From an uncultured Cytophagales bacterium (GTDB lineage Bacteria > Bacteroidota > Bacteroidia > Cytophagales > 172606-1): a DNA stretch of 64,000 bases. The translations under genes were made by a program, and so were the position numbers. Positions within the stretch are counted from its first letter, which is position 1. Each line of letters opens with the position of its first letter. Under the pieces are notes generated by a model. That model did not search any database. It was not told the DNA's origin and saw only the letters and a list, made by a program, of their open reading frames with translations. Positions 1-64,000 of this stretch are shown piece after piece. Location of the stretch: NCBI GenBank assembly GCA_902805615.1, contig CADCTQ010000001.1:1-64000 (forward strand), in the 5' to 3' direction.

Positions 1-8
1 AATGGGTA

Positions 9-47
9 TCTTGGACCTCAAATCAAGCTCTGGTTTGAGGTCCAAGA
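9..47. repeat. Perfect 14-bp inverted repeat (hairpin), possible terminator
   Basis: TCTTGGACCTCAAA-N11-TTTGAGGTCCAAGA; TTTTTT lies 3' on the + strand but about 12 nt after the stem, so terminator function is uncertain. Confidence 0.6.
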
Positions 48-84
48 CACCCGCTGCCTTTTTTAGTTAGGGGCAATGCCTGAT

Positions 85-1677
85 TCATACAGTTGGCGTG
101 AACCTTCCTATAACAATCGCCTTTGTCTCGAGGACTATCCGTTCGAAGTTAAGCTGTGCATCAGGAAGGGTGCCAATGGTTGGAATAGCCCTACTACCAT
201 AGCCATGCTTGGCAAAGTGAATATTGAAGGTAGGACTCTCCGTTTCCACAGTAGTTCCCATAAACTGCCCTACTTCCAGTTGAAGCAACTCCTGGGGGTG
301 AACCAGGCTACGCTCCTGGAGGGAATAAGACACGGAAGAACCTTGCGTGCCCGAATGCGACCTTCCGTTCAATCCCCAATCAAAAGACTCCGGTCTGCTG
401 TCCGATCTGCCTTCGCTGCGCACCAGTTGCTCCTTGCGGCCGAAGAGCCGGCTCACGTATTCAGCAGTGGGCAGGGAAGCTACCCGGCCGAAGAATTGGT
501 TGTTGAGGTTAGAAGTAATGGCTTCCGATTCGTTCTGACCGTACTCTTTTTTCATTTGCGAAAAGTCCTGAGTCATGTAAATGGTAGCGACTTTGTTGGA
601 ACGCGCCGTGGCGGGGAGTTGGTCCAGTTTGGGGATAAACAAAGTCGGCCCTTCGTCCAGCAGGATGAAACTGTGCCGCTTTCCCTGCTGGTTCATCTGC
701 TTGGTGGCAACGGCTACCAGGCAGGCAATCACCGGGGCGAAGGTATCCGAAAGCGTAGGGCTGCTGCCGATGCAGAGAATTTTTGGCGAAACAGGGTGAT
801 TGATATTCAGATCAAATTCATCCCCCGAAAGCACGTAGCAAATCTCCGGACTATTGATACGGGCCAGGGCTACCTGCAAACTGGAAATCATGCCGGCTAT
901 CTGGCTTGAAGCCTTAAGATCAACGGCAGTGACAATGCTGCGGATCATGGAGGCGCATTCATAGTCCTGCCGGAGCAACTCCAGTAACGCTTCGTGATCC
1001 TCTCCCACCAGTAGGTTTACTACGTGGGGCAGGGTACAGTAGGTGGGATGGTGTTTCCTTAAATACCAGATGGTAGCCGTGAGCAGCGCCTGGGCGGAGC
1101 GTATCCAGAAGTCGGGCTTTTGAACAGACTCGGGAATCAGGTTATTGATGATGGCCAGGGCGGATTCGGAAGCATGGGCAGCAGAGGGAATGTAGCGGGG
1201 ATTAAGCGGATTAACCCGGTGCGTCTTTTCCAGGTCTTCAAAGTTCACCACCCAGAAACCTACCCTGCTACTCGTGCCGGCGTACTGCGCATACGCAAAG
1301 TTGGTAAGGGTAGGGAACTTGAAGTCATAGATGATGCCGCAGTACCCCTTCTGCGCCGCCTGGGCAATGATGGGTTCGGCTACCGAATAGCTCTTGCCGG
1401 AGCCGGCTCCTCCCACCACCAGAATGCCCCGGAAAGGGTTGGTAATGTTGACCCAGCTACCATCTTTTCCCTTCAGGTGAAAGGAGTACTCGTTTTCCTG
1501 CTTCCGCCGGTCGTTCCTGATCGGGCTCTCCCGACCGGGCCCGGACCGCAACCGCTTTCCCAGCGGGTAGCCGCTCAATAATGTTCCTGAAAGGGAGATG
1601 GGATAAACCGCCTGGTAATACGGGTTGCTGTCAACCGTGTAGAGCAGAAAGGCACTTGATGCGTAAAGCAGCAGCAA
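85..1677 (-). CDS. TraG/VirD4-type conjugative coupling ATPase, N-terminally truncated or degraded
   Basis: Walker A GGAGSGKSY, LLDEGPTLFIPKLDQLPATARSNKVATIYMTQDFSQM typical of Bacteroidota conjugation coupling proteins; in-frame stop shortly upstream of the first TM segment. Confidence 0.8.
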   Translation of the reverse strand: MLLLYASSAFLLYTVDSNPYYQAVYPISLSGTLLSGYPLGKRLRSGPGRESPIRNDRRKQENEYSFHLKGKDGSWVNITNPFRGILVVGGAGSGKSYSVAEPIIAQAAQKGYCGIIYDFKFPTLTNFAYAQYAGTSSRVGFWVVNFEDLEKTHRVNPLNPRYIPSAAHASESALAIINNLIPESVQKPDFWIRSAQALLTATIWYLRKHHPTYCTLPHVVNLLVGEDHEALLELLRQDYECASMIRSIVTAVDLKASSQIAGMISSLQVALARINSPEICYVLSGDEFDLNINHPVSPKILCIGSSPTLSDTFAPVIACLVAVATKQMNQQGKRHSFILLDEGPTLFIPKLDQLPATARSNKVATIYMTQDFSQMKKEYGQNESEAITSNLNNQFFGRVASLPTAEYVSRLFGRKEQLVRSEGRSDSRPESFDWGLNGRSHSGTQGSSVSYSLQERSLVHPQELLQLEVGQFMGTTVETESPTFNIHFAKHGYGSRAIPTIGTLPDAQLNFERIVLETKAIVIGRFTPTV

Positions 1678-2066
1678 GCCAATAGCGGCCAGCCACCAGC
1701 CGAAAAGAAACCGGTAGCCCCTTGCACCGGTAGCCAGCTATAGGCAACTGGTCGCTACCCTGGACAGAAGCACCTGCCGCTTTTGACAGGGACTTGCTTT
1801 GGTTGTGTAAAAAGCGTTCTATAGGAGCGAAGTACCTGCTGCGGCGGATGGCAAAGCGGGCAGCTACCAGGATCGCGAACAAAGACGCCCGCTTGGAAGC
1901 AGATGCAACTCCTGCCGCTGTTGAATCTTCTGACGTCCAAGTTTCGCCAACGCACTGATCGATACTTCTTTTAGGTAGAGGCAAAGACCAGACTGAATTT
2001 TTGATCGTACCCGCAAGTTTCCAGCACAGTTGGCATTTATAAGAGTAGCGACGCAATGGTTTACGT

Positions 2067-2651
2067 TTGGAACTGCCACAACTGATACGGGAGCTACAGG
2101 AAGGTAGCCAGGAAGCGTTTCGGCAGTTGGTCGAAACGTACCAGGGCCGCGTGTACAACACGGTGCTGTCCATCGTGCAGCACCCGGAAGATGCCGAGGA
2201 CGTAGCGCAGGAGGTATTCGTGCAGGTGTACCAATCCATCGGCAGCTTTGGCGGGGAGATGAAGCTGACTGCTTGGATTTACCGGATTGCCACTACCAAA
2301 GCCTTGCAGGCGTACCGGAAGCGCCGGGCCCGCAAGCGTTTCGCGTTCCTGACGAGCCTGTTCGGCTCCGGGAAGGACGACGCCTACGACGACCGGCTGC
2401 ACCCGGCCGACTTCGAGCATCCGGGCGTCAAGCTGGAACAACAGGAACGCGCCAAGGTATTGTTCAACGCCCTCAGCCGCCTACCCGAGCAGCAAAAAGT
2501 GGCTTTCACGCTGCACCGCCTCGAAGGGCTGAGCTACCAGGAGATTGCCGAGGTGATGCAAACGTCGCTGCCGGCCGTAGAATCGCTCTTGCACCGGGCC
2601 AAACAGAATTTGCGCAAAGGGTTGGCCCGGTATTACCGGGAAGACCCCTGA
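2067..2651 (+). CDS. RNA polymerase ECF sigma factor (sigma-70 family)
   Basis: YNTVLSIVQHPEDAEDVAQEVFVQVYQ region 2 and LEGLSYQEIAEVMQTSLPAVESLLHRAKQNLRKGL region 4; starts at TTG, in-frame stop TAG at 2046. Confidence 0.88.
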   Translation: MELPQLIRELQEGSQEAFRQLVETYQGRVYNTVLSIVQHPEDAEDVAQEVFVQVYQSIGSFGGEMKLTAWIYRIATTKALQAYRKRRARKRFAFLTSLFGSGKDDAYDDRLHPADFEHPGVKLEQQERAKVLFNALSRLPEQQKVAFTLHRLEGLSYQEIAEVMQTSLPAVESLLHRAKQNLRKGLARYYREDP

Positions 2652-2670
2652 ACCTAAATGAACCTACTGC

Positions 2671-2985
2671 ATGCCACCAAACGAACACTTCGACAAGGAA
2701 ACGGACCGGACGCTCCGCGCCCTCGACGGCCTCGAACGTGCCGAGCCCCAACCGTTTTTCTTTACCCGGGTACAGGTCCGGCTGGCGCAACGCCAGGCCG
2801 CTGGGCTCCCGGCCTTCCGCCCGGCGATGCTGGTTGCTTCGCTGGGAGTGGTCCTGCTGCTCAACGTGTCGGCCGTGGCGGTCTGCCAGTACCGGCTTAC
2901 AGCGCAGGAGCAAGCGCAGGCCGCCGAGAGCTTTGCCGACGAATGGGGTACTGACCCCGCCACGCTAGATTGGGAACAGCCATGA
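2671..2985 (+). CDS. Putative single-TM anti-sigma-like protein
   Basis: 104 aa, one TM segment (AMLVASLGVVLLLNVSAVAV), directly downstream of the sigma factor and overlapping the next gene. Confidence 0.6.
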   Translation: MPPNEHFDKETDRTLRALDGLERAEPQPFFFTRVQVRLAQRQAAGLPAFRPAMLVASLGVVLLLNVSAVAVCQYRLTAQEQAQAAESFADEWGTDPATLDWEQP

Positions 2986-3473
2986 ACGACAAACAGAAAC
3001 TGTACTGGCTCTGGGCCGCCATCGGCCTGCTGCTCTGCCTGAACCTGGGAACGCTTGGCTGGGTGGTACTTAAAACGCAACAACCCCGGCGCCCCAACGC
3101 GCCAAACGCTGATGCCTACCTGGCCCGGAGGCTTGGGTTCACCCCCGGGCAACGCAGCCGCTACCAGCAATACCGACGCGAGTTGCGGACGGCACTGCAA
3201 CCCCACGAAGACAGCCTCCGCTCCCTACGCCAGGAACTCTTCGGGCGGCTTAGCCAGCCGGCCGTTTCCGAAACTTACGTCGATGCCCTGGTGCAGCGCA
3301 TTGAACGCCAGCATGGTCAAATCACCCAACTACAGTTCCGGCACTGGCAGCAGGTGCGATCCCTCTGCACCCCCGGGCAACGGCCTCAGTTTGACCGGTG
3401 GATGGATCGCCTGGTTAAAACGATGAATCGCCCCCGACAGCCGGGCCGTCGGGAACGGCGGAATCAGTTTTAA
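2982..3473 (+). CDS. Spy/CpxP-like periplasmic (heavy-metal sensor type) protein, membrane anchored
   Basis: N-terminal TM followed by LGFTPGQRSRYQQYRRELRTALQPHEDSLRSLRQELF; operonic with the sigma factor. Confidence 0.65.
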   Translation: MNDKQKLYWLWAAIGLLLCLNLGTLGWVVLKTQQPRRPNAPNADAYLARRLGFTPGQRSRYQQYRRELRTALQPHEDSLRSLRQELFGRLSQPAVSETYVDALVQRIERQHGQITQLQFRHWQQVRSLCTPGQRPQFDRWMDRLVKTMNRPRQPGRRERRNQF

Positions 3474-3599
3474 GAATAGTGGAAAAAAAATCTGGCCTGC
3501 CCCGCAGGTTTTTCGCCGCAACCGCATTCTTATGCTTGCGGCCATCCACCGGGATGCGCCACCCATTTCTGACAACCCGTACACTAAACAACACACACC

Positions 3600-4019
3600 A
3601 TGAAAAACACACTGATGTTAACCCTCTGTCTTTCCGTTTTTACGGTTGCAGGAGCCTCTGCGCAAACGACTTCTCCCGAAAAACCCATCAAGCAACGATG
3701 GGAGCAACGGGCAGCCGTGACCCCCGAAGAGCGGGCCGAACGCCAGACCCGGCGCCTGACCAAACACCTTGCGCTCACGCCGGACCAGCAATACACCGTG
3801 GCCTCGATCAACCTCAAATACGCCAAACAGGTGCAAACGCTGGTGCGCGACCGGGAGCGGAGCCCCGAACGGCGAAAGCAACTGGGCGACTTGAGGCGAA
3901 ATAAGGAAAGTGAACTCAAGCAAGTGTTCAGTGTCGAACAGTACAAGCAGTACGTTGCCCTGCGCGAAGAGAACCGTGCCAGGAAGCAACACGCGCGGGG
4001 GCGGCGGGGCAACTCGTAG
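3600..4019 (+). CDS. Secreted Spy/CpxP-like protein
   Basis: Signal peptide MKNTLMLTLCLSVFTVAGASAQ; TPEERAERQTRRLTKHLALTPDQQYTVASINLKYAKQ. Confidence 0.65.
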   Translation: MKNTLMLTLCLSVFTVAGASAQTTSPEKPIKQRWEQRAAVTPEERAERQTRRLTKHLALTPDQQYTVASINLKYAKQVQTLVRDRERSPERRKQLGDLRRNKESELKQVFSVEQYKQYVALREENRARKQHARGRRGNS

Positions 4020-4174
4020 TCCAGTCTTTCTCCTGCCAAAAGTCCAGTCCGTAAGCCCCTCCGCCGGAATAAGTGCTGAACCCGCTCAGTGGTAGCGCTG
4101 CTTTTATGCGCCTCAAGGGCTTGCCACTCGGCCAAGCCAACCCATCCCTTGCTATTGGGCGCAGCAAGCTCCTC

Positions 4175-4990
4175 TTACTCCGGCGTGTTTTCCCTAAAGT
4201 CCAGGTTGTGGGTGACAAACAACGTCAGGGCGTGGTTGTTCTCCACGTCGCGGCCGTTGGCTTTCTGGATGGCCTGGTTCATGTAGCCCAGTTGTACGTT
4301 CAAGCCCTTGTTGAGCCAGTAGCCCAGCGTAGCGCCCAGGCGGTTCTGGTCGAAGAGGTTGTAGCCGATGTTGCGGCCGAAGTTGACGAAAATCTCGTCG
4401 TAGGCCGTAACGAACCACTTTTGCGGACGGTCTGCGGCGGTCGGAAACGGCACCGTGAGCAGGAAGCGGTAGCGCATCCGGTTCTGCCACTCGTAGCCGT
4501 CCCGGATGCTGCGCAAGCCGGTAGCCGGGTCCGCGGCCGTCCAGTTTTGCAGGAACCGCTGCTCCAAACGGAAGCGGTGCGCAAAGCTTACCTTCCCGCT
4601 GCTGTGCAACAGCGTGACCTGTTGCCAGGGCCGGTGTTCGTAGCGGGGCCGGTCCAGGGGCAGGGGTTGTTTGCCGTAGGGGTAGGTCCATAAGTAGGCG
4701 TAGCCCGCGCTGAAGATCACGTTGGGGTTAAGGTGATAGTTGAGCCCGGCCCGGGGCAACACCTGCTGCCATTCCCCCAGGAAGTCGGCCCGCCGCAGTT
4801 GCACCTCGCCCCAGAGGCTCCAGCGGTCCGACAGGCGAAACGTGCCGAAGTAGGCTCCCCAGGCCAGCCACTGGTTGGCTACGTTCTTTTCGTTCTGAGC
4901 CACCAGACGGCTGGGAGTAGCAGCCAGCAGCCCGAGCAGGAGGGCACTGCTGAGTCGCCGGGGCACACGAAGAAAAAATTTGCTTGGCAT
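4175..4990 (-). CDS. DUF2490 family outer-membrane protein
   Basis: NQWLAWGAYFGTFRLSDRWSLWGEVQLRRADFLGEWQQVLPRAGLNYHLNPNVIFSAGYAYLWTYPYG pattern; signal peptide. Confidence 0.75.
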   Translation of the reverse strand: MPSKFFLRVPRRLSSALLLGLLAATPSRLVAQNEKNVANQWLAWGAYFGTFRLSDRWSLWGEVQLRRADFLGEWQQVLPRAGLNYHLNPNVIFSAGYAYLWTYPYGKQPLPLDRPRYEHRPWQQVTLLHSSGKVSFAHRFRLEQRFLQNWTAADPATGLRSIRDGYEWQNRMRYRFLLTVPFPTAADRPQKWFVTAYDEIFVNFGRNIGYNLFDQNRLGATLGYWLNKGLNVQLGYMNQAIQKANGRDVENNHALTLFVTHNLDFRENTPE

Positions 4991-5118
4991 AGCGGGGAAA
5001 TGTGGTGAATCTCCTGGAAACGGTGCAATGCTAAGCAAACTCCGCTACATCTGCCCGTGCCGGCGAGCTGTCAGCACCGCTGAGTAAACCCGCTTGTTCC
5101 ACACCCACTGCCTGGAAA

Positions 5119-6381
5119 TTATATTTTTTCCGCTTTTTTCCAGACCGCTTCGTCGTACGTGATGCCCAGCCCCACCCCGGCGGGTATGGCCAGTTTGCCA
5201 TCGTTGACCAGGATGTGAGGGGTGTACCAGGCCGGTTGTTTGCCCGCCCGGGCCGGATACTCCTGGAAGCCTTCCAGGTTGGGCAACACCGAAGCCAGGT
5301 GCAGGAAAGGCGCCTCCAGCGGGTCGGCTTTGGGGCTGTGCGGCGCAATGCCCAAGCTGGCTTTGGCCGCCAGTTGCGCCACCCGGTAGCCCCGGATGAT
5401 GCCGCCGTTGTAGTACAGGTCGGGCTGGACCACGTCGTAGACGCGGTGCTGAATAATATCTTTGAACCGAAATACACTTGAATCCTGTTCGCCGCCGGCC
5501 ACCTTCACTTTTTGGAGGGCCGCGGCCACCTGGCGATTGGCTTCGTAATCCTCCCAGGGGCAGGGTTCCTCAAAAATGGCCACCTCGTGGGCTTCCAGGA
5601 ACTGCCCCACCGCAATGCCTTCCTCCACAGAGTAGGAACTGTTGGCGTCGGCGTAAATGGTGATTTCGTTGCCCAGCACGTTGCGCAGTTGCGGCAACAG
5701 GGCCCGGGTCCGTTTCTCGTCTTCGGGCGTATTGCGCATCCGGCCGCCCACTTTGATCTTCACCGCTTTCGCACCGGTTTCGGCGAGTTTCTGCGCCAGG
5801 TCTCCGGCCTCCTGCTCAGGCGTGGTTTCCCGGGTGAGGCTCGACAGGTACACGGGCACCTCCGTCCGCACCGGCTTGCCCAGCAGGGCGTGTACCGGCT
5901 TTGCGGCCGTCTTGCCCAGCAAATCCCAGAGGGCGACTTCCACGTGGCCGACGCAGTTCCAGAAGGGCATGCCGGCGTACTTGTAGTGGCTCTTCACGCG
6001 GTACACCTCGTCCACCAGGAATTCCAGGTCCCGGGCGTCCTTTCCGGTGAAAAATGGCACCATCATCCCGTTGAGCATCGAATGGAGGTTCTCCATCCGG
6101 TCGTTGGCCTGGGTAATGCCGGTCAGGCCATCTTTAGACGTTACCCGCACGAACAGTTCTCCCTCCGCCCGGAGGATGTCTACGGCGGAGATGATTACCG
6201 GCGATTTGACCTGCCCGTGCAGGTTGAACAGGCCCGGCGTATCGGCCAGAGCCGTATGGTTATTCATCTTCGGAAAATCCGGCGCGGCAATGGCGTCCAG
6301 GCCCACGGAAAGGCCGGCGGCTGCCAGGGAGGATTTTTTGAGGAAGTTGCGCCGGGAGCCGGCGGAATCGGTGGGTTGCAT
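5119..6381 (-). CDS. Mandelate racemase/muconate lactonizing enzyme (enolase superfamily) with Tat-like signal
   Basis: SRRNFLKKSSLAAAGL twin-arginine-like leader; KIKVGG, YADANSSYS, FEEPCPWEDYEAN, GEQDSS motifs. Confidence 0.88.
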   Translation of the reverse strand: MQPTDSAGSRRNFLKKSSLAAAGLSVGLDAIAAPDFPKMNNHTALADTPGLFNLHGQVKSPVIISAVDILRAEGELFVRVTSKDGLTGITQANDRMENLHSMLNGMMVPFFTGKDARDLEFLVDEVYRVKSHYKYAGMPFWNCVGHVEVALWDLLGKTAAKPVHALLGKPVRTEVPVYLSSLTRETTPEQEAGDLAQKLAETGAKAVKIKVGGRMRNTPEDEKRTRALLPQLRNVLGNEITIYADANSSYSVEEGIAVGQFLEAHEVAIFEEPCPWEDYEANRQVAAALQKVKVAGGEQDSSVFRFKDIIQHRVYDVVQPDLYYNGGIIRGYRVAQLAAKASLGIAPHSPKADPLEAPFLHLASVLPNLEGFQEYPARAGKQPAWYTPHILVNDGKLAIPAGVGLGITYDEAVWKKAEKI

Positions 6382-6467
6382 GGGCGTAAAGGCGTGAGGG
6401 TTGGCGGGGGAAAGCAGGTACAAACCGGACGGATTAAAAGCGGGCCCCGGCTCCGCAGATGTGGGTG

Positions 6468-7413
6468 CTACTCCCCCGTTTGCCGTACCTGCCACAGCCG
6501 CACGGTGCCGTCTTCGTGGGCGGTGACCAGTTGCCTGCCGTCGCGGCTGAAGTGCAGGTATTCGGAGCGGAACACGGGCTTTTTAGTTACCAACGTGATC
6601 GCTTCTTTTTGCGGATCGGCCGGAATCCGGTACACGTAGATAAAGCCGTTGGTGACGGTTTTCGCCTCGTAGCCCCCGCCCTGCCGGCCCCCGGCCAGCA
6701 GGTACTTGCCGTCGGGTGAAAACTCCACGGCCTCCATGCCCTTGGGGTGTTTGAAATGGGCCAGTTGCTTCCCGGTGGCAAAGTCCCACACCCGCACCGA
6801 GTTGTCGCCCTTCACCGTGTCGGGGTCGGCCGACGAAGAGGCGACCAGCTTGCCATCCGGCGATGAGCAGATCGCCCTTGTTTGAAAAGCGCATGCCGTC
6901 AATGCTGCCCGTCAGTCTGATCAGCTTTACTTCCTTGCCGTCTTTGGCGTCCAGGATATGAACCGTTTTGTCTTCTCCGCCCACCGCCACGTAGCGGCCG
7001 TCGCGGGAGAACGCCACGGATTCGGTCTCTTCGTTCAGCTTTTTTGCCCATACCTCCTTGCCGGTGGCGGCTTCCCACAGGATCACGTCCCAGCCTTTTT
7101 TGGCCCCGGAGATGATGTATTTGCCGTCCGGCGAAAATTCGGCGGTCTCTACGGAGGCTATGCCGCATTCGCAATCTTCGGCGCCTTCGGAGTCGCCTAC
7201 CCGCACCCACACTTTCTCGAAGTCAATGGGAGCCGCCGCTGCGGCAGCGGTCAGGGTCGCGGGGGTTTGGGTGGTGTCCTGGCTTCCGGAAACGCTTTGG
7301 CCCTCATTCCCGCCGCAAGCCATCAGCAAAGACGCTGCGGCAAGGGCACCCATCCGGAGCAGATGAATTGGGTAGTGGTCTAATCGGGTGGATGGCATGG
7401 TTGAGAGGTTCAA
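6468..7413 (-). pseudogene. WD40-repeat lipoprotein, split by a frameshift near 6865
   Basis: N-terminal ORF 6583-7413 (SVETAEFSPDGKYIISGAKKGWDVILWEAATG) continues as WD40 in the shifted ORF ending at 6468 (SSPDGKLVASSS...VRVWDFATGKQL). Confidence 0.75.
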
Positions 7414-7425
7414 CTTTATTTTCCA

Positions 7426-8601
7426 TTATTGCTTCTGGGCCTTTTCCTGTTGTTGCAGAATTCCCTGGTGACGCCGCCGGTTGAGGTCCGATTCTTCGCC
7501 CATCCAGACCCAAAGTTTGATCAGGCCGTTCTGGTGGGCGCTGACCAGGAAACTGCCGTCCGCATTGAAGTCCACGAATTCGGCGTGGTCACCGGCCCAG
7601 GCTTTGTGCACCACCGCAATGTCGTCGTTGGCGTATTGCAATACATCGGCGAGGCGGTACACGTAAATGTACGGGTCGTGCCCGGCGTGCACGAGGTACT
7701 GCCCGTTGGGGTGCCAGGCAATCGATTCGATTTTTTTGCCGGTGTGGTTGAAGCGTTTCAGCAGCTTGCCGCTCCGCCAGTCCCACACAAACACGTTGCC
7801 CCGTACCTCGGGCGTGCTGCCCACGGCCACCACGTACTGCGCATCCGGCGAGAATACGCCGCTGGTGAAGATCATCGGGTGATTCATTTTCAGCGTCTGC
7901 ACCAGCGACCAGTCGGATACCTGGTAAATCTTGACGGCCTCCCACCCGATGGCCAGCAGGTACTGATCGTCGCCCGAAAAAACGAGCCGGTTCACCGTAT
8001 TGCCGAAATCCAGCGTCCTGACTTCCTTGCCGTCGGGCATGTTGAAAATCCGGATCATGCCTTTGGTGGTGCCGTCAGGCTGTTTCAAGAACTCCTCTCC
8101 CGTTGCCAGCAGGTTGCCTTTGTTGGCCCACGTGAGGCCATCAATGCCTTGTGAATGCTTGAGGACTTTGGCGACTTTGCCGGTTTTGGCTTCGTACACG
8201 GTCACCACGAAGTCTTCGCTGGCAGCGGCCACGTACTTGCCGTCCGCCGACCACCCGACGCGTTCCACTTCCTGCCTGGCGTACTGCCGCCAGAGTTCGG
8301 CGCCGTCGGAGGTGCGCCACATGATTACTGAATTGTCGTATTTGGTGCCGCTGACAATGTTTTTTCCGTCCGGCGAAAACTCGGCAGTTTCCACCGAACC
8401 CAGTTCCCCCAAGGCGTCGGCCACCCGCGACCATACGGGCTCCAGGCGCAACTGGTGATCCAGCGGCGGCTGGGCCTGCGTGGTTGCCACCCAGGTGAAA
8501 CCACTCAACAAACCAAGGCCGAATCGCCTGAGCTTCCCGCCCAGCCGGGCTGCGGTGGTGTTTCCCGTGGATTCAGGTGTAAGTCTCCGCGTGCTTTTCA
8601 T
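7426..8601 (-). CDS. WD40/beta-propeller repeat protein
   Basis: GSVETAEFSPDGKNIVSGTKYDNSVIMWRTSDG plus several similar repeats; paralogous to the 6468-7413 gene. Confidence 0.85.
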   Translation of the reverse strand: MKSTRRLTPESTGNTTAARLGGKLRRFGLGLLSGFTWVATTQAQPPLDHQLRLEPVWSRVADALGELGSVETAEFSPDGKNIVSGTKYDNSVIMWRTSDGAELWRQYARQEVERVGWSADGKYVAAASEDFVVTVYEAKTGKVAKVLKHSQGIDGLTWANKGNLLATGEEFLKQPDGTTKGMIRIFNMPDGKEVRTLDFGNTVNRLVFSGDDQYLLAIGWEAVKIYQVSDWSLVQTLKMNHPMIFTSGVFSPDAQYVVAVGSTPEVRGNVFVWDWRSGKLLKRFNHTGKKIESIAWHPNGQYLVHAGHDPYIYVYRLADVLQYANDDIAVVHKAWAGDHAEFVDFNADGSFLVSAHQNGLIKLWVWMGEESDLNRRRHQGILQQQEKAQKQ

Positions 8602-8650
8602 GAATAGGAAGGTAGACACAAAGTTGTTTAAAAGCCAGTTGTCCTTACGC

Positions 8651-10309
8651 TTACTGCCACACCTCCAGGTAATCCACGTAGTAGCTGCCCGACCCGGCCG
8701 CAGGCGTATCGAAACTGAGGTTATCGAGATTGTTCACCGTGACCCCGTTGCGGAGCCCCACCTGGTCGGCCCGCTTGACGCCGTCCACGTAGATGTCGCA
8801 CTTGTCGGTGCTGGTATTGACCACGATCTTGACCGTATACCAGGTGTTGGCATTGTAGCCCTGCATGGTCACGTAACTGCCCGACGCACTGCGGTAGGCC
8901 AGGTTGCCGCCGTTGGCCGTGCCCACCTGCACGGCGGTGGTGACGCCGCTCCTTACGTTCACGTTGCAGAGGTCCGCCTTGGCCGGCACCATGAAGCGGT
9001 ACTCCAACTGCACCGTGCCCGACTTGGCGGCAAACGAACGGGCGGCTTTCACGTCGGCAGTCGCGTTGTTGTCGTTGAGGTAGAGGCTCAGGTTGGTCGT
9101 ACCGGGCACGGCTGCCACCGTGGCCGAGCCACCCGTTGTCGAAAGCGTCCAGCCCAGGGGCGAAGTGCCGGCCGCGGTCCCCTTGTCAAAGTTCTCTTCC
9201 ACGTAGCCTACGCCTTCCTGGAAACCGTAGTAAGACGGTTTTTCGGCATAATTTTCGTCCATGAGCAGCGGCCAGTAGGTACCGCCGAAGAAGCTGTTGA
9301 TCCAGCTTTCATTATCACGGATGCCCCACATAGTAATGCCGAACTGGTTGGCGGTGGAAGTATTGCTTTTGTAGGCCGCCACAATCTCTTTTACCTTCAC
9401 CCGCTGGTCGTAGGCCAACTGGGCGGTAAAGGTGGACGAAGAGCTGTTGGTCCGCACGTCGAGTTCCGACAGGTGGGCCTGCACGTTCTTGGCGGCCAGT
9501 TGCGCGAACACGCTGGCAATGTTGCCCGTGCTGGCCCCGATCGTCACGTGTGTCTGCGACCCCACGCCGTCAATGGCAATGCCGCGGCTCCGCAGGTTGT
9601 CGATCAGGTTTTTGACGGCCGTGAGCTTGCTAGCAGAGCTTTCCAGGTCAAAGTCGTTGTAGAAGAGCAGCACGTTGGGGTCGGCCTCGCGGGCCCAGCG
9701 GAAACACTTGGCCAGGTAGTCGCTGCCCAGCTTCTGGTAAAACAGCGAATTGCGCAGGCTGCCGTCGTAGTTGAAGGCTTCGTTCACCACGTCCCAACTG
9801 GCTACTTTGCCGCGGTAGCGGGTCACGATGGTCTGGATGTGCGTCTTGATGAGGTTGTCCCAGTCGGTGGCCGTGCCGCTGTAGGTGGTCATCCAGCCGG
9901 GAATGGACTCGTGCCAGATCAGCGCGTGCCCGTGGACCCGCAGCCCGTTGCCGTAGGCGAAGTTCACGATGTCGTCGGCGTCCGTCCAGTAGAAGGTGGT
10001 GGCGCCGGGCCGCATGGCCCGCATTTTCATGTCGTTTTCGGCCGTTACGCTGTTGAAGTGCCTAGTGAGGGCGGCCCGGTGCGCCGCGTCCTCCCGAATT
10101 TTGCGGCCCGACGTGATGGCGCCGACTTTAAAGGGACTCACTGTTTTGAGCACGGGATCAAAGCCGGACCGGGCGGAAGCGGGGGAAGCGGGTTCCGCGG
10201 CGGGAACGGGAGCATCCGACAATCTTTCTTCTTTACAACCGGCGGCAAAGAGGGCAACGAACAGGGCGAAGCCGAGGGCTTTTGCGGGGCGGCGGAACGG
10301 GGTAGGCAT
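8651..10309 (-). CDS. Endo-1,4-beta-xylanase, GH10, lipoprotein, with C-terminal beta-sandwich-like domain
   Basis: FNSVTAENDMKMRAM, HGHALIWHESIPGWM, SWDVVNEAFNYDG (acid/base), LSELDVRT (nucleophile); lipobox AAGC. Confidence 0.92.
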   Translation of the reverse strand: MPTPFRRPAKALGFALFVALFAAGCKEERLSDAPVPAAEPASPASARSGFDPVLKTVSPFKVGAITSGRKIREDAAHRAALTRHFNSVTAENDMKMRAMRPGATTFYWTDADDIVNFAYGNGLRVHGHALIWHESIPGWMTTYSGTATDWDNLIKTHIQTIVTRYRGKVASWDVVNEAFNYDGSLRNSLFYQKLGSDYLAKCFRWAREADPNVLLFYNDFDLESSASKLTAVKNLIDNLRSRGIAIDGVGSQTHVTIGASTGNIASVFAQLAAKNVQAHLSELDVRTNSSSSTFTAQLAYDQRVKVKEIVAAYKSNTSTANQFGITMWGIRDNESWINSFFGGTYWPLLMDENYAEKPSYYGFQEGVGYVEENFDKGTAAGTSPLGWTLSTTGGSATVAAVPGTTNLSLYLNDNNATADVKAARSFAAKSGTVQLEYRFMVPAKADLCNVNVRSGVTTAVQVGTANGGNLAYRSASGSYVTMQGYNANTWYTVKIVVNTSTDKCDIYVDGVKRADQVGLRNGVTVNNLDNLSFDTPAAGSGSYYVDYLEVWQ

Positions 10310-10411
10310 ACGGGAAGTGGGTGGGTTGGAAAAGGGAAAAATTTACGCATGTAGGTTGCCGGACCAGCGGGGTGCCAAGTATGAAAAGGGCATTTTGATA
10401 ATACGGTACAA

Positions 10412-10446
10412 GACCTCACCCCCAACCCCTCTCCAAAAGAGAGGGG
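10412..10446. repeat. Palindromic Bacteroidota-type intergenic repeat
   Basis: ACCTCACCCCCAACCCCTCTCCAAAAGAGAGGGG; an inverted counterpart GGAGAGGGGTTAGGGGTGAGGT lies at about 10675-10699. Confidence 0.65.
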
Positions 10447-10481
10447 AGAAAACCAGCGATACGAAGCCCCCTCTCTACCGG

Positions 10482-10670
10482 AGCTACGATTAGGACACAT
10501 TTTTGGAACCTGCTCCAAAGACCATCCCGAGCCGTCAGTGAGACACTGACGGCGGCGTGCGGATCTTTATGGAGGTTGTTCCGTGCCGTTGTTGGCGTCT
10601 TTTGCTGCCGTGGTCAGTGTCTTCACTGACCACTTTTAGTCCATTTCCAAAATGTGTCCTAATCGTAGCT
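10482..10670. mobile_element. 189-bp MITE-like element with about 26-bp TIRs and 7-bp TSD (CTACCGG)
   Basis: AGCTACGATTAGGACACATTTTTGGAA at the left and TTCCAAAATGTGTCCTAATCGTAGCT at the right; CTACCGG at 10475-10481 and 10671-10677. Confidence 0.85.
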
Positions 10671-10705
10671 CTACCGGAGAGGGGTTAGGGGTGAGGTTTG
10701 GGACT

Positions 10706-12079
10706 TTAGTAACTCGGGTTCTGCGGCAGCAGGTTAGGGTTCAGGTCAATTTCCCGCGCCGGTATGGGCCACAGAATCCGGTCCGGGTTGGTGAGGTTGG
10801 GAATGGTGCCGACGGCTTTGTTCCAGCGCACCAGATCAAACCAGCGGTGGCCTTCAAAGGCAAGTTCGAGCAACCGTTCGTTTTCAATGGCCAGCTTTAC
10901 TTCCGGCTGGGTAGCGGCCGTCGTTGGCGCCAGGCCCGCCCGCACCCGAACCTGGTTCAGCAAGGGCAGCGCTTCGGCCGTACGTCCCAGTTCATTCAAC
11001 GCTTCGGCGCGCAGCAGCATCACGTCTGCCAGGCGCAGCACCACGATGTTCACGTCCTGCACGCGGCGGTTGGTGGTCACGTCCGGGGGGCCGGATTCGT
11101 ATTTTTTAATGTAGGGCTTCTTGTCATACTCGCCCACGGACGCCGCGCGGCGTACGTCATTAAGGTTGGCAGCAAAGAGCGTAATCATTTTAGGCTCCGG
11201 CCGGAGGTAGTACTGATTGCCCTGCGCGGGTACGGTGAGCCGGTCCAGGTTGTGGTTCTCCTGCTCTGCGTTGGGGCGGTAAGATACTTCGAAGATCGTT
11301 TCGGCGGTATTCTGTTTGCCTACCGTAAACAAATCGGCAAAATTGGCGCCGGGAAGCAGGCTGTATTGCGGGTCGGCCATTACTCTTTCCAGTTCCACCA
11401 GCGCCTTTTCGGTGTCTCCCGCCGCGTTACGGGTCATGTATACTTTGGCCAGCAGCGCCTGCGCCGCGCCCTTTGCCGCCCGGGCCCGGTTGGTGTTGGC
11501 GGCCGGCAACAGTCTTTCCGCCTCCGTCAGGTCGGACACGATCAGGTCATACACCTCGCTTACTTCACTGCGGGGCAACTGGAAGATTTGCTCGGGGCTC
11601 TTGGACGGCTCGGTCACCAGGGGCAGTTTGCCGTACAGCCGCACCAGGTTGAAGTAGAGCAAAGCCCGGACAAAGTGCGCTTCGCCCAGTACGCGATCTT
11701 TGTCAAGCGCCGGATCGGTAATGCCCGGCACATTCCGGAGCACGTCCACGCAGCGGTGAATGGCAAAGTAAGCCTGCCGCCACACGTCGCCCACGTTGCC
11801 CTGCGACGGCGTAGGCGCAAAGCTCTGGTGGCGCGTATTGTTACCGCCCTGCGAAATAAGCGCTTCGTCGCTCACGACTTCCGGAATCACGATCATGTTG
11901 CCGTAGAGGGCACTGTTCTGCATGCCGTCGTAGCAGGCCACCAGTGCCGCTTCTGCATCGCTGGCCGACTTATAGAAGTTGGAGGAAGCAATCTGGCTGA
12001 CCGGCTTCACATCCAGCACGCCGCTGCACGAAAACGAGGCCAGCACCAGTCCGGCTATCCATAAAATCTTGGTTTTCAT
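10706..12079 (-). CDS. susD-like: RagB/SusD family nutrient-uptake outer-membrane lipoprotein
   Basis: Signal plus Cys, YDGMQNSALYGNM, VRALLYFNLVRLYGKLPLV, NELGRTAEALPLLNQVRVRAGL, LAFEGHRWFDLVRW. Confidence 0.93.
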   Translation of the reverse strand: MKTKILWIAGLVLASFSCSGVLDVKPVSQIASSNFYKSASDAEAALVACYDGMQNSALYGNMIVIPEVVSDEALISQGGNNTRHQSFAPTPSQGNVGDVWRQAYFAIHRCVDVLRNVPGITDPALDKDRVLGEAHFVRALLYFNLVRLYGKLPLVTEPSKSPEQIFQLPRSEVSEVYDLIVSDLTEAERLLPAANTNRARAAKGAAQALLAKVYMTRNAAGDTEKALVELERVMADPQYSLLPGANFADLFTVGKQNTAETIFEVSYRPNAEQENHNLDRLTVPAQGNQYYLRPEPKMITLFAANLNDVRRAASVGEYDKKPYIKKYESGPPDVTTNRRVQDVNIVVLRLADVMLLRAEALNELGRTAEALPLLNQVRVRAGLAPTTAATQPEVKLAIENERLLELAFEGHRWFDLVRWNKAVGTIPNLTNPDRILWPIPAREIDLNPNLLPQNPSY

Positions 12080-12131
12080 ATCGCTGTATTTTGGAATGAG
12101 GTCGTTTTGGAAACTGTCTGGTCATTCTTGT

Positions 12132-15100
12132 CTAGAAGCCGATGTTGAGGCCCACCGTGTACACCCGGGGTTGCGGCTGCGTGAGGTAGTCTACCCCCAG
12201 CGTAGGAATCAGCCCGCCGCCCGTGTTCTGGTTCTCCGGGTCCAGGCCCGAATAGTTGGTGAAGGTGTAGAGGTTTTGCGCCGTCGCGTACACCCGCACG
12301 GCGTTCAGCCGGATGCGGTTTACCAGGGCAGCGGGCAGGTTGTAGCCGAGCGTTACGTTGCGGACCCGCAGAAAAGAGCCGTCCTCAATGTACCGGCTGG
12401 AGGCGTCGGTGGCCGCGGCGCCGCTTACCGAGTTGGAGCCGTACAACGCCCGGGGCATGTTGGTTACGTCCCCCTGGTTCCGCCACCGGCTCAGTACTTC
12501 GGTGCTCTGGTTGTAATCATCGATCATGCCGGTGAGGGCGGCCCGGGTCATGTTGTAGATGTCGTTGCCGTACGACCAGTTCAGGAATACGCTCAGGTCA
12601 ACGCCTTTGTAAGAAAAGCTGTTGGTGATGCCCCCGGTGTGCTTGGGCAGGGCATTACCGATCAATACGCGGTCATCCTGGCGGGAGTAGTTGTAATCGC
12701 CGTTGACGTCGAGGAAGATGGGGTCGCCCCCGCGTACGCCTTTTTCGTAGAAGTCATCAATAGCATCCTCCGGATCATTGGCAGCCGTGGGAACGTCTTC
12801 ATCCCGGGCGTAGACGCCCAGGTACTGGTACCCGTAGAAATTGCCCACCGACTCCCCTACCCGGTAAATGCTGAAGGGACCTTCGGCGCCGTACGCGTCG
12901 GGCAGTTCAAACACCAAATCGGAACCGGCCTCGCCATTCACGGGCAATGAAGTGATCTTATTGCGGTTAAAGGAAATGTTAAAATCCGTGGTCCACTTAA
13001 AGGCCCCCGTAAGGTTGCGGGTAGACAGGGCCAGTTCCAGGCCGCGGTTTTCCATGGTTCCTACGTTCTCGTTGGAAATGTCCCAGAAGCCCGACGTCCA
13101 GGGCAGGTTCCGCACGAAGAGCAGGTCCTTGGTTTTCTTCAGGTAGGCATCGGCCGTCAGGGCAACCCGGTTGTTGAAGAACGCCACATCCAACCCTACG
13201 TTGGTGGTGGTGGAAGACTCCCAGCTGAGGTTCGGATTGGGCACATTGGCCTGGGCAATGCCGGGGCGGCCGTCGTAGTTTTGCCCCGTATTGTACAGGG
13301 CCAGCGAACCGAAGTTACTCAACCCCTCCTGGTTACCGGTTACCCCAATGCCCGCCCGCAGCTTGAGATCACTGACAAAGGGCATTCCCCGCATAAAACC
13401 TTCTTCAATCAGCCGCCATCCGGCCGAAACGCCCGGGAAAACCCCGTACCGGTTATTCTCCCCGAACCGGGACGAACCATCCACCCGGAAGCTCCCTTCC
13501 AGCAAATATTTGTCTTTGAAGCTGTAATTCACCCGGCCGAAGTACGACAGCAGTGCCCAGTCGGAAATGTTATGCTGGGGAATATCCGGGTTCGCCACGG
13601 CAACCGTGGTGATGATGTTGGAGCCGGCCGTATTGCCGCCGGTCTGTAAAAAGGCAGTCCGGTTTTTTTGGATGCCAATCCCGGCCAGGGCCGATACACT
13701 ATGGCTCCCGAAGGTCCGGGTAAACGAGAGGGTATTGTCGTTTACCCACGTGAAGTTGTCGACGGCAACGGCCTCGGCGCGGGCGGCTCCGCCGGTCTGG
13801 ATCACGAAGCTGGGTACGAAACGTTCCACGCGGTCGGTGAGGTTGTCGAAGCCGAACGTGGAGCGCAGCGTAAGCCCTTCAATGATCTGATACTCGGCGT
13901 AGAAGTTGGAGATCAGCCGTTTCTGGTTGCTGTTAAAAGTAATTTCATTGGCCAGCAGTACCGGGTTCTCCGTCAGCAGCGGGTCAAACGAATACGTACC
14001 GTCGGCGTTGCGGACGGGCAGATTCGGGTTGCGCAGCAAGGCGTTGGCCAGTACGGATACCCCGCTGTAGTCGTTCGTCACGCGGGCATTGCGGGAGTTG
14101 CTGTAGGTGGTGCTGTTGCCGATTTTGAGCTTTTTGGCCGCCTGGTAGTCCAGGTTGAGCCGGCCCGAAAAACGGTCGTAATCCTGCCCGATGATGGTGC
14201 CCTGTTGATTGAAATACCCCAGCGAGGCAAACGTGCTGATCTTCCCTTCTCCCCCGCTTACCGAAAGGTTGTAGCTGCTGATGGGGGCCGTTCGGAATAT
14301 TTGGTCCTGGTAATCGGTGGTATTGCCGGTAGGCTCAATTTGGTTATAGGGGGCGGTCGTATTGCTCAGGCCCCGGTTGGTGCGGGCCTCTTTCAACACT
14401 TCCACAAACTGCTCGCCGTTCAGCAGGTCAAACGTTTTCCATACCTCCTGCACGCCGTAGAAGGAATTGAAATTGAACTTGGCTGCCCCTTGTTTGCCCC
14501 GCTTGGTGGTGATGAGTACCACCCCGTTGGCCCCTCTGGACCCGTAAATGGCGGTTGCCGCGGCATCCTTGAGAATTTCCATCGATTCGATGTCATTGGG
14601 ATTGATGTCGGCCAGGGCCGAGGTGCGCTGTCCGCCGGCTTCCAGTACCGTGCGGTCCGAATTGTTCATGGGCACGCCGTCAATCACGTAGAGGGGGCGG
14701 CTGTCGGCCCGGAGCGAAGCGGTGCCCCGTACCCGCACAAATACTTCCGCCCCGGGCGTTCCCGAGTTCTGCACCACCTGCACCCCGGCGGCTTTGCCCT
14801 GCAACAGGGCGTCGGCCTGGGCAACGGGAATATTCTGGATGTCGGCTGCCTTGATTGAAGAGATAGACCCCGTAACGTTTCCTTTGGCCTGCGTACCGTA
14901 GCCTACTACCACTACTTCCGAGAGCGATTTGATGTCGGCTACCAGTTGCACGTCAATGACCGTGCGGTTGCCGACGGATACTTCCTCGGTCACGTACCCG
15001 ATGAAGGAAAACACCAGTGTTCCGCCGCCATCAGGAACGGTTAGATTGTATTGCCCTTCGGCATTGGTGGTAGTGCCGGTACTGGTGCCTTTGAGCAACA

Positions 15101-15644
15101 CGTTCACGCCCGGCAGCGCTTCTCCCGCTTCCGAAGTGACCCGGCCGCTAATGCCCAGCGTGGCCGGCTGGATGGCTGAAGCCGGCACCGGCTTGAGCAA
15201 GGTGAGTGCCGTGCGTTCCGCACCGGGGGTGCCGGCCGGATGATCCGCTCCCTGGTGCCCGGTTTTTTGCCCGGCCGGCGTTTCGGGTGCATTTTCCGCG
15301 GCATAGATCACGTAATAGTTTTTCTTTACCCGTTCGTGCTTCAGCCGCAGGGGTTCGAGCAGGTTCTGCAGGGCTTCGTCCAGGGTCAGGTTCTCCCGGA
15401 GCACCGCTTCGTTCACGAACTTGTCCTTCACCAGGCTGATTTCGTAGTTCAGGTACACCCGGTAGCGGGTTTCCATCTCCGATAAGGCCTCTTTCAACGA
15501 TTTCTGGTTTTCCTGCCGCCCGGAGAGCGGCTGGCCGGTGACAAGCACTGCCGAGGCGATCTGCTGGGCCGGCGAGCAGAGAGGCAGCAGGCAGAGCAGT
15601 AGCGTTCCTGCCAGTCTGCGGCGGTGAAGTAGTATTGCTTGCAT
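12132..15644 (-). CDS. susC-like: SusC/RagA family TonB-linked outer-membrane protein with N-terminal STN domain
   Basis: STN region, carboxypeptidase-like GISGRVTSEAGEALPGVNVLLKGTSTGTTTNAEGQY, plug LSEVVVVGYGTQAKGNVTGSIS, RGANGVVLITTKRGK. Confidence 0.95.
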   Translation of the reverse strand: MQAILLHRRRLAGTLLLCLLPLCSPAQQIASAVLVTGQPLSGRQENQKSLKEALSEMETRYRVYLNYEISLVKDKFVNEAVLRENLTLDEALQNLLEPLRLKHERVKKNYYVIYAAENAPETPAGQKTGHQGADHPAGTPGAERTALTLLKPVPASAIQPATLGISGRVTSEAGEALPGVNVLLKGTSTGTTTNAEGQYNLTVPDGGGTLVFSFIGYVTEEVSVGNRTVIDVQLVADIKSLSEVVVVGYGTQAKGNVTGSISSIKAADIQNIPVAQADALLQGKAAGVQVVQNSGTPGAEVFVRVRGTASLRADSRPLYVIDGVPMNNSDRTVLEAGGQRTSALADINPNDIESMEILKDAAATAIYGSRGANGVVLITTKRGKQGAAKFNFNSFYGVQEVWKTFDLLNGEQFVEVLKEARTNRGLSNTTAPYNQIEPTGNTTDYQDQIFRTAPISSYNLSVSGGEGKISTFASLGYFNQQGTIIGQDYDRFSGRLNLDYQAAKKLKIGNSTTYSNSRNARVTNDYSGVSVLANALLRNPNLPVRNADGTYSFDPLLTENPVLLANEITFNSNQKRLISNFYAEYQIIEGLTLRSTFGFDNLTDRVERFVPSFVIQTGGAARAEAVAVDNFTWVNDNTLSFTRTFGSHSVSALAGIGIQKNRTAFLQTGGNTAGSNIITTVAVANPDIPQHNISDWALLSYFGRVNYSFKDKYLLEGSFRVDGSSRFGENNRYGVFPGVSAGWRLIEEGFMRGMPFVSDLKLRAGIGVTGNQEGLSNFGSLALYNTGQNYDGRPGIAQANVPNPNLSWESSTTTNVGLDVAFFNNRVALTADAYLKKTKDLLFVRNLPWTSGFWDISNENVGTMENRGLELALSTRNLTGAFKWTTDFNISFNRNKITSLPVNGEAGSDLVFELPDAYGAEGPFSIYRVGESVGNFYGYQYLGVYARDEDVPTAANDPEDAIDDFYEKGVRGGDPIFLDVNGDYNYSRQDDRVLIGNALPKHTGGITNSFSYKGVDLSVFLNWSYGNDIYNMTRAALTGMIDDYNQSTEVLSRWRNQGDVTNMPRALYGSNSVSGAAATDASSRYIEDGSFLRVRNVTLGYNLPAALVNRIRLNAVRVYATAQNLYTFTNYSGLDPENQNTGGGLIPTLGVDYLTQPQPRVYTVGLNIGF

Positions 15645-15692
15645 ACGTATCGGGATTAGTAAGTTGCGGTGGTGAATTTCAGGTACGCGGGC

Positions 15693-16694
15693 TCAGTAGG
15701 GGGACGGCTTGCCGATTACTACCTGCTTCCGGTCAGAATCAATCTGCACCGGGAAGGACCGGCTCAGCGTAGCCAGCCAAACCTCGACGTTGTCGGCCGG
15801 CAGGGTGGCCTGGAACTGGCGGCCGGCCAGCGACTCGTCCAGGAGAGTAACCCGGTAGCCGAAGTAATCTTCCAGGGCCTGGGCTACTTCGCGGAGGGTG
15901 GCCTCCCGGAAAACAACCCGGTTTTCGCGCCAGGCCGAGTAGTCGGCGGGTTGGACGCGTCTTTTCTCAAACCCTGCCTTTCGTTCGTCCAGTTGCGCCA
16001 GGTCACCAGGCTGCAGCGTCAGTTCCTGCTTGTCTTCGGCCCGCAACCTGACTTTTCCCTCTGCCAGCACGACCCGGATGGCCTCCCGCCGGGTGCTTAC
16101 GTTAAATTGGGTGCCCAGCACCTCTACCTCTGCCTGCCCGGTATGCACCGTAAACTTGACGGGACGGTTGTGCTGCTGCCGTTTGGCTACGCTGAAAAAG
16201 GCTTCCCCTTGCAGCCACACTTCACGGTTGCGGCCGTCAGTCCAGGAGTGGTTATAGCGCAGGGTTGAATTAGCATTTAAGCTTACCGTCGACCCGTCGG
16301 GCAGGGTGATAGTCTGCTGCTGGGCGTAAGCGGTACGGATTGTGAGCTCCCCGCTGCGTTGCGCGTAAAACCATCCACCCAAGGCCGTAACCAGCAGGGC
16401 GACGGCTGCGGCTACTCGCCAACCCGTCAGCCACATTGCCCGCCCGGTTTTCTTTGGTGCAGCCCGCTCAATGGCAGCCCACACTTCATCTGCTTCTGCT
16501 TGGGTAGGCTCGAAAGTACGAAACCGGATTAGCCCGGCGAGTTGGCGGGCTTCATCCACGGCGGCCCGGTGCTCGGGGTGAGCCAGTAGCCAGTTTTGCC
16601 AGTAGTGTTCATGCGCAGGGGTGGGTGATTGTACCCACTCCAGGAAGTGTTGGTTGGCAAGGAAATCCTCCGGGGTGTATGAATCGTCTTCCAT
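15693..16694 (-). CDS. FecR family anti-sigma regulator
   Basis: TLPDGSTVSLNANSTLRYNHSW...REVWLQGEAFFSV, VEVLGTQFNVSTR. Confidence 0.92.
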   Translation of the reverse strand: MEDDSYTPEDFLANQHFLEWVQSPTPAHEHYWQNWLLAHPEHRAAVDEARQLAGLIRFRTFEPTQAEADEVWAAIERAAPKKTGRAMWLTGWRVAAAVALLVTALGGWFYAQRSGELTIRTAYAQQQTITLPDGSTVSLNANSTLRYNHSWTDGRNREVWLQGEAFFSVAKRQQHNRPVKFTVHTGQAEVEVLGTQFNVSTRREAIRVVLAEGKVRLRAEDKQELTLQPGDLAQLDERKAGFEKRRVQPADYSAWRENRVVFREATLREVAQALEDYFGYRVTLLDESLAGRQFQATLPADNVEVWLATLSRSFPVQIDSDRKQVVIGKPSPY

Positions 16695-16892
16695 TCGGGA
16701 AAAGGCTTTTATGGGTAAGAGCCCCTTTTCGCCAAAGCGCCATCATTTTTTTAAGAAAATTTTTAAATATTCTGAAACAGGTAAACCCGGTGGGTTACAG
16801 AAGTGGGAGCATCGACACACCAGACGTGTACCCCAATCGGGGTGCAGAACAGATGGCCCATTTCTTCGAAGCGGGAGTAGCCCGAAGACGGC

Positions 16893-17480
16893 CTACGGGC
16901 GTAGCAACATCACCAGGACGAGGAGAACCGGGTGGGGAAGTTTTTCGCGGAGCGAACAGATGGCTTTGGAAACAAGGTTTCGGGCTGATTTTGCGTCTCT
17001 AAACGCCATGATTGCGCTGATCTCTTCGTAGCTCAGGTTCTCGTAAAACCGCAGAAAGATCACTTCCCGCTGCCTCGGGGTGAGTTGCCGCACGGCCCGT
17101 TCCAATGCTTCCCGCTGCGTTTGGGTAATCTGGCTGGCAATCCACTGGTCTTCGTACGGAATCACCATCTGGAAGGCGTATTCTTCGGACAACTGCGCGT
17201 GCAGGTAGTGGCGTGAACTCATTTCACGCATGATCCGGTGGCGAAGCGTAGCGTACAGGTAATGCTTTACCGAATGCACTTCGCCCCGTTTTTCCCGATT
17301 GAGCCGGAGGTCAATAAAAATGTTCTGCAGGCAGTCCTTTACCAGTTCACTGTCCCGGCAGAGCTGACACCCATAGTTGTACAAGGGTTTGAAGTAGGTG
17401 CTGTAAAGACGGGCAAAGGCAGCCTCGCTTCCGTTCCGGAACTCGTTCCAGCATTCGGTCTCCGAATCGTGCCGCGCCAT
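16893..17480 (-). CDS. ECF RNA polymerase sigma factor
   Basis: FARLYSTYFKPLYNYGCQLCRDSELVKDCLQNIFIDL and LTPRQREVIFLRFYENLSYEEISAIMAF. Confidence 0.92.
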   Translation of the reverse strand: MARHDSETECWNEFRNGSEAAFARLYSTYFKPLYNYGCQLCRDSELVKDCLQNIFIDLRLNREKRGEVHSVKHYLYATLRHRIMREMSSRHYLHAQLSEEYAFQMVIPYEDQWIASQITQTQREALERAVRQLTPRQREVIFLRFYENLSYEEISAIMAFRDAKSARNLVSKAICSLREKLPHPVLLVLVMLLRP

Positions 17481-17799
17481 AAAGGTAGGTCAGTTGCCAA
17501 GGTCAAGCTAAAAATATAATAATTATTGAAAATGTCATATACACAAACTATTATTTAGGCTATTGCCAGGAAAATTTAAAGCATGAAAGAGCTAAACTAC
17601 TGCACATTTTTACATGACAATGCGTATTTTACCTATTAGTGAATCTTTCAAAGGGCCAGGTGGACCGTATGGCTCCGGGCACCGGCATTTTCATCTGCCA
17701 GTATGAGTGTTACCAACGGGTTACAGACTCGAGCAGTTTGGCGGCAATAAAGCAGGGATTTGTGTTTTTACCATGTGAAAATGGCTTGTAGCCGATTTT

Positions 17800-20121
17800 T
17801 TGATGATATGTACGCCAATAAGCAATAGGAACAATTTCGGAAACAAGATAGTAAACTCAATTTTCGGGGTGGCGCTGCTGCTGGTGGCCTTGGTACTCTA
17901 CCTTACTTATACGCTGGACCAGCAGTACAAGGAGAATGCCCGGTGGGTGATTCATACCCACCAAGTCCTTCGCGAAAGCGAACACCTCTTCTCGCTGGTA
18001 AAGGATGCGCAACGCGGCCAGAGAGGGTACGTCATTACCGGGGACAGTGCGTACCTGGAGCCGTACGTAACGGCTCAGGAAGCCATCACGGGCTGCCTCC
18101 GGACGCTGCAACGCCTTACCATTGACCAGCCTACCCAACAACGGCGGCTCGTACGGTTGAGCAACCTGACGCGGCAAGCCATCAATACCTGGAACCAGAC
18201 CCTTCGCCTCTATAATGATAGAGGGATGGCAGTAGCCATTGGTAACGTGAAGACCGGCAAAGGCCAGGCAGCGATTGAAGCCATTAACGGGGAAATTGTT
18301 GCTTTCCGGCAGTACGAAGAAAATTTGCTCGCCGGACGCCAATTGCGTTTTACCCGTAGCCAGCAAAACCTGACTTTCATTCAACTCACGGGCGGAGCAG
18401 TGAGCCTGTTGCTGCTGGTGTTTTCGTTTGGTCTACTTCGTTCCTGGGTCAAACGCGAGCAACGGCTAAGCCAATCGCTGGACGAGCAGGTAAGCCAGCG
18501 GACGCAAGCTTTGCAACAGGCCAATCAGGAATTGGTTGCCAGCGAGGAAGAACTGCGGGTGAGCGGAGAGCAGTTGCGCCGGAGCCTGGAAACAATTGTA
18601 GACTTTAACCACCGCATCGCCGAGAGTGAGGCCCGGTTCCGCACCATCGCCAATGCTGCCCCGGTGATGATCTGGATGACCGATGCGGAGGGACAATGCG
18701 AGTACCTGAACCAAGGCTGGCTCGATTTCACGGGCCGGAGCCTCCAAGCCGAGCAAGGTGAGGGCTGGACCGAAGGAGTGCATCCCGAGGAGCGTCGCGC
18801 CGTACTGGAAGCATTCAGGGTAGCCCTGGCCCGGCGGGAACCAGTAGAAGTGATGTTTCGCCTCCTTCGCCGCGACGGGCAGTACCGCTGGGTGCTCGAC
18901 CGGGGCGTACCGCGGTTCGGCGGCGATGGGACGCTGTTAGGGTATACCGGCTCAGTGCTCGACATAACTGAACGTCAGGAGGCTGAGCAAACGCTGCTGA
19001 TGACGGTAAACCAGCTGGAGAATTACCAGAAGGCGCTCGATAAAAGTGCGCTCATCTCAATCACTGACCGCAGGGGAACCATCGTGCACGTCAACGACTT
19101 GTTCTGCCGGGTATCGGGGTACGAAAAAGGAGAACTCATCGGGCAGAATCACAACATTGTCAACTCGGGCTACCACGCCAAAGATTTTTTCGGGCAACTC
19201 TGGCGCACCATCAAGGCGGGGCAATTATGGCGGGGAGACGTCCGGAACCGGGCCAAGGACGGCAGTTACTACTGGGTGGACACCATCATCAATCCCATCC
19301 CTGACCACCGGGGCAAAATTGTCCGTTACCTCTCCATCCGCTACGAGATTACGGGGCGCAAGCAGGCGGAACAACAATTGCTCGAGCAGAACCAGCAGTT
19401 GCAGCGCGTCAACGAGCGGCTCGACAATACCAATCAGGAACTGGATGCTGCCAACCGGGAACTGGACCACTACGTCTACCGGGCCGGCCACGACCTGCGG
19501 GCTCCCCTCGTTTCGGTGCTGGGTCTGATCAACATCTCGCGCATTGAGGATGACGAGGCGCAGAAAGACTTGTACTTAGGTTTGATGGAAAAAAGCATTC
19601 ATAAACTGGACGCTTTCATTCAAGACATCATCTACCATTCCCGGAATGCCCGTACAGATGTATTGCGGGAACAGATTGAAGTACGGCCCTGGCTGGAAGA
19701 ACTGGTAGGAGCACTCCACTACATGCAGCCGCCATCCCTGGAGACCGCTATTGACGTCGTAGAGGAGGCTCAATTCTATTCGGATCGAAAACGCATCAGC
19801 ATTATTATAAGCAACCTCCTTTCCAACGCCTACCGTTACGCCGACTTGCGTAAGAATAAAAGCTGGGTGCACCTCAGCATCAAGGTACACCCTAACGAAG
19901 TGCTGTTGATGGTGCAGGACAATGGGATTGGCATTGACGAGCAACATCAGCCCAAAATATTCGAGATGTTCTACCGGGCCAGTGAATCGAGCAAGGGATC
20001 GGGTCTGGGCTTGTACATTGTCAAGGAAACCGTGGACACCCTGGGCGGAACTGTTGAGGCAACTTCCGTACCGGGCAAAGGCACTTCCTTTACCGTCCGG
20101 TTGCCCAACCTGGCGGAGTAG
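17800..20121 (+). CDS. Sensor histidine kinase: CHASE3, two PAS, HisKA, HATPase
   Basis: QRGQRGYVITGDSAYLEPY (CHASE3), PAS/PAC segments, YRAGHDLRAPLVSVLGL (H-box), GSGLGLYIVKETV (G2). Confidence 0.9.
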   Translation: MMICTPISNRNNFGNKIVNSIFGVALLLVALVLYLTYTLDQQYKENARWVIHTHQVLRESEHLFSLVKDAQRGQRGYVITGDSAYLEPYVTAQEAITGCLRTLQRLTIDQPTQQRRLVRLSNLTRQAINTWNQTLRLYNDRGMAVAIGNVKTGKGQAAIEAINGEIVAFRQYEENLLAGRQLRFTRSQQNLTFIQLTGGAVSLLLLVFSFGLLRSWVKREQRLSQSLDEQVSQRTQALQQANQELVASEEELRVSGEQLRRSLETIVDFNHRIAESEARFRTIANAAPVMIWMTDAEGQCEYLNQGWLDFTGRSLQAEQGEGWTEGVHPEERRAVLEAFRVALARREPVEVMFRLLRRDGQYRWVLDRGVPRFGGDGTLLGYTGSVLDITERQEAEQTLLMTVNQLENYQKALDKSALISITDRRGTIVHVNDLFCRVSGYEKGELIGQNHNIVNSGYHAKDFFGQLWRTIKAGQLWRGDVRNRAKDGSYYWVDTIINPIPDHRGKIVRYLSIRYEITGRKQAEQQLLEQNQQLQRVNERLDNTNQELDAANRELDHYVYRAGHDLRAPLVSVLGLINISRIEDDEAQKDLYLGLMEKSIHKLDAFIQDIIYHSRNARTDVLREQIEVRPWLEELVGALHYMQPPSLETAIDVVEEAQFYSDRKRISIIISNLLSNAYRYADLRKNKSWVHLSIKVHPNEVLLMVQDNGIGIDEQHQPKIFEMFYRASESSKGSGLGLYIVKETVDTLGGTVEATSVPGKGTSFTVRLPNLAE

Positions 20122-20227
20122 GTGATGTACCTACTGTTTTTCGCCGGAAAGGCAAGCCCTCTCCGTTCCCGGTCACGGCTTGACAAAAAAGGAGGAATGC
20201 AAGCGAAATTTCGGGCAGCCATTGTGC

Positions 20228-20694
20228 ATGAGCACCGGTTTAACGACAAAGAGGAACAAAAACCCTTACCCGCCGGGTAAAGCACAAATTGGTGGAGCAC
20301 AATCCGGGTCTGGACACTACTACCACAGACCCACTACGTCCGGCAACTGATCGAACGAGGCGCCGAAATAGATGTACCCCGGGAGCAAATCCGCCTTGGC
20401 CCCTTACTGGCCGGGGGAAAACTCTGTTGGACAGGGTCGCGGGCCACTGCCCTACCGGGAGCCTTGGTGACGCCCGAACGTGAATTGGCAAAAATGGTGG
20501 CCCTGATTTACCCTAAAATCAGCACACTGGACGGGCAGGCACAAACCAAAGTGCTGGCGTACGTACTTTCGGTCAGCCCGCACCAGGAAGAGCCGCTAAC
20601 GGATGCCAATACAGTACCGGTACAGGGCCGCTATGCGTTGCCCGAAAAAAGTTCGATCCTGGTACCAGACCGTAAGCGCCTGGAGCAACGATGA
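20228..20694 (+). pseudogene. Degenerate frameshifted ORF, unknown function
   Basis: ATG at 20228 (MSTGLTTKRNKNPYPPGK) passes into a second frame open from 20281 to 20694 (LLPQTHYVRQLIERGAEIDVPREQIRLGPLLAGG...); no intact single frame. Confidence 0.35.
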
Positions 20695-20716
20695 TTGGGA
20701 ATCATTGCATTGCTGC

Positions 20717-21090
20717 CTATTCCGCCTTATTGAGGTAATAGTCCCAGGCCGCCCTGGCAATTCGGGCAATCAACCCTTCGCGCTCAGTTTCCGGTTCGGA
20801 GGAATCGGAAACAAAGACAGCAATGGCAAAGTGTCCCCTTTATTCTGCCCGTACCCGTGATTGACAATTACCAGTCGCCTGCTGGCCGGTTTATACTCCG
20901 TTCCGGGTCCATACAAGGCAACAGGCACTTTGCGGTTCCTGACGCGGTCGAATAAAGTCAGGGTATCCCGCTGCACGGCAGAATGATGGTGATTTGCAAC
21001 GGGCTTCGACGCTTTCTTATTGGTATAACAGCTGCTGCCAGCAAGAAGAGCTATGAAAGTCAAGACGAAAAGTTTTTCAAGCAGGTTCAT
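20717..21090 (-). pseudogene. Alpha/beta-hydrolase-like lipoprotein remnant with internal deletion
   Basis: N-terminus ...RRLVIVNHGYGQNKGDT is followed in another frame by IAVFVSDSSEPETEREGLIARIARAAWDYYLNKAE*. Confidence 0.5.
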
Positions 21091-21486
21091 CCCGGGTAAT
21101 GCCTCAATTGCCGTTAAACGAATTAAATTGGCTCTGTTGGAGAATCAAAGAGCGGCCCCAAACGAAAAAAGCGCTTCAGCGCCAGTTGGAAGGCTTTCTC
21201 CGGGCGACGAAAGTCCAGCGGGTAACGGGCACCGGAGAAGTTTTGAAACCTGCCCCCGCATTTCGCCCGTATGTGAGTTTCCGTCCCCGGTGTCTTTTCA
21301 ATGGACCGTTTTCGAAGACGCTCATTGCCAGATAAAAAACGAGGACAGGATTTTTACCACCCTCTCAGTAAATCAACGTCATATAGTACAGCTTGTAGAG
21401 ATTTGTAGAGATAGAGTTGCTCTTTTTTCACCCTCAACTTTTAGGCAGCAACTCCAATTCAGCACTATGGCCTGGCGCAGAGAACG

Positions 21487-21969
21487 TTAACAAAGAGTAA
21501 AAGCAGCAGCTGACAAAATAATGATGGAAAGGATGCCGAGAAAAAAAAGCACGATGAGTCCGCCTGAGCGAAAGGTAGGCTGAAAGAAATACATGGACTG
21601 GCCATCTTGCCGTTCCCGGTATACTTGGGCGGGCACTTGCCAGGTAGCCTGGCTTTGGTCCGGTCTGCGGTAATGGATGCGATACGCCGGGAGCCCTGCC
21701 GAATTGACCTGGCTGCTCTTACCAACGATTACCCCACCATCCAGCACCCGGAAAGTAGCACCGGTTTGCGAAACGTCGGAAAATAAATATTTGCCCAAAG
21801 CCAGCGTTCCAACTGACACCAGGAGGATGGTCACCGCCAATACCGCTCTGCGCCTGAAGAAGGGTTTCCCATCTTCATTTTCCGGAAAATAAGCTTCCGG
21901 TCCTCCCTTGAGCGGAGTGCCTTTGGTGGCGATGCCCCGGAGCGAGACCAGAAAGGATGAGATCAACAT
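21487..21969 (-). CDS. Membrane protein, DUF3592-like
   Basis: Two TM segments flanking a domain with VNSAGLPAYRIHYRRPDQSQATWQVPAQVYRERQDG. Confidence 0.5.
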   Translation of the reverse strand: MLISSFLVSLRGIATKGTPLKGGPEAYFPENEDGKPFFRRRAVLAVTILLVSVGTLALGKYLFSDVSQTGATFRVLDGGVIVGKSSQVNSAGLPAYRIHYRRPDQSQATWQVPAQVYRERQDGQSMYFFQPTFRSGGLIVLFFLGILSIIILSAAAFTLC

Positions 21970-22174
21970 ACAAGTAGCAGAAGTTTTGTCAGTGGAAATT
22001 GCTTGTACCTAACGGGTTGAAAAAGCCTTCTTTTCCCACCGCTTCACAAAACTATAAAGCAATTCGTGAATTCCTAGTCCTCGCCACCGATTATTCCTTA
22101 GAGCTAAATAGCTAACAGATAAGGGTTTGAAGTGTTTATTTTGGGTTAATCCCATTGCCTGCGAAGCACCCGGT

Positions 22175-22384
22175 TCAATCCGGCATTGCAGTACCGTCCA
22201 AAGTAGTCTCTACGTGCCAATGCTGATAAAAATCAGCCCAGCCGGCATACTCCAACCGTCCCCGGATGGTATTTACGACTACCCGGTGGTTTTCCAGATT
22301 TTCCGCGAAAACGATCTCGTAGTTCTGGTCCTTCTTCAAACCAATGGGAGAGCTATTGTTTTTATAGGTACATAGGGCTTTCAT
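22175..22384 (-). CDS. Small hypothetical protein (69 aa)
   Basis: Isolated ORF with plausible composition. Confidence 0.4.
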   Translation of the reverse strand: MKALCTYKNNSSPIGLKKDQNYEIVFAENLENHRVVVNTIRGRLEYAGWADFYQHWHVETTLDGTAMPD

Positions 22385-22434
22385 GGAACTTGAACTTTGA
22401 TTAGTGTAATTTTAAAAGTGTGAGCATGAATACT

Positions 22435-23556
22435 TTATTCTACTTGTCTACAGGCGCTCCGGGCTGGTTCTTTGCCAAAAATACGATCTATCCGGTGCAG
22501 TCCCAACCGGTCTACTGCATACCGGGCAACCGGGTCCAACAGCATGCCCCGGACCTTGTCGATGAGGACGCCGGCCATAAACACCGACACGGTAATCAGC
22601 AGCAACGCGAGAAAGTGCAGGTAGCCCGGAAAGTCCAGGCTCCAGGCGTACAGGTTTTTGATGACGTGTTCGCGTACCAGCCGGTGGTCGTGCAGCAGGT
22701 AGACGCCCAGCACGCCGGCCGCCAGCCAGTTGACCAGGGGGCTTTGCAGGCGGAAGCTTTTGAAGAAGAAGAAAAACGAAATGGCCGAGATGAGGATCAG
22801 CGGATTGTTGTATTTGAACAGCCGGACAGTTCCCAGGTTGTCCAACTCGGCAATGCTCAGGTAAACCAGCAGGAACAAGGCCAGCGAGGAGAGCAGGTAC
22901 ACGGCCGCTGACCACTGCCGGAGGCTGCGGTCGGCAATAAATCTTGCTGCGTACCGGCCGATCAGGTAGATGTGAATAAGGCTGAACAGGGAATAACCGC
23001 CGTTGGTCCCCAGGATGCCCCCCGAGCCGAACAGGAAGCCGGACACGGCGTTGAGCACCGTAAAAATAACCACCACAAACAGCAGTTGCGCCCGGGTGCA
23101 GGCGTCGATCCCCTTATTGAGGAGCGGACTAATGAGGTAAAGACCAAAATACGCGGTGATAAACCACCAGGTGCCCTTGAAAATGGGCAAGACTACATCC
23201 GGTAAGCTGCCCAGGCTTGGCATGACCGGCGCCCCGGTAACGGCGGAAAACACCAGGTGAATCCCCAATGCGTAAAAGCTGGTCTGTAAAATAAGATCGA
23301 CCACCGTCCTGATCCGGAAGTTGATCCGGTAATAGCCGGAAATGAACACAAAGCAGTTCACCGCAATCACGAGGAAACATTTAAGCAGCAGGTACGCCAC
23401 TGAGGTGTCGCCGGCAATGGTGTAGTGTGGGTTCGACCCGCCCATCCTGGCGCCGTGTACGATCAGGTGGTAGCCGATGATCATCAGCATCAGCACGACC
23501 CGCAGCAGTTCGATGTTTGAATCGCGGGTGGCTTTTGGTATTGGTTGAACGGTCAT
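22435..23556 (-). CDS. Acyltransferase 3 family membrane protein
   Basis: RDSNIELLRVVLMLMIIGYHLIVHG, many TM segments, LLHDHRLVREHVI. Confidence 0.88.
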   Translation of the reverse strand: MTVQPIPKATRDSNIELLRVVLMLMIIGYHLIVHGARMGGSNPHYTIAGDTSVAYLLLKCFLVIAVNCFVFISGYYRINFRIRTVVDLILQTSFYALGIHLVFSAVTGAPVMPSLGSLPDVVLPIFKGTWWFITAYFGLYLISPLLNKGIDACTRAQLLFVVVIFTVLNAVSGFLFGSGGILGTNGGYSLFSLIHIYLIGRYAARFIADRSLRQWSAAVYLLSSLALFLLVYLSIAELDNLGTVRLFKYNNPLILISAISFFFFFKSFRLQSPLVNWLAAGVLGVYLLHDHRLVREHVIKNLYAWSLDFPGYLHFLALLLITVSVFMAGVLIDKVRGMLLDPVARYAVDRLGLHRIDRIFGKEPARSACRQVE

Positions 23557-23644
23557 AAGCGCCGTGGTTGTTCGGTTAAGTACAGGGTTACATTCTGGTG
23601 GTGGAAGCATCCTTCAGGAGTCTCCGCTTCTGTGCCGGACTGAA

Positions 23645-24787
23645 TCACCGCCGGTGCTTCACGGGCAGCCGGTGACCGGGTGGAAAGCCCTCCTGCTTCC
23701 GGAGCAGGGGTTGAATCACCTCTTGCACTTGCCCGGCGGCAATCCGCACGGCTTGCGGACTCCAGTGATTATCATCCCGCGGGTAGAGTCTCACGCCGGC
23801 CGCATGCGCCGAGTCGAACGGGGTTTGAAGGTCAACCACCGGCACGCCGGCGGCCCGGAGCCGTTCGATCAACTCCGTAAGCAGTACCGGCTTATGCCGG
23901 GAGGGCAGCAGTTGGTAATAAATGTTTTCCTTGTTGGGCGTGGGCACGAACACGAAGGCAATGCCCCTCTTTTGGAGCGTATCCCGGTAACTGACCACCA
24001 CCCGGGTGAGCCGGTCGATCTCCCCTTCGGGAGTGGGCTTGTTGATTGTATCCCCAAACAGGAACACTTCGTTGCCGTGCACGATCAACTCCCTGGGCTG
24101 GATCGCCCGGTCTATTTTCGAACTGGCCCAGTGGTACCAGTTGCGTTTTTGAAAACGGTCTATGCCAATGGCTAGGGCATCCATTGCACTGCCCCGGGGC
24201 AGGCGGGCGGCCCGTTGGTGGACCATGCGGATGTGGGCAACGTCGGCCGGGTTGATGGGCTGCATCAAATGCAGGAACCCTTCGTTGCGCTGCAGAATCA
24301 CCAGCTTGGGGGGCGACTGCCGGAAACGATCCGTAGCCAGAAAGTTCTCCATCAGGGTAAAGCCGCCCGGGGCGGGAGCCATGTTATAGACCGGCTGCCC
24401 GATCTGATTGCTCAAGACGACCGACAAGAGTTCACGCTGGTCAAGTTTTACCCCCGCCGAAAAAGAGTCGCCCAGCAGGAGTACGTCGGCGCGTCCTTGC
24501 GTGGGCAGGTTGCGGTAGCCGTACGCATCAGTGATCCAAACGTTGCGCTTGGGCACGGCGTACGGCGTGTACGGGGCCAGCTCTCCCTGTTCGGTTGCCT
24601 CCAGGAACTGGTTGGGATAAAACGGGCCGGTCAGCGTGGGATAAAACGTTTTTACCTTCAAGGCCTCCCACGCCCGGAAGGTGAAGCGCGCAGGCGGCAG
24701 CAGGAAAGCATCCAGCCACAAAAACAGGACAAAAGGCAGCACAAATAAGGTGAGCTTGAGCAGTAGTAATTTAATGGAGTAGCTCAT
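23645..24787 (-). CDS. AlgX/AlgJ-like SGNH-type O-acetyltransferase
   Basis: LLLGDSFSAGVKL and RDDNHWSPQAVRIAA (GDS and DxxH); N-terminal TM; next to MBOAT. Confidence 0.8.
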   Translation of the reverse strand: MSYSIKLLLLKLTLFVLPFVLFLWLDAFLLPPARFTFRAWEALKVKTFYPTLTGPFYPNQFLEATEQGELAPYTPYAVPKRNVWITDAYGYRNLPTQGRADVLLLGDSFSAGVKLDQRELLSVVLSNQIGQPVYNMAPAPGGFTLMENFLATDRFRQSPPKLVILQRNEGFLHLMQPINPADVAHIRMVHQRAARLPRGSAMDALAIGIDRFQKRNWYHWASSKIDRAIQPRELIVHGNEVFLFGDTINKPTPEGEIDRLTRVVVSYRDTLQKRGIAFVFVPTPNKENIYYQLLPSRHKPVLLTELIERLRAAGVPVVDLQTPFDSAHAAGVRLYPRDDNHWSPQAVRIAAGQVQEVIQPLLRKQEGFPPGHRLPVKHRR

Positions 24788-24839
24788 ACAAGAAAAGAGG
24801 CTAAGGAGCGGAGAGAAGCGATGCCGGAAGGACCGGAAC

Positions 24840-26306
24840 CTAGAACTGGAAGTAGATGAACTGGCTGCTGCCGAAGTTGCCCAGCAGCAAAATCAACGCG
24901 ACTGCCCCGTAGTAGACCGGCCAGCGGACCCATACCGGCTTGCGGGCCAGGGCCTCCGTTACGCTGCCGTGCCGCTGCACCAGGTGTACGGCCTCCATCA
25001 AACAAACCGAGAGCAGGCCAATGAAAAAGATGCGGGGCGGGGCGTCCAGAAACAATACGTGCCGGCTTTGGGACCCGAACGCTTCCCGCCAGTTGCCGAT
25101 TCCGGTGAAGAGGTGTTCCACGATGTAAAAAGCGTCCGTTACCGAATTGGCCCGGAAGAAAATCCAGGCGAAGGCCACCAGCAGAAAGGTGCTCACTACC
25201 TGTAAGAGTTTGAGCAGGCCCGGCAGGCGGGTTAACCCGGTCTGCGCGTTGAAGGCATCCCGGTACGGTTTGGTGAGGCGCCCGAAAATCTGGTAGAAGC
25301 CATGCAGGGCGCCCCAGATGATGAATGTCCAGTTGGCCCCGTGCCAGATGCCCGAGACCATGAAGATGAAGAACAGGTTGAAGTACTGTCGCGGCACGCT
25401 GACGCGGTTGCCGCCCAGCGGGATGTAGAGGTAATCTCTGAACCAGGTGGAGAGCGAAATGTGCCACCTGCGCCAGAACTCCCCGATGGATTTGGCGTAG
25501 TAGGGGCGGTTAAAGTTCTCCATCAGCCTGATGCCCATGATGTGGGAAGCGCCGATGGCAATGTCGGAGTAGCCCGAAAAGTCGCAGTAGATCTGGAAGG
25601 AGAAGAACACGGTGGCAATCAAAAGCGATACGCCCTCGTAGTCGGCCGGTTGGTTGTAGACGTTGTTGACCATTACGGCCAGGTTGTCGGCCACCACTAC
25701 TTTCTTGAACATGCCCCAGGTCATGCGCTTGAGCCCGTCGAGGGTCCGGAAGTAATCCAAATCATGCTTCTGGTGGAACTGGTGGAGTACGTTCTGGGGC
25801 CGCTCGATGGGGCCGGCCACCAGTTGCGGGAAGTACATGACGTAGAGGCTGTAGTAGCCCAGGTGCCTTTCGGCGGGTTGGGTGCCCCGGTACACCCCGA
25901 TGGTGTAGCTCATGGCCTGGAAGGTGTGGAACGACAGGCCGATGGGCAGGATGATATTGAGGTAGGGAACCGGGTTCTCGAGGGCAAAGCCGGTGAAAAG
26001 AAAGCCTAGGTTGTCGTTGAGGAAGTTGTAGTACTTAAACACGGCCAGCACCCCCACGTTGGCAACGATGCTTACGGTCAGCAGCCTTTTGCGGGCACTG
26101 CCCCGGGCCCGCTCAATGTACAACCCGGCGTAGTAATCAATGACGATGGTAAAGAACAGGATCAGGATGTAAACCGGAATGAAGGCCATGTAGAACAGGC
26201 AACTGGCCCCCAGCAGCCAGGCCCACCGGTAGCGGAACGGCAACCAGAAGCAGACCAGCACCACGACGGGGAAATAGACCAGGAATTCGAACGAATTGAA
26301 AAGCAT
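24840..26306 (-). CDS. MBOAT family O-acyltransferase (AlgI/DltB-like)
   Basis: FNRPYYAKSIGEFWRRWHISLSTWFRDYLYIPLGGNRV, MVSGIWHGANWTFIIWGALHG. Confidence 0.95.
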   Translation of the reverse strand: MLFNSFEFLVYFPVVVLVCFWLPFRYRWAWLLGASCLFYMAFIPVYILILFFTIVIDYYAGLYIERARGSARKRLLTVSIVANVGVLAVFKYYNFLNDNLGFLFTGFALENPVPYLNIILPIGLSFHTFQAMSYTIGVYRGTQPAERHLGYYSLYVMYFPQLVAGPIERPQNVLHQFHQKHDLDYFRTLDGLKRMTWGMFKKVVVADNLAVMVNNVYNQPADYEGVSLLIATVFFSFQIYCDFSGYSDIAIGASHIMGIRLMENFNRPYYAKSIGEFWRRWHISLSTWFRDYLYIPLGGNRVSVPRQYFNLFFIFMVSGIWHGANWTFIIWGALHGFYQIFGRLTKPYRDAFNAQTGLTRLPGLLKLLQVVSTFLLVAFAWIFFRANSVTDAFYIVEHLFTGIGNWREAFGSQSRHVLFLDAPPRIFFIGLLSVCLMEAVHLVQRHGSVTEALARKPVWVRWPVYYGAVALILLLGNFGSSQFIYFQF

Positions 26307-27020
26307 GGCGGAAAGGAAATAATGCAGGCAGTGATTCCTCTCCCGGCGGGGAGCGGAATACGCAGGAAAGTAGGCGGCTTTCCCCGCAGCAACCGACACC
26401 ATACGAGTGGCGGACCTGCGGGAAAGCTACTTGTACCGGAAAAGCCACGAAGGACCTGAAAAGAACGCAATACCGACAACCCACCGGCTAGCCGGAGGCC
26501 TTTTGCCCGGGTTGGGGCGGTACGTCAAAAACAGTTGGGGAGGGGGAAAGGAGTTCAGGGCACGTGATGCCAGCAAGACACCACAAGGATGCATACTGAC
26601 GCGCGGCCATGAATTGAGAGGTTAGCAGATATACAGGTAATACGCACTTTGTTGCACTTAAAAAGGAAACGCCCGGGATGATCTACCGGTAGTTTGTTGG
26701 CATTAAGTAAACTCCAGGGTCAAATATACCCATTATTAGGTATTGATACGAAGTGAATGCCAGTCAGGTTGTGGCAAGCCGGTTCACGGGCCGGTCCCAT
26801 CCGTACGGCCGGCCGCAGCGTTACGGGTCACGTGACCCTCTAGCGGTTGGCTGATGCGTGGCTGCCTCCGGGGCGGAGTGGGTTGGTAAAATCGCGTTTG
26901 CCGGTGCATCGGTGCAGAATTTCCTAATTTGCGAATCGGGATGTTTACTCCAGGCGGCATCGCGGACTTTTTTTGCCTTGATCGATTCGCTTAAAATTTT
27001 GACCACCAACAGCTTACCGC

Positions 27021-28535
27021 ATGAAAGATCAATACGCTACCCTTACGCCCGGACACCCTCTTTTATGGATACTGCTGGTGGTTGCCTCGTTTACGCAGCC
27101 CATTGAGGCCGACGTTCCGTCTTTTCGTTTGCATCCGGGCTCAACGGCCGGTACTGCTTCTTTTTTTGCCGGGCCGGTGCGCATCATGCCGCTCGGCAAT
27201 TCGATCACCCAGGCCTATGCCGGCCGAAACAGCTACCGGCGGCCTTTGTGGCACCGGCTTACCGGAGCGGGTTACAGCGTGGATTTCGTGGGTTCTCAGA
27301 AAAGTAATCATAACGGACTGCCGGCCAAGCCAGACTTTGACCTAGACCACGAAGGGCACTGGGGCTGGCGGGCGGATCAGTTGCTGGCTTCTATGAGTAC
27401 ATGGGCCAGTACTTACCGACCCAATGTGGTACTGATGCACGCCGGCTCCAATGACATGTTTCAGGGGCAGGATGTAACTGCTACGATCAATGAATTGAGC
27501 CTGTTGATTGATCGTATCCGGGCCGCTAATCCCTACGTGAAAATTCTACTGGCCAGGCTGATTCCCCCAACCGAATGGAATGGACGACTGACCCGGATCA
27601 AAGCATTAAACAGTGCCATACCAGGACTGGTTTCGCGTAAGCATACGACCCAGTCCCCGGTAATTCTGGTAGATCAAACCGTTGGTTTCAATGCCTATAC
27701 CGATACGTACGACGGGGTTCATCCCAACGAGGCCGGCGAACGAAAAATGGCTGACCGCTGGTATGAGGCTTTGGTGCGTCTATTGCCCTGGGCACCTATG
27801 ATTTTTACGGGTTATTACAATGTTCTGGCCAAACACAGCAATAAAGCGCTTGATGTATACAAGGCCTCCCTGAGCAACGGAACTAAGGTTCAGCAATGGA
27901 CCAACTACTCTGCAACCAACCAGCAGTGGTCAATCCAAAGCTTGGAGAATGGATACTATAAGCTCATTGCCCGTCACAGCGGAAAAGCCTTGACGGTAAG
28001 TGCTACCAGCTGGGCGGTCCAGCAAAACGACTACCAAGGCAGAGACGCTCAAAAATGGAAGATAGAGTCAGTTGGAGGAGGCTATTACAAACTTTCCAAC
28101 AAGGCTAGTGGTCGTGTACTCGATGTAGCTGGTACTGACACCCATGACGGAGCCAGTATTCTCGTATGGACTTACAGTGGGAATGCCAATCAACTCTGGC
28201 GGCTTCAAAAAGTGCGTTCAACTGGCCGAACCGCTATGATTGGAACAGAGCCAACTGGCCAAACACGAGAGGAAGAAAGGACAGAAAAAATCCTGGTATC
28301 ACCTAATCCTACCAAGGGTAAAACCAGCCTGTATTTCGAAGTAGTCAATCCTCAGGAGGTTACTGTAACTTTAATTAGTGCTAAAGGGCAAGTCCTTAGA
28401 ACGTTTACCCAATCCGTTGCTGCCGGGAATAATCAGGCAGAACTGGACCTGACTACCCTACCCGCCGGGTTGTACACCTTGCAATTGTGGAAGGATAAGC
28501 AGTTGTTCTTCCACAAGCTTGTGCTTGCCCGCTAG
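27021..28535 (+). CDS. SGNH/GDSL hydrolase with ricin-type beta-trefoil (CBM13-like) and T9SS C-terminal domain
   Basis: IMPLGNSITQAY, VLMHAGSNDM, YDGVHPNEAGERKMA; QxW-type repeats; C-terminal VSPNPTKGKTSLYFEV...LPAGLYTLQLW. Confidence 0.88.
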   Translation: MKDQYATLTPGHPLLWILLVVASFTQPIEADVPSFRLHPGSTAGTASFFAGPVRIMPLGNSITQAYAGRNSYRRPLWHRLTGAGYSVDFVGSQKSNHNGLPAKPDFDLDHEGHWGWRADQLLASMSTWASTYRPNVVLMHAGSNDMFQGQDVTATINELSLLIDRIRAANPYVKILLARLIPPTEWNGRLTRIKALNSAIPGLVSRKHTTQSPVILVDQTVGFNAYTDTYDGVHPNEAGERKMADRWYEALVRLLPWAPMIFTGYYNVLAKHSNKALDVYKASLSNGTKVQQWTNYSATNQQWSIQSLENGYYKLIARHSGKALTVSATSWAVQQNDYQGRDAQKWKIESVGGGYYKLSNKASGRVLDVAGTDTHDGASILVWTYSGNANQLWRLQKVRSTGRTAMIGTEPTGQTREEERTEKILVSPNPTKGKTSLYFEVVNPQEVTVTLISAKGQVLRTFTQSVAAGNNQAELDLTTLPAGLYTLQLWKDKQLFFHKLVLAR

Positions 28536-28800
28536 TTGTTTCGTTAACACTTGGGTCATCGGCACCTTGTAAAATGGCGGTTTTGCAGCAAGCGTTTGGT
28601 CGTGCAGCCCTACCGAGTTCAGAGATAAGAGAACAACCAACGCGGTCAGAGGTAGCGGGACACTCTCTACTGGCTTGCATTGTACCAACGTTGCTTGTGA
28701 TTAAAACTGACAGAAAAAGGAGCAGGGTAGGTCTGGACTTGCTACCTTTGACTGGAGGCAAAAAGCCAGGCAGATTTGATAATCTGTTAACTTAAGCCTT

Positions 28801-29097
28801 ATGAAGAAACAAGTATTTGACCAGGCGTTCAAGCAGATGGCCGTAGAGCTATCTTATGCGAAGGGATCGGTAAAAACAGCGGCCGCCGAGTTGGGGATCG
28901 ATCCGGGTAGAATCAGTAAATGGCGGCAGCATCAGAATGGTAGTGTAGCTGCTGTTGAGAAGCCAAGCCTTTCAGTCGAACAAATCGAAATCAGACGTTT
29001 TCAAAAAGAGTTGAAGGAGGCTCTGTTAGAGCGTGATATACAGAAAAAGGCGGTCAGCATCTTTTCCAGCAGCGACGGGAAATATTCCGGTTTATAG
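28801..29097 (+). CDS. IS3-family transposase OrfA (HTH)
   Basis: KKQVFDQAFKQMAVELSYAKGSVKTAAAELGIDPGRISKWRQ. Confidence 0.9.
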   Translation: MKKQVFDQAFKQMAVELSYAKGSVKTAAAELGIDPGRISKWRQHQNGSVAAVEKPSLSVEQIEIRRFQKELKEALLERDIQKKAVSIFSSSDGKYSGL

Positions 29098-29129
29098 AGG
29101 AGAACAGGGAGATATTTCCGGTTGAAAAG

Positions 29130-29960
29130 ATGTGCAAGGTGATGAAAGTAAGCGTTAGTGGCTACTATTACTGGCTAAAACACCCTGTAGGTTCCCGTAC
29201 AGTAAAAGAACAGGAGTTACTGGTTGACATTCACAGAATACATGAGGACAGCAAAAAGCGTTATGGCAGTCCCAGGATCGCCAGTGAGTTGAGAGAACAG
29301 GGAATCAGTGTTTCACGTCCACGACTAGCCAGGCTGATGAAGAAAGCCAGTATCAAAAGTATCATTCGGAAGAAATACCGGGTGCAGACTACTGATTCTG
29401 ATCATGAATATGCTATTGCGGAAAACCACCTCAACCGGGATTTTTCAGCACAGGCAAATGGGCAGAAGTGGGTATCAGATCTGACTTATATCAGAACTGG
29501 AGAAGGGTGGCTATACCTGACAGCCATCTTAGATCTGGCTGACAGAAAGGTAGTTGGCTGGGCAATGAGTGACACGATGAGAGCTGGTGATACTACGATA
29601 GCGGCCTGGAAGATGGCCATCAGAAACAGGCCCGTAAAGCAGCAACTGTTGTTTCATTCTGACAGAGGGGTGCAGTATGCCTGTACCGATTTTAAGGAGC
29701 AACTGAAAGGACTACCCGTGCTGCAAAGCATGAGCAGAAAAGGGAATTGTTGGGATAATGCAGTAGCGGAAAGCTTCTTTAAAACGCTGAAAACAGAGCT
29801 GATTTATCATGAACATTATTCGACAAAGCAGCAGGCAAAACTCTCCGTCTTCGAATATATTGAGGGCTGGTATAACAAAAGAAGACGCCATTCCGCATTA
29901 GCCAACCGAAGTCCCCAACAGTACCAGTTTTATTTAGAAGAAATAAGAATAGCTGCCTGA
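29130..29960 (+). CDS. IS3-family transposase OrfB (rve/DDE integrase core)
   Basis: WVSDLTYIRTGEGWLYLTAILDLADRKVVGW, FHSDRGVQYACTDF, QSMSRKGNCWDNAVAESFFKTLKTE; upstream frame IFRFIEENREIFPVEKMCKV links to OrfA by frameshift. Confidence 0.93.
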   Translation: MCKVMKVSVSGYYYWLKHPVGSRTVKEQELLVDIHRIHEDSKKRYGSPRIASELREQGISVSRPRLARLMKKASIKSIIRKKYRVQTTDSDHEYAIAENHLNRDFSAQANGQKWVSDLTYIRTGEGWLYLTAILDLADRKVVGWAMSDTMRAGDTTIAAWKMAIRNRPVKQQLLFHSDRGVQYACTDFKEQLKGLPVLQSMSRKGNCWDNAVAESFFKTLKTELIYHEHYSTKQQAKLSVFEYIEGWYNKRRRHSALANRSPQQYQFYLEEIRIAA

Positions 29961-30066
29961 AAAATTCATCCAGTAAACTGTTGCAATTCCAATCCACTAC
30001 TGCTCACTTTGAATACCTGCTAATGCCCGTGCTTTCCCTTAACTTCGCCTTCCTAAACCGACAACG

Positions 30067-31284
30067 ATGCAACTGGAGGAAAGTCTCTTACAAAAATACG
30101 CCCAGGTAATGGTGCACTATGCCCTCAACAACGGCCAGGGAATCAATAAAGGGGATACCGTATTTCTTGTCGGGCAAGAGGTAACAAAAGGTCTTTTCCT
30201 TGCCATTGCCCGGGAAATCTACCGTGCAGGCGGCAATCTCATCTCCAACTACCTGCCCGACAACGTGCGTGAGCAAAGCCTGGTCCGTTTCCTGTTGCAG
30301 GAAGGTACCGATGAGCAGGTAGGCTTTTTTGCCAAACCTTACTGGCAGGGCATTGTGGATGCTACCGATCATATCCTGTTTATTGTTTCGGAACCCGATG
30401 TACATTACCTGGAAGGCATTCCGGCCTCCCGGATCAGCAGAATGAATAGTGCCCGTGCCCCCTACATGAAAATGCGGGAGTTGAAGGAGCAGGCCGGTAA
30501 ACTTTCCTGGACCCTTTGTCTTTACGGAACACAGTCCATGGCCGATGAAGCAGGCTTATCCCTGGAAGAATACTGGCAGCAGATCATCGAAGCCTGCTAC
30601 CTGCGCGAAGAGGACCCGGTGAGCCGCTGGAAACAGGTGCAACAGGAGATCGAGGCGATAAAGAACCAGCTGGATGCCCTCCAAATTGAGCGCCTGCACC
30701 TGAAGGGTGATGATGTGGACCTGACGCTACAGATTGGTCCCAACCGCAAATGGCTGAGCGGCGGCGGCAAGAATATCCCTTCGTTCGAGATCTTCACCTC
30801 GCCCGACTGGCGGGGCACCAACGGCACCATCCGCTTCAACCAGCCGCTGTATTATTCCGGAAAACGCATTGCCGGAATATCGCTCCGGTTTGAAAACGGC
30901 GTGGTGGTTGCCGCATCAGCTACCGAAAACGAAGAAGCCCTCCAAGAAATGATTGCCCAGGAAAACGCCGACAAGGTTGGCGAGTTTTCTCTCACCGACA
31001 AGCGCCATTCGAAGATCACCCGGTTCATGGCCACTACCCTCTATGATGAAAATATGGGCGGCACCTTTGGCAACACCCACATTGCCCTGGGCAATGCCTA
31101 TAAGGATACCTTTCCGGGCGATCTGGCGGCCGTAACCGAGGAGGAATGGGCGCAGATGGGATATAACAGTTGCCCCAAGGTACATACCGATATCATCAGC
31201 ACCAGCGACCGGACGGTTACGGCACGGCTGCGCAACGGCACGGAAAGAGTGATATACCAGGACGGCCAGTTCAGGTTGGATTAA
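30067..31284 (+). CDS. Aminopeptidase, M29 family
   Basis: GPNRKWLSGGGKNIPSFEIFTSPDWRGTNGTIRFNQPL, NTHIALGNAYKDT, KVHTDIIST. Confidence 0.88.
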   Translation: MQLEESLLQKYAQVMVHYALNNGQGINKGDTVFLVGQEVTKGLFLAIAREIYRAGGNLISNYLPDNVREQSLVRFLLQEGTDEQVGFFAKPYWQGIVDATDHILFIVSEPDVHYLEGIPASRISRMNSARAPYMKMRELKEQAGKLSWTLCLYGTQSMADEAGLSLEEYWQQIIEACYLREEDPVSRWKQVQQEIEAIKNQLDALQIERLHLKGDDVDLTLQIGPNRKWLSGGGKNIPSFEIFTSPDWRGTNGTIRFNQPLYYSGKRIAGISLRFENGVVVAASATENEEALQEMIAQENADKVGEFSLTDKRHSKITRFMATTLYDENMGGTFGNTHIALGNAYKDTFPGDLAAVTEEEWAQMGYNSCPKVHTDIISTSDRTVTARLRNGTERVIYQDGQFRLD

Positions 31285-31552
31285 GCGCTGAACCTGCGGA
31301 ACCCGAAAGAGGCCAGGGCGAACGAACCACAACGCTACCTTGCTTGCTGTGTCCACCGTGGTTTATTTACTTCTGCACCAAAGGGTATCCAAACCACTGC
31401 GGGCACAGCGAGCGTGTCAAATGAACTGTGTCAAGGAAGCGTCTTGTCCTGATATAGCTTTACAATATCAACCGCGGTTCGCTTTCGGGAAGTACCGACG
31501 GGAGCTTTGCCCGGCGGGTGCTTTTTTTCCCTCTCAGGGCAGGCGCTCCGGA

Positions 31553-34500
31553 TCAGAATCCTACCAGCACTCTTTTGGTGAACACGCCCGTTGACGTAGT
31601 CACGCGGAGCAGGTACACTTGCTTTTCCCTTACCTGGCTCAGCAGATGCAGCTCTCCGTTCACTAAAGCCCGCTCGGGGAAGCCTTCCATCTTCTGCCCG
31701 CTCAGCGAATACAGTTCAGCCGAAGCCCACTTCGAGGAAGCATCCGGGAAACGAACGTAAATGTGCTGGCCAATCGCAAAGATCCGAACCGTCTCTTTCG
31801 CTGCGGATGCGGGTTCTGCCCGCGTAGCGGGAATCTGGCCCGGGGCGCCTGCCACCGGGGTGGCAGGCGTTGAAGCCGGGCGGGTAAAGTGCAGCACGAA
31901 ACGGGCCGGATCGCTTCCCGCCTCCAGGTTTAAGCCGATGCTTGCCTGCTTGCGCAAGTCGTAATACGTACCCGTCTTTTTGTCTTCCAGCAGGATGCCG
32001 AACGTTTCGTCTACTCTTTCCAGCGCGTTGACCCTGAAGGTATACGCTCCCGCTTTGCTTGCCTGTACCCCCAAGGCGAGGGTTCTCTCCCGGGCCAGCA
32101 GGGGCAGGGCCTGGATGGCGTAATCGCCGTCCGTATTGCGGGAGCAGACCGAAAGGTCGGCATTGCCTTTCAGCTTGAGGGCATCGTACCAGCGGTCCTG
32201 TCCTTCGGTGGCATCGGCCAGGAAAGCAATGAGGGTTTCGTTGTACTTACCCGCTCCGCTCAGCGAGAGTTTTAGCCGCTGGGTCTGGTCGGCCTGCTGC
32301 CGGAAGAATTTGGTATTTGCCGTACCCGTGCGCATGGCATTGGTAAAGGTGATGCTGCCCACCGCATTGGCTTCTACGAAAAATCCCTGGTGAGAGGCAA
32401 TCTCATCGTCGGCCAGCGTGCCGGTATTGGGGCCGGATACGGTTCCCGCGGCGGTTTTTACCGCGTAGTCCGAATTGGCGTAGCCACTGCCGCCGGTGTT
32501 GTCGTCGTCCCAGAAGTAGACGGCCCCGTTGATGGAAGGATTGGCACGGATGAGGGCACTGTAACTGATGGGTCCCGGGTAAGGGTTGCCCACCAGGTTG
32601 AAGCCTCTTTCTCCCGCTACATGGGCCGCCGTGTAGGAGAGCGGCAGGGCAATGGTGCCGTTGTTGGCCGTACCCGTGAAGGAGGGACTGCCCGCCCCGT
32701 AGGCAAAATACCCTTTCCCAGGTTGCAACCCTCCCGTAGCGGCCGCAATCCAGCGCTGGTGATTGGCGTAGGGACGCGCCTCATCGTAGCGGTACACGGT
32801 GCTGCCCAGTACGCTTGCGTTCACGCCGGCTACCGGAGCCGACCAGCCGTTGTAGGCCCCGCCCGTTTTGCCACTGCGCTGAGTAGTGATGTTGCCCACT
32901 ACACTGCCCCCGCCGTTGACCGTACCAATGCCGTGCAGGAGAATGGCGCCTGATGCCAGCGTGAGGTGATCATTGGTGTTAAGCGTGGTACCGGAAAGGA
33001 CCTGCACTGTGCCGCCCACCAGCAGGGCTCCCGTCAGGCTGGCCGTACCGGCTTTGGCAAACTGCACGCTGCCCGTTCCGGTAATGCTGCCGCCGTTATT
33101 AGCCAGGTCACCCCAGATCACCAGGCTTTGCCCGGCGGGTATTTCTAACCGGGCGCCGTTCCGGATGGTCAGGTTCCGCACGCGGGCCGTGCCGGCAATG
33201 GTGGTCACCCCGCTGGCGATCACGGCATCCGAGTTGTTGCCCGGCGTGCTCTTGTAGCTCCAGTTACCGGTAGTAGTCCAGGCCCCGATCCCGTTCCAGG
33301 TATTGGTCCCGGTGGCAGTCACGACCAGATGCTGCGCCACGTCATCTGCCGCCTGGTACGTCTCATCGCCGGGCTGGGAAGCGGTAATGGTGGTTGTACC
33401 CACGCCCACCAGGGTGACGGTGCTACCCGAAACAGTAGCCACCGCCGGGTTGGAACTCGTATAGCTTACGCTTAGTCCGGAAGAAGCCGTAGCCGTCAGC
33501 GTGAAAGGCGAATCACCAATCGTCCGGGCGGGCAGGGTGTTGAAGGTGATGAGTTGGGAGCGTTTGGCAATGCTGAGCGAATAGGTAACCGAACCGGAAC
33601 AAGCGCCGTCGGTGGCCGACACGGTTACCGTGGCCGGGGAAGCAGTAGCTACGGCAGGCGTACCGGAGATAACCCCGGTGGGGCTGATGACCAGGCCGGC
33701 CGGCAAACCGGTGGCCGAGTAGACATAGCCGGCAGGAGCACCGCTGACCGCCTGGAAATAGGCCCGCCCTACTGTGCCGCCGGTCAGGGCAGAGGGGCTA
33801 AAGGCAAGCGCAGGGCAAGGAGAAAAAACCTGGACCCGGTAATTGTTTGCATCGGCTACATACACATCGCCGGCACCATTTACGGCTACGCCAGCAGGAT
33901 ACTGGAACTCTCCGTCTCCTGCTCCTCCAGCGCCGAACATAGTCAGCAACTGCCCCGAGGCGCTGAATTTCTGGACCCGGTTATTGGATTGGTCGGTTAC
34001 GTAAACGTTGCCGGCCGTATCGACCGCCAGGCCGTAAGGATATTGAAATTGTCCGTCTCCTGCGCCAAAAGAGCCGAACTTGAGGAGGAATTGCCCCGAC
34101 GCGTCGAACTTCTGGACCCGGTTGTTGTTTGCGTCGGCTACGTACACATGGCCGGCGCCATCGACGGCTACACCAGTAGGATAATAAAACTGGCCATCCC
34201 TTGATCCAACAGTGCCGAACTTGAGGAGAAACTGCCCCGACGCGTCGAACTTCTGGACCCGGTTGTTGGAGAAGTCGGCTACGTACACATTGCCTGAGCC
34301 ATCGACGGCTACTCCCTGGGGATCCAGAAACTGTCCGTCTCCGCCGCCTCCAGCGCCGAACTTAGCCAGCAACTGCCCGGCGGCGTTGAACTTCTGGATG
34401 CGGTTATTGTTTTTATCAACTACGTACACATTGCCGGCGGCGTCAACCGCCAGGCCGTCAGGAGACCGAAATTGTCCATCCCCGGTTCCAAAAGAACCGA

Positions 34501-35593
34501 ACTTGAGGAGGAATTGCCCGGCGGCGTTGAACTTCTGCACCCGGTGATTGTTCTGATCGGCTACGTACACATTGCCGGCGGCATCAACTGCCAGGCCGTC
34601 AGGAGACCGAAATTGTCCATCTCCTGTTCCGGAAGAGCCGAACTTGAGGAGAAACTGGCCCGAGGCGTCGAACTTCTGAATCCGGTGATTGTTTTGATCG
34701 GCTACGTACACATTGCCTGAGCCATCGAGGGCTACGCCGGCAGGATTTACAAACTGTCCGTCCCCTGATCCGAGAGCGCCGAACTTGGTCAGAAACTGGC
34801 CCGACGCGTTGAACTTCTGGACCCGGTTGTTGGAGTAGTCGGCCACGTACACATTGCCTAAGTCATCAACGGTTACGCCGATAGGATTTATAAACTTTCC
34901 ATCCGTTGTTCCCCGGGAGCCGAACTTGGCGAGAAACTGCCCCGAAGCGTTGAACTTCTGGATCCGGTCATTGGATAAGTCGGCTACGTACACATTGCCT
35001 GAGCCATCGAGGGCTACGCCGGCAGGATACTGAAATTGTCCATCCTCTGTTCCGGAAGAGCCGAACTTGAGGAGAAACTGGCCCGACGCGTTGAACTTCT
35101 GAATCCGGTGATTGTTTTGATCGGCTACGTACACATTGCCTAAGCCATCAACGGCTACGCTGGCAGGATTTATAAACTGTCCGTCCCCTGATCCGAGAGC
35201 GCCGAACTTAGCCAGAAACTGCCCGGAAGCGTTGAACTTCTGGATCCGGTAATTGCTGCGATCGGTTACGTACACATTGCCCGTTCCATCTGCGAACACG
35301 GCAACCGGACCCCGAAACTGTCCGTCCCCTGATCCAAGAGCGCCGAACTTGAGGAGAAACTGCCCCGAGGCGTCGAACTTCTGGACCCGGTTGTTGGAGA
35401 AGTCGGCTACGTACACATTGCCTGAGCCATCGACGGCTACTTCCGAAGGATTATGGAACTGAACCAAGCCAAATGCTTCAGAACCGATCTGACCCTGGTA
35501 CTGGTACTGGTGCTGGGCCCGCAGGGAAAGGGAGGAAAAAAGGCCCATCAGCAGGACCAGCCAATGGAGAAAGCGTAGACGTGTTTGCTGCAT
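31553..35593 (-). CDS. NHL-repeat secreted protein with putative Ig-like domains and T9SS C-terminal sorting domain
   Basis: Twelve about 47-aa repeats of GVAVDGSGNVYVADxxNNRVQKFxASGQFLxKFGxxGxGDGQF; C-terminal LYSLSGQKMEGFP...VYLLRVTTSTGVFTKRVLV. Confidence 0.9.
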   Translation of the reverse strand: MQQTRLRFLHWLVLLMGLFSSLSLRAQHQYQYQGQIGSEAFGLVQFHNPSEVAVDGSGNVYVADFSNNRVQKFDASGQFLLKFGALGSGDGQFRGPVAVFADGTGNVYVTDRSNYRIQKFNASGQFLAKFGALGSGDGQFINPASVAVDGLGNVYVADQNNHRIQKFNASGQFLLKFGSSGTEDGQFQYPAGVALDGSGNVYVADLSNDRIQKFNASGQFLAKFGSRGTTDGKFINPIGVTVDDLGNVYVADYSNNRVQKFNASGQFLTKFGALGSGDGQFVNPAGVALDGSGNVYVADQNNHRIQKFDASGQFLLKFGSSGTGDGQFRSPDGLAVDAAGNVYVADQNNHRVQKFNAAGQFLLKFGSFGTGDGQFRSPDGLAVDAAGNVYVVDKNNNRIQKFNAAGQLLAKFGAGGGGDGQFLDPQGVAVDGSGNVYVADFSNNRVQKFDASGQFLLKFGTVGSRDGQFYYPTGVAVDGAGHVYVADANNNRVQKFDASGQFLLKFGSFGAGDGQFQYPYGLAVDTAGNVYVTDQSNNRVQKFSASGQLLTMFGAGGAGDGEFQYPAGVAVNGAGDVYVADANNYRVQVFSPCPALAFSPSALTGGTVGRAYFQAVSGAPAGYVYSATGLPAGLVISPTGVISGTPAVATASPATVTVSATDGACSGSVTYSLSIAKRSQLITFNTLPARTIGDSPFTLTATASSGLSVSYTSSNPAVATVSGSTVTLVGVGTTTITASQPGDETYQAADDVAQHLVVTATGTNTWNGIGAWTTTGNWSYKSTPGNNSDAVIASGVTTIAGTARVRNLTIRNGARLEIPAGQSLVIWGDLANNGGSITGTGSVQFAKAGTASLTGALLVGGTVQVLSGTTLNTNDHLTLASGAILLHGIGTVNGGGSVVGNITTQRSGKTGGAYNGWSAPVAGVNASVLGSTVYRYDEARPYANHQRWIAAATGGLQPGKGYFAYGAGSPSFTGTANNGTIALPLSYTAAHVAGERGFNLVGNPYPGPISYSALIRANPSINGAVYFWDDDNTGGSGYANSDYAVKTAAGTVSGPNTGTLADDEIASHQGFFVEANAVGSITFTNAMRTGTANTKFFRQQADQTQRLKLSLSGAGKYNETLIAFLADATEGQDRWYDALKLKGNADLSVCSRNTDGDYAIQALPLLARERTLALGVQASKAGAYTFRVNALERVDETFGILLEDKKTGTYYDLRKQASIGLNLEAGSDPARFVLHFTRPASTPATPVAGAPGQIPATRAEPASAAKETVRIFAIGQHIYVRFPDASSKWASAELYSLSGQKMEGFPERALVNGELHLLSQVREKQVYLLRVTTSTGVFTKRVLVGF
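33830..35470 (-). repeat. 12 tandem 141-bp coding repeats (NHL)
   Basis: Recurring DNA cassettes such as ...GGCTACGTACACATTGCCTGAGCCATCGACGGCTAC... Confidence 0.85.
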
Positions 35594-36160
35594 GCAGGAT
35601 AGAAAAAAACAGTAACCGGCAGTAATGTAATATTTTTGCTAGTTACTCCATTGGCGACACCCGCCGGTTGTTGGCCCGGGCCGGGAGGGGCCTGCGGCAG
35701 GTAAGAAAAGCCACCGGAAAAGCCTTTTGCGGTAGAGAGGCGCCGGGGTTAAGGGGGAACTTACCAGGCCCGTGCTTTCTGAAGAAAAGCCGGCGGTTAC
35801 CTTCCGGCAGCCGGGCGTTTGCCCGCTACAGCCAGACTTCCGTCCGGCTGCGGGCTGAAAGTACTCCCGCGGCGCCAGGCTCCGCTTCCCGCCGGCGGGG
35901 ATGGGCTTGCGGCGGGGTGCAGGCAGGCGGAAAAAGGGCCGCCGGCTCACATCTGTAATAAATTAAGAGGAAGAAGACTAACCGGCACCGGCAGAACCTT
36001 ACCAATGGAATCAACTTCAGCCCACCGGCAAGGCTTTACCAGTCTTTTGCACCCAGTACTACAGCCGCATTTAAGGAGGAGAATCATTGGTGAAGGTGCA
36101 CAAGATCCGCTACACTTTCCCGATTTTGAAAATTCTTAGCTAGATACTATTCTTCCTGCC

Positions 36161-36391
36161 TTATCCGACCCAGAACCTGTCCCTCTTGAATGAAAAGGCA
36201 TTCAAGAGGGAACAGGCGGGAGAATGTCCCTGGTGAGGCCGCTTGTAGTTGTACCCGTACTCCCAGAGTTTGAGACAGCACTTGCGTTCCTCAGAAGAGC
36301 AGAAGCGGAATCGGTTGAAGAGTTTTTCCTTATCCGTGCGGTTGGAACGTTCAATGCAGCCGTTTTGCCAGGGTGGAGGCGCTACCGGCAT
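36161..36391 (-). pseudogene. IS481/IS3-like transposase C-terminal remnant
   Basis: PPPWQNGCIERSNRTDKEKLFNRFRFCSSEERKCCLKLWEYGYNYKRPHQG integrase-core end only. Confidence 0.75.
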
Positions 36392-36398
36392 AGAATCC

Positions 36399-36950
36399 CT
36401 ACGCTCCTTTGACGAGTTGTACCTCAGCGTGCAGCCGAATCTCGTCGCTGACTACCACACTGCCGGCCTCGGTCACTGCATCCCAGGTTAGGCCGAATGC
36501 CTTGCGGCTGATCTTGCCATCGATGGTAAAGCCCGCTTTGGTCTGCCCGTACGGGTCCACCACCGTGCCTGCGTAATCCACCCGCACCGTCACCGGCCGG
36601 GTGACGTCGCGGATGGTGAGGTCGCCGTGCAGCTGATAGTCGTCACCCGACTTTTCGAATTTTCGGCCCGTGAACGTGAGTTGGGCGTGGGTGGCTGCAT
36701 CGAAGAAGTCGGGCGACTTGAGGTGGGTATCCCTTTGCGCGTTATTGGTGTTGACTGAGTCAATGTCGGCCGTGAACCGAATGTGAGAAGCCTTCGTAAA
36801 GTCCTCCCCTTCTGTTTCCACTTCAAGGCTGTAGCGGGTAAAATAGCCGGTCACCGTAGTAATCATCAGGTGTTTTACTTTGAATTGAATTTCACTGTGG
36901 GCCGGGTCAACGGTCCACTTGCTGGTGGTCATTTTTTCTGTAGTGATCAT
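36399..36950 (-). CDS. YceI family protein
   Basis: WTVDPAHSEIQFKVKHLMITTVTGYFTRY, LTIRDVTRPVTVRVDY, INRK/ISRKAFGLTWDAVTE. Confidence 0.93.
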   Translation of the reverse strand: MITTEKMTTSKWTVDPAHSEIQFKVKHLMITTVTGYFTRYSLEVETEGEDFTKASHIRFTADIDSVNTNNAQRDTHLKSPDFFDAATHAQLTFTGRKFEKSGDDYQLHGDLTIRDVTRPVTVRVDYAGTVVDPYGQTKAGFTIDGKISRKAFGLTWDAVTEAGSVVVSDEIRLHAEVQLVKGA

Positions 36951-37583
36951 GTTGATTGGGTGAATTGGGTTAAAACATTGTAAAATGTAAAGTACAGGCG
37001 GGTACAGCCGGCATTCGCAGCGGGCCGCAGGGCAGTGGCAATCTCCCCGCAGGAGCAGGCATCGGCGTTTCCCGCGAGGGCCAGGTCTACCTGCGTGAAG
37101 TCCCGGAGGGCTTGCGGCGGATCAGATTGTAGCGTTGTCATGGCCAAAGAAGTAAGGAGAGCGATTAGAAAGCGGCTGTGGAAAAACCGGGGCAGCAGCC
37201 TTACGGGTCTACTGCAACGGTGCCTGGCGGGGTGTATTCAAACGCCGTACTTGCGGAGTGCCCGGTACATCATTATTTCTAAAAAGGGCAGCAGGGCAAA
37301 AAAAATGCACTTTTGCAGGTAACGCCATCCTGGCATCAACCTCGTCGTCGATTCGGATGTACTACGCGGGCGCGGAGTTTATCCGACTCAATGGAGGTCA
37401 TTCCGGGTTTTGGTACAATTGCGTTGATTAACAGGCCGGCAGGTTGGCAGTTCAGACCCGCAGGGCACGGGTTGCAAGAATGAACCTCTAGCCGCACGGT
37501 CACAGGTTAGCTGACCTATTGTTGAGAGTCAGCCGGCTTGCAAAAGGGCAGCGCGACCCCCGGGAAAATGTATGCTGATCACA

Positions 37584-37641
37584 TAAAAAGAGTGTCCGTC
37601 TGAAGGATAGTCTTTGGGTTAACTTCCTTACAAACGGACAC
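37584..37641 (-). terminator. Rho-independent-type terminator of the amidase gene
   Basis: On the minus strand: GTGTCCGTTTGTAAGG ... CCTTCAGACGGACAC followed by TCTTTTT, just 3' of the stop at 37686. Confidence 0.65.
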
Positions 37642-37685
37642 CGTGCACGGGAGCATATCCGGATGGAAACCGGCCGGCCTTCGCC

Positions 37686-39254
37686 TTACGTGCCCAGGGG
37701 CCGCTCGCGGCACGCCTGGTAGCTGTCGCGCCACGGCCGCAGCCGCTCAAAGGCGGCGCTTGCCGCCAGCACCTCGGCGTCGGCGTAGCGCCGGCCAATG
37801 ATCTGCATGCCCACCGGTAGTCCTTCCGGCGAGAGGCCCGCCGGAATCGAGGCGGCCGGGTGGCCCGAGAAGTTGAGGAAATACGTCAGGCACCAGCCGA
37901 TCAGCGGGTCGATCTCCTCGCCATTGATACTGCGCGGCCCCACCGTGTTGCCGTCGGCGGCATTGTCCACCGGCAGGCAGGCAAGCGTGGGCGAGATCAG
38001 CAGATCGTACGAATTGAGTACGCCCTGGATGGCGTCGTAGACCTCCGTACGCACGTCCTGGTCGCGGTAGAAATCCAACGCCGACATGCGGCGGCCCTGC
38101 TCAACCCAGTACAGGTACTCGGGCGGGAAGTCGTCGCGGTGGTCGCCCAGCAGGTCCAGCCCGCCCCGCTTGAAGTTGTCTAACGCGTGCAGGTTGATGA
38201 GCATGTAGAGCCGCGACCACACGTCGCTGATTTCCCTGCCCGGACGGGTGATGCCCAGTTTGACCTCCTCCACGTGCGCGCCGGCCTCCTCGAAGGCCCG
38301 CACCGCCCGGCTTACCACCTCCGACACGCCGCGCTCGACGGGGAACACGTCGAAGCCGGGGCTGTAGGCGATGCGCAGGCCGCGGACCGGGCGGCGCGTA
38401 GCCGCCAGGTAATCAGTGGTCGGATTCTGCAGGCTGAAGGGGTCGCGCGGGTCGTAGCCGGCCAGGGCGGTGAGCGCCAGGGCGGCGTCCTCCACGGTGC
38501 GGGTGATGGGCCCCTCAAAGAGGAATGGGGAGTCGGCGTTGCCGAAGGCATTGGGACGCGTCAGGAAGGGCACCCGCCCGAAGGAGGCTTTGTAGCCGTA
38601 CACACCGCACCAGGAAGAGGGGATACGAATGGAACCGCCCGCATCGGTACCCTCGGCCAGCGGCAAAAGGCCGTCGGCCACTGCCGCCGCACTGCCACCC
38701 GAGGAGCCGCCCGAGTTCTTGGCCAGGTTGAACGGGTTGCGCGTGGCCCCGAACAGGTAGTTGTCGCAGGTGCCGCGGAAGCCCATGAGCGAACTGTTGG
38801 TTTTGCCCAAAAGGATGGCCCCGGCGCGCTCCATGCGTTCGGCGTAGGGGCAGTAGGAGTTGGCAAGGTTGTTTTTGAGCGCGCGGATGCCCCCCAGCGT
38901 AGAGGGCCAGCCCGGTTTGAAGTCGAACAGGTCTTTGATGGCCGTGGGCACGCCGTGCAGCGGTCCCAGGTCGGTCCCGCGCATGAGGGCATCTTCGGCG
39001 GCTTTGGCCGCGCGGCGGGCGTCGTCTAAGCCCAGGTAGACCAGGGCGTTGAGGCTCGGGTTGCGGGCCTCGATGCGGGCGATGAATGCCTCGACGACCT
39101 CTACCGGTGAGAGGTCGCGCCGGCGGATGCGGGCGGCCAGTTCGTAGGCCGACGCGTAGGCGAGTTCGTCCGAAAGGGCGGACGGCCCCGGTACGAGTTC
39201 AATTTGATCGGACTCACGTTTGCCGCCGAATCCTTGGTTGATGGGTGTTGCCAT
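37686..39254 (-). CDS. Amidase (amidase signature family)
   Basis: LHGVPTAIKDLFD, KNSGGSSGGSAAAVADGLLPLAEGTDAGGSIRIPSSWCGVYGYKASFGRVP. Confidence 0.95.
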   Translation of the reverse strand: MATPINQGFGGKRESDQIELVPGPSALSDELAYASAYELAARIRRRDLSPVEVVEAFIARIEARNPSLNALVYLGLDDARRAAKAAEDALMRGTDLGPLHGVPTAIKDLFDFKPGWPSTLGGIRALKNNLANSYCPYAERMERAGAILLGKTNSSLMGFRGTCDNYLFGATRNPFNLAKNSGGSSGGSAAAVADGLLPLAEGTDAGGSIRIPSSWCGVYGYKASFGRVPFLTRPNAFGNADSPFLFEGPITRTVEDAALALTALAGYDPRDPFSLQNPTTDYLAATRRPVRGLRIAYSPGFDVFPVERGVSEVVSRAVRAFEEAGAHVEEVKLGITRPGREISDVWSRLYMLINLHALDNFKRGGLDLLGDHRDDFPPEYLYWVEQGRRMSALDFYRDQDVRTEVYDAIQGVLNSYDLLISPTLACLPVDNAADGNTVGPRSINGEEIDPLIGWCLTYFLNFSGHPAASIPAGLSPEGLPVGMQIIGRRYADAEVLAASAAFERLRPWRDSYQACRERPLGT

Positions 39255-39614
39255 GCGTAGTAGGGGAAAAGAGTGAATAAAGCAGTACCTGCCGGGGGTT
39301 GGGGGCCAAATAGGGTACCAAGCCGGGGGCAAGCCCGGCAAAGAGGATGATATTCGGATAAATTATTTATAGACAGGCCGTTAGGGAGGAATGCAGGCAC
39401 GTACGCAACCCAAAAACAACCGGAAGTTGCTCCAACGCGGCGGAGTTTTCGTCATGCCACTCCACCAGGCAGTGCAAGCCCCCGACCCATCGGACCGGTT
39501 GGGGGGGCAGGAAAAACGTACGGGGTTGCGCCCGGTGCGGAGGCCAGCACAATCAAGTGGCCTCCGGAAGGAGTAGCAGGAACTGGTGCGCAGAGCAGGG
39601 GGAGGCAGACGGGA

Positions 39615-40015
39615 CTACCCGGCCTGGGCCACCGGGGCCAAGACCGGGTTGAGTTGTTCCGCTTCGAACACCAGGGAAATGGACAGGCCGGGCGGACTGG
39701 TGATGACCAGTTCGCCGCCCAACTGCCCGCTGAAGCCGTGCAGGAGCGTCATGCCCCGCGAACGGCTCCGGGAAGGATCGTAGTTAGCCGGCAGGCCCAC
39801 GCCGTTGTCGGCAATGGTGAGTTGGCAAGTCCTTGCCGCCGGCCGGCGCAGGCTCAAACACACCGTGCCGGGGCGGCCGTCGGGGAAGGCGTACTTGAAG
39901 GCGTTGCTGAGGGCTTCGTTGATGATGCGCCCCGGCGGAACGGCCTGGGAGTTGAGCAAACTCATGACCACTTGCAGGTTGTGCCCGCCCTTGCGCCCGG
40001 ACCGGGTGGCGGCTA
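39615..40015 (-). pseudogene. Decayed histidine kinase (HisKA_2/HATPase) with internal deletion
   Basis: [13 protein letters not shown] joins directly to [27 protein letters not shown]; the intact paralog at 42796-43917 has about 85 aa between these. Confidence 0.75.
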
Positions 40016-40450
40016 GTCGAAGAAGGCCTTGCTTACCGCCCAGGTGTCTTCGTACAGATCCAGTTTAACGATCCGGTCGCCGTCCACGGCCAGGTGCATG
40101 GCCACCGGGGTGGTGAAGGACCGGCCGGTGCTGGCGACCGTATGGGTGAAAGTGCCCAGCATGACGGCGTCGTTGCCCGACACGATCAGCTTTTCGACGC
40201 TGGCCGTGCTCTTGCCCGGTACGAAATGGGGCCACATGGTGCGGAAATAACCCGCTACTTCACTGCGGCGCGAACGGCGGCCGATCCAGGGCAGGGCCGT
40301 ATCCCCGGGCACGTACCAGTCAATCGCTTCGGCGAAGTGTTCGGCCATGCCGTCGGGGTCGCCGGCGGCCAGCCGTTCGAAAAAGCCCGTTACAATCTCT
40401 TCGGTGCGCGCCGATGCTTTAGCCAGGGCAGGCAAGGTGTTTTGTTCCAT
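40013..40450 (-). CDS. SnoaL-like / nuclear transport factor 2 family protein
   Basis: [35 protein letters not shown]...[38 protein letters not shown]. Confidence 0.85.
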
Positions 40451-40509
40451 GATTTGGACGGTTTTGTTTTTTCTGGTGATAATCACTGGTTGCAAAAGGA
40501 GGCGGCCCG

Positions 40510-40977
40510 TCAGGCCGGTACCTGCCCGGCAGGCCAGGGCGTATAATCGAGTTTGAGGCGTTCCAGCCGGTACCCGGTGATGCGCCACTCCCCGGCGGTG
40601 GTTTTTCGGTAATGTTCATGGTAATAGCCAAAGCCGTGGATGACGGCCGAGGGCGAATGCACCGGGTCGGAAAAGGTGACGATGTCCTCCACCGCCCAGA
40701 TGGCCCGCGCCGTGGTGGGCGTCAGCAGTTCAATCTCGTGGTGCTTGACCTGGTGCACCGACTGGGCCGGGTCGAAGTAGGCCGGCAGTTGGCGCATGAG
40801 TTCGTCGCGGCCTTCTACTTTCATCTGCAACTTGCCCGCCGTGTCGTAAAACGCTACCACCACGTCTTCCGACAGCAACCGGCCGAAAGCCTCCCACTGC
40901 TTGGTGTCCAGGAAACGGCAATAACGCGCCTTCAGGGTCCGGATCTTTTCGATGTCAGCCTGCACTTGATCAGTCAT
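40510..40977 (-). CDS. SnoaL-like / nuclear transport factor 2 family protein
   Basis: IRTLKARYCRFLDTKQWEAFGRLLSEDVVV ... GFGYYHEHYRKTTAGEWRITGYRLERL. Confidence 0.85.
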   Translation of the reverse strand: MTDQVQADIEKIRTLKARYCRFLDTKQWEAFGRLLSEDVVVAFYDTAGKLQMKVEGRDELMRQLPAYFDPAQSVHQVKHHEIELLTPTTARAIWAVEDIVTFSDPVHSPSAVIHGFGYYHEHYRKTTAGEWRITGYRLERLKLDYTPWPAGQVPA

Positions 40978-40991
40978 AACGGTTCGTTGGG

Positions 40992-41849
40992 TTAAGCGGT
41001 GTATTTGGCCAGCCACCGGGCCTTGATCTCGGCGCGGGCGTTGATGAACTCCACGTCGGTGCCTTCGGCCACTGCATCGAGCGGGTAGCGCAGCGGGCGG
41101 GTGCCGTCGGGCAGGTTCACCAGGGCCAGTACGCCGTCGGCAACCGTCTGCGGGTTCATGTTGAAGGACGCGATTTTGCCGAACAGGCCCGCCCCGAAGG
41201 CCTGGAACTTCTCGGTTGCCGCACTGCCGTACTCGGCGGCAACGTCATCCCGGTCGGCATTGGCGCCGGTTTTACTTCCGTTGGTTCCCTCGGTAGGATA
41301 TACCCCCGACTGGATGGTTACATTCTCAATGTTGTAGTCGCGCAACTCCTCCTGGATGCCTTCGGTAATGGTTTCCACGGAGAACTTGGAGGCCAGGTAG
41401 GGCGCCATGAAGGGCAATGCGTGCCCGGAGGCGCCGGTGGAAAGGTTGATGATGAGGCCCTTTCCGGCTTTGCGCATGGCCGGCAGCACCGCCTGGTAGG
41501 TGCGCAGCACCCCGTAGAAGTTCACCTCGAAGAGCTGGCGTACCTGCTCCAGCGAGTAGGCTTCCACCAGGCCGAAACCTGATATGCCGGCGTTGTTGAC
41601 CAGTACGTCAATGCGCCCGTGCTTTTGCAGGACCTGGTCCACGGCCCCCTGCACCGACTCGTCGCTGGTGACGTCCAGCTCGGCTACTTCCACATTGGGC
41701 AGGGCGGCCAGTTCGCGGGCTACGGCGGCGTTCTTGCCCGTCGTGCCCCGCATGGCGGCAACGACCGTGTTGCCGGCGGCCGATAGGGTGATGGTCATCA
41801 GTTTGCCGAAGCCGGTGCTGGTGCCCGTAATGAAAATGATCTTAGACAT
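40992..41849 (-). CDS. SDR family oxidoreductase
   Basis: FITGTSTGFGKLM, DVLVNNAGISGFG, NLSTGASG...PYLASKFSVE. Confidence 0.93.
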   Translation of the reverse strand: MSKIIFITGTSTGFGKLMTITLSAAGNTVVAAMRGTTGKNAAVARELAALPNVEVAELDVTSDESVQGAVDQVLQKHGRIDVLVNNAGISGFGLVEAYSLEQVRQLFEVNFYGVLRTYQAVLPAMRKAGKGLIINLSTGASGHALPFMAPYLASKFSVETITEGIQEELRDYNIENVTIQSGVYPTEGTNGSKTGANADRDDVAAEYGSAATEKFQAFGAGLFGKIASFNMNPQTVADGVLALVNLPDGTRPLRYPLDAVAEGTDVEFINARAEIKARWLAKYTA

Positions 41850-41940
41850 GGTTTTACTCGGTTTTACTCATTATTGATTGTCAAATGACGGATGAATCAG
41901 ATTTTACTTCGGGATGGGCTTTTTCGTAGGTCAGCCCTTT

Positions 41941-42089
41941 GGTAGTGGTAAAATCGGAACTGGTCACCTAACATGACACCTTTGGGCAAAACTGGTAGAC
42001 AAGCTATGATTGCAGTGATCAGGACCTGCCATCCGGCTTTTAATCGTCCGCTACAATCCTGCCGTATCAGTTCGGTTTTTACCACTACC
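41941..42089 (-). mobile_element. 149-bp MITE-like element, copy A
   Basis: TIRs GGTAGTGGTAAAA(T/A)C(G/C)GAACTG; reverse complement about 94% identical to 56308-56456. Confidence 0.82.
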
Positions 42090-42251
42090 CGGGGGCCATT
42101 CTGATGCCAGCGGGCACCTTGCTTCATTTTTTGTCGCAGTCAACTGGATAACAGGCGCTTGTGATTGTGCCGGCCCGGCGGAGGCTGGCCTACCCCTCCG
42201 TGCGGCAGTAGTTTTCCCCGAACCTCCGTTCCGGCGGAGGCCATTGCCGGC

Positions 42252-42417
42252 TCAGGCCGGCTGGGGAAAAACCACGGGGCCGGGGATCGTTTTGCTGCCC
42301 GTGACGGGCAAACCGACGGGGGCCAGTGCCGGGTAATCGGTATACCCGTTTTCGTCGCCCGTAAAGCCCTCCCAGTTGCACAGGCTGGAGCAACGGTTGG
42401 TTCGTTTGCATGGTCAT
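42252..42417 (-). pseudogene. Old yellow enzyme (alkene reductase) remnant: N- and C-termini fused
   Basis: Start MTMQTNQPLLQPVQLG (OYE N-terminus) followed in another frame by GFTGDENGYTDYPAL (OYE C-terminal xYTDYPxL motif). Confidence 0.65.
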
Positions 42418-42451
42418 TGGCTTTTGATTGATCGGAAAAACGAGCACTTTC

Positions 42452-42502
42452 ACTTGCGAATTACAAGTACAAAGGTATCTCATTTAACTTGCATCATGCA
42501 AG
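42452..42502. promoter_or_regulatory. Paired CTTG-N7-CAAG operator-like palindromes
   Basis: CTTGCGAATTACAAG (42453-42467) and perfect palindrome CTTGCATCATGCAAG (42488-42502), centred 35 bp apart upstream of the OYE remnant. Confidence 0.55.
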
Positions 42503-42795
42503 CATATTTCCGATTATTTTTATAAACCTGACACCATACCGGTCAGGCTGCCCGGTCAACTTTACACCGGACGTATTGGGGGATACATGGAGCTTGTTCA
42601 CTCTCAGGGACGTGCCGTGCAATGTCACGACTTCCTGCGGCGCGTTTCCGGGATCGGAGGAAAAGATTGCCACCAATAGCCTGGCCGGACGGACGGGCCG
42701 GAAGCACAGAAATGGGTATCAAAGGAAGTGGCAGAATCAAAAAATACCGGCAGATCGCCCGGGAAACGGTGGGGCAACGGGCAGCAGCCAGCCAG

Positions 42796-43917
42796 TTACC
42801 GGGCGTAGACCGGGCTCAGTTGCTCCTCGGCAAACACTAAGCTGAAGTTTAATCCCTGCCGGCTGGTGATGGTGAGTTCGCCGCCCAACTGGCCGGAAAA
42901 GCCGTGCAAAAGCGTCATGCCCAGGGAGGGACTCTGCGAGGGGTCGTAATGGGCCGGTAAGCCTACCCCGTTGTCGGCAATGGTAAGCTGGTAAGTCGTT
43001 TTCGCCAGCCGGTGCAGCGAGAGGCGTACCGTGCCGGGGCGGCCATCCGGGAAGGCGTACTTGAAGGCGTTGGTGATGACCTCGTTGATGATGAGCCCTA
43101 AGGGCAGGGCTTGGGTAACGTCCAGTTCGATGGGTTCTACCTGCAGCTCAAAACGCACCGTGTGGTGCAGGCAGTAGGACTGGTGCAGGTAGGCCACTAC
43201 TTCTTCGATGTAGTCACGCATGGGGATGCGGGCCACCCCTTCTGACTGGTAGAGCTTCTGGTGAATGAGTGAGATGGCCCGTACCCGGTGCTGACTCTCC
43301 CGGATGGCAGAAAGGGCCACCTTATCCTCCAGGAAATCAGCCTGCGAGTTCAAAAGGCTCATCACTACCTGCAGGTTGTTTTTCACCCGGTGGTGAATCT
43401 CTTTCAGCATGCACTCTTTCTCGGTCAGCAATTGCTGCAAGACCTGGTTCTTCTGCATGACCTCTTCGTACCTTTCCTGCAGTTTTTCGTAGGCAACCGG
43501 TAATTCAAGTTGCTGAGCATCACCTGTTCGTGACTGCTCTTTCAATGATTGTTTATTGTGCCATGCGGAAACAAAGCGAACGTAGAGAAAACGCAGGAAA
43601 ACGACCAGGAAGACGGGGCTGCCGATGCCCGTAATGCTTAACATTTTTTCTGTAAGTGACCCACCCATCTGTAACGCACCAGGGTAAAACTGCCCAAGCA
43701 TGGGTGGTTCGTGCGTGGTTATACTTTGCAATCCGGATGGGTCAATTTGCAGGTTTTTCAAACTTGTGGGGAAAGAACTATTGTACGCATTGACGGCAGG
43801 CGCCATATCCTCACTCATCCGCACCTGGGTTACGTCGGGATTGGCGCCATGAATGCAATACTGCCGTGCAGATGAGTTCGGTTTGCAAGTTGTCATAACT
43901 GTGGTAGAAATAGCCAA
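42796..43917 (-). CDS. Sensor histidine kinase, HisKA_2/HWE-like
   Basis: [71 protein letters not shown]. Confidence 0.9.
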
Positions 43918-44161
43918 TTACTTTACGTTATTGCTTCGATCATCTAAAGTCCGGATGCGTCCAACAAACCGACAGGCATTCGTCAGGTTTCATTTACTCA
44001 ATCGTTTCGTCAATTGATCAGTGCGTTGGCAAAGGCAAAAAAATTTTGCAGCCAGCACCCTAACCTTTTGAACCTCCGATTGAATACACAGTGGGTATAT
44101 AACTAAAAATGTGCCACCGGCCAAGGAGCTAACGGGCAGGTACTTACCCGGGGCAAGCCGC

Positions 44162-44215
44162 AAAAAAGGTCGCGATATTCCGCTGATTCGCAACGGGCTG
44201 GCGAAATATCGCGAC
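44162..44215 (-). terminator. Terminator-like palindrome downstream of the GAF/sigma54 activator
   Basis: On the minus strand: GTCGCGATATT-N25-AATATCGCGAC followed by CTTTTTTG. Confidence 0.55.
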
Positions 44216-44422
44216 ACGGCATGTATAACTTCCCGTTGCTTGCCGGGAGCTTGAATTAAGTTCATTTAACCTCCCATAAACATCAATTTACAGGAGGCAA
44301 GTACACTGCCGGCAAATACTGACAACAGCCCGCAGCCTTGCTGGAAGTGTACGAGGTTAATAGAATTTTCCCGGCAACCCATACCGGGTTTGCAGCAGGC
44401 GTTGTAAAAATGACTACCTGAC

Positions 44423-47400
44423 TCAGGCAATATGTTCCCGCTTGATTCCCAGTCGTTTCATGCGGGAGTTTAGCGTGGATGGCGGGATGCCGAGTAATTC
44501 AGCAGCCCCCCTTGCTCCCGAAATCCTGCCTTTGCAGTACTTCAATACTTTCAGGATGTAATCCCGCTCATTTTCATCAATGGTCTTGATGATCAGTTCT
44601 TCCGCAGCCGCCGGATTATTTTCGGCAATAGATTGTTTCTGGAGGGGAAGGTGAATTTCCGTTATAATTTCGCCGGGTGAGAGCAGTATACTGCGTTCAA
44701 TCAAATGCTCCAGTTCACGTATATTGCCCGGCCAGTGGTAGTGCATCAGTTCTTTCAAAGCCTCGTTGTTCAGGTTTTTGATTCTTCGTCCGGACTTTTT
44801 AGCGAAACGGAATATAAAATGATTGGCCAGCAAAGGAATGTCTTCCCGGCGTTCGCGAAGGGGTGGCAAATGGATGGGAAAAATGTGCAACCGGTAGTAT
44901 AGATCTATTCTGAATTTTCCCTCTTCCACCAGTTTCTCCAGATCACGGTTGGTCGCAGCGATGATACGGACGTCCGTTTTAATGGTGATCTTCCCGCCAA
45001 CCCGCTCTATTTCTTTTTCCTGCAGCGCCCTCAGCAATTTTACCTGCAGTTCCAAAGGCATTTCTCCAATTTCATCCAGGAATAACGTACCGTGATGGGC
45101 CAGTTCAAATTTGCCGATCCGGCGCTCAATGGCGCCGGTAAAGCTTCCTTTCTCGTGTCCGAACAACTCGCTTTCAATCAGGTTAGGGGGTAAGGCTGCG
45201 CAGTTGATCTTGATCATCAGCTTGTTCTTCCGGGGCGACGAATTATGGATTGCCCTGGCAATCAATTCTTTCCCGGTACCGGTTTCTCCCAGCAACAAAA
45301 CAGTGCTTTCCGAAGAGGCAACCAGTTTCACCAATTGAAAAACTTTCCTGATCGCCGGGCTTTCACCGATAATTTCCGAATAGTTATGCGAGGTTTCTAT
45401 TTCTTCCTGAAGGTACGTTTTTTCTTCTTCCAGCCGCTGCCGGTATTGCTCAATCTGATAGAGCTGGTTCTCAATTTTTTCATTGGCTATGATATTGGAA
45501 ACGGCAATGGCTAACTGCGAACAGATACTCTTGAAAAGGGGCTTTTTGGTGGCGAATTGGTTTGAAGCATCTTGTTTGAAATTCATGACCGCTATGGCTT
45601 CCTTTCCCAACCTGATGGACACGCCGGCCATTGTCGTCATTTGGATGTCTTTGGCAGCTTTGGCGTACGTAGGGGGACTTGCGGAATTCAACCAATCCGA
45701 TACATTAAAAATCACCGGCTCTTCGGAATCGATTACCGTATTGAACACCCCATCATTCACATCGGTTTCGATTCCTATCATTTTTTTAAAGTCAGGGTGC
45801 AAAGCAAAGTCGGCATCGGGATCGAACAACACCGGTCTGTGCGTTTTTTTGTCTTTGCTGATCGCGTGAATCGCGTAATCTTCGATCCCGAACAGTTGTT
45901 TCAATTGTTTCTTCAATACTTTCGCCAGTACATCCTTTTCTCTCACGGAGGCAATTGCATTACTGAATTCCAACAAGCTGGTTTTTTCCTGTTCCTTTGC
46001 TTTGGTTTCGTTTTTGGCGATCAGATTCGAAACGGTAAATGCGATTTGAGCGCAAATGCTTTTCAGGAGCTGATACTGGGTCGGAGTCAGGTCAAAGTTT
46101 TCGTGCCTCAAGTTCAGCACGGCAATGTCTTCCTCACCCAGGCGGATGCGCACACCGGTCATTTTCTTCAGGCCGATTGCTTTGGCGGTGCTTTCATAGG
46201 CCGGCGGCTTTTTCCAGCCTGACCACTCTGCTGCACTGAATGTTACCGGCTCGTCGGCGTTTAAAATTTTATCGAAGACCCCATCCTGAACATTCATTGG
46301 CGTGTTCAACAGTACCTGAAAGGAAGGATCTTTGACAAAGTCGGCATCCGGATCGTACAGAAGCGGGATAAAGCTTTTTTTGTCGTTGACCAGTTGATTG
46401 ATCAGAAAGTCTTCTGCCGAGAACAAATCCTTTAGTTGTTGTTTGAGCACTTTTGCCAGTACATCTTTTTCTTTTACGGCAGCAATGACATTGCTGAATT
46501 TCAACAGCAGGGACTTTTCTTCCTCCCGGTGCTGGATTTCCTTGTTGGCCGTTATGTTTTGGATGGCAATGGCAATCTGGTAACATAACCCATCAATCAG
46601 GCTTACCAGCCTGGACTCCGGGGGCGTAATGCCATCGAACAAAATTATCCAGACGCCGAAGACCTCTCTCCCTTTGGTAAACTTAACCATCACGGCGAAG
46701 TTGATGCCCGATTCAAAATCCGTTTTGAAGTATGCCGGCAGCTTACCCTGCTCGTTCAACTGGTGCAGATCAAAGACAAGGGGCGCCGGCGCGGCGAATA
46801 CCTTGACAAGGATCTCATCATTCCGGGCATAATCCGGATGGCCTTTACTGCTTGATTGGGAATCCGACAGAAATTCGCTCAGCGTGGACTGATCTTCATT
46901 GACGGTGGCGATCAGCGTACGGGTAAATCCGATCAGGCTCTTTAGTTTTCGGGTCATTACACCGGACAGGTCATCCCGGTTGCGGACGGCGGAAATATCT
47001 ATGTTCAGCGATAACAACAATTCCCGTTCACGTTCCCTCCTGGCTATTTCTTCATTGCCCCTTATGTTTGAAACGGCAACGGACAGTTGGGCACATACCC
47101 CTTTGATCAAATTCACGTTCAGCGCATGCGCCGATCTTTCATTCATGTGAATGAAAGCGCAGCCGATATTGGTTCCACCCACCCTGAGCGCCACACCCAA
47201 AACGTGTTGAAGACCTACATTCTGCCAAAAATGGACGTATGCCGGCACCCCGGCTTCTTCGGCCAGCGCACGCACATCAAATAACACGGGCTCCGCCGAC
47301 TGCATGACCTTACTGAATACCGGGTCCGTGACACTGTATTTATCGGAAGTTACCTTGTTGTAAGCGGTGTGGTTCGTTATCGGTTCTTCGAGGTCCAGCA

Positions 47401-48193
47401 CGAAAGCCCGGTACGTTTTGTTATCCGGATCTACGTAGGCAATGCCAAACTCGGAAATAGCGAACAGCTGTTTCAACTTGGTATTCACTACGTGAAACAA
47501 ATCATTCCTGTTTTTTAATGCGGCGATTTCGTTGGACAACAAGAGCAGTGTTGTTTTTTCTTCCTCTCTTCGTACGATGTCCTCATTTGCAATAATATTT
47601 GAAACCGCTACTGAAATCTGGGCGCTGACCGTTTTTAATAAGTCAATCCGGATTGCAGCTGAACGATGAGAGTCCAGAAGCAAGATGAGGCATCCCAGCG
47701 GCTTATCTGCCACGTGCAGGGTAATGCCCAGGACCTGGACAATGTTCATCTTCTTCCAGAAATCCACGTAAGCCGCTTTCTTCACTTCCAGCGCTTCCAC
47801 ATCCAATAGTAAAGGTTCGTCAGCCCGCAGGATTTTATTGAAAACACCGTCTTCGGTGCTATACTGAAGCCCGGTTACCCTTTTAAAGTCTGCATCATTT
47901 CTGATCCGGTCCTCGGAGTCAACCACGAAAGGGCTATGTGATTTTCCATCTTCATTCAACAATGTGATGCCAAATCCGACAATGGGAAATAACGCTTGCA
48001 ATTGGGTTTTGAGGAGCTGCAACAAATCTTTTTTATCCCTGACTTTCGCAATATTTATGCTTAATGCCAGTAATACGAACTGTTCGTGCTCTTTTTTCGC
48101 GGCATCCGTAGCAGATGCAGTTCCGGAGATCCCGGCAGAACCTGCCACAGAGGAATCCTTAATAGATTTGCGATTTTTGTTTGTATTTGCCAA
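44423..48193 (-). CDS. Sigma54-interacting transcriptional activator with five tandem GAF domains
   Basis: Five linker units like [39 protein letters not shown]+ [31 protein letters not shown]-terminal Fis-type HTH. Confidence 0.92.
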
Positions 48194-48332
48194 AATTCGT
48201 TTTGTTTACGAAGGGTCCAGTCCCGTGAAGGAGCAAAAGTTTAAAAATGCGATCAACTAAAAAAACCAATAGAACTGGTCTTGCTCTGCGCGTAATCCTG
48301 AGAAAGTGAGAGGCACCCCGTACGTTGGCGTG

Positions 48333-48653
48333 TCAGCGCTCCCCCGTTTGGTCACCGGCCTTCATCCGCTGCGCTCCCCCTGCGTCCACGGTGCCGGTGT
48401 GGCCGTGGCCGTCGCAGGGCTCCGGCGACCCGGCCGGCAAGCAGGTGAAGGTGGCAATGCCGCGGTGCGGATGGGCAAAGGCCCCGGTGGGCACCCCGGG
48501 CGTGTTGGGGCGGTGCTCCGAAGGGTACCCGTGGTCCGGGAACGCGGAGGGGCCGGCGGCCGGGCGGTAGCGGTTGGGCAGCAAACGGTTGACGAGCAGG
48601 TCGCCCACGTTGGCATGCACGCCGCCGTAGCTGGTTATGGTGGTCTTTTCCAT
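48333..48653 (-). pseudogene. Pirin family protein, C-terminally truncated
   Basis: GDLLVNRLLPNRYRP, FAHPHRGIATFTCLPAG, HTGTVDAGGAQRMKAG, then stop; most of the cupin fold is absent. Confidence 0.75.
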
Positions 48654-48802
48654 GGTTGTATCTCCGCTTAAGGCAGTGAATGGGTTCACTGCGTTGACGA
48701 AACAAAAATGGCACCGTGGGAGGCCCCTTACCATTGACCGAACCGGGGAAATTTCCTTGACAAAAGTCAAGACGCCGGCCGGGCAAAGCGCCGCTGCACC
48801 TC

Positions 48803-49387
48803 TCAGGGTTTGTGCAGCACTTTGTGGCGCACCCGGCTGAGCGTTTCGGGTGAAATGCCCAGGTAAGAAGCAATCATGTGTTGGGGAAACCGTTGCAGGT
48901 AGTCGGGATGCCTTTTGACCAGTTGCTCGTAGCGTTCTTCGGCACAGTGGCCGATGGAGGCGTACAGCCGCTTCTGGGTGGCAATGGAGTTTCGCTCATC
49001 CATCTCCCGCACCATCAAGGCAAAGGCGGGCACTGCCTGGAGCAAATCGTGCAACCCGGCGTTGGTGATCAGCAGGAGCTGGCAATCTTCCAGCGCATCA
49101 ATGTGGTATTGGGAGGGAGTCAGCATCACGAAGCTTTCGCGGTCGCCCGCCCACCAGTTTTCGACGGCAAAGTTGAGGATGTGCTCGGAGCCCTTCTCGT
49201 CCACGCTGTACTGGCGCAGCGCCCCCTCCACGACGAAGGCGAAATGCTTGCACACCTCACCAGCCTGCAGGAAGTATTGCCGGCGGCGCAGTTTCCGGGG
49301 CCTGAACACACTCTTTACCACCGCAAAATCGGCGTCCGAAATGGTGCCCGCGGTGTATCGGTCAATGTAATTACGTAAGGCTTGCAT
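48803..49387 (-). CDS. Crp/Fnr family transcriptional regulator
   Basis: cNMP-binding-like VVEGALRQYSVDEKGSEHILNFAVENWWAGDRESF; C-terminal IASYLGISPETLSRVRHKV HTH. Confidence 0.92.
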   Translation of the reverse strand: MQALRNYIDRYTAGTISDADFAVVKSVFRPRKLRRRQYFLQAGEVCKHFAFVVEGALRQYSVDEKGSEHILNFAVENWWAGDRESFVMLTPSQYHIDALEDCQLLLITNAGLHDLLQAVPAFALMVREMDERNSIATQKRLYASIGHCAEERYEQLVKRHPDYLQRFPQHMIASYLGISPETLSRVRHKVLHKP

Positions 49388-49794
49388 AGGCAGTGACGGC
49401 GAATGGTAAGCTTGATAAGACAAAACAGGGGCCGGCACCGGGAAACGGTGCTACCCTTTGCATCGGTTGAACGATAGGTGAAGACCGGCGGCTAAAGATA
49501 AAACCATTTCAGCCAGTTGTGCTAATCCGCAGGCGGGCTTTTCTCCACGATTGCGCGAAGGGCTCCTCCGCGCTGGCGGAGGAAGATGCGTAGCAAACTC
49601 GGAAGGCTCGGAGGCTGGCAAAGCCGCCTGCCCTGCCCCTTCCCCGGGAACCCGCTCGCAAATATCCCTTTTTGCGCTCCCCGCCCCCTTTTTTTGATTT
49701 CTCCGGCGGGCAGCAGGGCCTTCTGGCACTTTTTTGTCAAGTAGGGTTGGCACGCCCCTTACGTAGCGTTGCTTTTCCACCACCACCTCCACCC

Positions 49795-50066
49795 ATGCAT
49801 AAGCTCAAAATCATCACTACCAGCACCCGCACACCCGCCAGTGGAGCGCCACCCTCAAGATGGTGCCGCTCCCGGAAACGGTGGCTACGCCCTTCTTCGA
49901 CCAGTTCATCAACGGGCAGGGCGAATTTGTACCCAACGCCGTTTCCGGGAAGGCCGCCCACGACATGCTCAGTGAACTGCTGCGCTGGACAACGGCCCTC
50001 CAGCCCCTGCGCAGCCCCCAAGCGACAACCAAGCCCGCCGCTGGCCTTACGCCGGCGGTCGCCTAG
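49795..50066 (+). pseudogene. NADPH-dependent FMN reductase remnant: N- and C-termini fused
   Basis: MHKLKIITTSTR in frame 1, then in another frame TLKMVPLPETVATPFFDQFINGQGEFVPNAVSGKAAHDMLSELLRWTTALQPLR. Confidence 0.65.
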
Positions 50067-50117
50067 CTCAACCCCGGAAACCCCACCCATTCCCCTTACC
50101 CTTCAACCCCCTCATTT

Positions 50118-50876
50118 ATGGATCGCCTCAAAGACAAAGTAGCCATCATCACCGGTGGCGGCAGCGGCATTGGTGCCGCCACCTCGGTCCTCTTTGCCCG
50201 GAACGGAGCCAAAGTCATGATTACCGGCAACAAGGAAGAAGAAATCAAGCGCGTCGCCGGGCAGATCGAGCAAACGTACGGAGCCGGGGCAGTCGGCTAC
50301 GCCGTCCACGACATCTCCAAAGAAGCAGACTGGAAGACGGTGGCCGAAAAAACGCTTTCCCGGTTCGGCAAGATTGACATTCTGGTCAACAATGCCGGCA
50401 TGTCGGGCAACCTGTTCATCCCCCTCCAGGAGCGCACCCAGGAAGAGTTTGCCCTGGTGCTGGCGGTGAACCTTACGGGCACTTTCCTGGGCATCAAAAC
50501 GGTGGTGCCGCACCTGAAAAGGGGCGGCTCGATTGTCAACACCTCCTCGATTGCCGGCATCACGGGCAACGCCGGTGGTTTTGCCTACACGGCTTCCAAG
50601 GGCGGCCAGCGGCTGCTCACCAAGGGGGCCGCCATCGAACTGGCCGAGGGCGGCATCCGCGTCAACTCGGTGCACCCGGGCTACGTGGACACGCCCATGG
50701 TGCGGGACCTGAAAGAGGCCCAGGCCTTCAAAGAAGAGTCCATTGCCAGCACGCCCATGAAAAGAGGGGCCGCTCCCGAAGAAATCGCGCAGGGCATCCT
50801 CTTCCTGGCCAGTGACGAAGCCTCTTTCGTGACCGGGGCCGAACTCATCATGGACGGCGGCTTTACCGCTTATTGA
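50118..50876 (+). CDS. SDR family oxidoreductase (3-oxoacyl-ACP reductase/glucose dehydrogenase-like)
   Basis: ITGGGSGIGAATS, DILVNNAGMSG, YTASKGGQRLLTKGAAIE, LASDEASFVTGAELIMDGGFTAY. Confidence 0.95.
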   Translation: MDRLKDKVAIITGGGSGIGAATSVLFARNGAKVMITGNKEEEIKRVAGQIEQTYGAGAVGYAVHDISKEADWKTVAEKTLSRFGKIDILVNNAGMSGNLFIPLQERTQEEFALVLAVNLTGTFLGIKTVVPHLKRGGSIVNTSSIAGITGNAGGFAYTASKGGQRLLTKGAAIELAEGGIRVNSVHPGYVDTPMVRDLKEAQAFKEESIASTPMKRGAAPEEIAQGILFLASDEASFVTGAELIMDGGFTAY

Positions 50877-51077
50877 AACCCACAGTTTGGTAACCGCTGG
50901 TTAGTAACCGCCGGTCCGGAAATGTCAGCCTTACGGGAGACTGCTCGGGTCTGCCGGGCACAAACGCCCCGGCAAGCGGGCCATCCCAGTCCTACCCTGC
51001 ATCTCTTTACGTATACCCAGATACCGATGGAAACGACAAATCCGAACAGCCCATCCCGGACCCGCAAACCGCCTCCA

Positions 51078-51782
51078 ATGGAAACGGCATGTTCTGATCG
51101 TTCGATGATGGCCATGAGATCTGTATCCGTGATGTGTTTTCTGTTTTTGCTCACTGAAGCAATCGCTCAGGGGCAAGACCAGGCGCCGGCAGCCCCCGTA
51201 CCGGTTGAACCGATACCAGTCGAATTGATGGTGGGCCATAACCGTTTCGGTTTCCAGTTCGTGATGAACAAAAAGTTTTCGCCCTCGAGCAGGTTCTCCT
51301 TCCTGAACGTAAACATCTTTACGAGTGATTACAACAACAGCCGTGACAATCTTGACCTGGTAGCAGTCGCGCAGATCGGGTATGATCTCCACAAGGGTTT
51401 TGGCCCCACCGTGGGGCTGAGCGTCAATTCGGTGGCCGGATTGGCGCCAACGGCAGGGGTGCAATACGTATTCGTAAACAGAGAAATTCTCCTGGTATTG
51501 ACGCCGACGATCGAGTTTTCAGAAACCAACAACCTTCAGGGGCTCATCATCGGGGAGTACCGGCCGCCGCTGTCAAGCAAGGTTGACCTGTTCACCCGGG
51601 TGCAGGCGCTGTACAATTACGATACCGACAATGCGTTTCACCAACGCAGCTACGTTCAATTGCGGCTGGGTGCCGGCATTGGAAAGTATCAGTTCGGTCC
51701 GGCCGTGAACCTGGATTATTACGGGCCCGAAAAAGTTTTCAAAGGGAATTACGGGGCTTTCGTAAGGTTTAATTTTCACTAA
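51078..51782 (+). CDS. Outer-membrane beta-barrel-like hypothetical protein
   Basis: Signal peptide MRSVSVMCFLFLLTEAIAQ; alternating strands ending RLGAGIGKYQFGPAVNLDYYG...FVRFNFH. Confidence 0.6.
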   Translation: METACSDRSMMAMRSVSVMCFLFLLTEAIAQGQDQAPAAPVPVEPIPVELMVGHNRFGFQFVMNKKFSPSSRFSFLNVNIFTSDYNNSRDNLDLVAVAQIGYDLHKGFGPTVGLSVNSVAGLAPTAGVQYVFVNREILLVLTPTIEFSETNNLQGLIIGEYRPPLSSKVDLFTRVQALYNYDTDNAFHQRSYVQLRLGAGIGKYQFGPAVNLDYYGPEKVFKGNYGAFVRFNFH

Positions 51783-52063
51783 GCCACGGGGTGCATCTGC
51801 TGCGGAATGCTGCTCCTTTCCCGTTGCTGAGGGATATTTCCTTCCCTTCCTTTCGATCTTTACCGTTCGCCCAACCGCTGCCCCCGGGCGGGTTGTCTCC
51901 CAGGAGCCTGCCGGTACTGCCGGTGCCCGTACGCGCCGGGCAATAACGCGTCAGGTTCTTCCAGGGTGAAATCTACGCGTGGCGGGTCACCAAGCACCCG
52001 ATCGTGTCCTTTACGCTGCCGATGGGCTAAACCCTTTCATTTCCCCGTTTCAAACCCATTTCC

Positions 52064-53386
52064 ATGAAAGAACAACTGCAAGGCAAAAAAATCCTCTTTG
52101 CGACGTTGCCCGCCGACGGCCATTTTAATCCACTGACGGGCCTCGCCAGGTACCTGCAGGCGGCAGGGGTTGACGTCCGCTGGTATACCTCCCCGGTGTT
52201 CAAGGAAAAACTGGAAAAGTTGGCCATCCGCCACTCCCCCTTCGTGGAGGCATTGGACACCAACGGGCAGAACCTGGACGCACTCTTTCCCGGGCGCAAG
52301 TCAATTACCGACCCGGTAGCGAAGCTCAATCTCGACATGATCAACGGGCTGGTGGACCGCGCCCCCGAGTACTACGCCGACATCCGGGCGATCTACGATT
52401 CTTTCCCGTTTGACCTGGTGGTGGCCGACAGCCTGTTTCCGGCCATTCCCTTCGTGAAACGGAAGCTGGGCGTGCCGGTGGTGGCCGTGGGGGTGGTGCC
52501 GCTGGCCGAAACGTCAATAGACCTGGCCCCGTACGGCATGGCCCGACTCCCCCCGGCCGACGAGGCGCAACGGTCTGAATACGCCACATTGCGGGATTTT
52601 GCCCAAGATGTCCTGTTCAAGCCCAGCATTGATGCGTTTGACGCCACGCTGAAGGAGCACGGGATCGAGGTGCCCGGGTCCGCTCCCTTCAACCTGCTCA
52701 TCAAAGAAGCCGACCTGTACCTGCAGATCGGCACGCCGGGCTTTGAGTACCACCGCACCGACCTGGGCGAAAATGTCCGGTTCGTGGGGGCGCTGCTGCC
52801 GTATGCTTCCCAGGGCGGGCAGCCGGCCTGGTTTGACGAACGCCTGCGGAAGTACAACAAAGTAGTGCTGGTCACGCAGGGGACAATCGAAAAAGACACC
52901 CGGAAAATCCTGGAACCTACGCTGACGGCTTTCCGCGACACTGACGTGCTGGTGGTTGCGGCAACCGGGGGCAGCGGCACGGGCGAACTGCGGGCGAAAT
53001 ACGCGGCGGAAAATGTGATCATTGAGGACTTCATTCCTTTTGACCAGATCATGCCCTACGCGGGCGTATTCGTGACCAACGGCGGGTACGGCGGCACCTT
53101 GCTGAGCATCAAACACCGCTTGCCCCTGGTGGCGGCCGGCGTGCACGAGGGTAAAAATGAAGTATGCGCCCGGATTGGCTATTTCAGGATCGGCGTTGAC
53201 CTGGGCACCGAAACCCCTACGCCCGAAGCCATCCGTGGCGGGGTCGAAGCCGTGCTTGCGGACGCGGCCTACCGGGAGAACATTACCCGGCTGGCCGATG
53301 AATTTGCCACTTACCAGGCTGAAGAACAGTGCGCCGGCTACATCGCCGGACTCCTGCAAGCGAAGGCTGGCCGGGCGAACCGGTAA
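52064..53386 (+). CDS. Glycosyltransferase, MGT/GT1 family
   Basis: ILFATLPADGHFNPLTGLARYL; IEDFIPFDQIMPYAGVFVTNGGYGGTLLSIKHRLPLVAAGVHEGKNE. Confidence 0.9.
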   Translation: MKEQLQGKKILFATLPADGHFNPLTGLARYLQAAGVDVRWYTSPVFKEKLEKLAIRHSPFVEALDTNGQNLDALFPGRKSITDPVAKLNLDMINGLVDRAPEYYADIRAIYDSFPFDLVVADSLFPAIPFVKRKLGVPVVAVGVVPLAETSIDLAPYGMARLPPADEAQRSEYATLRDFAQDVLFKPSIDAFDATLKEHGIEVPGSAPFNLLIKEADLYLQIGTPGFEYHRTDLGENVRFVGALLPYASQGGQPAWFDERLRKYNKVVLVTQGTIEKDTRKILEPTLTAFRDTDVLVVAATGGSGTGELRAKYAAENVIIEDFIPFDQIMPYAGVFVTNGGYGGTLLSIKHRLPLVAAGVHEGKNEVCARIGYFRIGVDLGTETPTPEAIRGGVEAVLADAAYRENITRLADEFATYQAEEQCAGYIAGLLQAKAGRANR

Positions 53387-53438
53387 AGTCCCATCTCTCA
53401 AAACGCACTTAAAACCATTTCACGTAACCCCTACCCGT

Positions 53439-54458
53439 ATGCACCACAAGTCAACCGGTCTGCTCCTTGCCGCGACCCTCCTGCTGGCCGCCAGTTGCCG
53501 GGAAATCGACAAATTCTTCGACGAAGCAAAACCACCCAAGCTAACGGCCAAGGAGTTTGCTTCCGGGCTAACCGCCCCGCTGGGCCTGGCCATTGATCCC
53601 AAAGGGCAAATATGGGTCACCGAAGCCGGCACCGGTACCAAGAGCGACGGCCGGGTTTCGGTGATTACCCCCAACGGCAAAGTACATCCCGTCATCACGG
53701 GGTTTGCCTCCGCCATCAGTCCGGAAGGAATTGCGGCCGGCCTCAACCACCTCGTTTACCAGGAGGGTATACTCTACATTTTGAACGGGGTAGATGGCAA
53801 ACTCTACCAGGCCGACGTCACTTCATTCAAACCCGGCGACAAGCCCATTCCGGTGGCCGAACTAGCCAGTGAGGACATTGCCAGGTTCGTACTCGACTAC
53901 AAGTTCGAGGTGGATACCGAGTTCTCCAACATCTACAACCTGACCTTCGGCCCGGATGGTGCCCTGTACATTGCCGATGCCGGGGCCAACGCAATCATCC
54001 GCCGCTCGAAAACGGGCCAACTGAGTGTGTTTGCCGCCATTCCGGGGATTTCCAACCCGACTGCCGAAGGGCCGCCCACCATCGACGGGGTGCCCACCGG
54101 CATTGTGTACGACGGCGAGCAGTTCCTGGTATCTACCCTGACCGGCTTTCCCTTCCCGGCCGGCAAAGCCCGCATCTACGGGATTGACCGGGCCGGTAAT
54201 GTTTCCGTGTATCGGGACGGGCTGACGAGCCTGGTGGACATTACCTTGGGTCCCGACAATCGCCCACTGGTGCTGCAGATCGCTGATTTCGGTCCGCAGG
54301 GCTTTGCCCCTCGTACGGGCAAGATCATCCGCTCCACGGCTGAACAGAGCACTGTTGTGCTGGAAGGACTCAACCTGCCCAGTGACCTTGAGCGCCGGGG
54401 ACTGAAGACCTACTACGTGACCAGCCTGGCCGATGGCAAGGTCCTGAAGGTAGATTAG
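53439..54458 (+). CDS. ScyD/ScyE family beta-propeller lipoprotein
   Basis: LTAPLGLAIDPKGQIWVTEAGTG, NIYNLTFGPDGALYIADAGANAIIR, GEQFLVSTLTGFPFPAGKARIYGID; lipobox AASC. Confidence 0.82.
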   Translation: MHHKSTGLLLAATLLLAASCREIDKFFDEAKPPKLTAKEFASGLTAPLGLAIDPKGQIWVTEAGTGTKSDGRVSVITPNGKVHPVITGFASAISPEGIAAGLNHLVYQEGILYILNGVDGKLYQADVTSFKPGDKPIPVAELASEDIARFVLDYKFEVDTEFSNIYNLTFGPDGALYIADAGANAIIRRSKTGQLSVFAAIPGISNPTAEGPPTIDGVPTGIVYDGEQFLVSTLTGFPFPAGKARIYGIDRAGNVSVYRDGLTSLVDITLGPDNRPLVLQIADFGPQGFAPRTGKIIRSTAEQSTVVLEGLNLPSDLERRGLKTYYVTSLADGKVLKVD

Positions 54459-54947
54459 CAGCACAGTATACCGCGTGCCCAGCCGTACCAGCACCATTGC
54501 CGGGTTGAACCCCGTTACCCTTGGACAGTAGCCGGGGCAATGACGCCTTCCACGGGAGGGCGGTCGAAGAGACGCTCAAAGCCCTAAGGAGCGTGCTGGC
54601 AGAAGCCCGGCCCCCGCGTCGGTTAAAGCGCCGCATCCGCAAGCCCTCCAACGAGGTGACTTGCGGGTGCGGCATTATGCGTTTGCCTTGATCTTCTGGA
54701 GTGCCTGCGCCATCAAAGCCAATGATGGCAGGCAGGTGTCAATCGCTTGCGTAATGTTTACCGCTTGCCCGTCCTTTATCAAAATCATGAATTGCGGCAG
54801 CTTTGACGTCAATAAAAGTTGCTCGTCACTTTGAATGTTTGGTTTCAAAAAAATTGGTGCGCCTTATGGATGTGAAACGGCGGCTTTCAGTATGCGATAG
54901 ACAGCGTCTTGGCCTCCCGGAAAAACCTTTCGGGTTTTCAAAACCCG

Positions 54948-55174
54948 TATGTGCTTAGCGTATATGGGTGGAGATAGGATGGTTTGTAATGGGATGGGGA
55001 TTGGTTTATGATCTGTAAGTGGAGTTTGTTCTTTTTGGCATTGCCCCAAAAAGAACCAAAAAGGTCTAGGCCCAATGATGCTTCCCCCCGCCAGTCAACC
55101 CGCCCCTCGCCATTGGGCCGGGCCCACGCGCCGCGAAACCATCAGTGCCGAAACAACGATAGTAACGCGTAAGG
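54948..55174 (+). repeat. Dispersed hairpin-rich repeat, copy 1
   Basis: Near-identical to 62526-62815 (core 54976-55174 vs 62617-62815); hairpins GTTCTTTTTGG/CCAAAAAGAAC and GGCCCAATG/CATTGGGCC. Confidence 0.85.
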
Positions 55175-55457
55175 AAAGAACGATACCAGCGTGTAAGGAA
55201 GGGGATCTGCTCACTGACGGCGCCTGCTCACTGCATATCCACACACTGCCTGGCTACTCACTGCCTGGCTACGCACTGCGTATCCACCAGGCAGGGCGCG
55301 AAGCACATACCAAAACCCGAAAGGTGTACGAGGCAGACGTTTTTCCGACAAGTTGTGACGTGCTCTATATGATTGTTTGGAGCTTATCCCGACTTTCGCA
55401 TTATGCTGCCCAAGGTAGCGCGTAAGCCAGGATAAGCAGGTGTTAGAAATGTTAATT

Positions 55458-55949
55458 TTACAAATACGTTCCGAATCGCTCAAAATGGCAGGTGTACCCG
55501 TTCGGGCGTTTTACCAAATAGTCTTGATGTTCTACTTCCGCTGGCCAGAACTGGGTATAAGGTTCTAAAGTTGTGACCACTTTACCAGGCCAACGACCCG
55601 ATTCGTTCACGATTCTGATGACCTCCTCAGCGATTTCTTTCTCTTCCTGATTTTGAAAAAATATCGCCGAGCGATAACTGGACCCTATGTCATTGCCTTG
55701 TCTATCCACTGTCGTTGGATCGTGAACTCTAAAAAAGTAGTCCAGTATTTCATTAAATGAAGTTTTGTTTAAGTCATAGGTAATTTCTATGCCTTCGGCG
55801 TGACCCGGGTGGTTCCGATAGGTAGGCTTTTCGTTGTGCCCACCTACATACCCTACTTCTGTGTCTTGTACGCCGGGACGAATGCGAAAGAGGTCTTCCA
55901 TTCCCCAGAAACAGCCACCTGCCAGATAAGCTTTTTTTAAATTTTCCAT
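55458..55949 (-). CDS. msrA: Peptide-methionine (S)-S-oxide reductase
   Basis: [72 protein letters not shown]. Confidence 0.95.
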
Positions 55950-56307
55950 GGTATTTTGGTTACAGTTCAACGCTAGATTTTCTTCAAAAAAGTGCAACAG
56001 CAGTAATGCAGTCTCATACCCAACCCATTGAAGCATTTACAGCCAGGGGCACCCTGTGTAGTGCTCTCGACCATCGTGTACCTTTCAGAATTCCGTGCGT
56101 ACATTTTTGCGGTTACTCTATCCATGACCGATTCAATTTAAGCCAGTAATTGGTTCTGCTTCTTCTTAAGTTCCGCTTCTTCTTAAGGTATACACGCAAG
56201 AGTGCCCCCTTCCGGATCAGATCACTGCTTTATTTTTAAGGAAAGGGAATAAAACGCGATTATCGAAAACTGACCAGTAGTCTGTATCCTTAGTTATTGA
56301 AAGGGAG

Positions 56308-56456
56308 GGTAGTGGTAAAAACCGAACTGATACAGCAGGATTGTAGCGGACGATAAAAAACCGGATGGTAGGTCCCGATAACTGCAATCATAGCTCGTTT
56401 ACCAGTTTTGCCCAAAGGTGTCATGTTAGGTGACCAGTTCCGATTTTACCACTACC
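56308..56456 (+). mobile_element. 149-bp MITE-like element, copy B
   Basis: Same 149-bp length and TIRs as 41941-42089 in inverted orientation; about 9 mismatches by eye. Confidence 0.82.
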
Positions 56457-56487
56457 CGGGCCGGCTCAACCGGTACCATACGGCTGC

Positions 56488-59400
56488 TTACCGGTTGATC
56501 ACTACTGTCCGGGTCACGGCACTGTGACCGGTGAAAAAGGTAAGGGTATACACACCCGCTCGTAAACCTGACGTGTTGAGGATGATCCGCCGGGAAGTAC
56601 GCTGCTGGTAGACGGGGGCAAACACCCTGCCTTTTACGTCGGCAATCCGTACCGACGGGTGCCAGTCCGTTTCCCAGTCAATGGTCAGAAGGTCAGCAGC
56701 GGGCACCGGGGAAAGGGTAATGGTTTCGGCAGGATTCGTTCCCTGGCGGGTAGCGGAGGGCAGGCTTCCGCCCGTACCCGACGTTACGACCAGGTGGTCA
56801 ACGTTGGGGCCACTGTTGCCGATGGCGGTTGCCCGGATGGCATTGTTTCCCGCATTCAAACCCGCCGTAATGCGGACGGTCTGCCAGTTGGTCCAGGTGG
56901 AAGTGGACGGGAAAGCCATGCTCGCTTGTGCCACGCTGCCATTGATGCTGATGGCCAGCGGCCGGCCGGCGGGTGTGCCCAGCCCGTAGCGGAAAGCCAG
57001 CGTGTAGGTTCCCGCCACGGGTACGTTGGCCGTCCACTCCAGGTAATCACCGCTGGCATTGATGTAATCGCCAAAGCCCGTCCCCGTGTAGCCGGCGTGC
57101 ACGGTCGAAGCTTGTACCCCCGACTTGACGGCATCTTCGGCTTCCAGTTGCAGGGAAACGGGCGCAGCGGCACTATTTTGGAAAAGCTTGCCGGCAGGAA
57201 TTACCTGTTTGGCAATGCCCGGGCCGTCGTAACTCACCGTAAGTACCTCACCGCCATCCCGTTCGAAAAAAGCAACGGTAATGGCGTGCTTGCCGGCCTT
57301 CAGCCCAATGGCACCGCCCCGTTCCTGCGAGCCGTGCAGCCCGTCATTTTCCACGACCAGGGCCGGTCCGATGTACAACCGGCTGCCATCATCGGAGTCC
57401 GTGTAGAACGTGTAGATCCCATCGGTGGGAATGTCCACGTATCCCCGGTAGCGGAAGCCGAAGTTGTCGCTCTGGTTGCGGGGACTCAGGTCGAAAGCAG
57501 GAGTCGTGCCCGTTTTAACGGGTGGCAAGGCGTTGAAATCGGGCAAGTTGCTCCAGGCCCCTTCGTAATATTCGTATTGCAAGCCGCTCACGGGGGTTGC
57601 CGGGTTCTCGGGGTTACGCAGAAAGGAGGCGGTGTACGTGGTGTTCCCTGCCGGCGTTGCGACGTTGTGACTGGCCGCCCCGCCATCAGACCAGGCCCCC
57701 CACTGGTAGGAAGTTTCCCCGACGGTTTGCGGGGTAACCGCTTCAATGTTACGCACAATGCCGACGACTCCCGTAAAGGTGTAGGGGGTGGTAACCGCCT
57801 GGCCATCGAGTTTCACCTGCAGGCCCGCCGGGGTGGTAGCCAGGGTTACCGTCACTTTGCGGGGGAATATCTCCCGGTACACCGTTGTGGCTTGCCCCTG
57901 GCTGTCGGTTACCCGCAGGTAAATGCGGTACCAGATGTTATCGTCCGTCTCGTTGGTGGCGGGAATGGCAAAGGTGCCGCCCTTGCTGCCGCCCGCAGCA
58001 TCCAGGGCCGGGTGAGTATGCTCGTCGTGGTGCAGGTCAATCCACCAGGTAAAGGCACTGGCCGGCAATTCGCCGTCTTCCGGGTCCGTCCCCGTACCCG
58101 AGAAAGTAATCGTCTCGCCGGCGCTGAAGAGGTTGCCCCCGGCCGGGGAAGCAATGACGGCGGCGGGAAGCTGATTGCTGGTCACGGTGAGGGTGGCTTC
58201 GGTACTGGTCGCAGTGCCCGCCGCATTGGAAACGACTGCCCGGAACCGGGCCCCGTTGTCGGCCGCGGTGACACTGGCCAGGGTGTACGTGGCGGCGGTG
58301 GCGCCGGCAACATTGACGCCGTTGCGCTGCCACTGGTAAGTAAGCGGCGCGGCACCCGTGGCGCTGACGGAAAACGTGACGGAGCTGCCCGCGGACACCG
58401 TTCTGCTGGCGGGTTGGGAAGAGATGTTGGGGGCATTGCTGCCCGTATAATTGACCCGCCACAGCTGGCCGTTATTGCTCGACGTATTGTCGCCTACCGA
58501 TCCGCCGCCCTGGCCGGCCCGGGCCAGGTAGTACAAACTGCCATCGGGTCCCACCTTTACGTCTACCGGACGGTTGATGCCCGTAGCAAAGGTTTCCGTG
58601 ACGGTACGGCTGTTCACGTCCAGTACTTTGATGTAGCCGTTGCAGTAGTCGGCAAAGAAGTATTTACCTACGTAGCCGGCGGGAAATTGCGCCGTACCCG
58701 GATTGTAGAACGTGCCGCCCGTAATGGAGCAGCCCTGGCTACGGCCGTAGGCATAGAGCGGGTCCTGGTAGTTGGCGGGGGGCGTTTGGGTGGTACGAAA
58801 GCCTTCAATGCCCGGCCAGCCGTAATTTTTACCCGCCAGGCCGTCGTTGATCTCCTCGAAGCTGCCGCCCCCCACGTCGTTGATGAAAATGCGGCCGGTC
58901 CCCGGCTGGGCGGCCACTTTGAATGGATTGCGCAACCCCAGGGCCCAGATGGCCCGGTTCTTACCCGTGGCCGAGGCATAGAAGGGATTATCGGCCGGAA
59001 TGCTGCCATCCGGGTTGATGCGCAGGACTTTGCCCAGCAGGTTGGCAGTGGATTGGGAATTACCGGGCACGGCGTTCTCGCCCGTGGTGATGAACAGTTT
59101 ACCGTCCCTGAACAACAACCCGCCCCCGTTGTGGTTTCCCGCCGAGAGGGCATCCATCTCGAGCAGGATCAGTTCGCTGCCGGGCACGGCCGCATCGCCA
59201 CTGGCCGTAAAGCGGCTGACCCGGTTGTGTACCGGAACGGAACCGGTGCCGGGTACGGTGTAGTAGACGTACACGTAGCCGTTGCCCGCGAAATCAGGAT
59301 CAAAAATCAGGCTCATGAGCCCCCGCTCGTTGAAATTATCCACGGTCAGACTCAGAAAAGGTACGGCAAGCAAAGCACCGTTCTTGATGATGCGTACTTT

Positions 59401-59628
59401 GCCGTTTTTCTCCGTGACGAATACCCGCCCGTCGGGAGCCACTTCCACGCCGGTGGGATCTAACCCGGTAGCCAACTGGGTTTCGGTAAAGCCGGCCGGC
59501 AACGTACTGGCCCGCCCTGGCAACGGCAGGTACAGCAGCAGCACCAGCCACGTCAGCAACAGGGCGCCAAACAAGCTTACTCGTCCGCCGGAAACGGGGC
59601 GATGTAACTGTACGTGATTCATTCCCAT
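56488..59628 (-). CDS. PQQ-dependent sugar dehydrogenase-like protein with Ig-like, PA14, CBM6-like and T9SS domains
   Basis: GLDPTGVEVAPDGRVFVTEKNGKVRI, SAGNHNGGGLLFRDGKLFITTGENA, YGWPGIEGFR; PA14 GIYTFYTDSDDGSRLYIG; C-terminal sorting tail. Confidence 0.9.
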   Translation of the reverse strand: MGMNHVQLHRPVSGGRVSLFGALLLTWLVLLLYLPLPGRASTLPAGFTETQLATGLDPTGVEVAPDGRVFVTEKNGKVRIIKNGALLAVPFLSLTVDNFNERGLMSLIFDPDFAGNGYVYVYYTVPGTGSVPVHNRVSRFTASGDAAVPGSELILLEMDALSAGNHNGGGLLFRDGKLFITTGENAVPGNSQSTANLLGKVLRINPDGSIPADNPFYASATGKNRAIWALGLRNPFKVAAQPGTGRIFINDVGGGSFEEINDGLAGKNYGWPGIEGFRTTQTPPANYQDPLYAYGRSQGCSITGGTFYNPGTAQFPAGYVGKYFFADYCNGYIKVLDVNSRTVTETFATGINRPVDVKVGPDGSLYYLARAGQGGGSVGDNTSSNNGQLWRVNYTGSNAPNISSQPASRTVSAGSSVTFSVSATGAAPLTYQWQRNGVNVAGATAATYTLASVTAADNGARFRAVVSNAAGTATSTEATLTVTSNQLPAAVIASPAGGNLFSAGETITFSGTGTDPEDGELPASAFTWWIDLHHDEHTHPALDAAGGSKGGTFAIPATNETDDNIWYRIYLRVTDSQGQATTVYREIFPRKVTVTLATTPAGLQVKLDGQAVTTPYTFTGVVGIVRNIEAVTPQTVGETSYQWGAWSDGGAASHNVATPAGNTTYTASFLRNPENPATPVSGLQYEYYEGAWSNLPDFNALPPVKTGTTPAFDLSPRNQSDNFGFRYRGYVDIPTDGIYTFYTDSDDGSRLYIGPALVVENDGLHGSQERGGAIGLKAGKHAITVAFFERDGGEVLTVSYDGPGIAKQVIPAGKLFQNSAAAPVSLQLEAEDAVKSGVQASTVHAGYTGTGFGDYINASGDYLEWTANVPVAGTYTLAFRYGLGTPAGRPLAISINGSVAQASMAFPSTSTWTNWQTVRITAGLNAGNNAIRATAIGNSGPNVDHLVVTSGTGGSLPSATRQGTNPAETITLSPVPAADLLTIDWETDWHPSVRIADVKGRVFAPVYQQRTSRRIILNTSGLRAGVYTLTFFTGHSAVTRTVVINR

Positions 59629-60085
59629 GGCGTTAAATTTAAGTGGTTGAAGGCATGCATGTAATTTATGAAAACGGCCAGAGGGTTGCGCACCAGGTTA
59701 AAAAAATGAACAAAAAACCGGGCGGTATCAAAAAAGAGGGGAAGGGCAGGGCGAAGACAAATGGGGGCTAAACAAAAATTTCACGGGAAGCAGCAGAATT
59801 TACCCACCGGTTGCCTCCTGATGGCGCTATGGCGGTCGAAGCCGGGCAGGCAGCGCAGTTGCGGCTGATTGCCGTACCGTTCCTGAAAAAATGAGCCGGT
59901 GCCCAAAGACGCCGCAAACCATTTACCCGCCCAACGGCACCGGCAACGTGCCTGCGGCCACATCCGCTTTGAACCTCTTTTTCTCTCCGCAATCGTAGTG
60001 CCTGGTAAAGCAAACCGATGGGAATGACCGCGGGGGGTGCTCACCCGAAACAACAGCTTAGCTACTTTACGAGGTACCTGGAGTT

Positions 60086-60715
60086 CTAGAAGCGACGCCA
60101 GAACAGGCTCAGTCCGACGACCAGCACAAGGCCAATCTGGATGGTAGTCAGCACGTAGATGTAGTTGGTTTGGCCCCTCGACTCGTTGAGCAGTTGCTCG
60201 CCCACCGTTAACTGCAGGGTTGACAGATCGGTCAGCGTTTGGGCCACCTGACCAAAAGCGGTACGGCCAGTACCCGCAAAAACCACCCGCTGCGCCTCCG
60301 GTTGGTCAACCAGCTTCGTGGTGATCTCCGCTTCCAACTGGTTGTACGCAGCCAGCCGCTTTTTCAACAAAGTCAACTGGTCCGCTTCTTCGGGCGTCAG
60401 CGTGGTCAGGGCGAATTCGGTCAGCAAAGAGTCTACCCGGCGGTTCAGCCGGTCAAGCGTTGAAAGGTTTGTACCCGGCTTGGTGCCACCCAGCACGTGG
60501 GGTTCGAGCAGCAGCCGTTTCTGGTAGATGTTCGAGGTCAGGCTGGCAATGATCGCGGTCGGCACCAGGCGGTCCTTGTAGATGGAGGCCGATGCCTGCT
60601 GAATCTGGTGAACGGTGCGACGACTCAAAAAAATGCTTGTCAGGCTTAGCCCTAACAGGCTAACGATTAACAAGGTGAGCCGCAGGGGTGAACGGGTCTT
60701 GGGGGTTTGTTCCAT
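60086..60715 (-). CDS. Four-helix-bundle sensor (4HB_MCP-like) membrane protein without output domain
   Basis: TM-helical region-TM layout: LLIVSLLGLSLTSIF ... YVLTTIQIGLVLVVGLSLFWRRF*. Confidence 0.7.
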   Translation of the reverse strand: MEQTPKTRSPLRLTLLIVSLLGLSLTSIFLSRRTVHQIQQASASIYKDRLVPTAIIASLTSNIYQKRLLLEPHVLGGTKPGTNLSTLDRLNRRVDSLLTEFALTTLTPEEADQLTLLKKRLAAYNQLEAEITTKLVDQPEAQRVVFAGTGRTAFGQVAQTLTDLSTLQLTVGEQLLNESRGQTNYIYVLTTIQIGLVLVVGLSLFWRRF

Positions 60716-60839
60716 GGAATAAACGGGGTACTACCTATTTCTTTTTCTGCAAGGGGAAGGTAGTTATAAATTAACGCATTGCTTCCGATGCAGCCAAATC
60801 CTCCGCTACTTTGTCACCTTCGCTGCAAGAAGCGATCCT

Positions 60840-62411
60840 TTATTGAAGCTCCAGCACCACTACGGAAAAAGGCGGCAGTTGCAGCGTGAGCTTTTCGCCC
60901 CGCAGCGTTGCCCCTTTGAATATGGCGGGTTTGATGCGGTCCGGTGTTTCAAATGTGTTATGGTCCTGGAGCCTGGCGGCGGTCAAGATGCGGCCCGTAA
61001 CGGTTTTCAGTTTACTGGCGGGCAGGGCAAGGGCAACCGGGTGCGCACGCGCAGCGTCAATATTGACCAGCGAAACGTGCAGCCGGCCGTTTCGGTCCCG
61101 GGAAGCGGAAGCCGACACGGCCGGCAATTTTTCGTTTCCGACCCCGTAAGCCGGCGTCTGTACCTCTACGGGCAACAACACGGCTCCCTGGTGCACCTTA
61201 TACATTTCCATCACGTGGTACGTAGGGGTAAGCATCATCTTCTCCTCCTGCGTAAGAATGACGGCCTGCAGCACGTTGACGGCCTGGGCCAGGTTCGCCA
61301 TCCGGACCCGGTCGCAGTGGTTGTGGAAGATGTTGAGCGTGGTGCCGGCAATCATGGCATCGCGCATCGTGTTCTGCTGGAACAGAAATCCCGGGTTGGT
61401 GCCCGGCTCCACCTCGTACCAGCCGCCCCATTCATCCACGACCAGGGCCACTTTTTTGGCGGGGTCATATTTGTCCATCACGGCCGAATGCTTCCGGATC
61501 AGTTCCTCCATGCGCAAGGCGCGCTGCATGGTGGTGAAGTATTGCGATTCGGAGAAGGTGGTGGACGGGCCTTTTTTCTCCCAGTCAATCACCGCGTAGT
61601 GATGCAGGGCAACCCCTTCCAGCAAGCTTTTGGGAATGTTCTTCATCAATACTTCCGTCCAGTTGTAGTCGTCCGAACTGGCCCCGGAAGCAATCCGGAA
61701 AATGCCGCCCTTGTTGTTGGTCCAGTCCCTGACGAAGGTGGCGTACTTGCGGTATTCGTTGGCGTAGTAATCGGCCGTCATGTTGCCTCCGCACCCCCAG
61801 GCTTCGTTGCCGATGCCCCAGTATTTCACGTTCCAGGGCTGGTCGCGTCCATTTTCCTTACGGAGGGCAGACATGGGACTCTCCCCGCCAAAGTTTACGT
61901 ATTGCACCCAATCGGCCAGCTCCTGCACCTGTCCGCTGCCGATGTTGCCGGCCAGGTAGGGCTCCGTACCCAGCAGTTCGCACAGGTTGAGGAAGTCGTG
62001 CGTGCCGAAGCTGTTGTTTTCGGTAACCCCGCCCCACCAGGTGTTGACAATGCTGGGTCGCTGCTGTTTCGGGCCGATGCCGTCTTTCCAGTGATAGGTA
62101 TCGGCAAAGCAACCGCCGGGCCAGCGCAGGTTGGGAATCTGCAATTGCCGGAGCGCTTCCACGACGTCGTTGCGTACGCCGTTGGTATGCGGGATTTTGC
62201 GGTTATCCTCGCCCACGTAAAAGCCCCCGTAGATACAGCGGCCCAAATGCTCGGCAAAATGGCCGTAAATGTGTTTGCTGATCGTATCCCTGGCCTGGTC
62301 GAGGCGAACCGTGATGGTGGTTGCCGGCGGTTGGGCAAACGCGTGACCGGTCAGTAGCGTGGCGATAAGGGCCGCATAAAACGCAGCCCGGGTTCGTGGC
62401 AAGTGCTTCAT
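60840..62411 (-). CDS. Alpha-L-arabinofuranosidase, GH51
   Basis: ISKHIYGHFAEHLGRCIYGGFYVG, NLRWPGGCFADTYHWKDGIGP, YWGIGNEAWGCGGNM, VDEWGGWYEVEPG. Confidence 0.93.
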   Translation of the reverse strand: MKHLPRTRAAFYAALIATLLTGHAFAQPPATTITVRLDQARDTISKHIYGHFAEHLGRCIYGGFYVGEDNRKIPHTNGVRNDVVEALRQLQIPNLRWPGGCFADTYHWKDGIGPKQQRPSIVNTWWGGVTENNSFGTHDFLNLCELLGTEPYLAGNIGSGQVQELADWVQYVNFGGESPMSALRKENGRDQPWNVKYWGIGNEAWGCGGNMTADYYANEYRKYATFVRDWTNNKGGIFRIASGASSDDYNWTEVLMKNIPKSLLEGVALHHYAVIDWEKKGPSTTFSESQYFTTMQRALRMEELIRKHSAVMDKYDPAKKVALVVDEWGGWYEVEPGTNPGFLFQQNTMRDAMIAGTTLNIFHNHCDRVRMANLAQAVNVLQAVILTQEEKMMLTPTYHVMEMYKVHQGAVLLPVEVQTPAYGVGNEKLPAVSASASRDRNGRLHVSLVNIDAARAHPVALALPASKLKTVTGRILTAARLQDHNTFETPDRIKPAIFKGATLRGEKLTLQLPPFSVVVLELQ

Positions 62412-62525
62412 TGGGTGGTGAGTTCTCTCCAAAAGTACTGAAAACAGGAACCTTGTCCGGCAGCATTCCAGCCGAACGCAGCAGGAGAACAGCGCTTTTC
62501 CAGCTCACGCCAACGTTTACCGTTG

Positions 62526-62815
62526 TATGTGATTAGCGTATGAGCGTATTGGAGGCAGTTAGGGTGAGTGATGGGTCGGTTGTGATGGGTGGTAATGTGA
62601 GGGGTTGGGTGGTTACAGGATGGTTTGTAATGGGTTGGTGAATGGTTTATGATCTGTAAGTGGGGTTTGTTCTTTTTGGCATTGCCCCAAAAAGAACCAA
62701 AAAGGTCTAGGCCCAATGATGCTTCCCCCCGCCAGTCAACCCGCCCCTCGCCATTGGGCCGGGCCTGCCCGCCGCGATCCCACCGGTGCCGAAACAACGA
62801 TACCACCGCGTAAGG
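62526..62815 (+). repeat. Dispersed hairpin-rich repeat, copy 2
   Basis: See 54948-55174; same orientation. Confidence 0.85.
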
Positions 62816-63006
62816 GCGTATGGAAGGGGGCCGCCCATCGCAACGCCACAAGAACGATACGAACGCGTAATGAACGGTGCCCGCTCACTGCCTGGCTGCT
62901 CACCGCGTATTCACAAGGCAGGGCGCTAATCAAGCACTTACCGTTGGCATCGGCGCAATGTCACTCAAACAAGCATTGCCATAATGGATACGCAGTTGGG
63001 CATGGG

Positions 63007-64000
63007 TCAATGCACCGGCTGCGCCAGAAACTGCTTCGCCAGGGTGAGTTCGGGTCTGGGGGAAGCAGCAGGCCGGACCAATTCGAGCAACTGCTGGTAA
63101 TACGCCCGGGCTTTTTGCCGGTCGCCGGCTTTTTCAGCCGCCAGCCCTGCCCCGTATAAGCCATTGAATCGGTTGGGATGACTCTCCAAGGCTGCCTCGT
63201 AGGCCACCAGGGCTGCTGCCGGTTGGTGAAGCTGCAAGAGCAAGTCGGCCAGCAACTCCCGGGCCGGCAGCACCTCCCCCGGGGTTACCGGGTGTTTTTC
63301 GGTTTGCGCTTCCAGTTCGGCTGCCCGTTGCATGCGTTGCAGCGCCTGCGCGTGGTTTCCCTGCTTGAATTGTATCCAGGCCTGGCCCGCATGGACCTGG
63401 ATGCGGACCAGGTTGGCTTTGTAGGCGTCTTTTTGCTCGGTGAGCAGCGCTTCCAGCCGGCCCAGTTCGGCCACCTCCGCCTGCGCCTCCCGCAGGTTGC
63501 CCAAGTGAACATGGCCCATCAGGCGCGTAAAGTGGACAATGGCTTTCTGCCAGGGGAACCTGGCCCAGGGAAAGCCGGCCGGCTGTAGCGGCAGTACAGC
63601 CGCTTGTTGCCAAAGTTTGTTTTCCAGCACGTACCGGGCAGGCACGGCAGCAAATGCATAAGCTACTTTGAAATTGACCGGACTTACCTCTTTGATCGTT
63701 TTCAGGTATTGCCACTGCGCGAGTGCCCGCTGATTGTTCCCCGCTTGCAGGTAAGCGTACATGAGGTAGTCCAGCCCGTGCAATTCCTCATCCCAGTGCC
63801 CCTTGATGCCTGCGGCCTGGGCGTAGCACTGGGCCGAAGAAATCGAGGCCTGGTTCGACTGGATGCATTCGGCCCATAGCCCCAGGCGGGTAAAGATGTG
63901 CGAGGGCATGTGCAAGGCGTGCGCCGAAGAGGGAGCAACCGAAGCGTATTTGCGGGCGGCGGGCAGGGCCAGGGCGGCTAGTTGGGGGAAGTCGTAGGTA
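63007..64000 (-). CDS. TPR-repeat protein, 5' end beyond window
   Basis: Frame open to the window end; HMPSHIFTRLGLWAECIQSNQASI, ARELLADLLLQLHQPAAALVAYEAALESHPNRFNGLYGAGLAAEKAGDRQKARAYYQQLLEL. Confidence 0.85.
   Translation of the reverse strand, partial: TYDFPQLAALALPAARKYASVAPSSAHALHMPSHIFTRLGLWAECIQSNQASISSAQCYAQAAGIKGHWDEELHGLDYLMYAYLQAGNNQRALAQWQYLKTIKEVSPVNFKVAYAFAAVPARYVLENKLWQQAAVLPLQPAGFPWARFPWQKAIVHFTRLMGHVHLGNLREAQAEVAELGRLEALLTEQKDAYKANLVRIQVHAGQAWIQFKQGNHAQALQRMQRAAELEAQTEKHPVTPGEVLPARELLADLLLQLHQPAAALVAYEAALESHPNRFNGLYGAGLAAEKAGDRQKARAYYQQLLELVRPAASPRPELTLAKQFLAQPVH

Follow-up and report, generated by a model that had tools for sequence, protein, structure and literature searches.

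The window, by which we mean the whole 64,000-nucleotide stretch of DNA analyzed here, contains an element at positions 10483-10669 that very likely represents a MITE from a Tn5-like IS group of the IS4 family, mobilized in trans, with a preference for CCCCTC-N9-11-GAGGGG targets that are cut inside their arms. We observe many copies of this element, target duplications around them, a rule governing their targets, and ends shared with an IS4-type element from Pontibacter.

Boundaries of the element and its target

The element and its surroundings comprise the following features:

8651-10309, minus strand: GH10-like xylanase gene (from the open reading frame list, named from reading its translation)
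10415-10697, no strand: whole host doublet carrying the MITE, with outer inverted ends CCTCACCCCCAACCCCTCTC / GAGAGGGGTTAGGGGTGAGG (outer limits approximate; based on the inverted repeat pair and the reconstructed empty site)
10426-10446, no strand: sister hairpin CCCCTCTCCAAAAGAGAGGGG within this doublet, uninterrupted
10468-10473, plus strand: CCCCTC, left arm of the target palindrome split by the MITE
10474-10482, plus strand: left copy of the 9-bp target duplication TCTACCGGA
10483-10669, plus strand: MITE, 187 bp, an imperfect palindrome without coding capacity, with other copies aligning over the same span
10483-10508, plus strand: left TIR GCTACGATTAGGACACATTTTTGGAA
10644-10669, minus strand: right TIR, with 2 mismatches against the left TIR over the 27 bp of the first-pass annotation
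10670-10678, plus strand: right copy of the 9-bp target duplication TCTACCGGA
10679-10684, plus strand: GAGGGG, right arm of the target palindrome split by the MITE
10706-12079, minus strand: susD-like gene (from the open reading frame list, named from reading its translation)

The first-pass annotation had described a 189-bp element with near-perfect TIRs and a 7-bp target duplication, CTACCGG, inserted into the loop of an older palindromic repeat. The element itself is real, although its size is better given as 187 bp, with ends GCTACGATTAGGACAC, because well-aligned copies elsewhere span only bases 2 to 188 of the 189. Its TIRs (10482-10508 and 10644-10670) are indeed near-perfect, being identical at 25 of 27 positions, and 100 shuffles of the window gave no chance match. 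CTACCGG is present on both sides, but the direct repeat is longer, at 9 bp. Deleting the element together with one repeat reconstructs an empty site, CCCCTCTCTACCGGAGAGGGG, which folds into a hairpin with an 8-bp stem and a 5-nt loop, bearing out both the placement in a palindrome loop and the order of events, with the palindrome present first and the MITE arriving second. The assignment of the outermost G/C to element or target is ambiguous in most copies, because the target palindrome usually has C/G at the same positions.

With its 187-bp length, TIRs, gene-free interior, and dispersed multiple copies bearing target duplications, the element has the properties of a MITE. It lies between the flanking susD-like and GH10-like genes, both on the minus strand. 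The 217-nt region around it has a folding z-score of -11.5, and comparison with Rfam returned nothing significant.

A dispersed family in the genome

We searched the 8.77-Mb draft genome (694 contigs) for further copies. BLAST with the element returned 109 matching stretches, corresponding to about 40 distinct copies, and the 16-bp end (allowing up to 2 mismatches) occurred 135 times, compared with 4 times for a reversed-pattern control, so the absence of any other copy, named by the first-pass annotation as part of what would overturn its reading, does not hold. Since many contigs stop inside an element, copy number was estimated from paired and single ends, suggesting a family of about 65 copies. 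Both ends could be read in 47 copies, most of which are 187-235 bp long. Copies at different sites are up to 99.5% identical, which indicates fairly recent spread; the closest relative of the window MITE, among the 44 copies shorter than 300 bp that were compared, is 94.7% identical. The longer stretches between two ends, of 1046 bp (L101), 645 bp (L104) and 557 bp (L105), were read for a transposase gene, and none was present.

Target preference and duplication length

Among the 113 ends with enough readable flank, 105 have GAGGGG (up to 1 mismatch) at offsets 3-15, compared with 7% of random positions from the same loci, and in 79 of the 113 the motif lies exactly at offset 9, 10 or 11, compared with 0.165% of random positions. 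Exact direct repeats of at least 8 bp flank 23 of the 47 copies with two readable ends, far more than were obtained when flanks were randomly re-paired (mean 6.6, maximum 16, in 10,000 shuffles). Nineteen of these 23 exact duplications sit exactly between a left CCCCTC and a right GAGGGG (up to 1 mismatch), and such arm-bounded duplications are 9, 10 or 11 bp long, with the length following the loop. For 12 of the 23 copies, the reconstructed empty site is present intact elsewhere among the loci examined. The stagger length carries an uncertainty of one or two bases at each end; at 9-11 bp (plus or minus a base at each end), the direct repeats span about one helical turn, as in the IS4 family. 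What the annotation had read as a single nested insertion therefore survives as an event but not as an accident: insertion into palindromes is a systematic target preference, and nested insertion into the loops of other palindromic repeats is the rule for this MITE.

Flanks are unlike in 11 of the 47 copies (about a quarter) and inverted in 7. The same loop in opposite orientation was found in 6 inverted pairs at 10 bp, against 5.4 by random re-pairing. Recombination or gene conversion between copies is the most likely origin of those with unlike loops. Taken as the sole source of unlike flanks, reciprocal recombination between randomly oriented copies fits poorly, as most of the copies concerned still keep one outer and one inner flank, a pattern that makes gene conversion a likely contributor. 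ISRm22 copies with unlike repeats have likewise been attributed to re-pairing by recombination between copies (PMC1525189).

Host hairpin repeats

The interrupted hairpin in the window and its sister hairpin (10426-10446) form an inverted doublet. Apart from the sister hairpin, no exact CCCCTCTC-N2-10-GAGAGGGG palindrome was found genome-wide, indicating that this doublet type is rare in this genome. The related palindrome CCCCTCC-N6-12-GGAGGGG is common, occurring intact in 108 places in the genome (control, 0). Many of these palindromes are paired, with starts roughly 105 bp apart, and their outer flanks resemble ACCACCCCTGT, their inner flanks GGGGAACCGTA; the host doublets, consisting of two inverted palindromes in many copies, are thus REPIN/BIME-like. 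The orientation of the MITE relative to the doublet varies. We also observed doublets of about 128 bp (L058:1501-1628, L060:1367-1494 and similar) in which CCCCTCC-loop-GGAGGGG occurs twice, inverted, with constant stems and loops that differ even inside one doublet.

Search for the transposase

A transposase gene with exactly the ends of the MITE was not found in the 694-contig draft of its own genome. A search of 391 genomes from the order recovered the exact 16-bp end from the genome itself, from two congeneric genomes, from one genome belonging to a different family (G023), and from Pontibacter pamirensis, where it occurs 11 times. In a sister species (G001), which has a single exact copy of the end, the same end-to-palindrome junction is seen, with the solitary end GTGTCCTAATCGTAGC directly adjoining TCCTGGGGAGAGGG (L133:1501-1516).

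All 16 bp of the MITE ends are shared with a multi-copy element in Pontibacter pamirensis of which only the two ends are assembled. Every copy is cut off by a contig end some 110-150 bp into the element, the pattern that a short-read assembly would be expected to give for long, identical copies. One element end encodes WCYWVMARLGGWKPHEKRAGVITLHRGYMEFCKIFDGWMLAQKFVS, running up to the inverted repeat, and this fragment shares 43-47% identity with the C-terminal part of the ISSysp3 transposase (IS4 family), a comparison that covers the C-terminal fragment only. Scanning 84,980 species genomes with the fragment yielded 29 loci, including full-length relatives in cyanobacteria and Bacteroidota, whose transposases match NF033590 (IS4 family) far above cut-off (E 1e-87 to 3e-132); one of them also matches the Tn5 transposase (PDB 1mus, E 6.6e-32). 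We used NF033590 because PF14706 misses several full-length relatives: the Pfam profile gave no match in five genomes, and was below cut-off or absent on several of the full-length relatives as well. Our first lead, the IS1182 family, had been suggested by palindrome targeting and was dropped because the Pontibacter end encodes an IS4-type C-terminus.

Reading the sequences around the full-length relatives places several of them in palindromes, such as L190 in CCCCTTGGGAAGGGG, L191 in CCCTCTCCCGAGGGGAGAGGG, and L186 in CCTCTCCTCCC(T/A)GGGAGGAGAGG. The Pontibacter flanks have GAGGGG at about 10 bp in most cases. One Pontibacter insertion lies outside the usual palindrome, at two contig ends (L162 and L181) that we infer to belong to one insertion; its best fit has the G in the element and a 9-bp duplication, CACTCCTAT. 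In Pontibacter pamirensis we also observed a copy (L164 / L177:1482) inside a gene resembling another IS transposase, at a target, CCTCTCCTCCCTGATG, that is not a perfect hairpin. The MITE very likely stems from the Tn5-like branch of the IS4 family, and its mobilizing enzyme, judged from the element of another genus, would likewise belong to the IS4 family.

Another Tn5-like IS is present in the MITE's own genome, in two copies of about 1.6 kb (L168:406-1996 on contig C27, and L171:362-1919 on contig C639). This IS has ends GCTAATCTTGTAGGGAAA, encodes a transposase matching both NF033590 and the Tn5 transposase, and is flanked by palindrome arms of the CCCCTCCGAG / CTCGGAGGGG type. Because its end agrees little with that of the MITE past the first four bases, it is probably a parallel case and not the MITE's mobilizer. 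In its protein, IEQAQGP is repeated in a run, a different number of times in each of the two copies. Elsewhere in the genome, GCTAATCTTGCAGGAAAA-type ends enclose about 310 bp of DNA next to CCCCTCCCCGGA (L069:925-1235, contig C53); this probably represents another MITE family, one that is related to the L168 IS and has the same target preference.

Proposed mechanism and alternatives

By analogy with Tn5, a transposase supplied in trans would bind the GCTACGATTAGGACAC ends and excise the element, and joining would proceed through staggered target cuts about 9-11 bp apart, a spacing suggested also by the duplications. As the sequences of occupied sites show, the target complex prefers a symmetrical CCCCTC-N9-11-GAGGGG and cuts just inside each arm, so that the whole inter-arm sequence is duplicated. 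In this genome such sites come almost only from abundant hairpin repeats, usually inverted doublets about 105 bp apart; the MITE would therefore come to sit in hairpin loops, where damage to genes would be unlikely.

In a more far-reaching version, to which we give only tentative weight, a group of Tn5-like transposases would read a cruciform or measure from two symmetrical arms, with the duplication set by the distance between the arms and not fixed. If true, DDE transposition would here be guided by structure or by arms, and elements in Cytophagales and cyanobacteria would be kept within the loops of other repeats.

The strongest rival, which we consider rather unlikely, holds that the transposase recognizes the extruded hairpin (cruciform) instead of the arm sequence, and joins at the 5' side of two loops, thereby duplicating the loop. 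Nearly all targets can form hairpins, duplication length tracks loop size, and structure recognition has been argued for in the case of IS1272, where a loop-following duplication is the outcome of pathway c of the model, drawn as a hypothetical alternative (PMC5678879). The arm sequences are nearly constant, however, and two clean insertions with 9-bp duplications, L111:19231 and the Pontibacter insertion at L162/L181, occurred at sites that have hardly any folding potential (MFE -0.7 and -0.8) and yet have C-rich and G-rich sides. The near-constant arms and these two barely folding sites lead us to favor recognition of sequence.

It is also very improbable that MITE and flanking palindrome form one composite repeat that spreads as a unit, with direct repeats that are not target duplications. 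The MITE does lie nearly always inside a palindrome, but intact palindromes without it are common, loops vary between copies while the same asymmetric loop is repeated within a copy far above random pairing, orientation relative to the doublet is variable, and some insertions lie in quite different sites; the empty palindromes and the asymmetric duplicated loops already refute this reading in its simple form. The idea that selection maintains a local palindrome or attenuator at this operon, to which the strong fold and the position between the susD and GH10 xylanase genes, in the same direction, might point, deserves next to no credence and is refuted by the roughly 65 dispersed copies with duplications; the nearest susD relative in a sister genome (L222; orthology uncertain) lacks the block.

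The near-constant insertion in hairpin centers and the existence of related elements with Tn5-like transposase genes give the element the look of a parasite for which other repeats are harmless places to land. Tn5-type transposases usually choose their targets with little selectivity. A lineage of this type that in nature inserts almost only in the loops of repeated hairpins, and whose duplication length is set by the flanking arms, offers a tractable system for asking whether transposases read DNA shape or sequence, and shows how a genome can accumulate nested repeats without gene loss, with repeats serving as safe havens for other repeats.

Comparison with known systems

Insertion of IS elements into REP palindromes is already known, including for ISRm22 of the IS4 family (PMC1525189). 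IS1397, IS621, ISPsy8, ISPpu9/10 and other REP-inserting ISs are, like the MITE, site-specific in repeated extragenic palindromes, but belong to the IS3 and IS110 families and produce short or no duplications (PMC1525189). IS1272 (IS1182 family) similarly targets inverted repeats able to form stem-loops, but belongs to a different family and replaces the stem-loop without target duplication (PMC5678879). ISSysp3-like IS4 elements (NF033590) of cyanobacteria and Bacteroidota have ends, such as GGCTACCGTGTACACAC, that share GGCTAC and ACAC with the MITE, but are autonomous, about 1.5 kb long, and not identical to it at their ends.

IS50/Tn5 (IS4 family, subgroup IS50) makes 9-bp duplications, and its transposase is homologous over the whole protein to those of the full-length relatives, whereas its target preference is weak and its duplications are fixed at 9 bp; Tn5 duplications have GC pairs at their ends (PMC1525189). 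Subgroup IS50 is characterized by ends CW------Y---CA-A--W- and direct repeats of 8-9 bp (PMC2266710). Read from their second base, the MITE ends fit this consensus except at position 9, and the 9-11 bp duplications are slightly long for the subgroup.

A close parallel in targeting is ISRm22 of Sinorhizobium meliloti (IS4 family, subgroup IS4Sa), every copy of which lies on the axis of symmetry in a repeated extragenic palindrome (PMC1525189, PMC2266710), a strong target conservation noted in the IS4 review (PMC2266710). ISRm22 is autonomous, has reported 6-bp repeats, and belongs to another IS4 subgroup and host, whereas the MITE is non-coding and has 9-11 bp repeats whose length follows the arms. 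A search of open-access literature found no report of hairpin-loop-targeting MITEs in Cytophagales, nor of the NF033590/ISSysp3 group as palindrome targeters. What is new relative to these systems is the MITE itself, its Cytophagales setting, and a duplication length that follows the arms.
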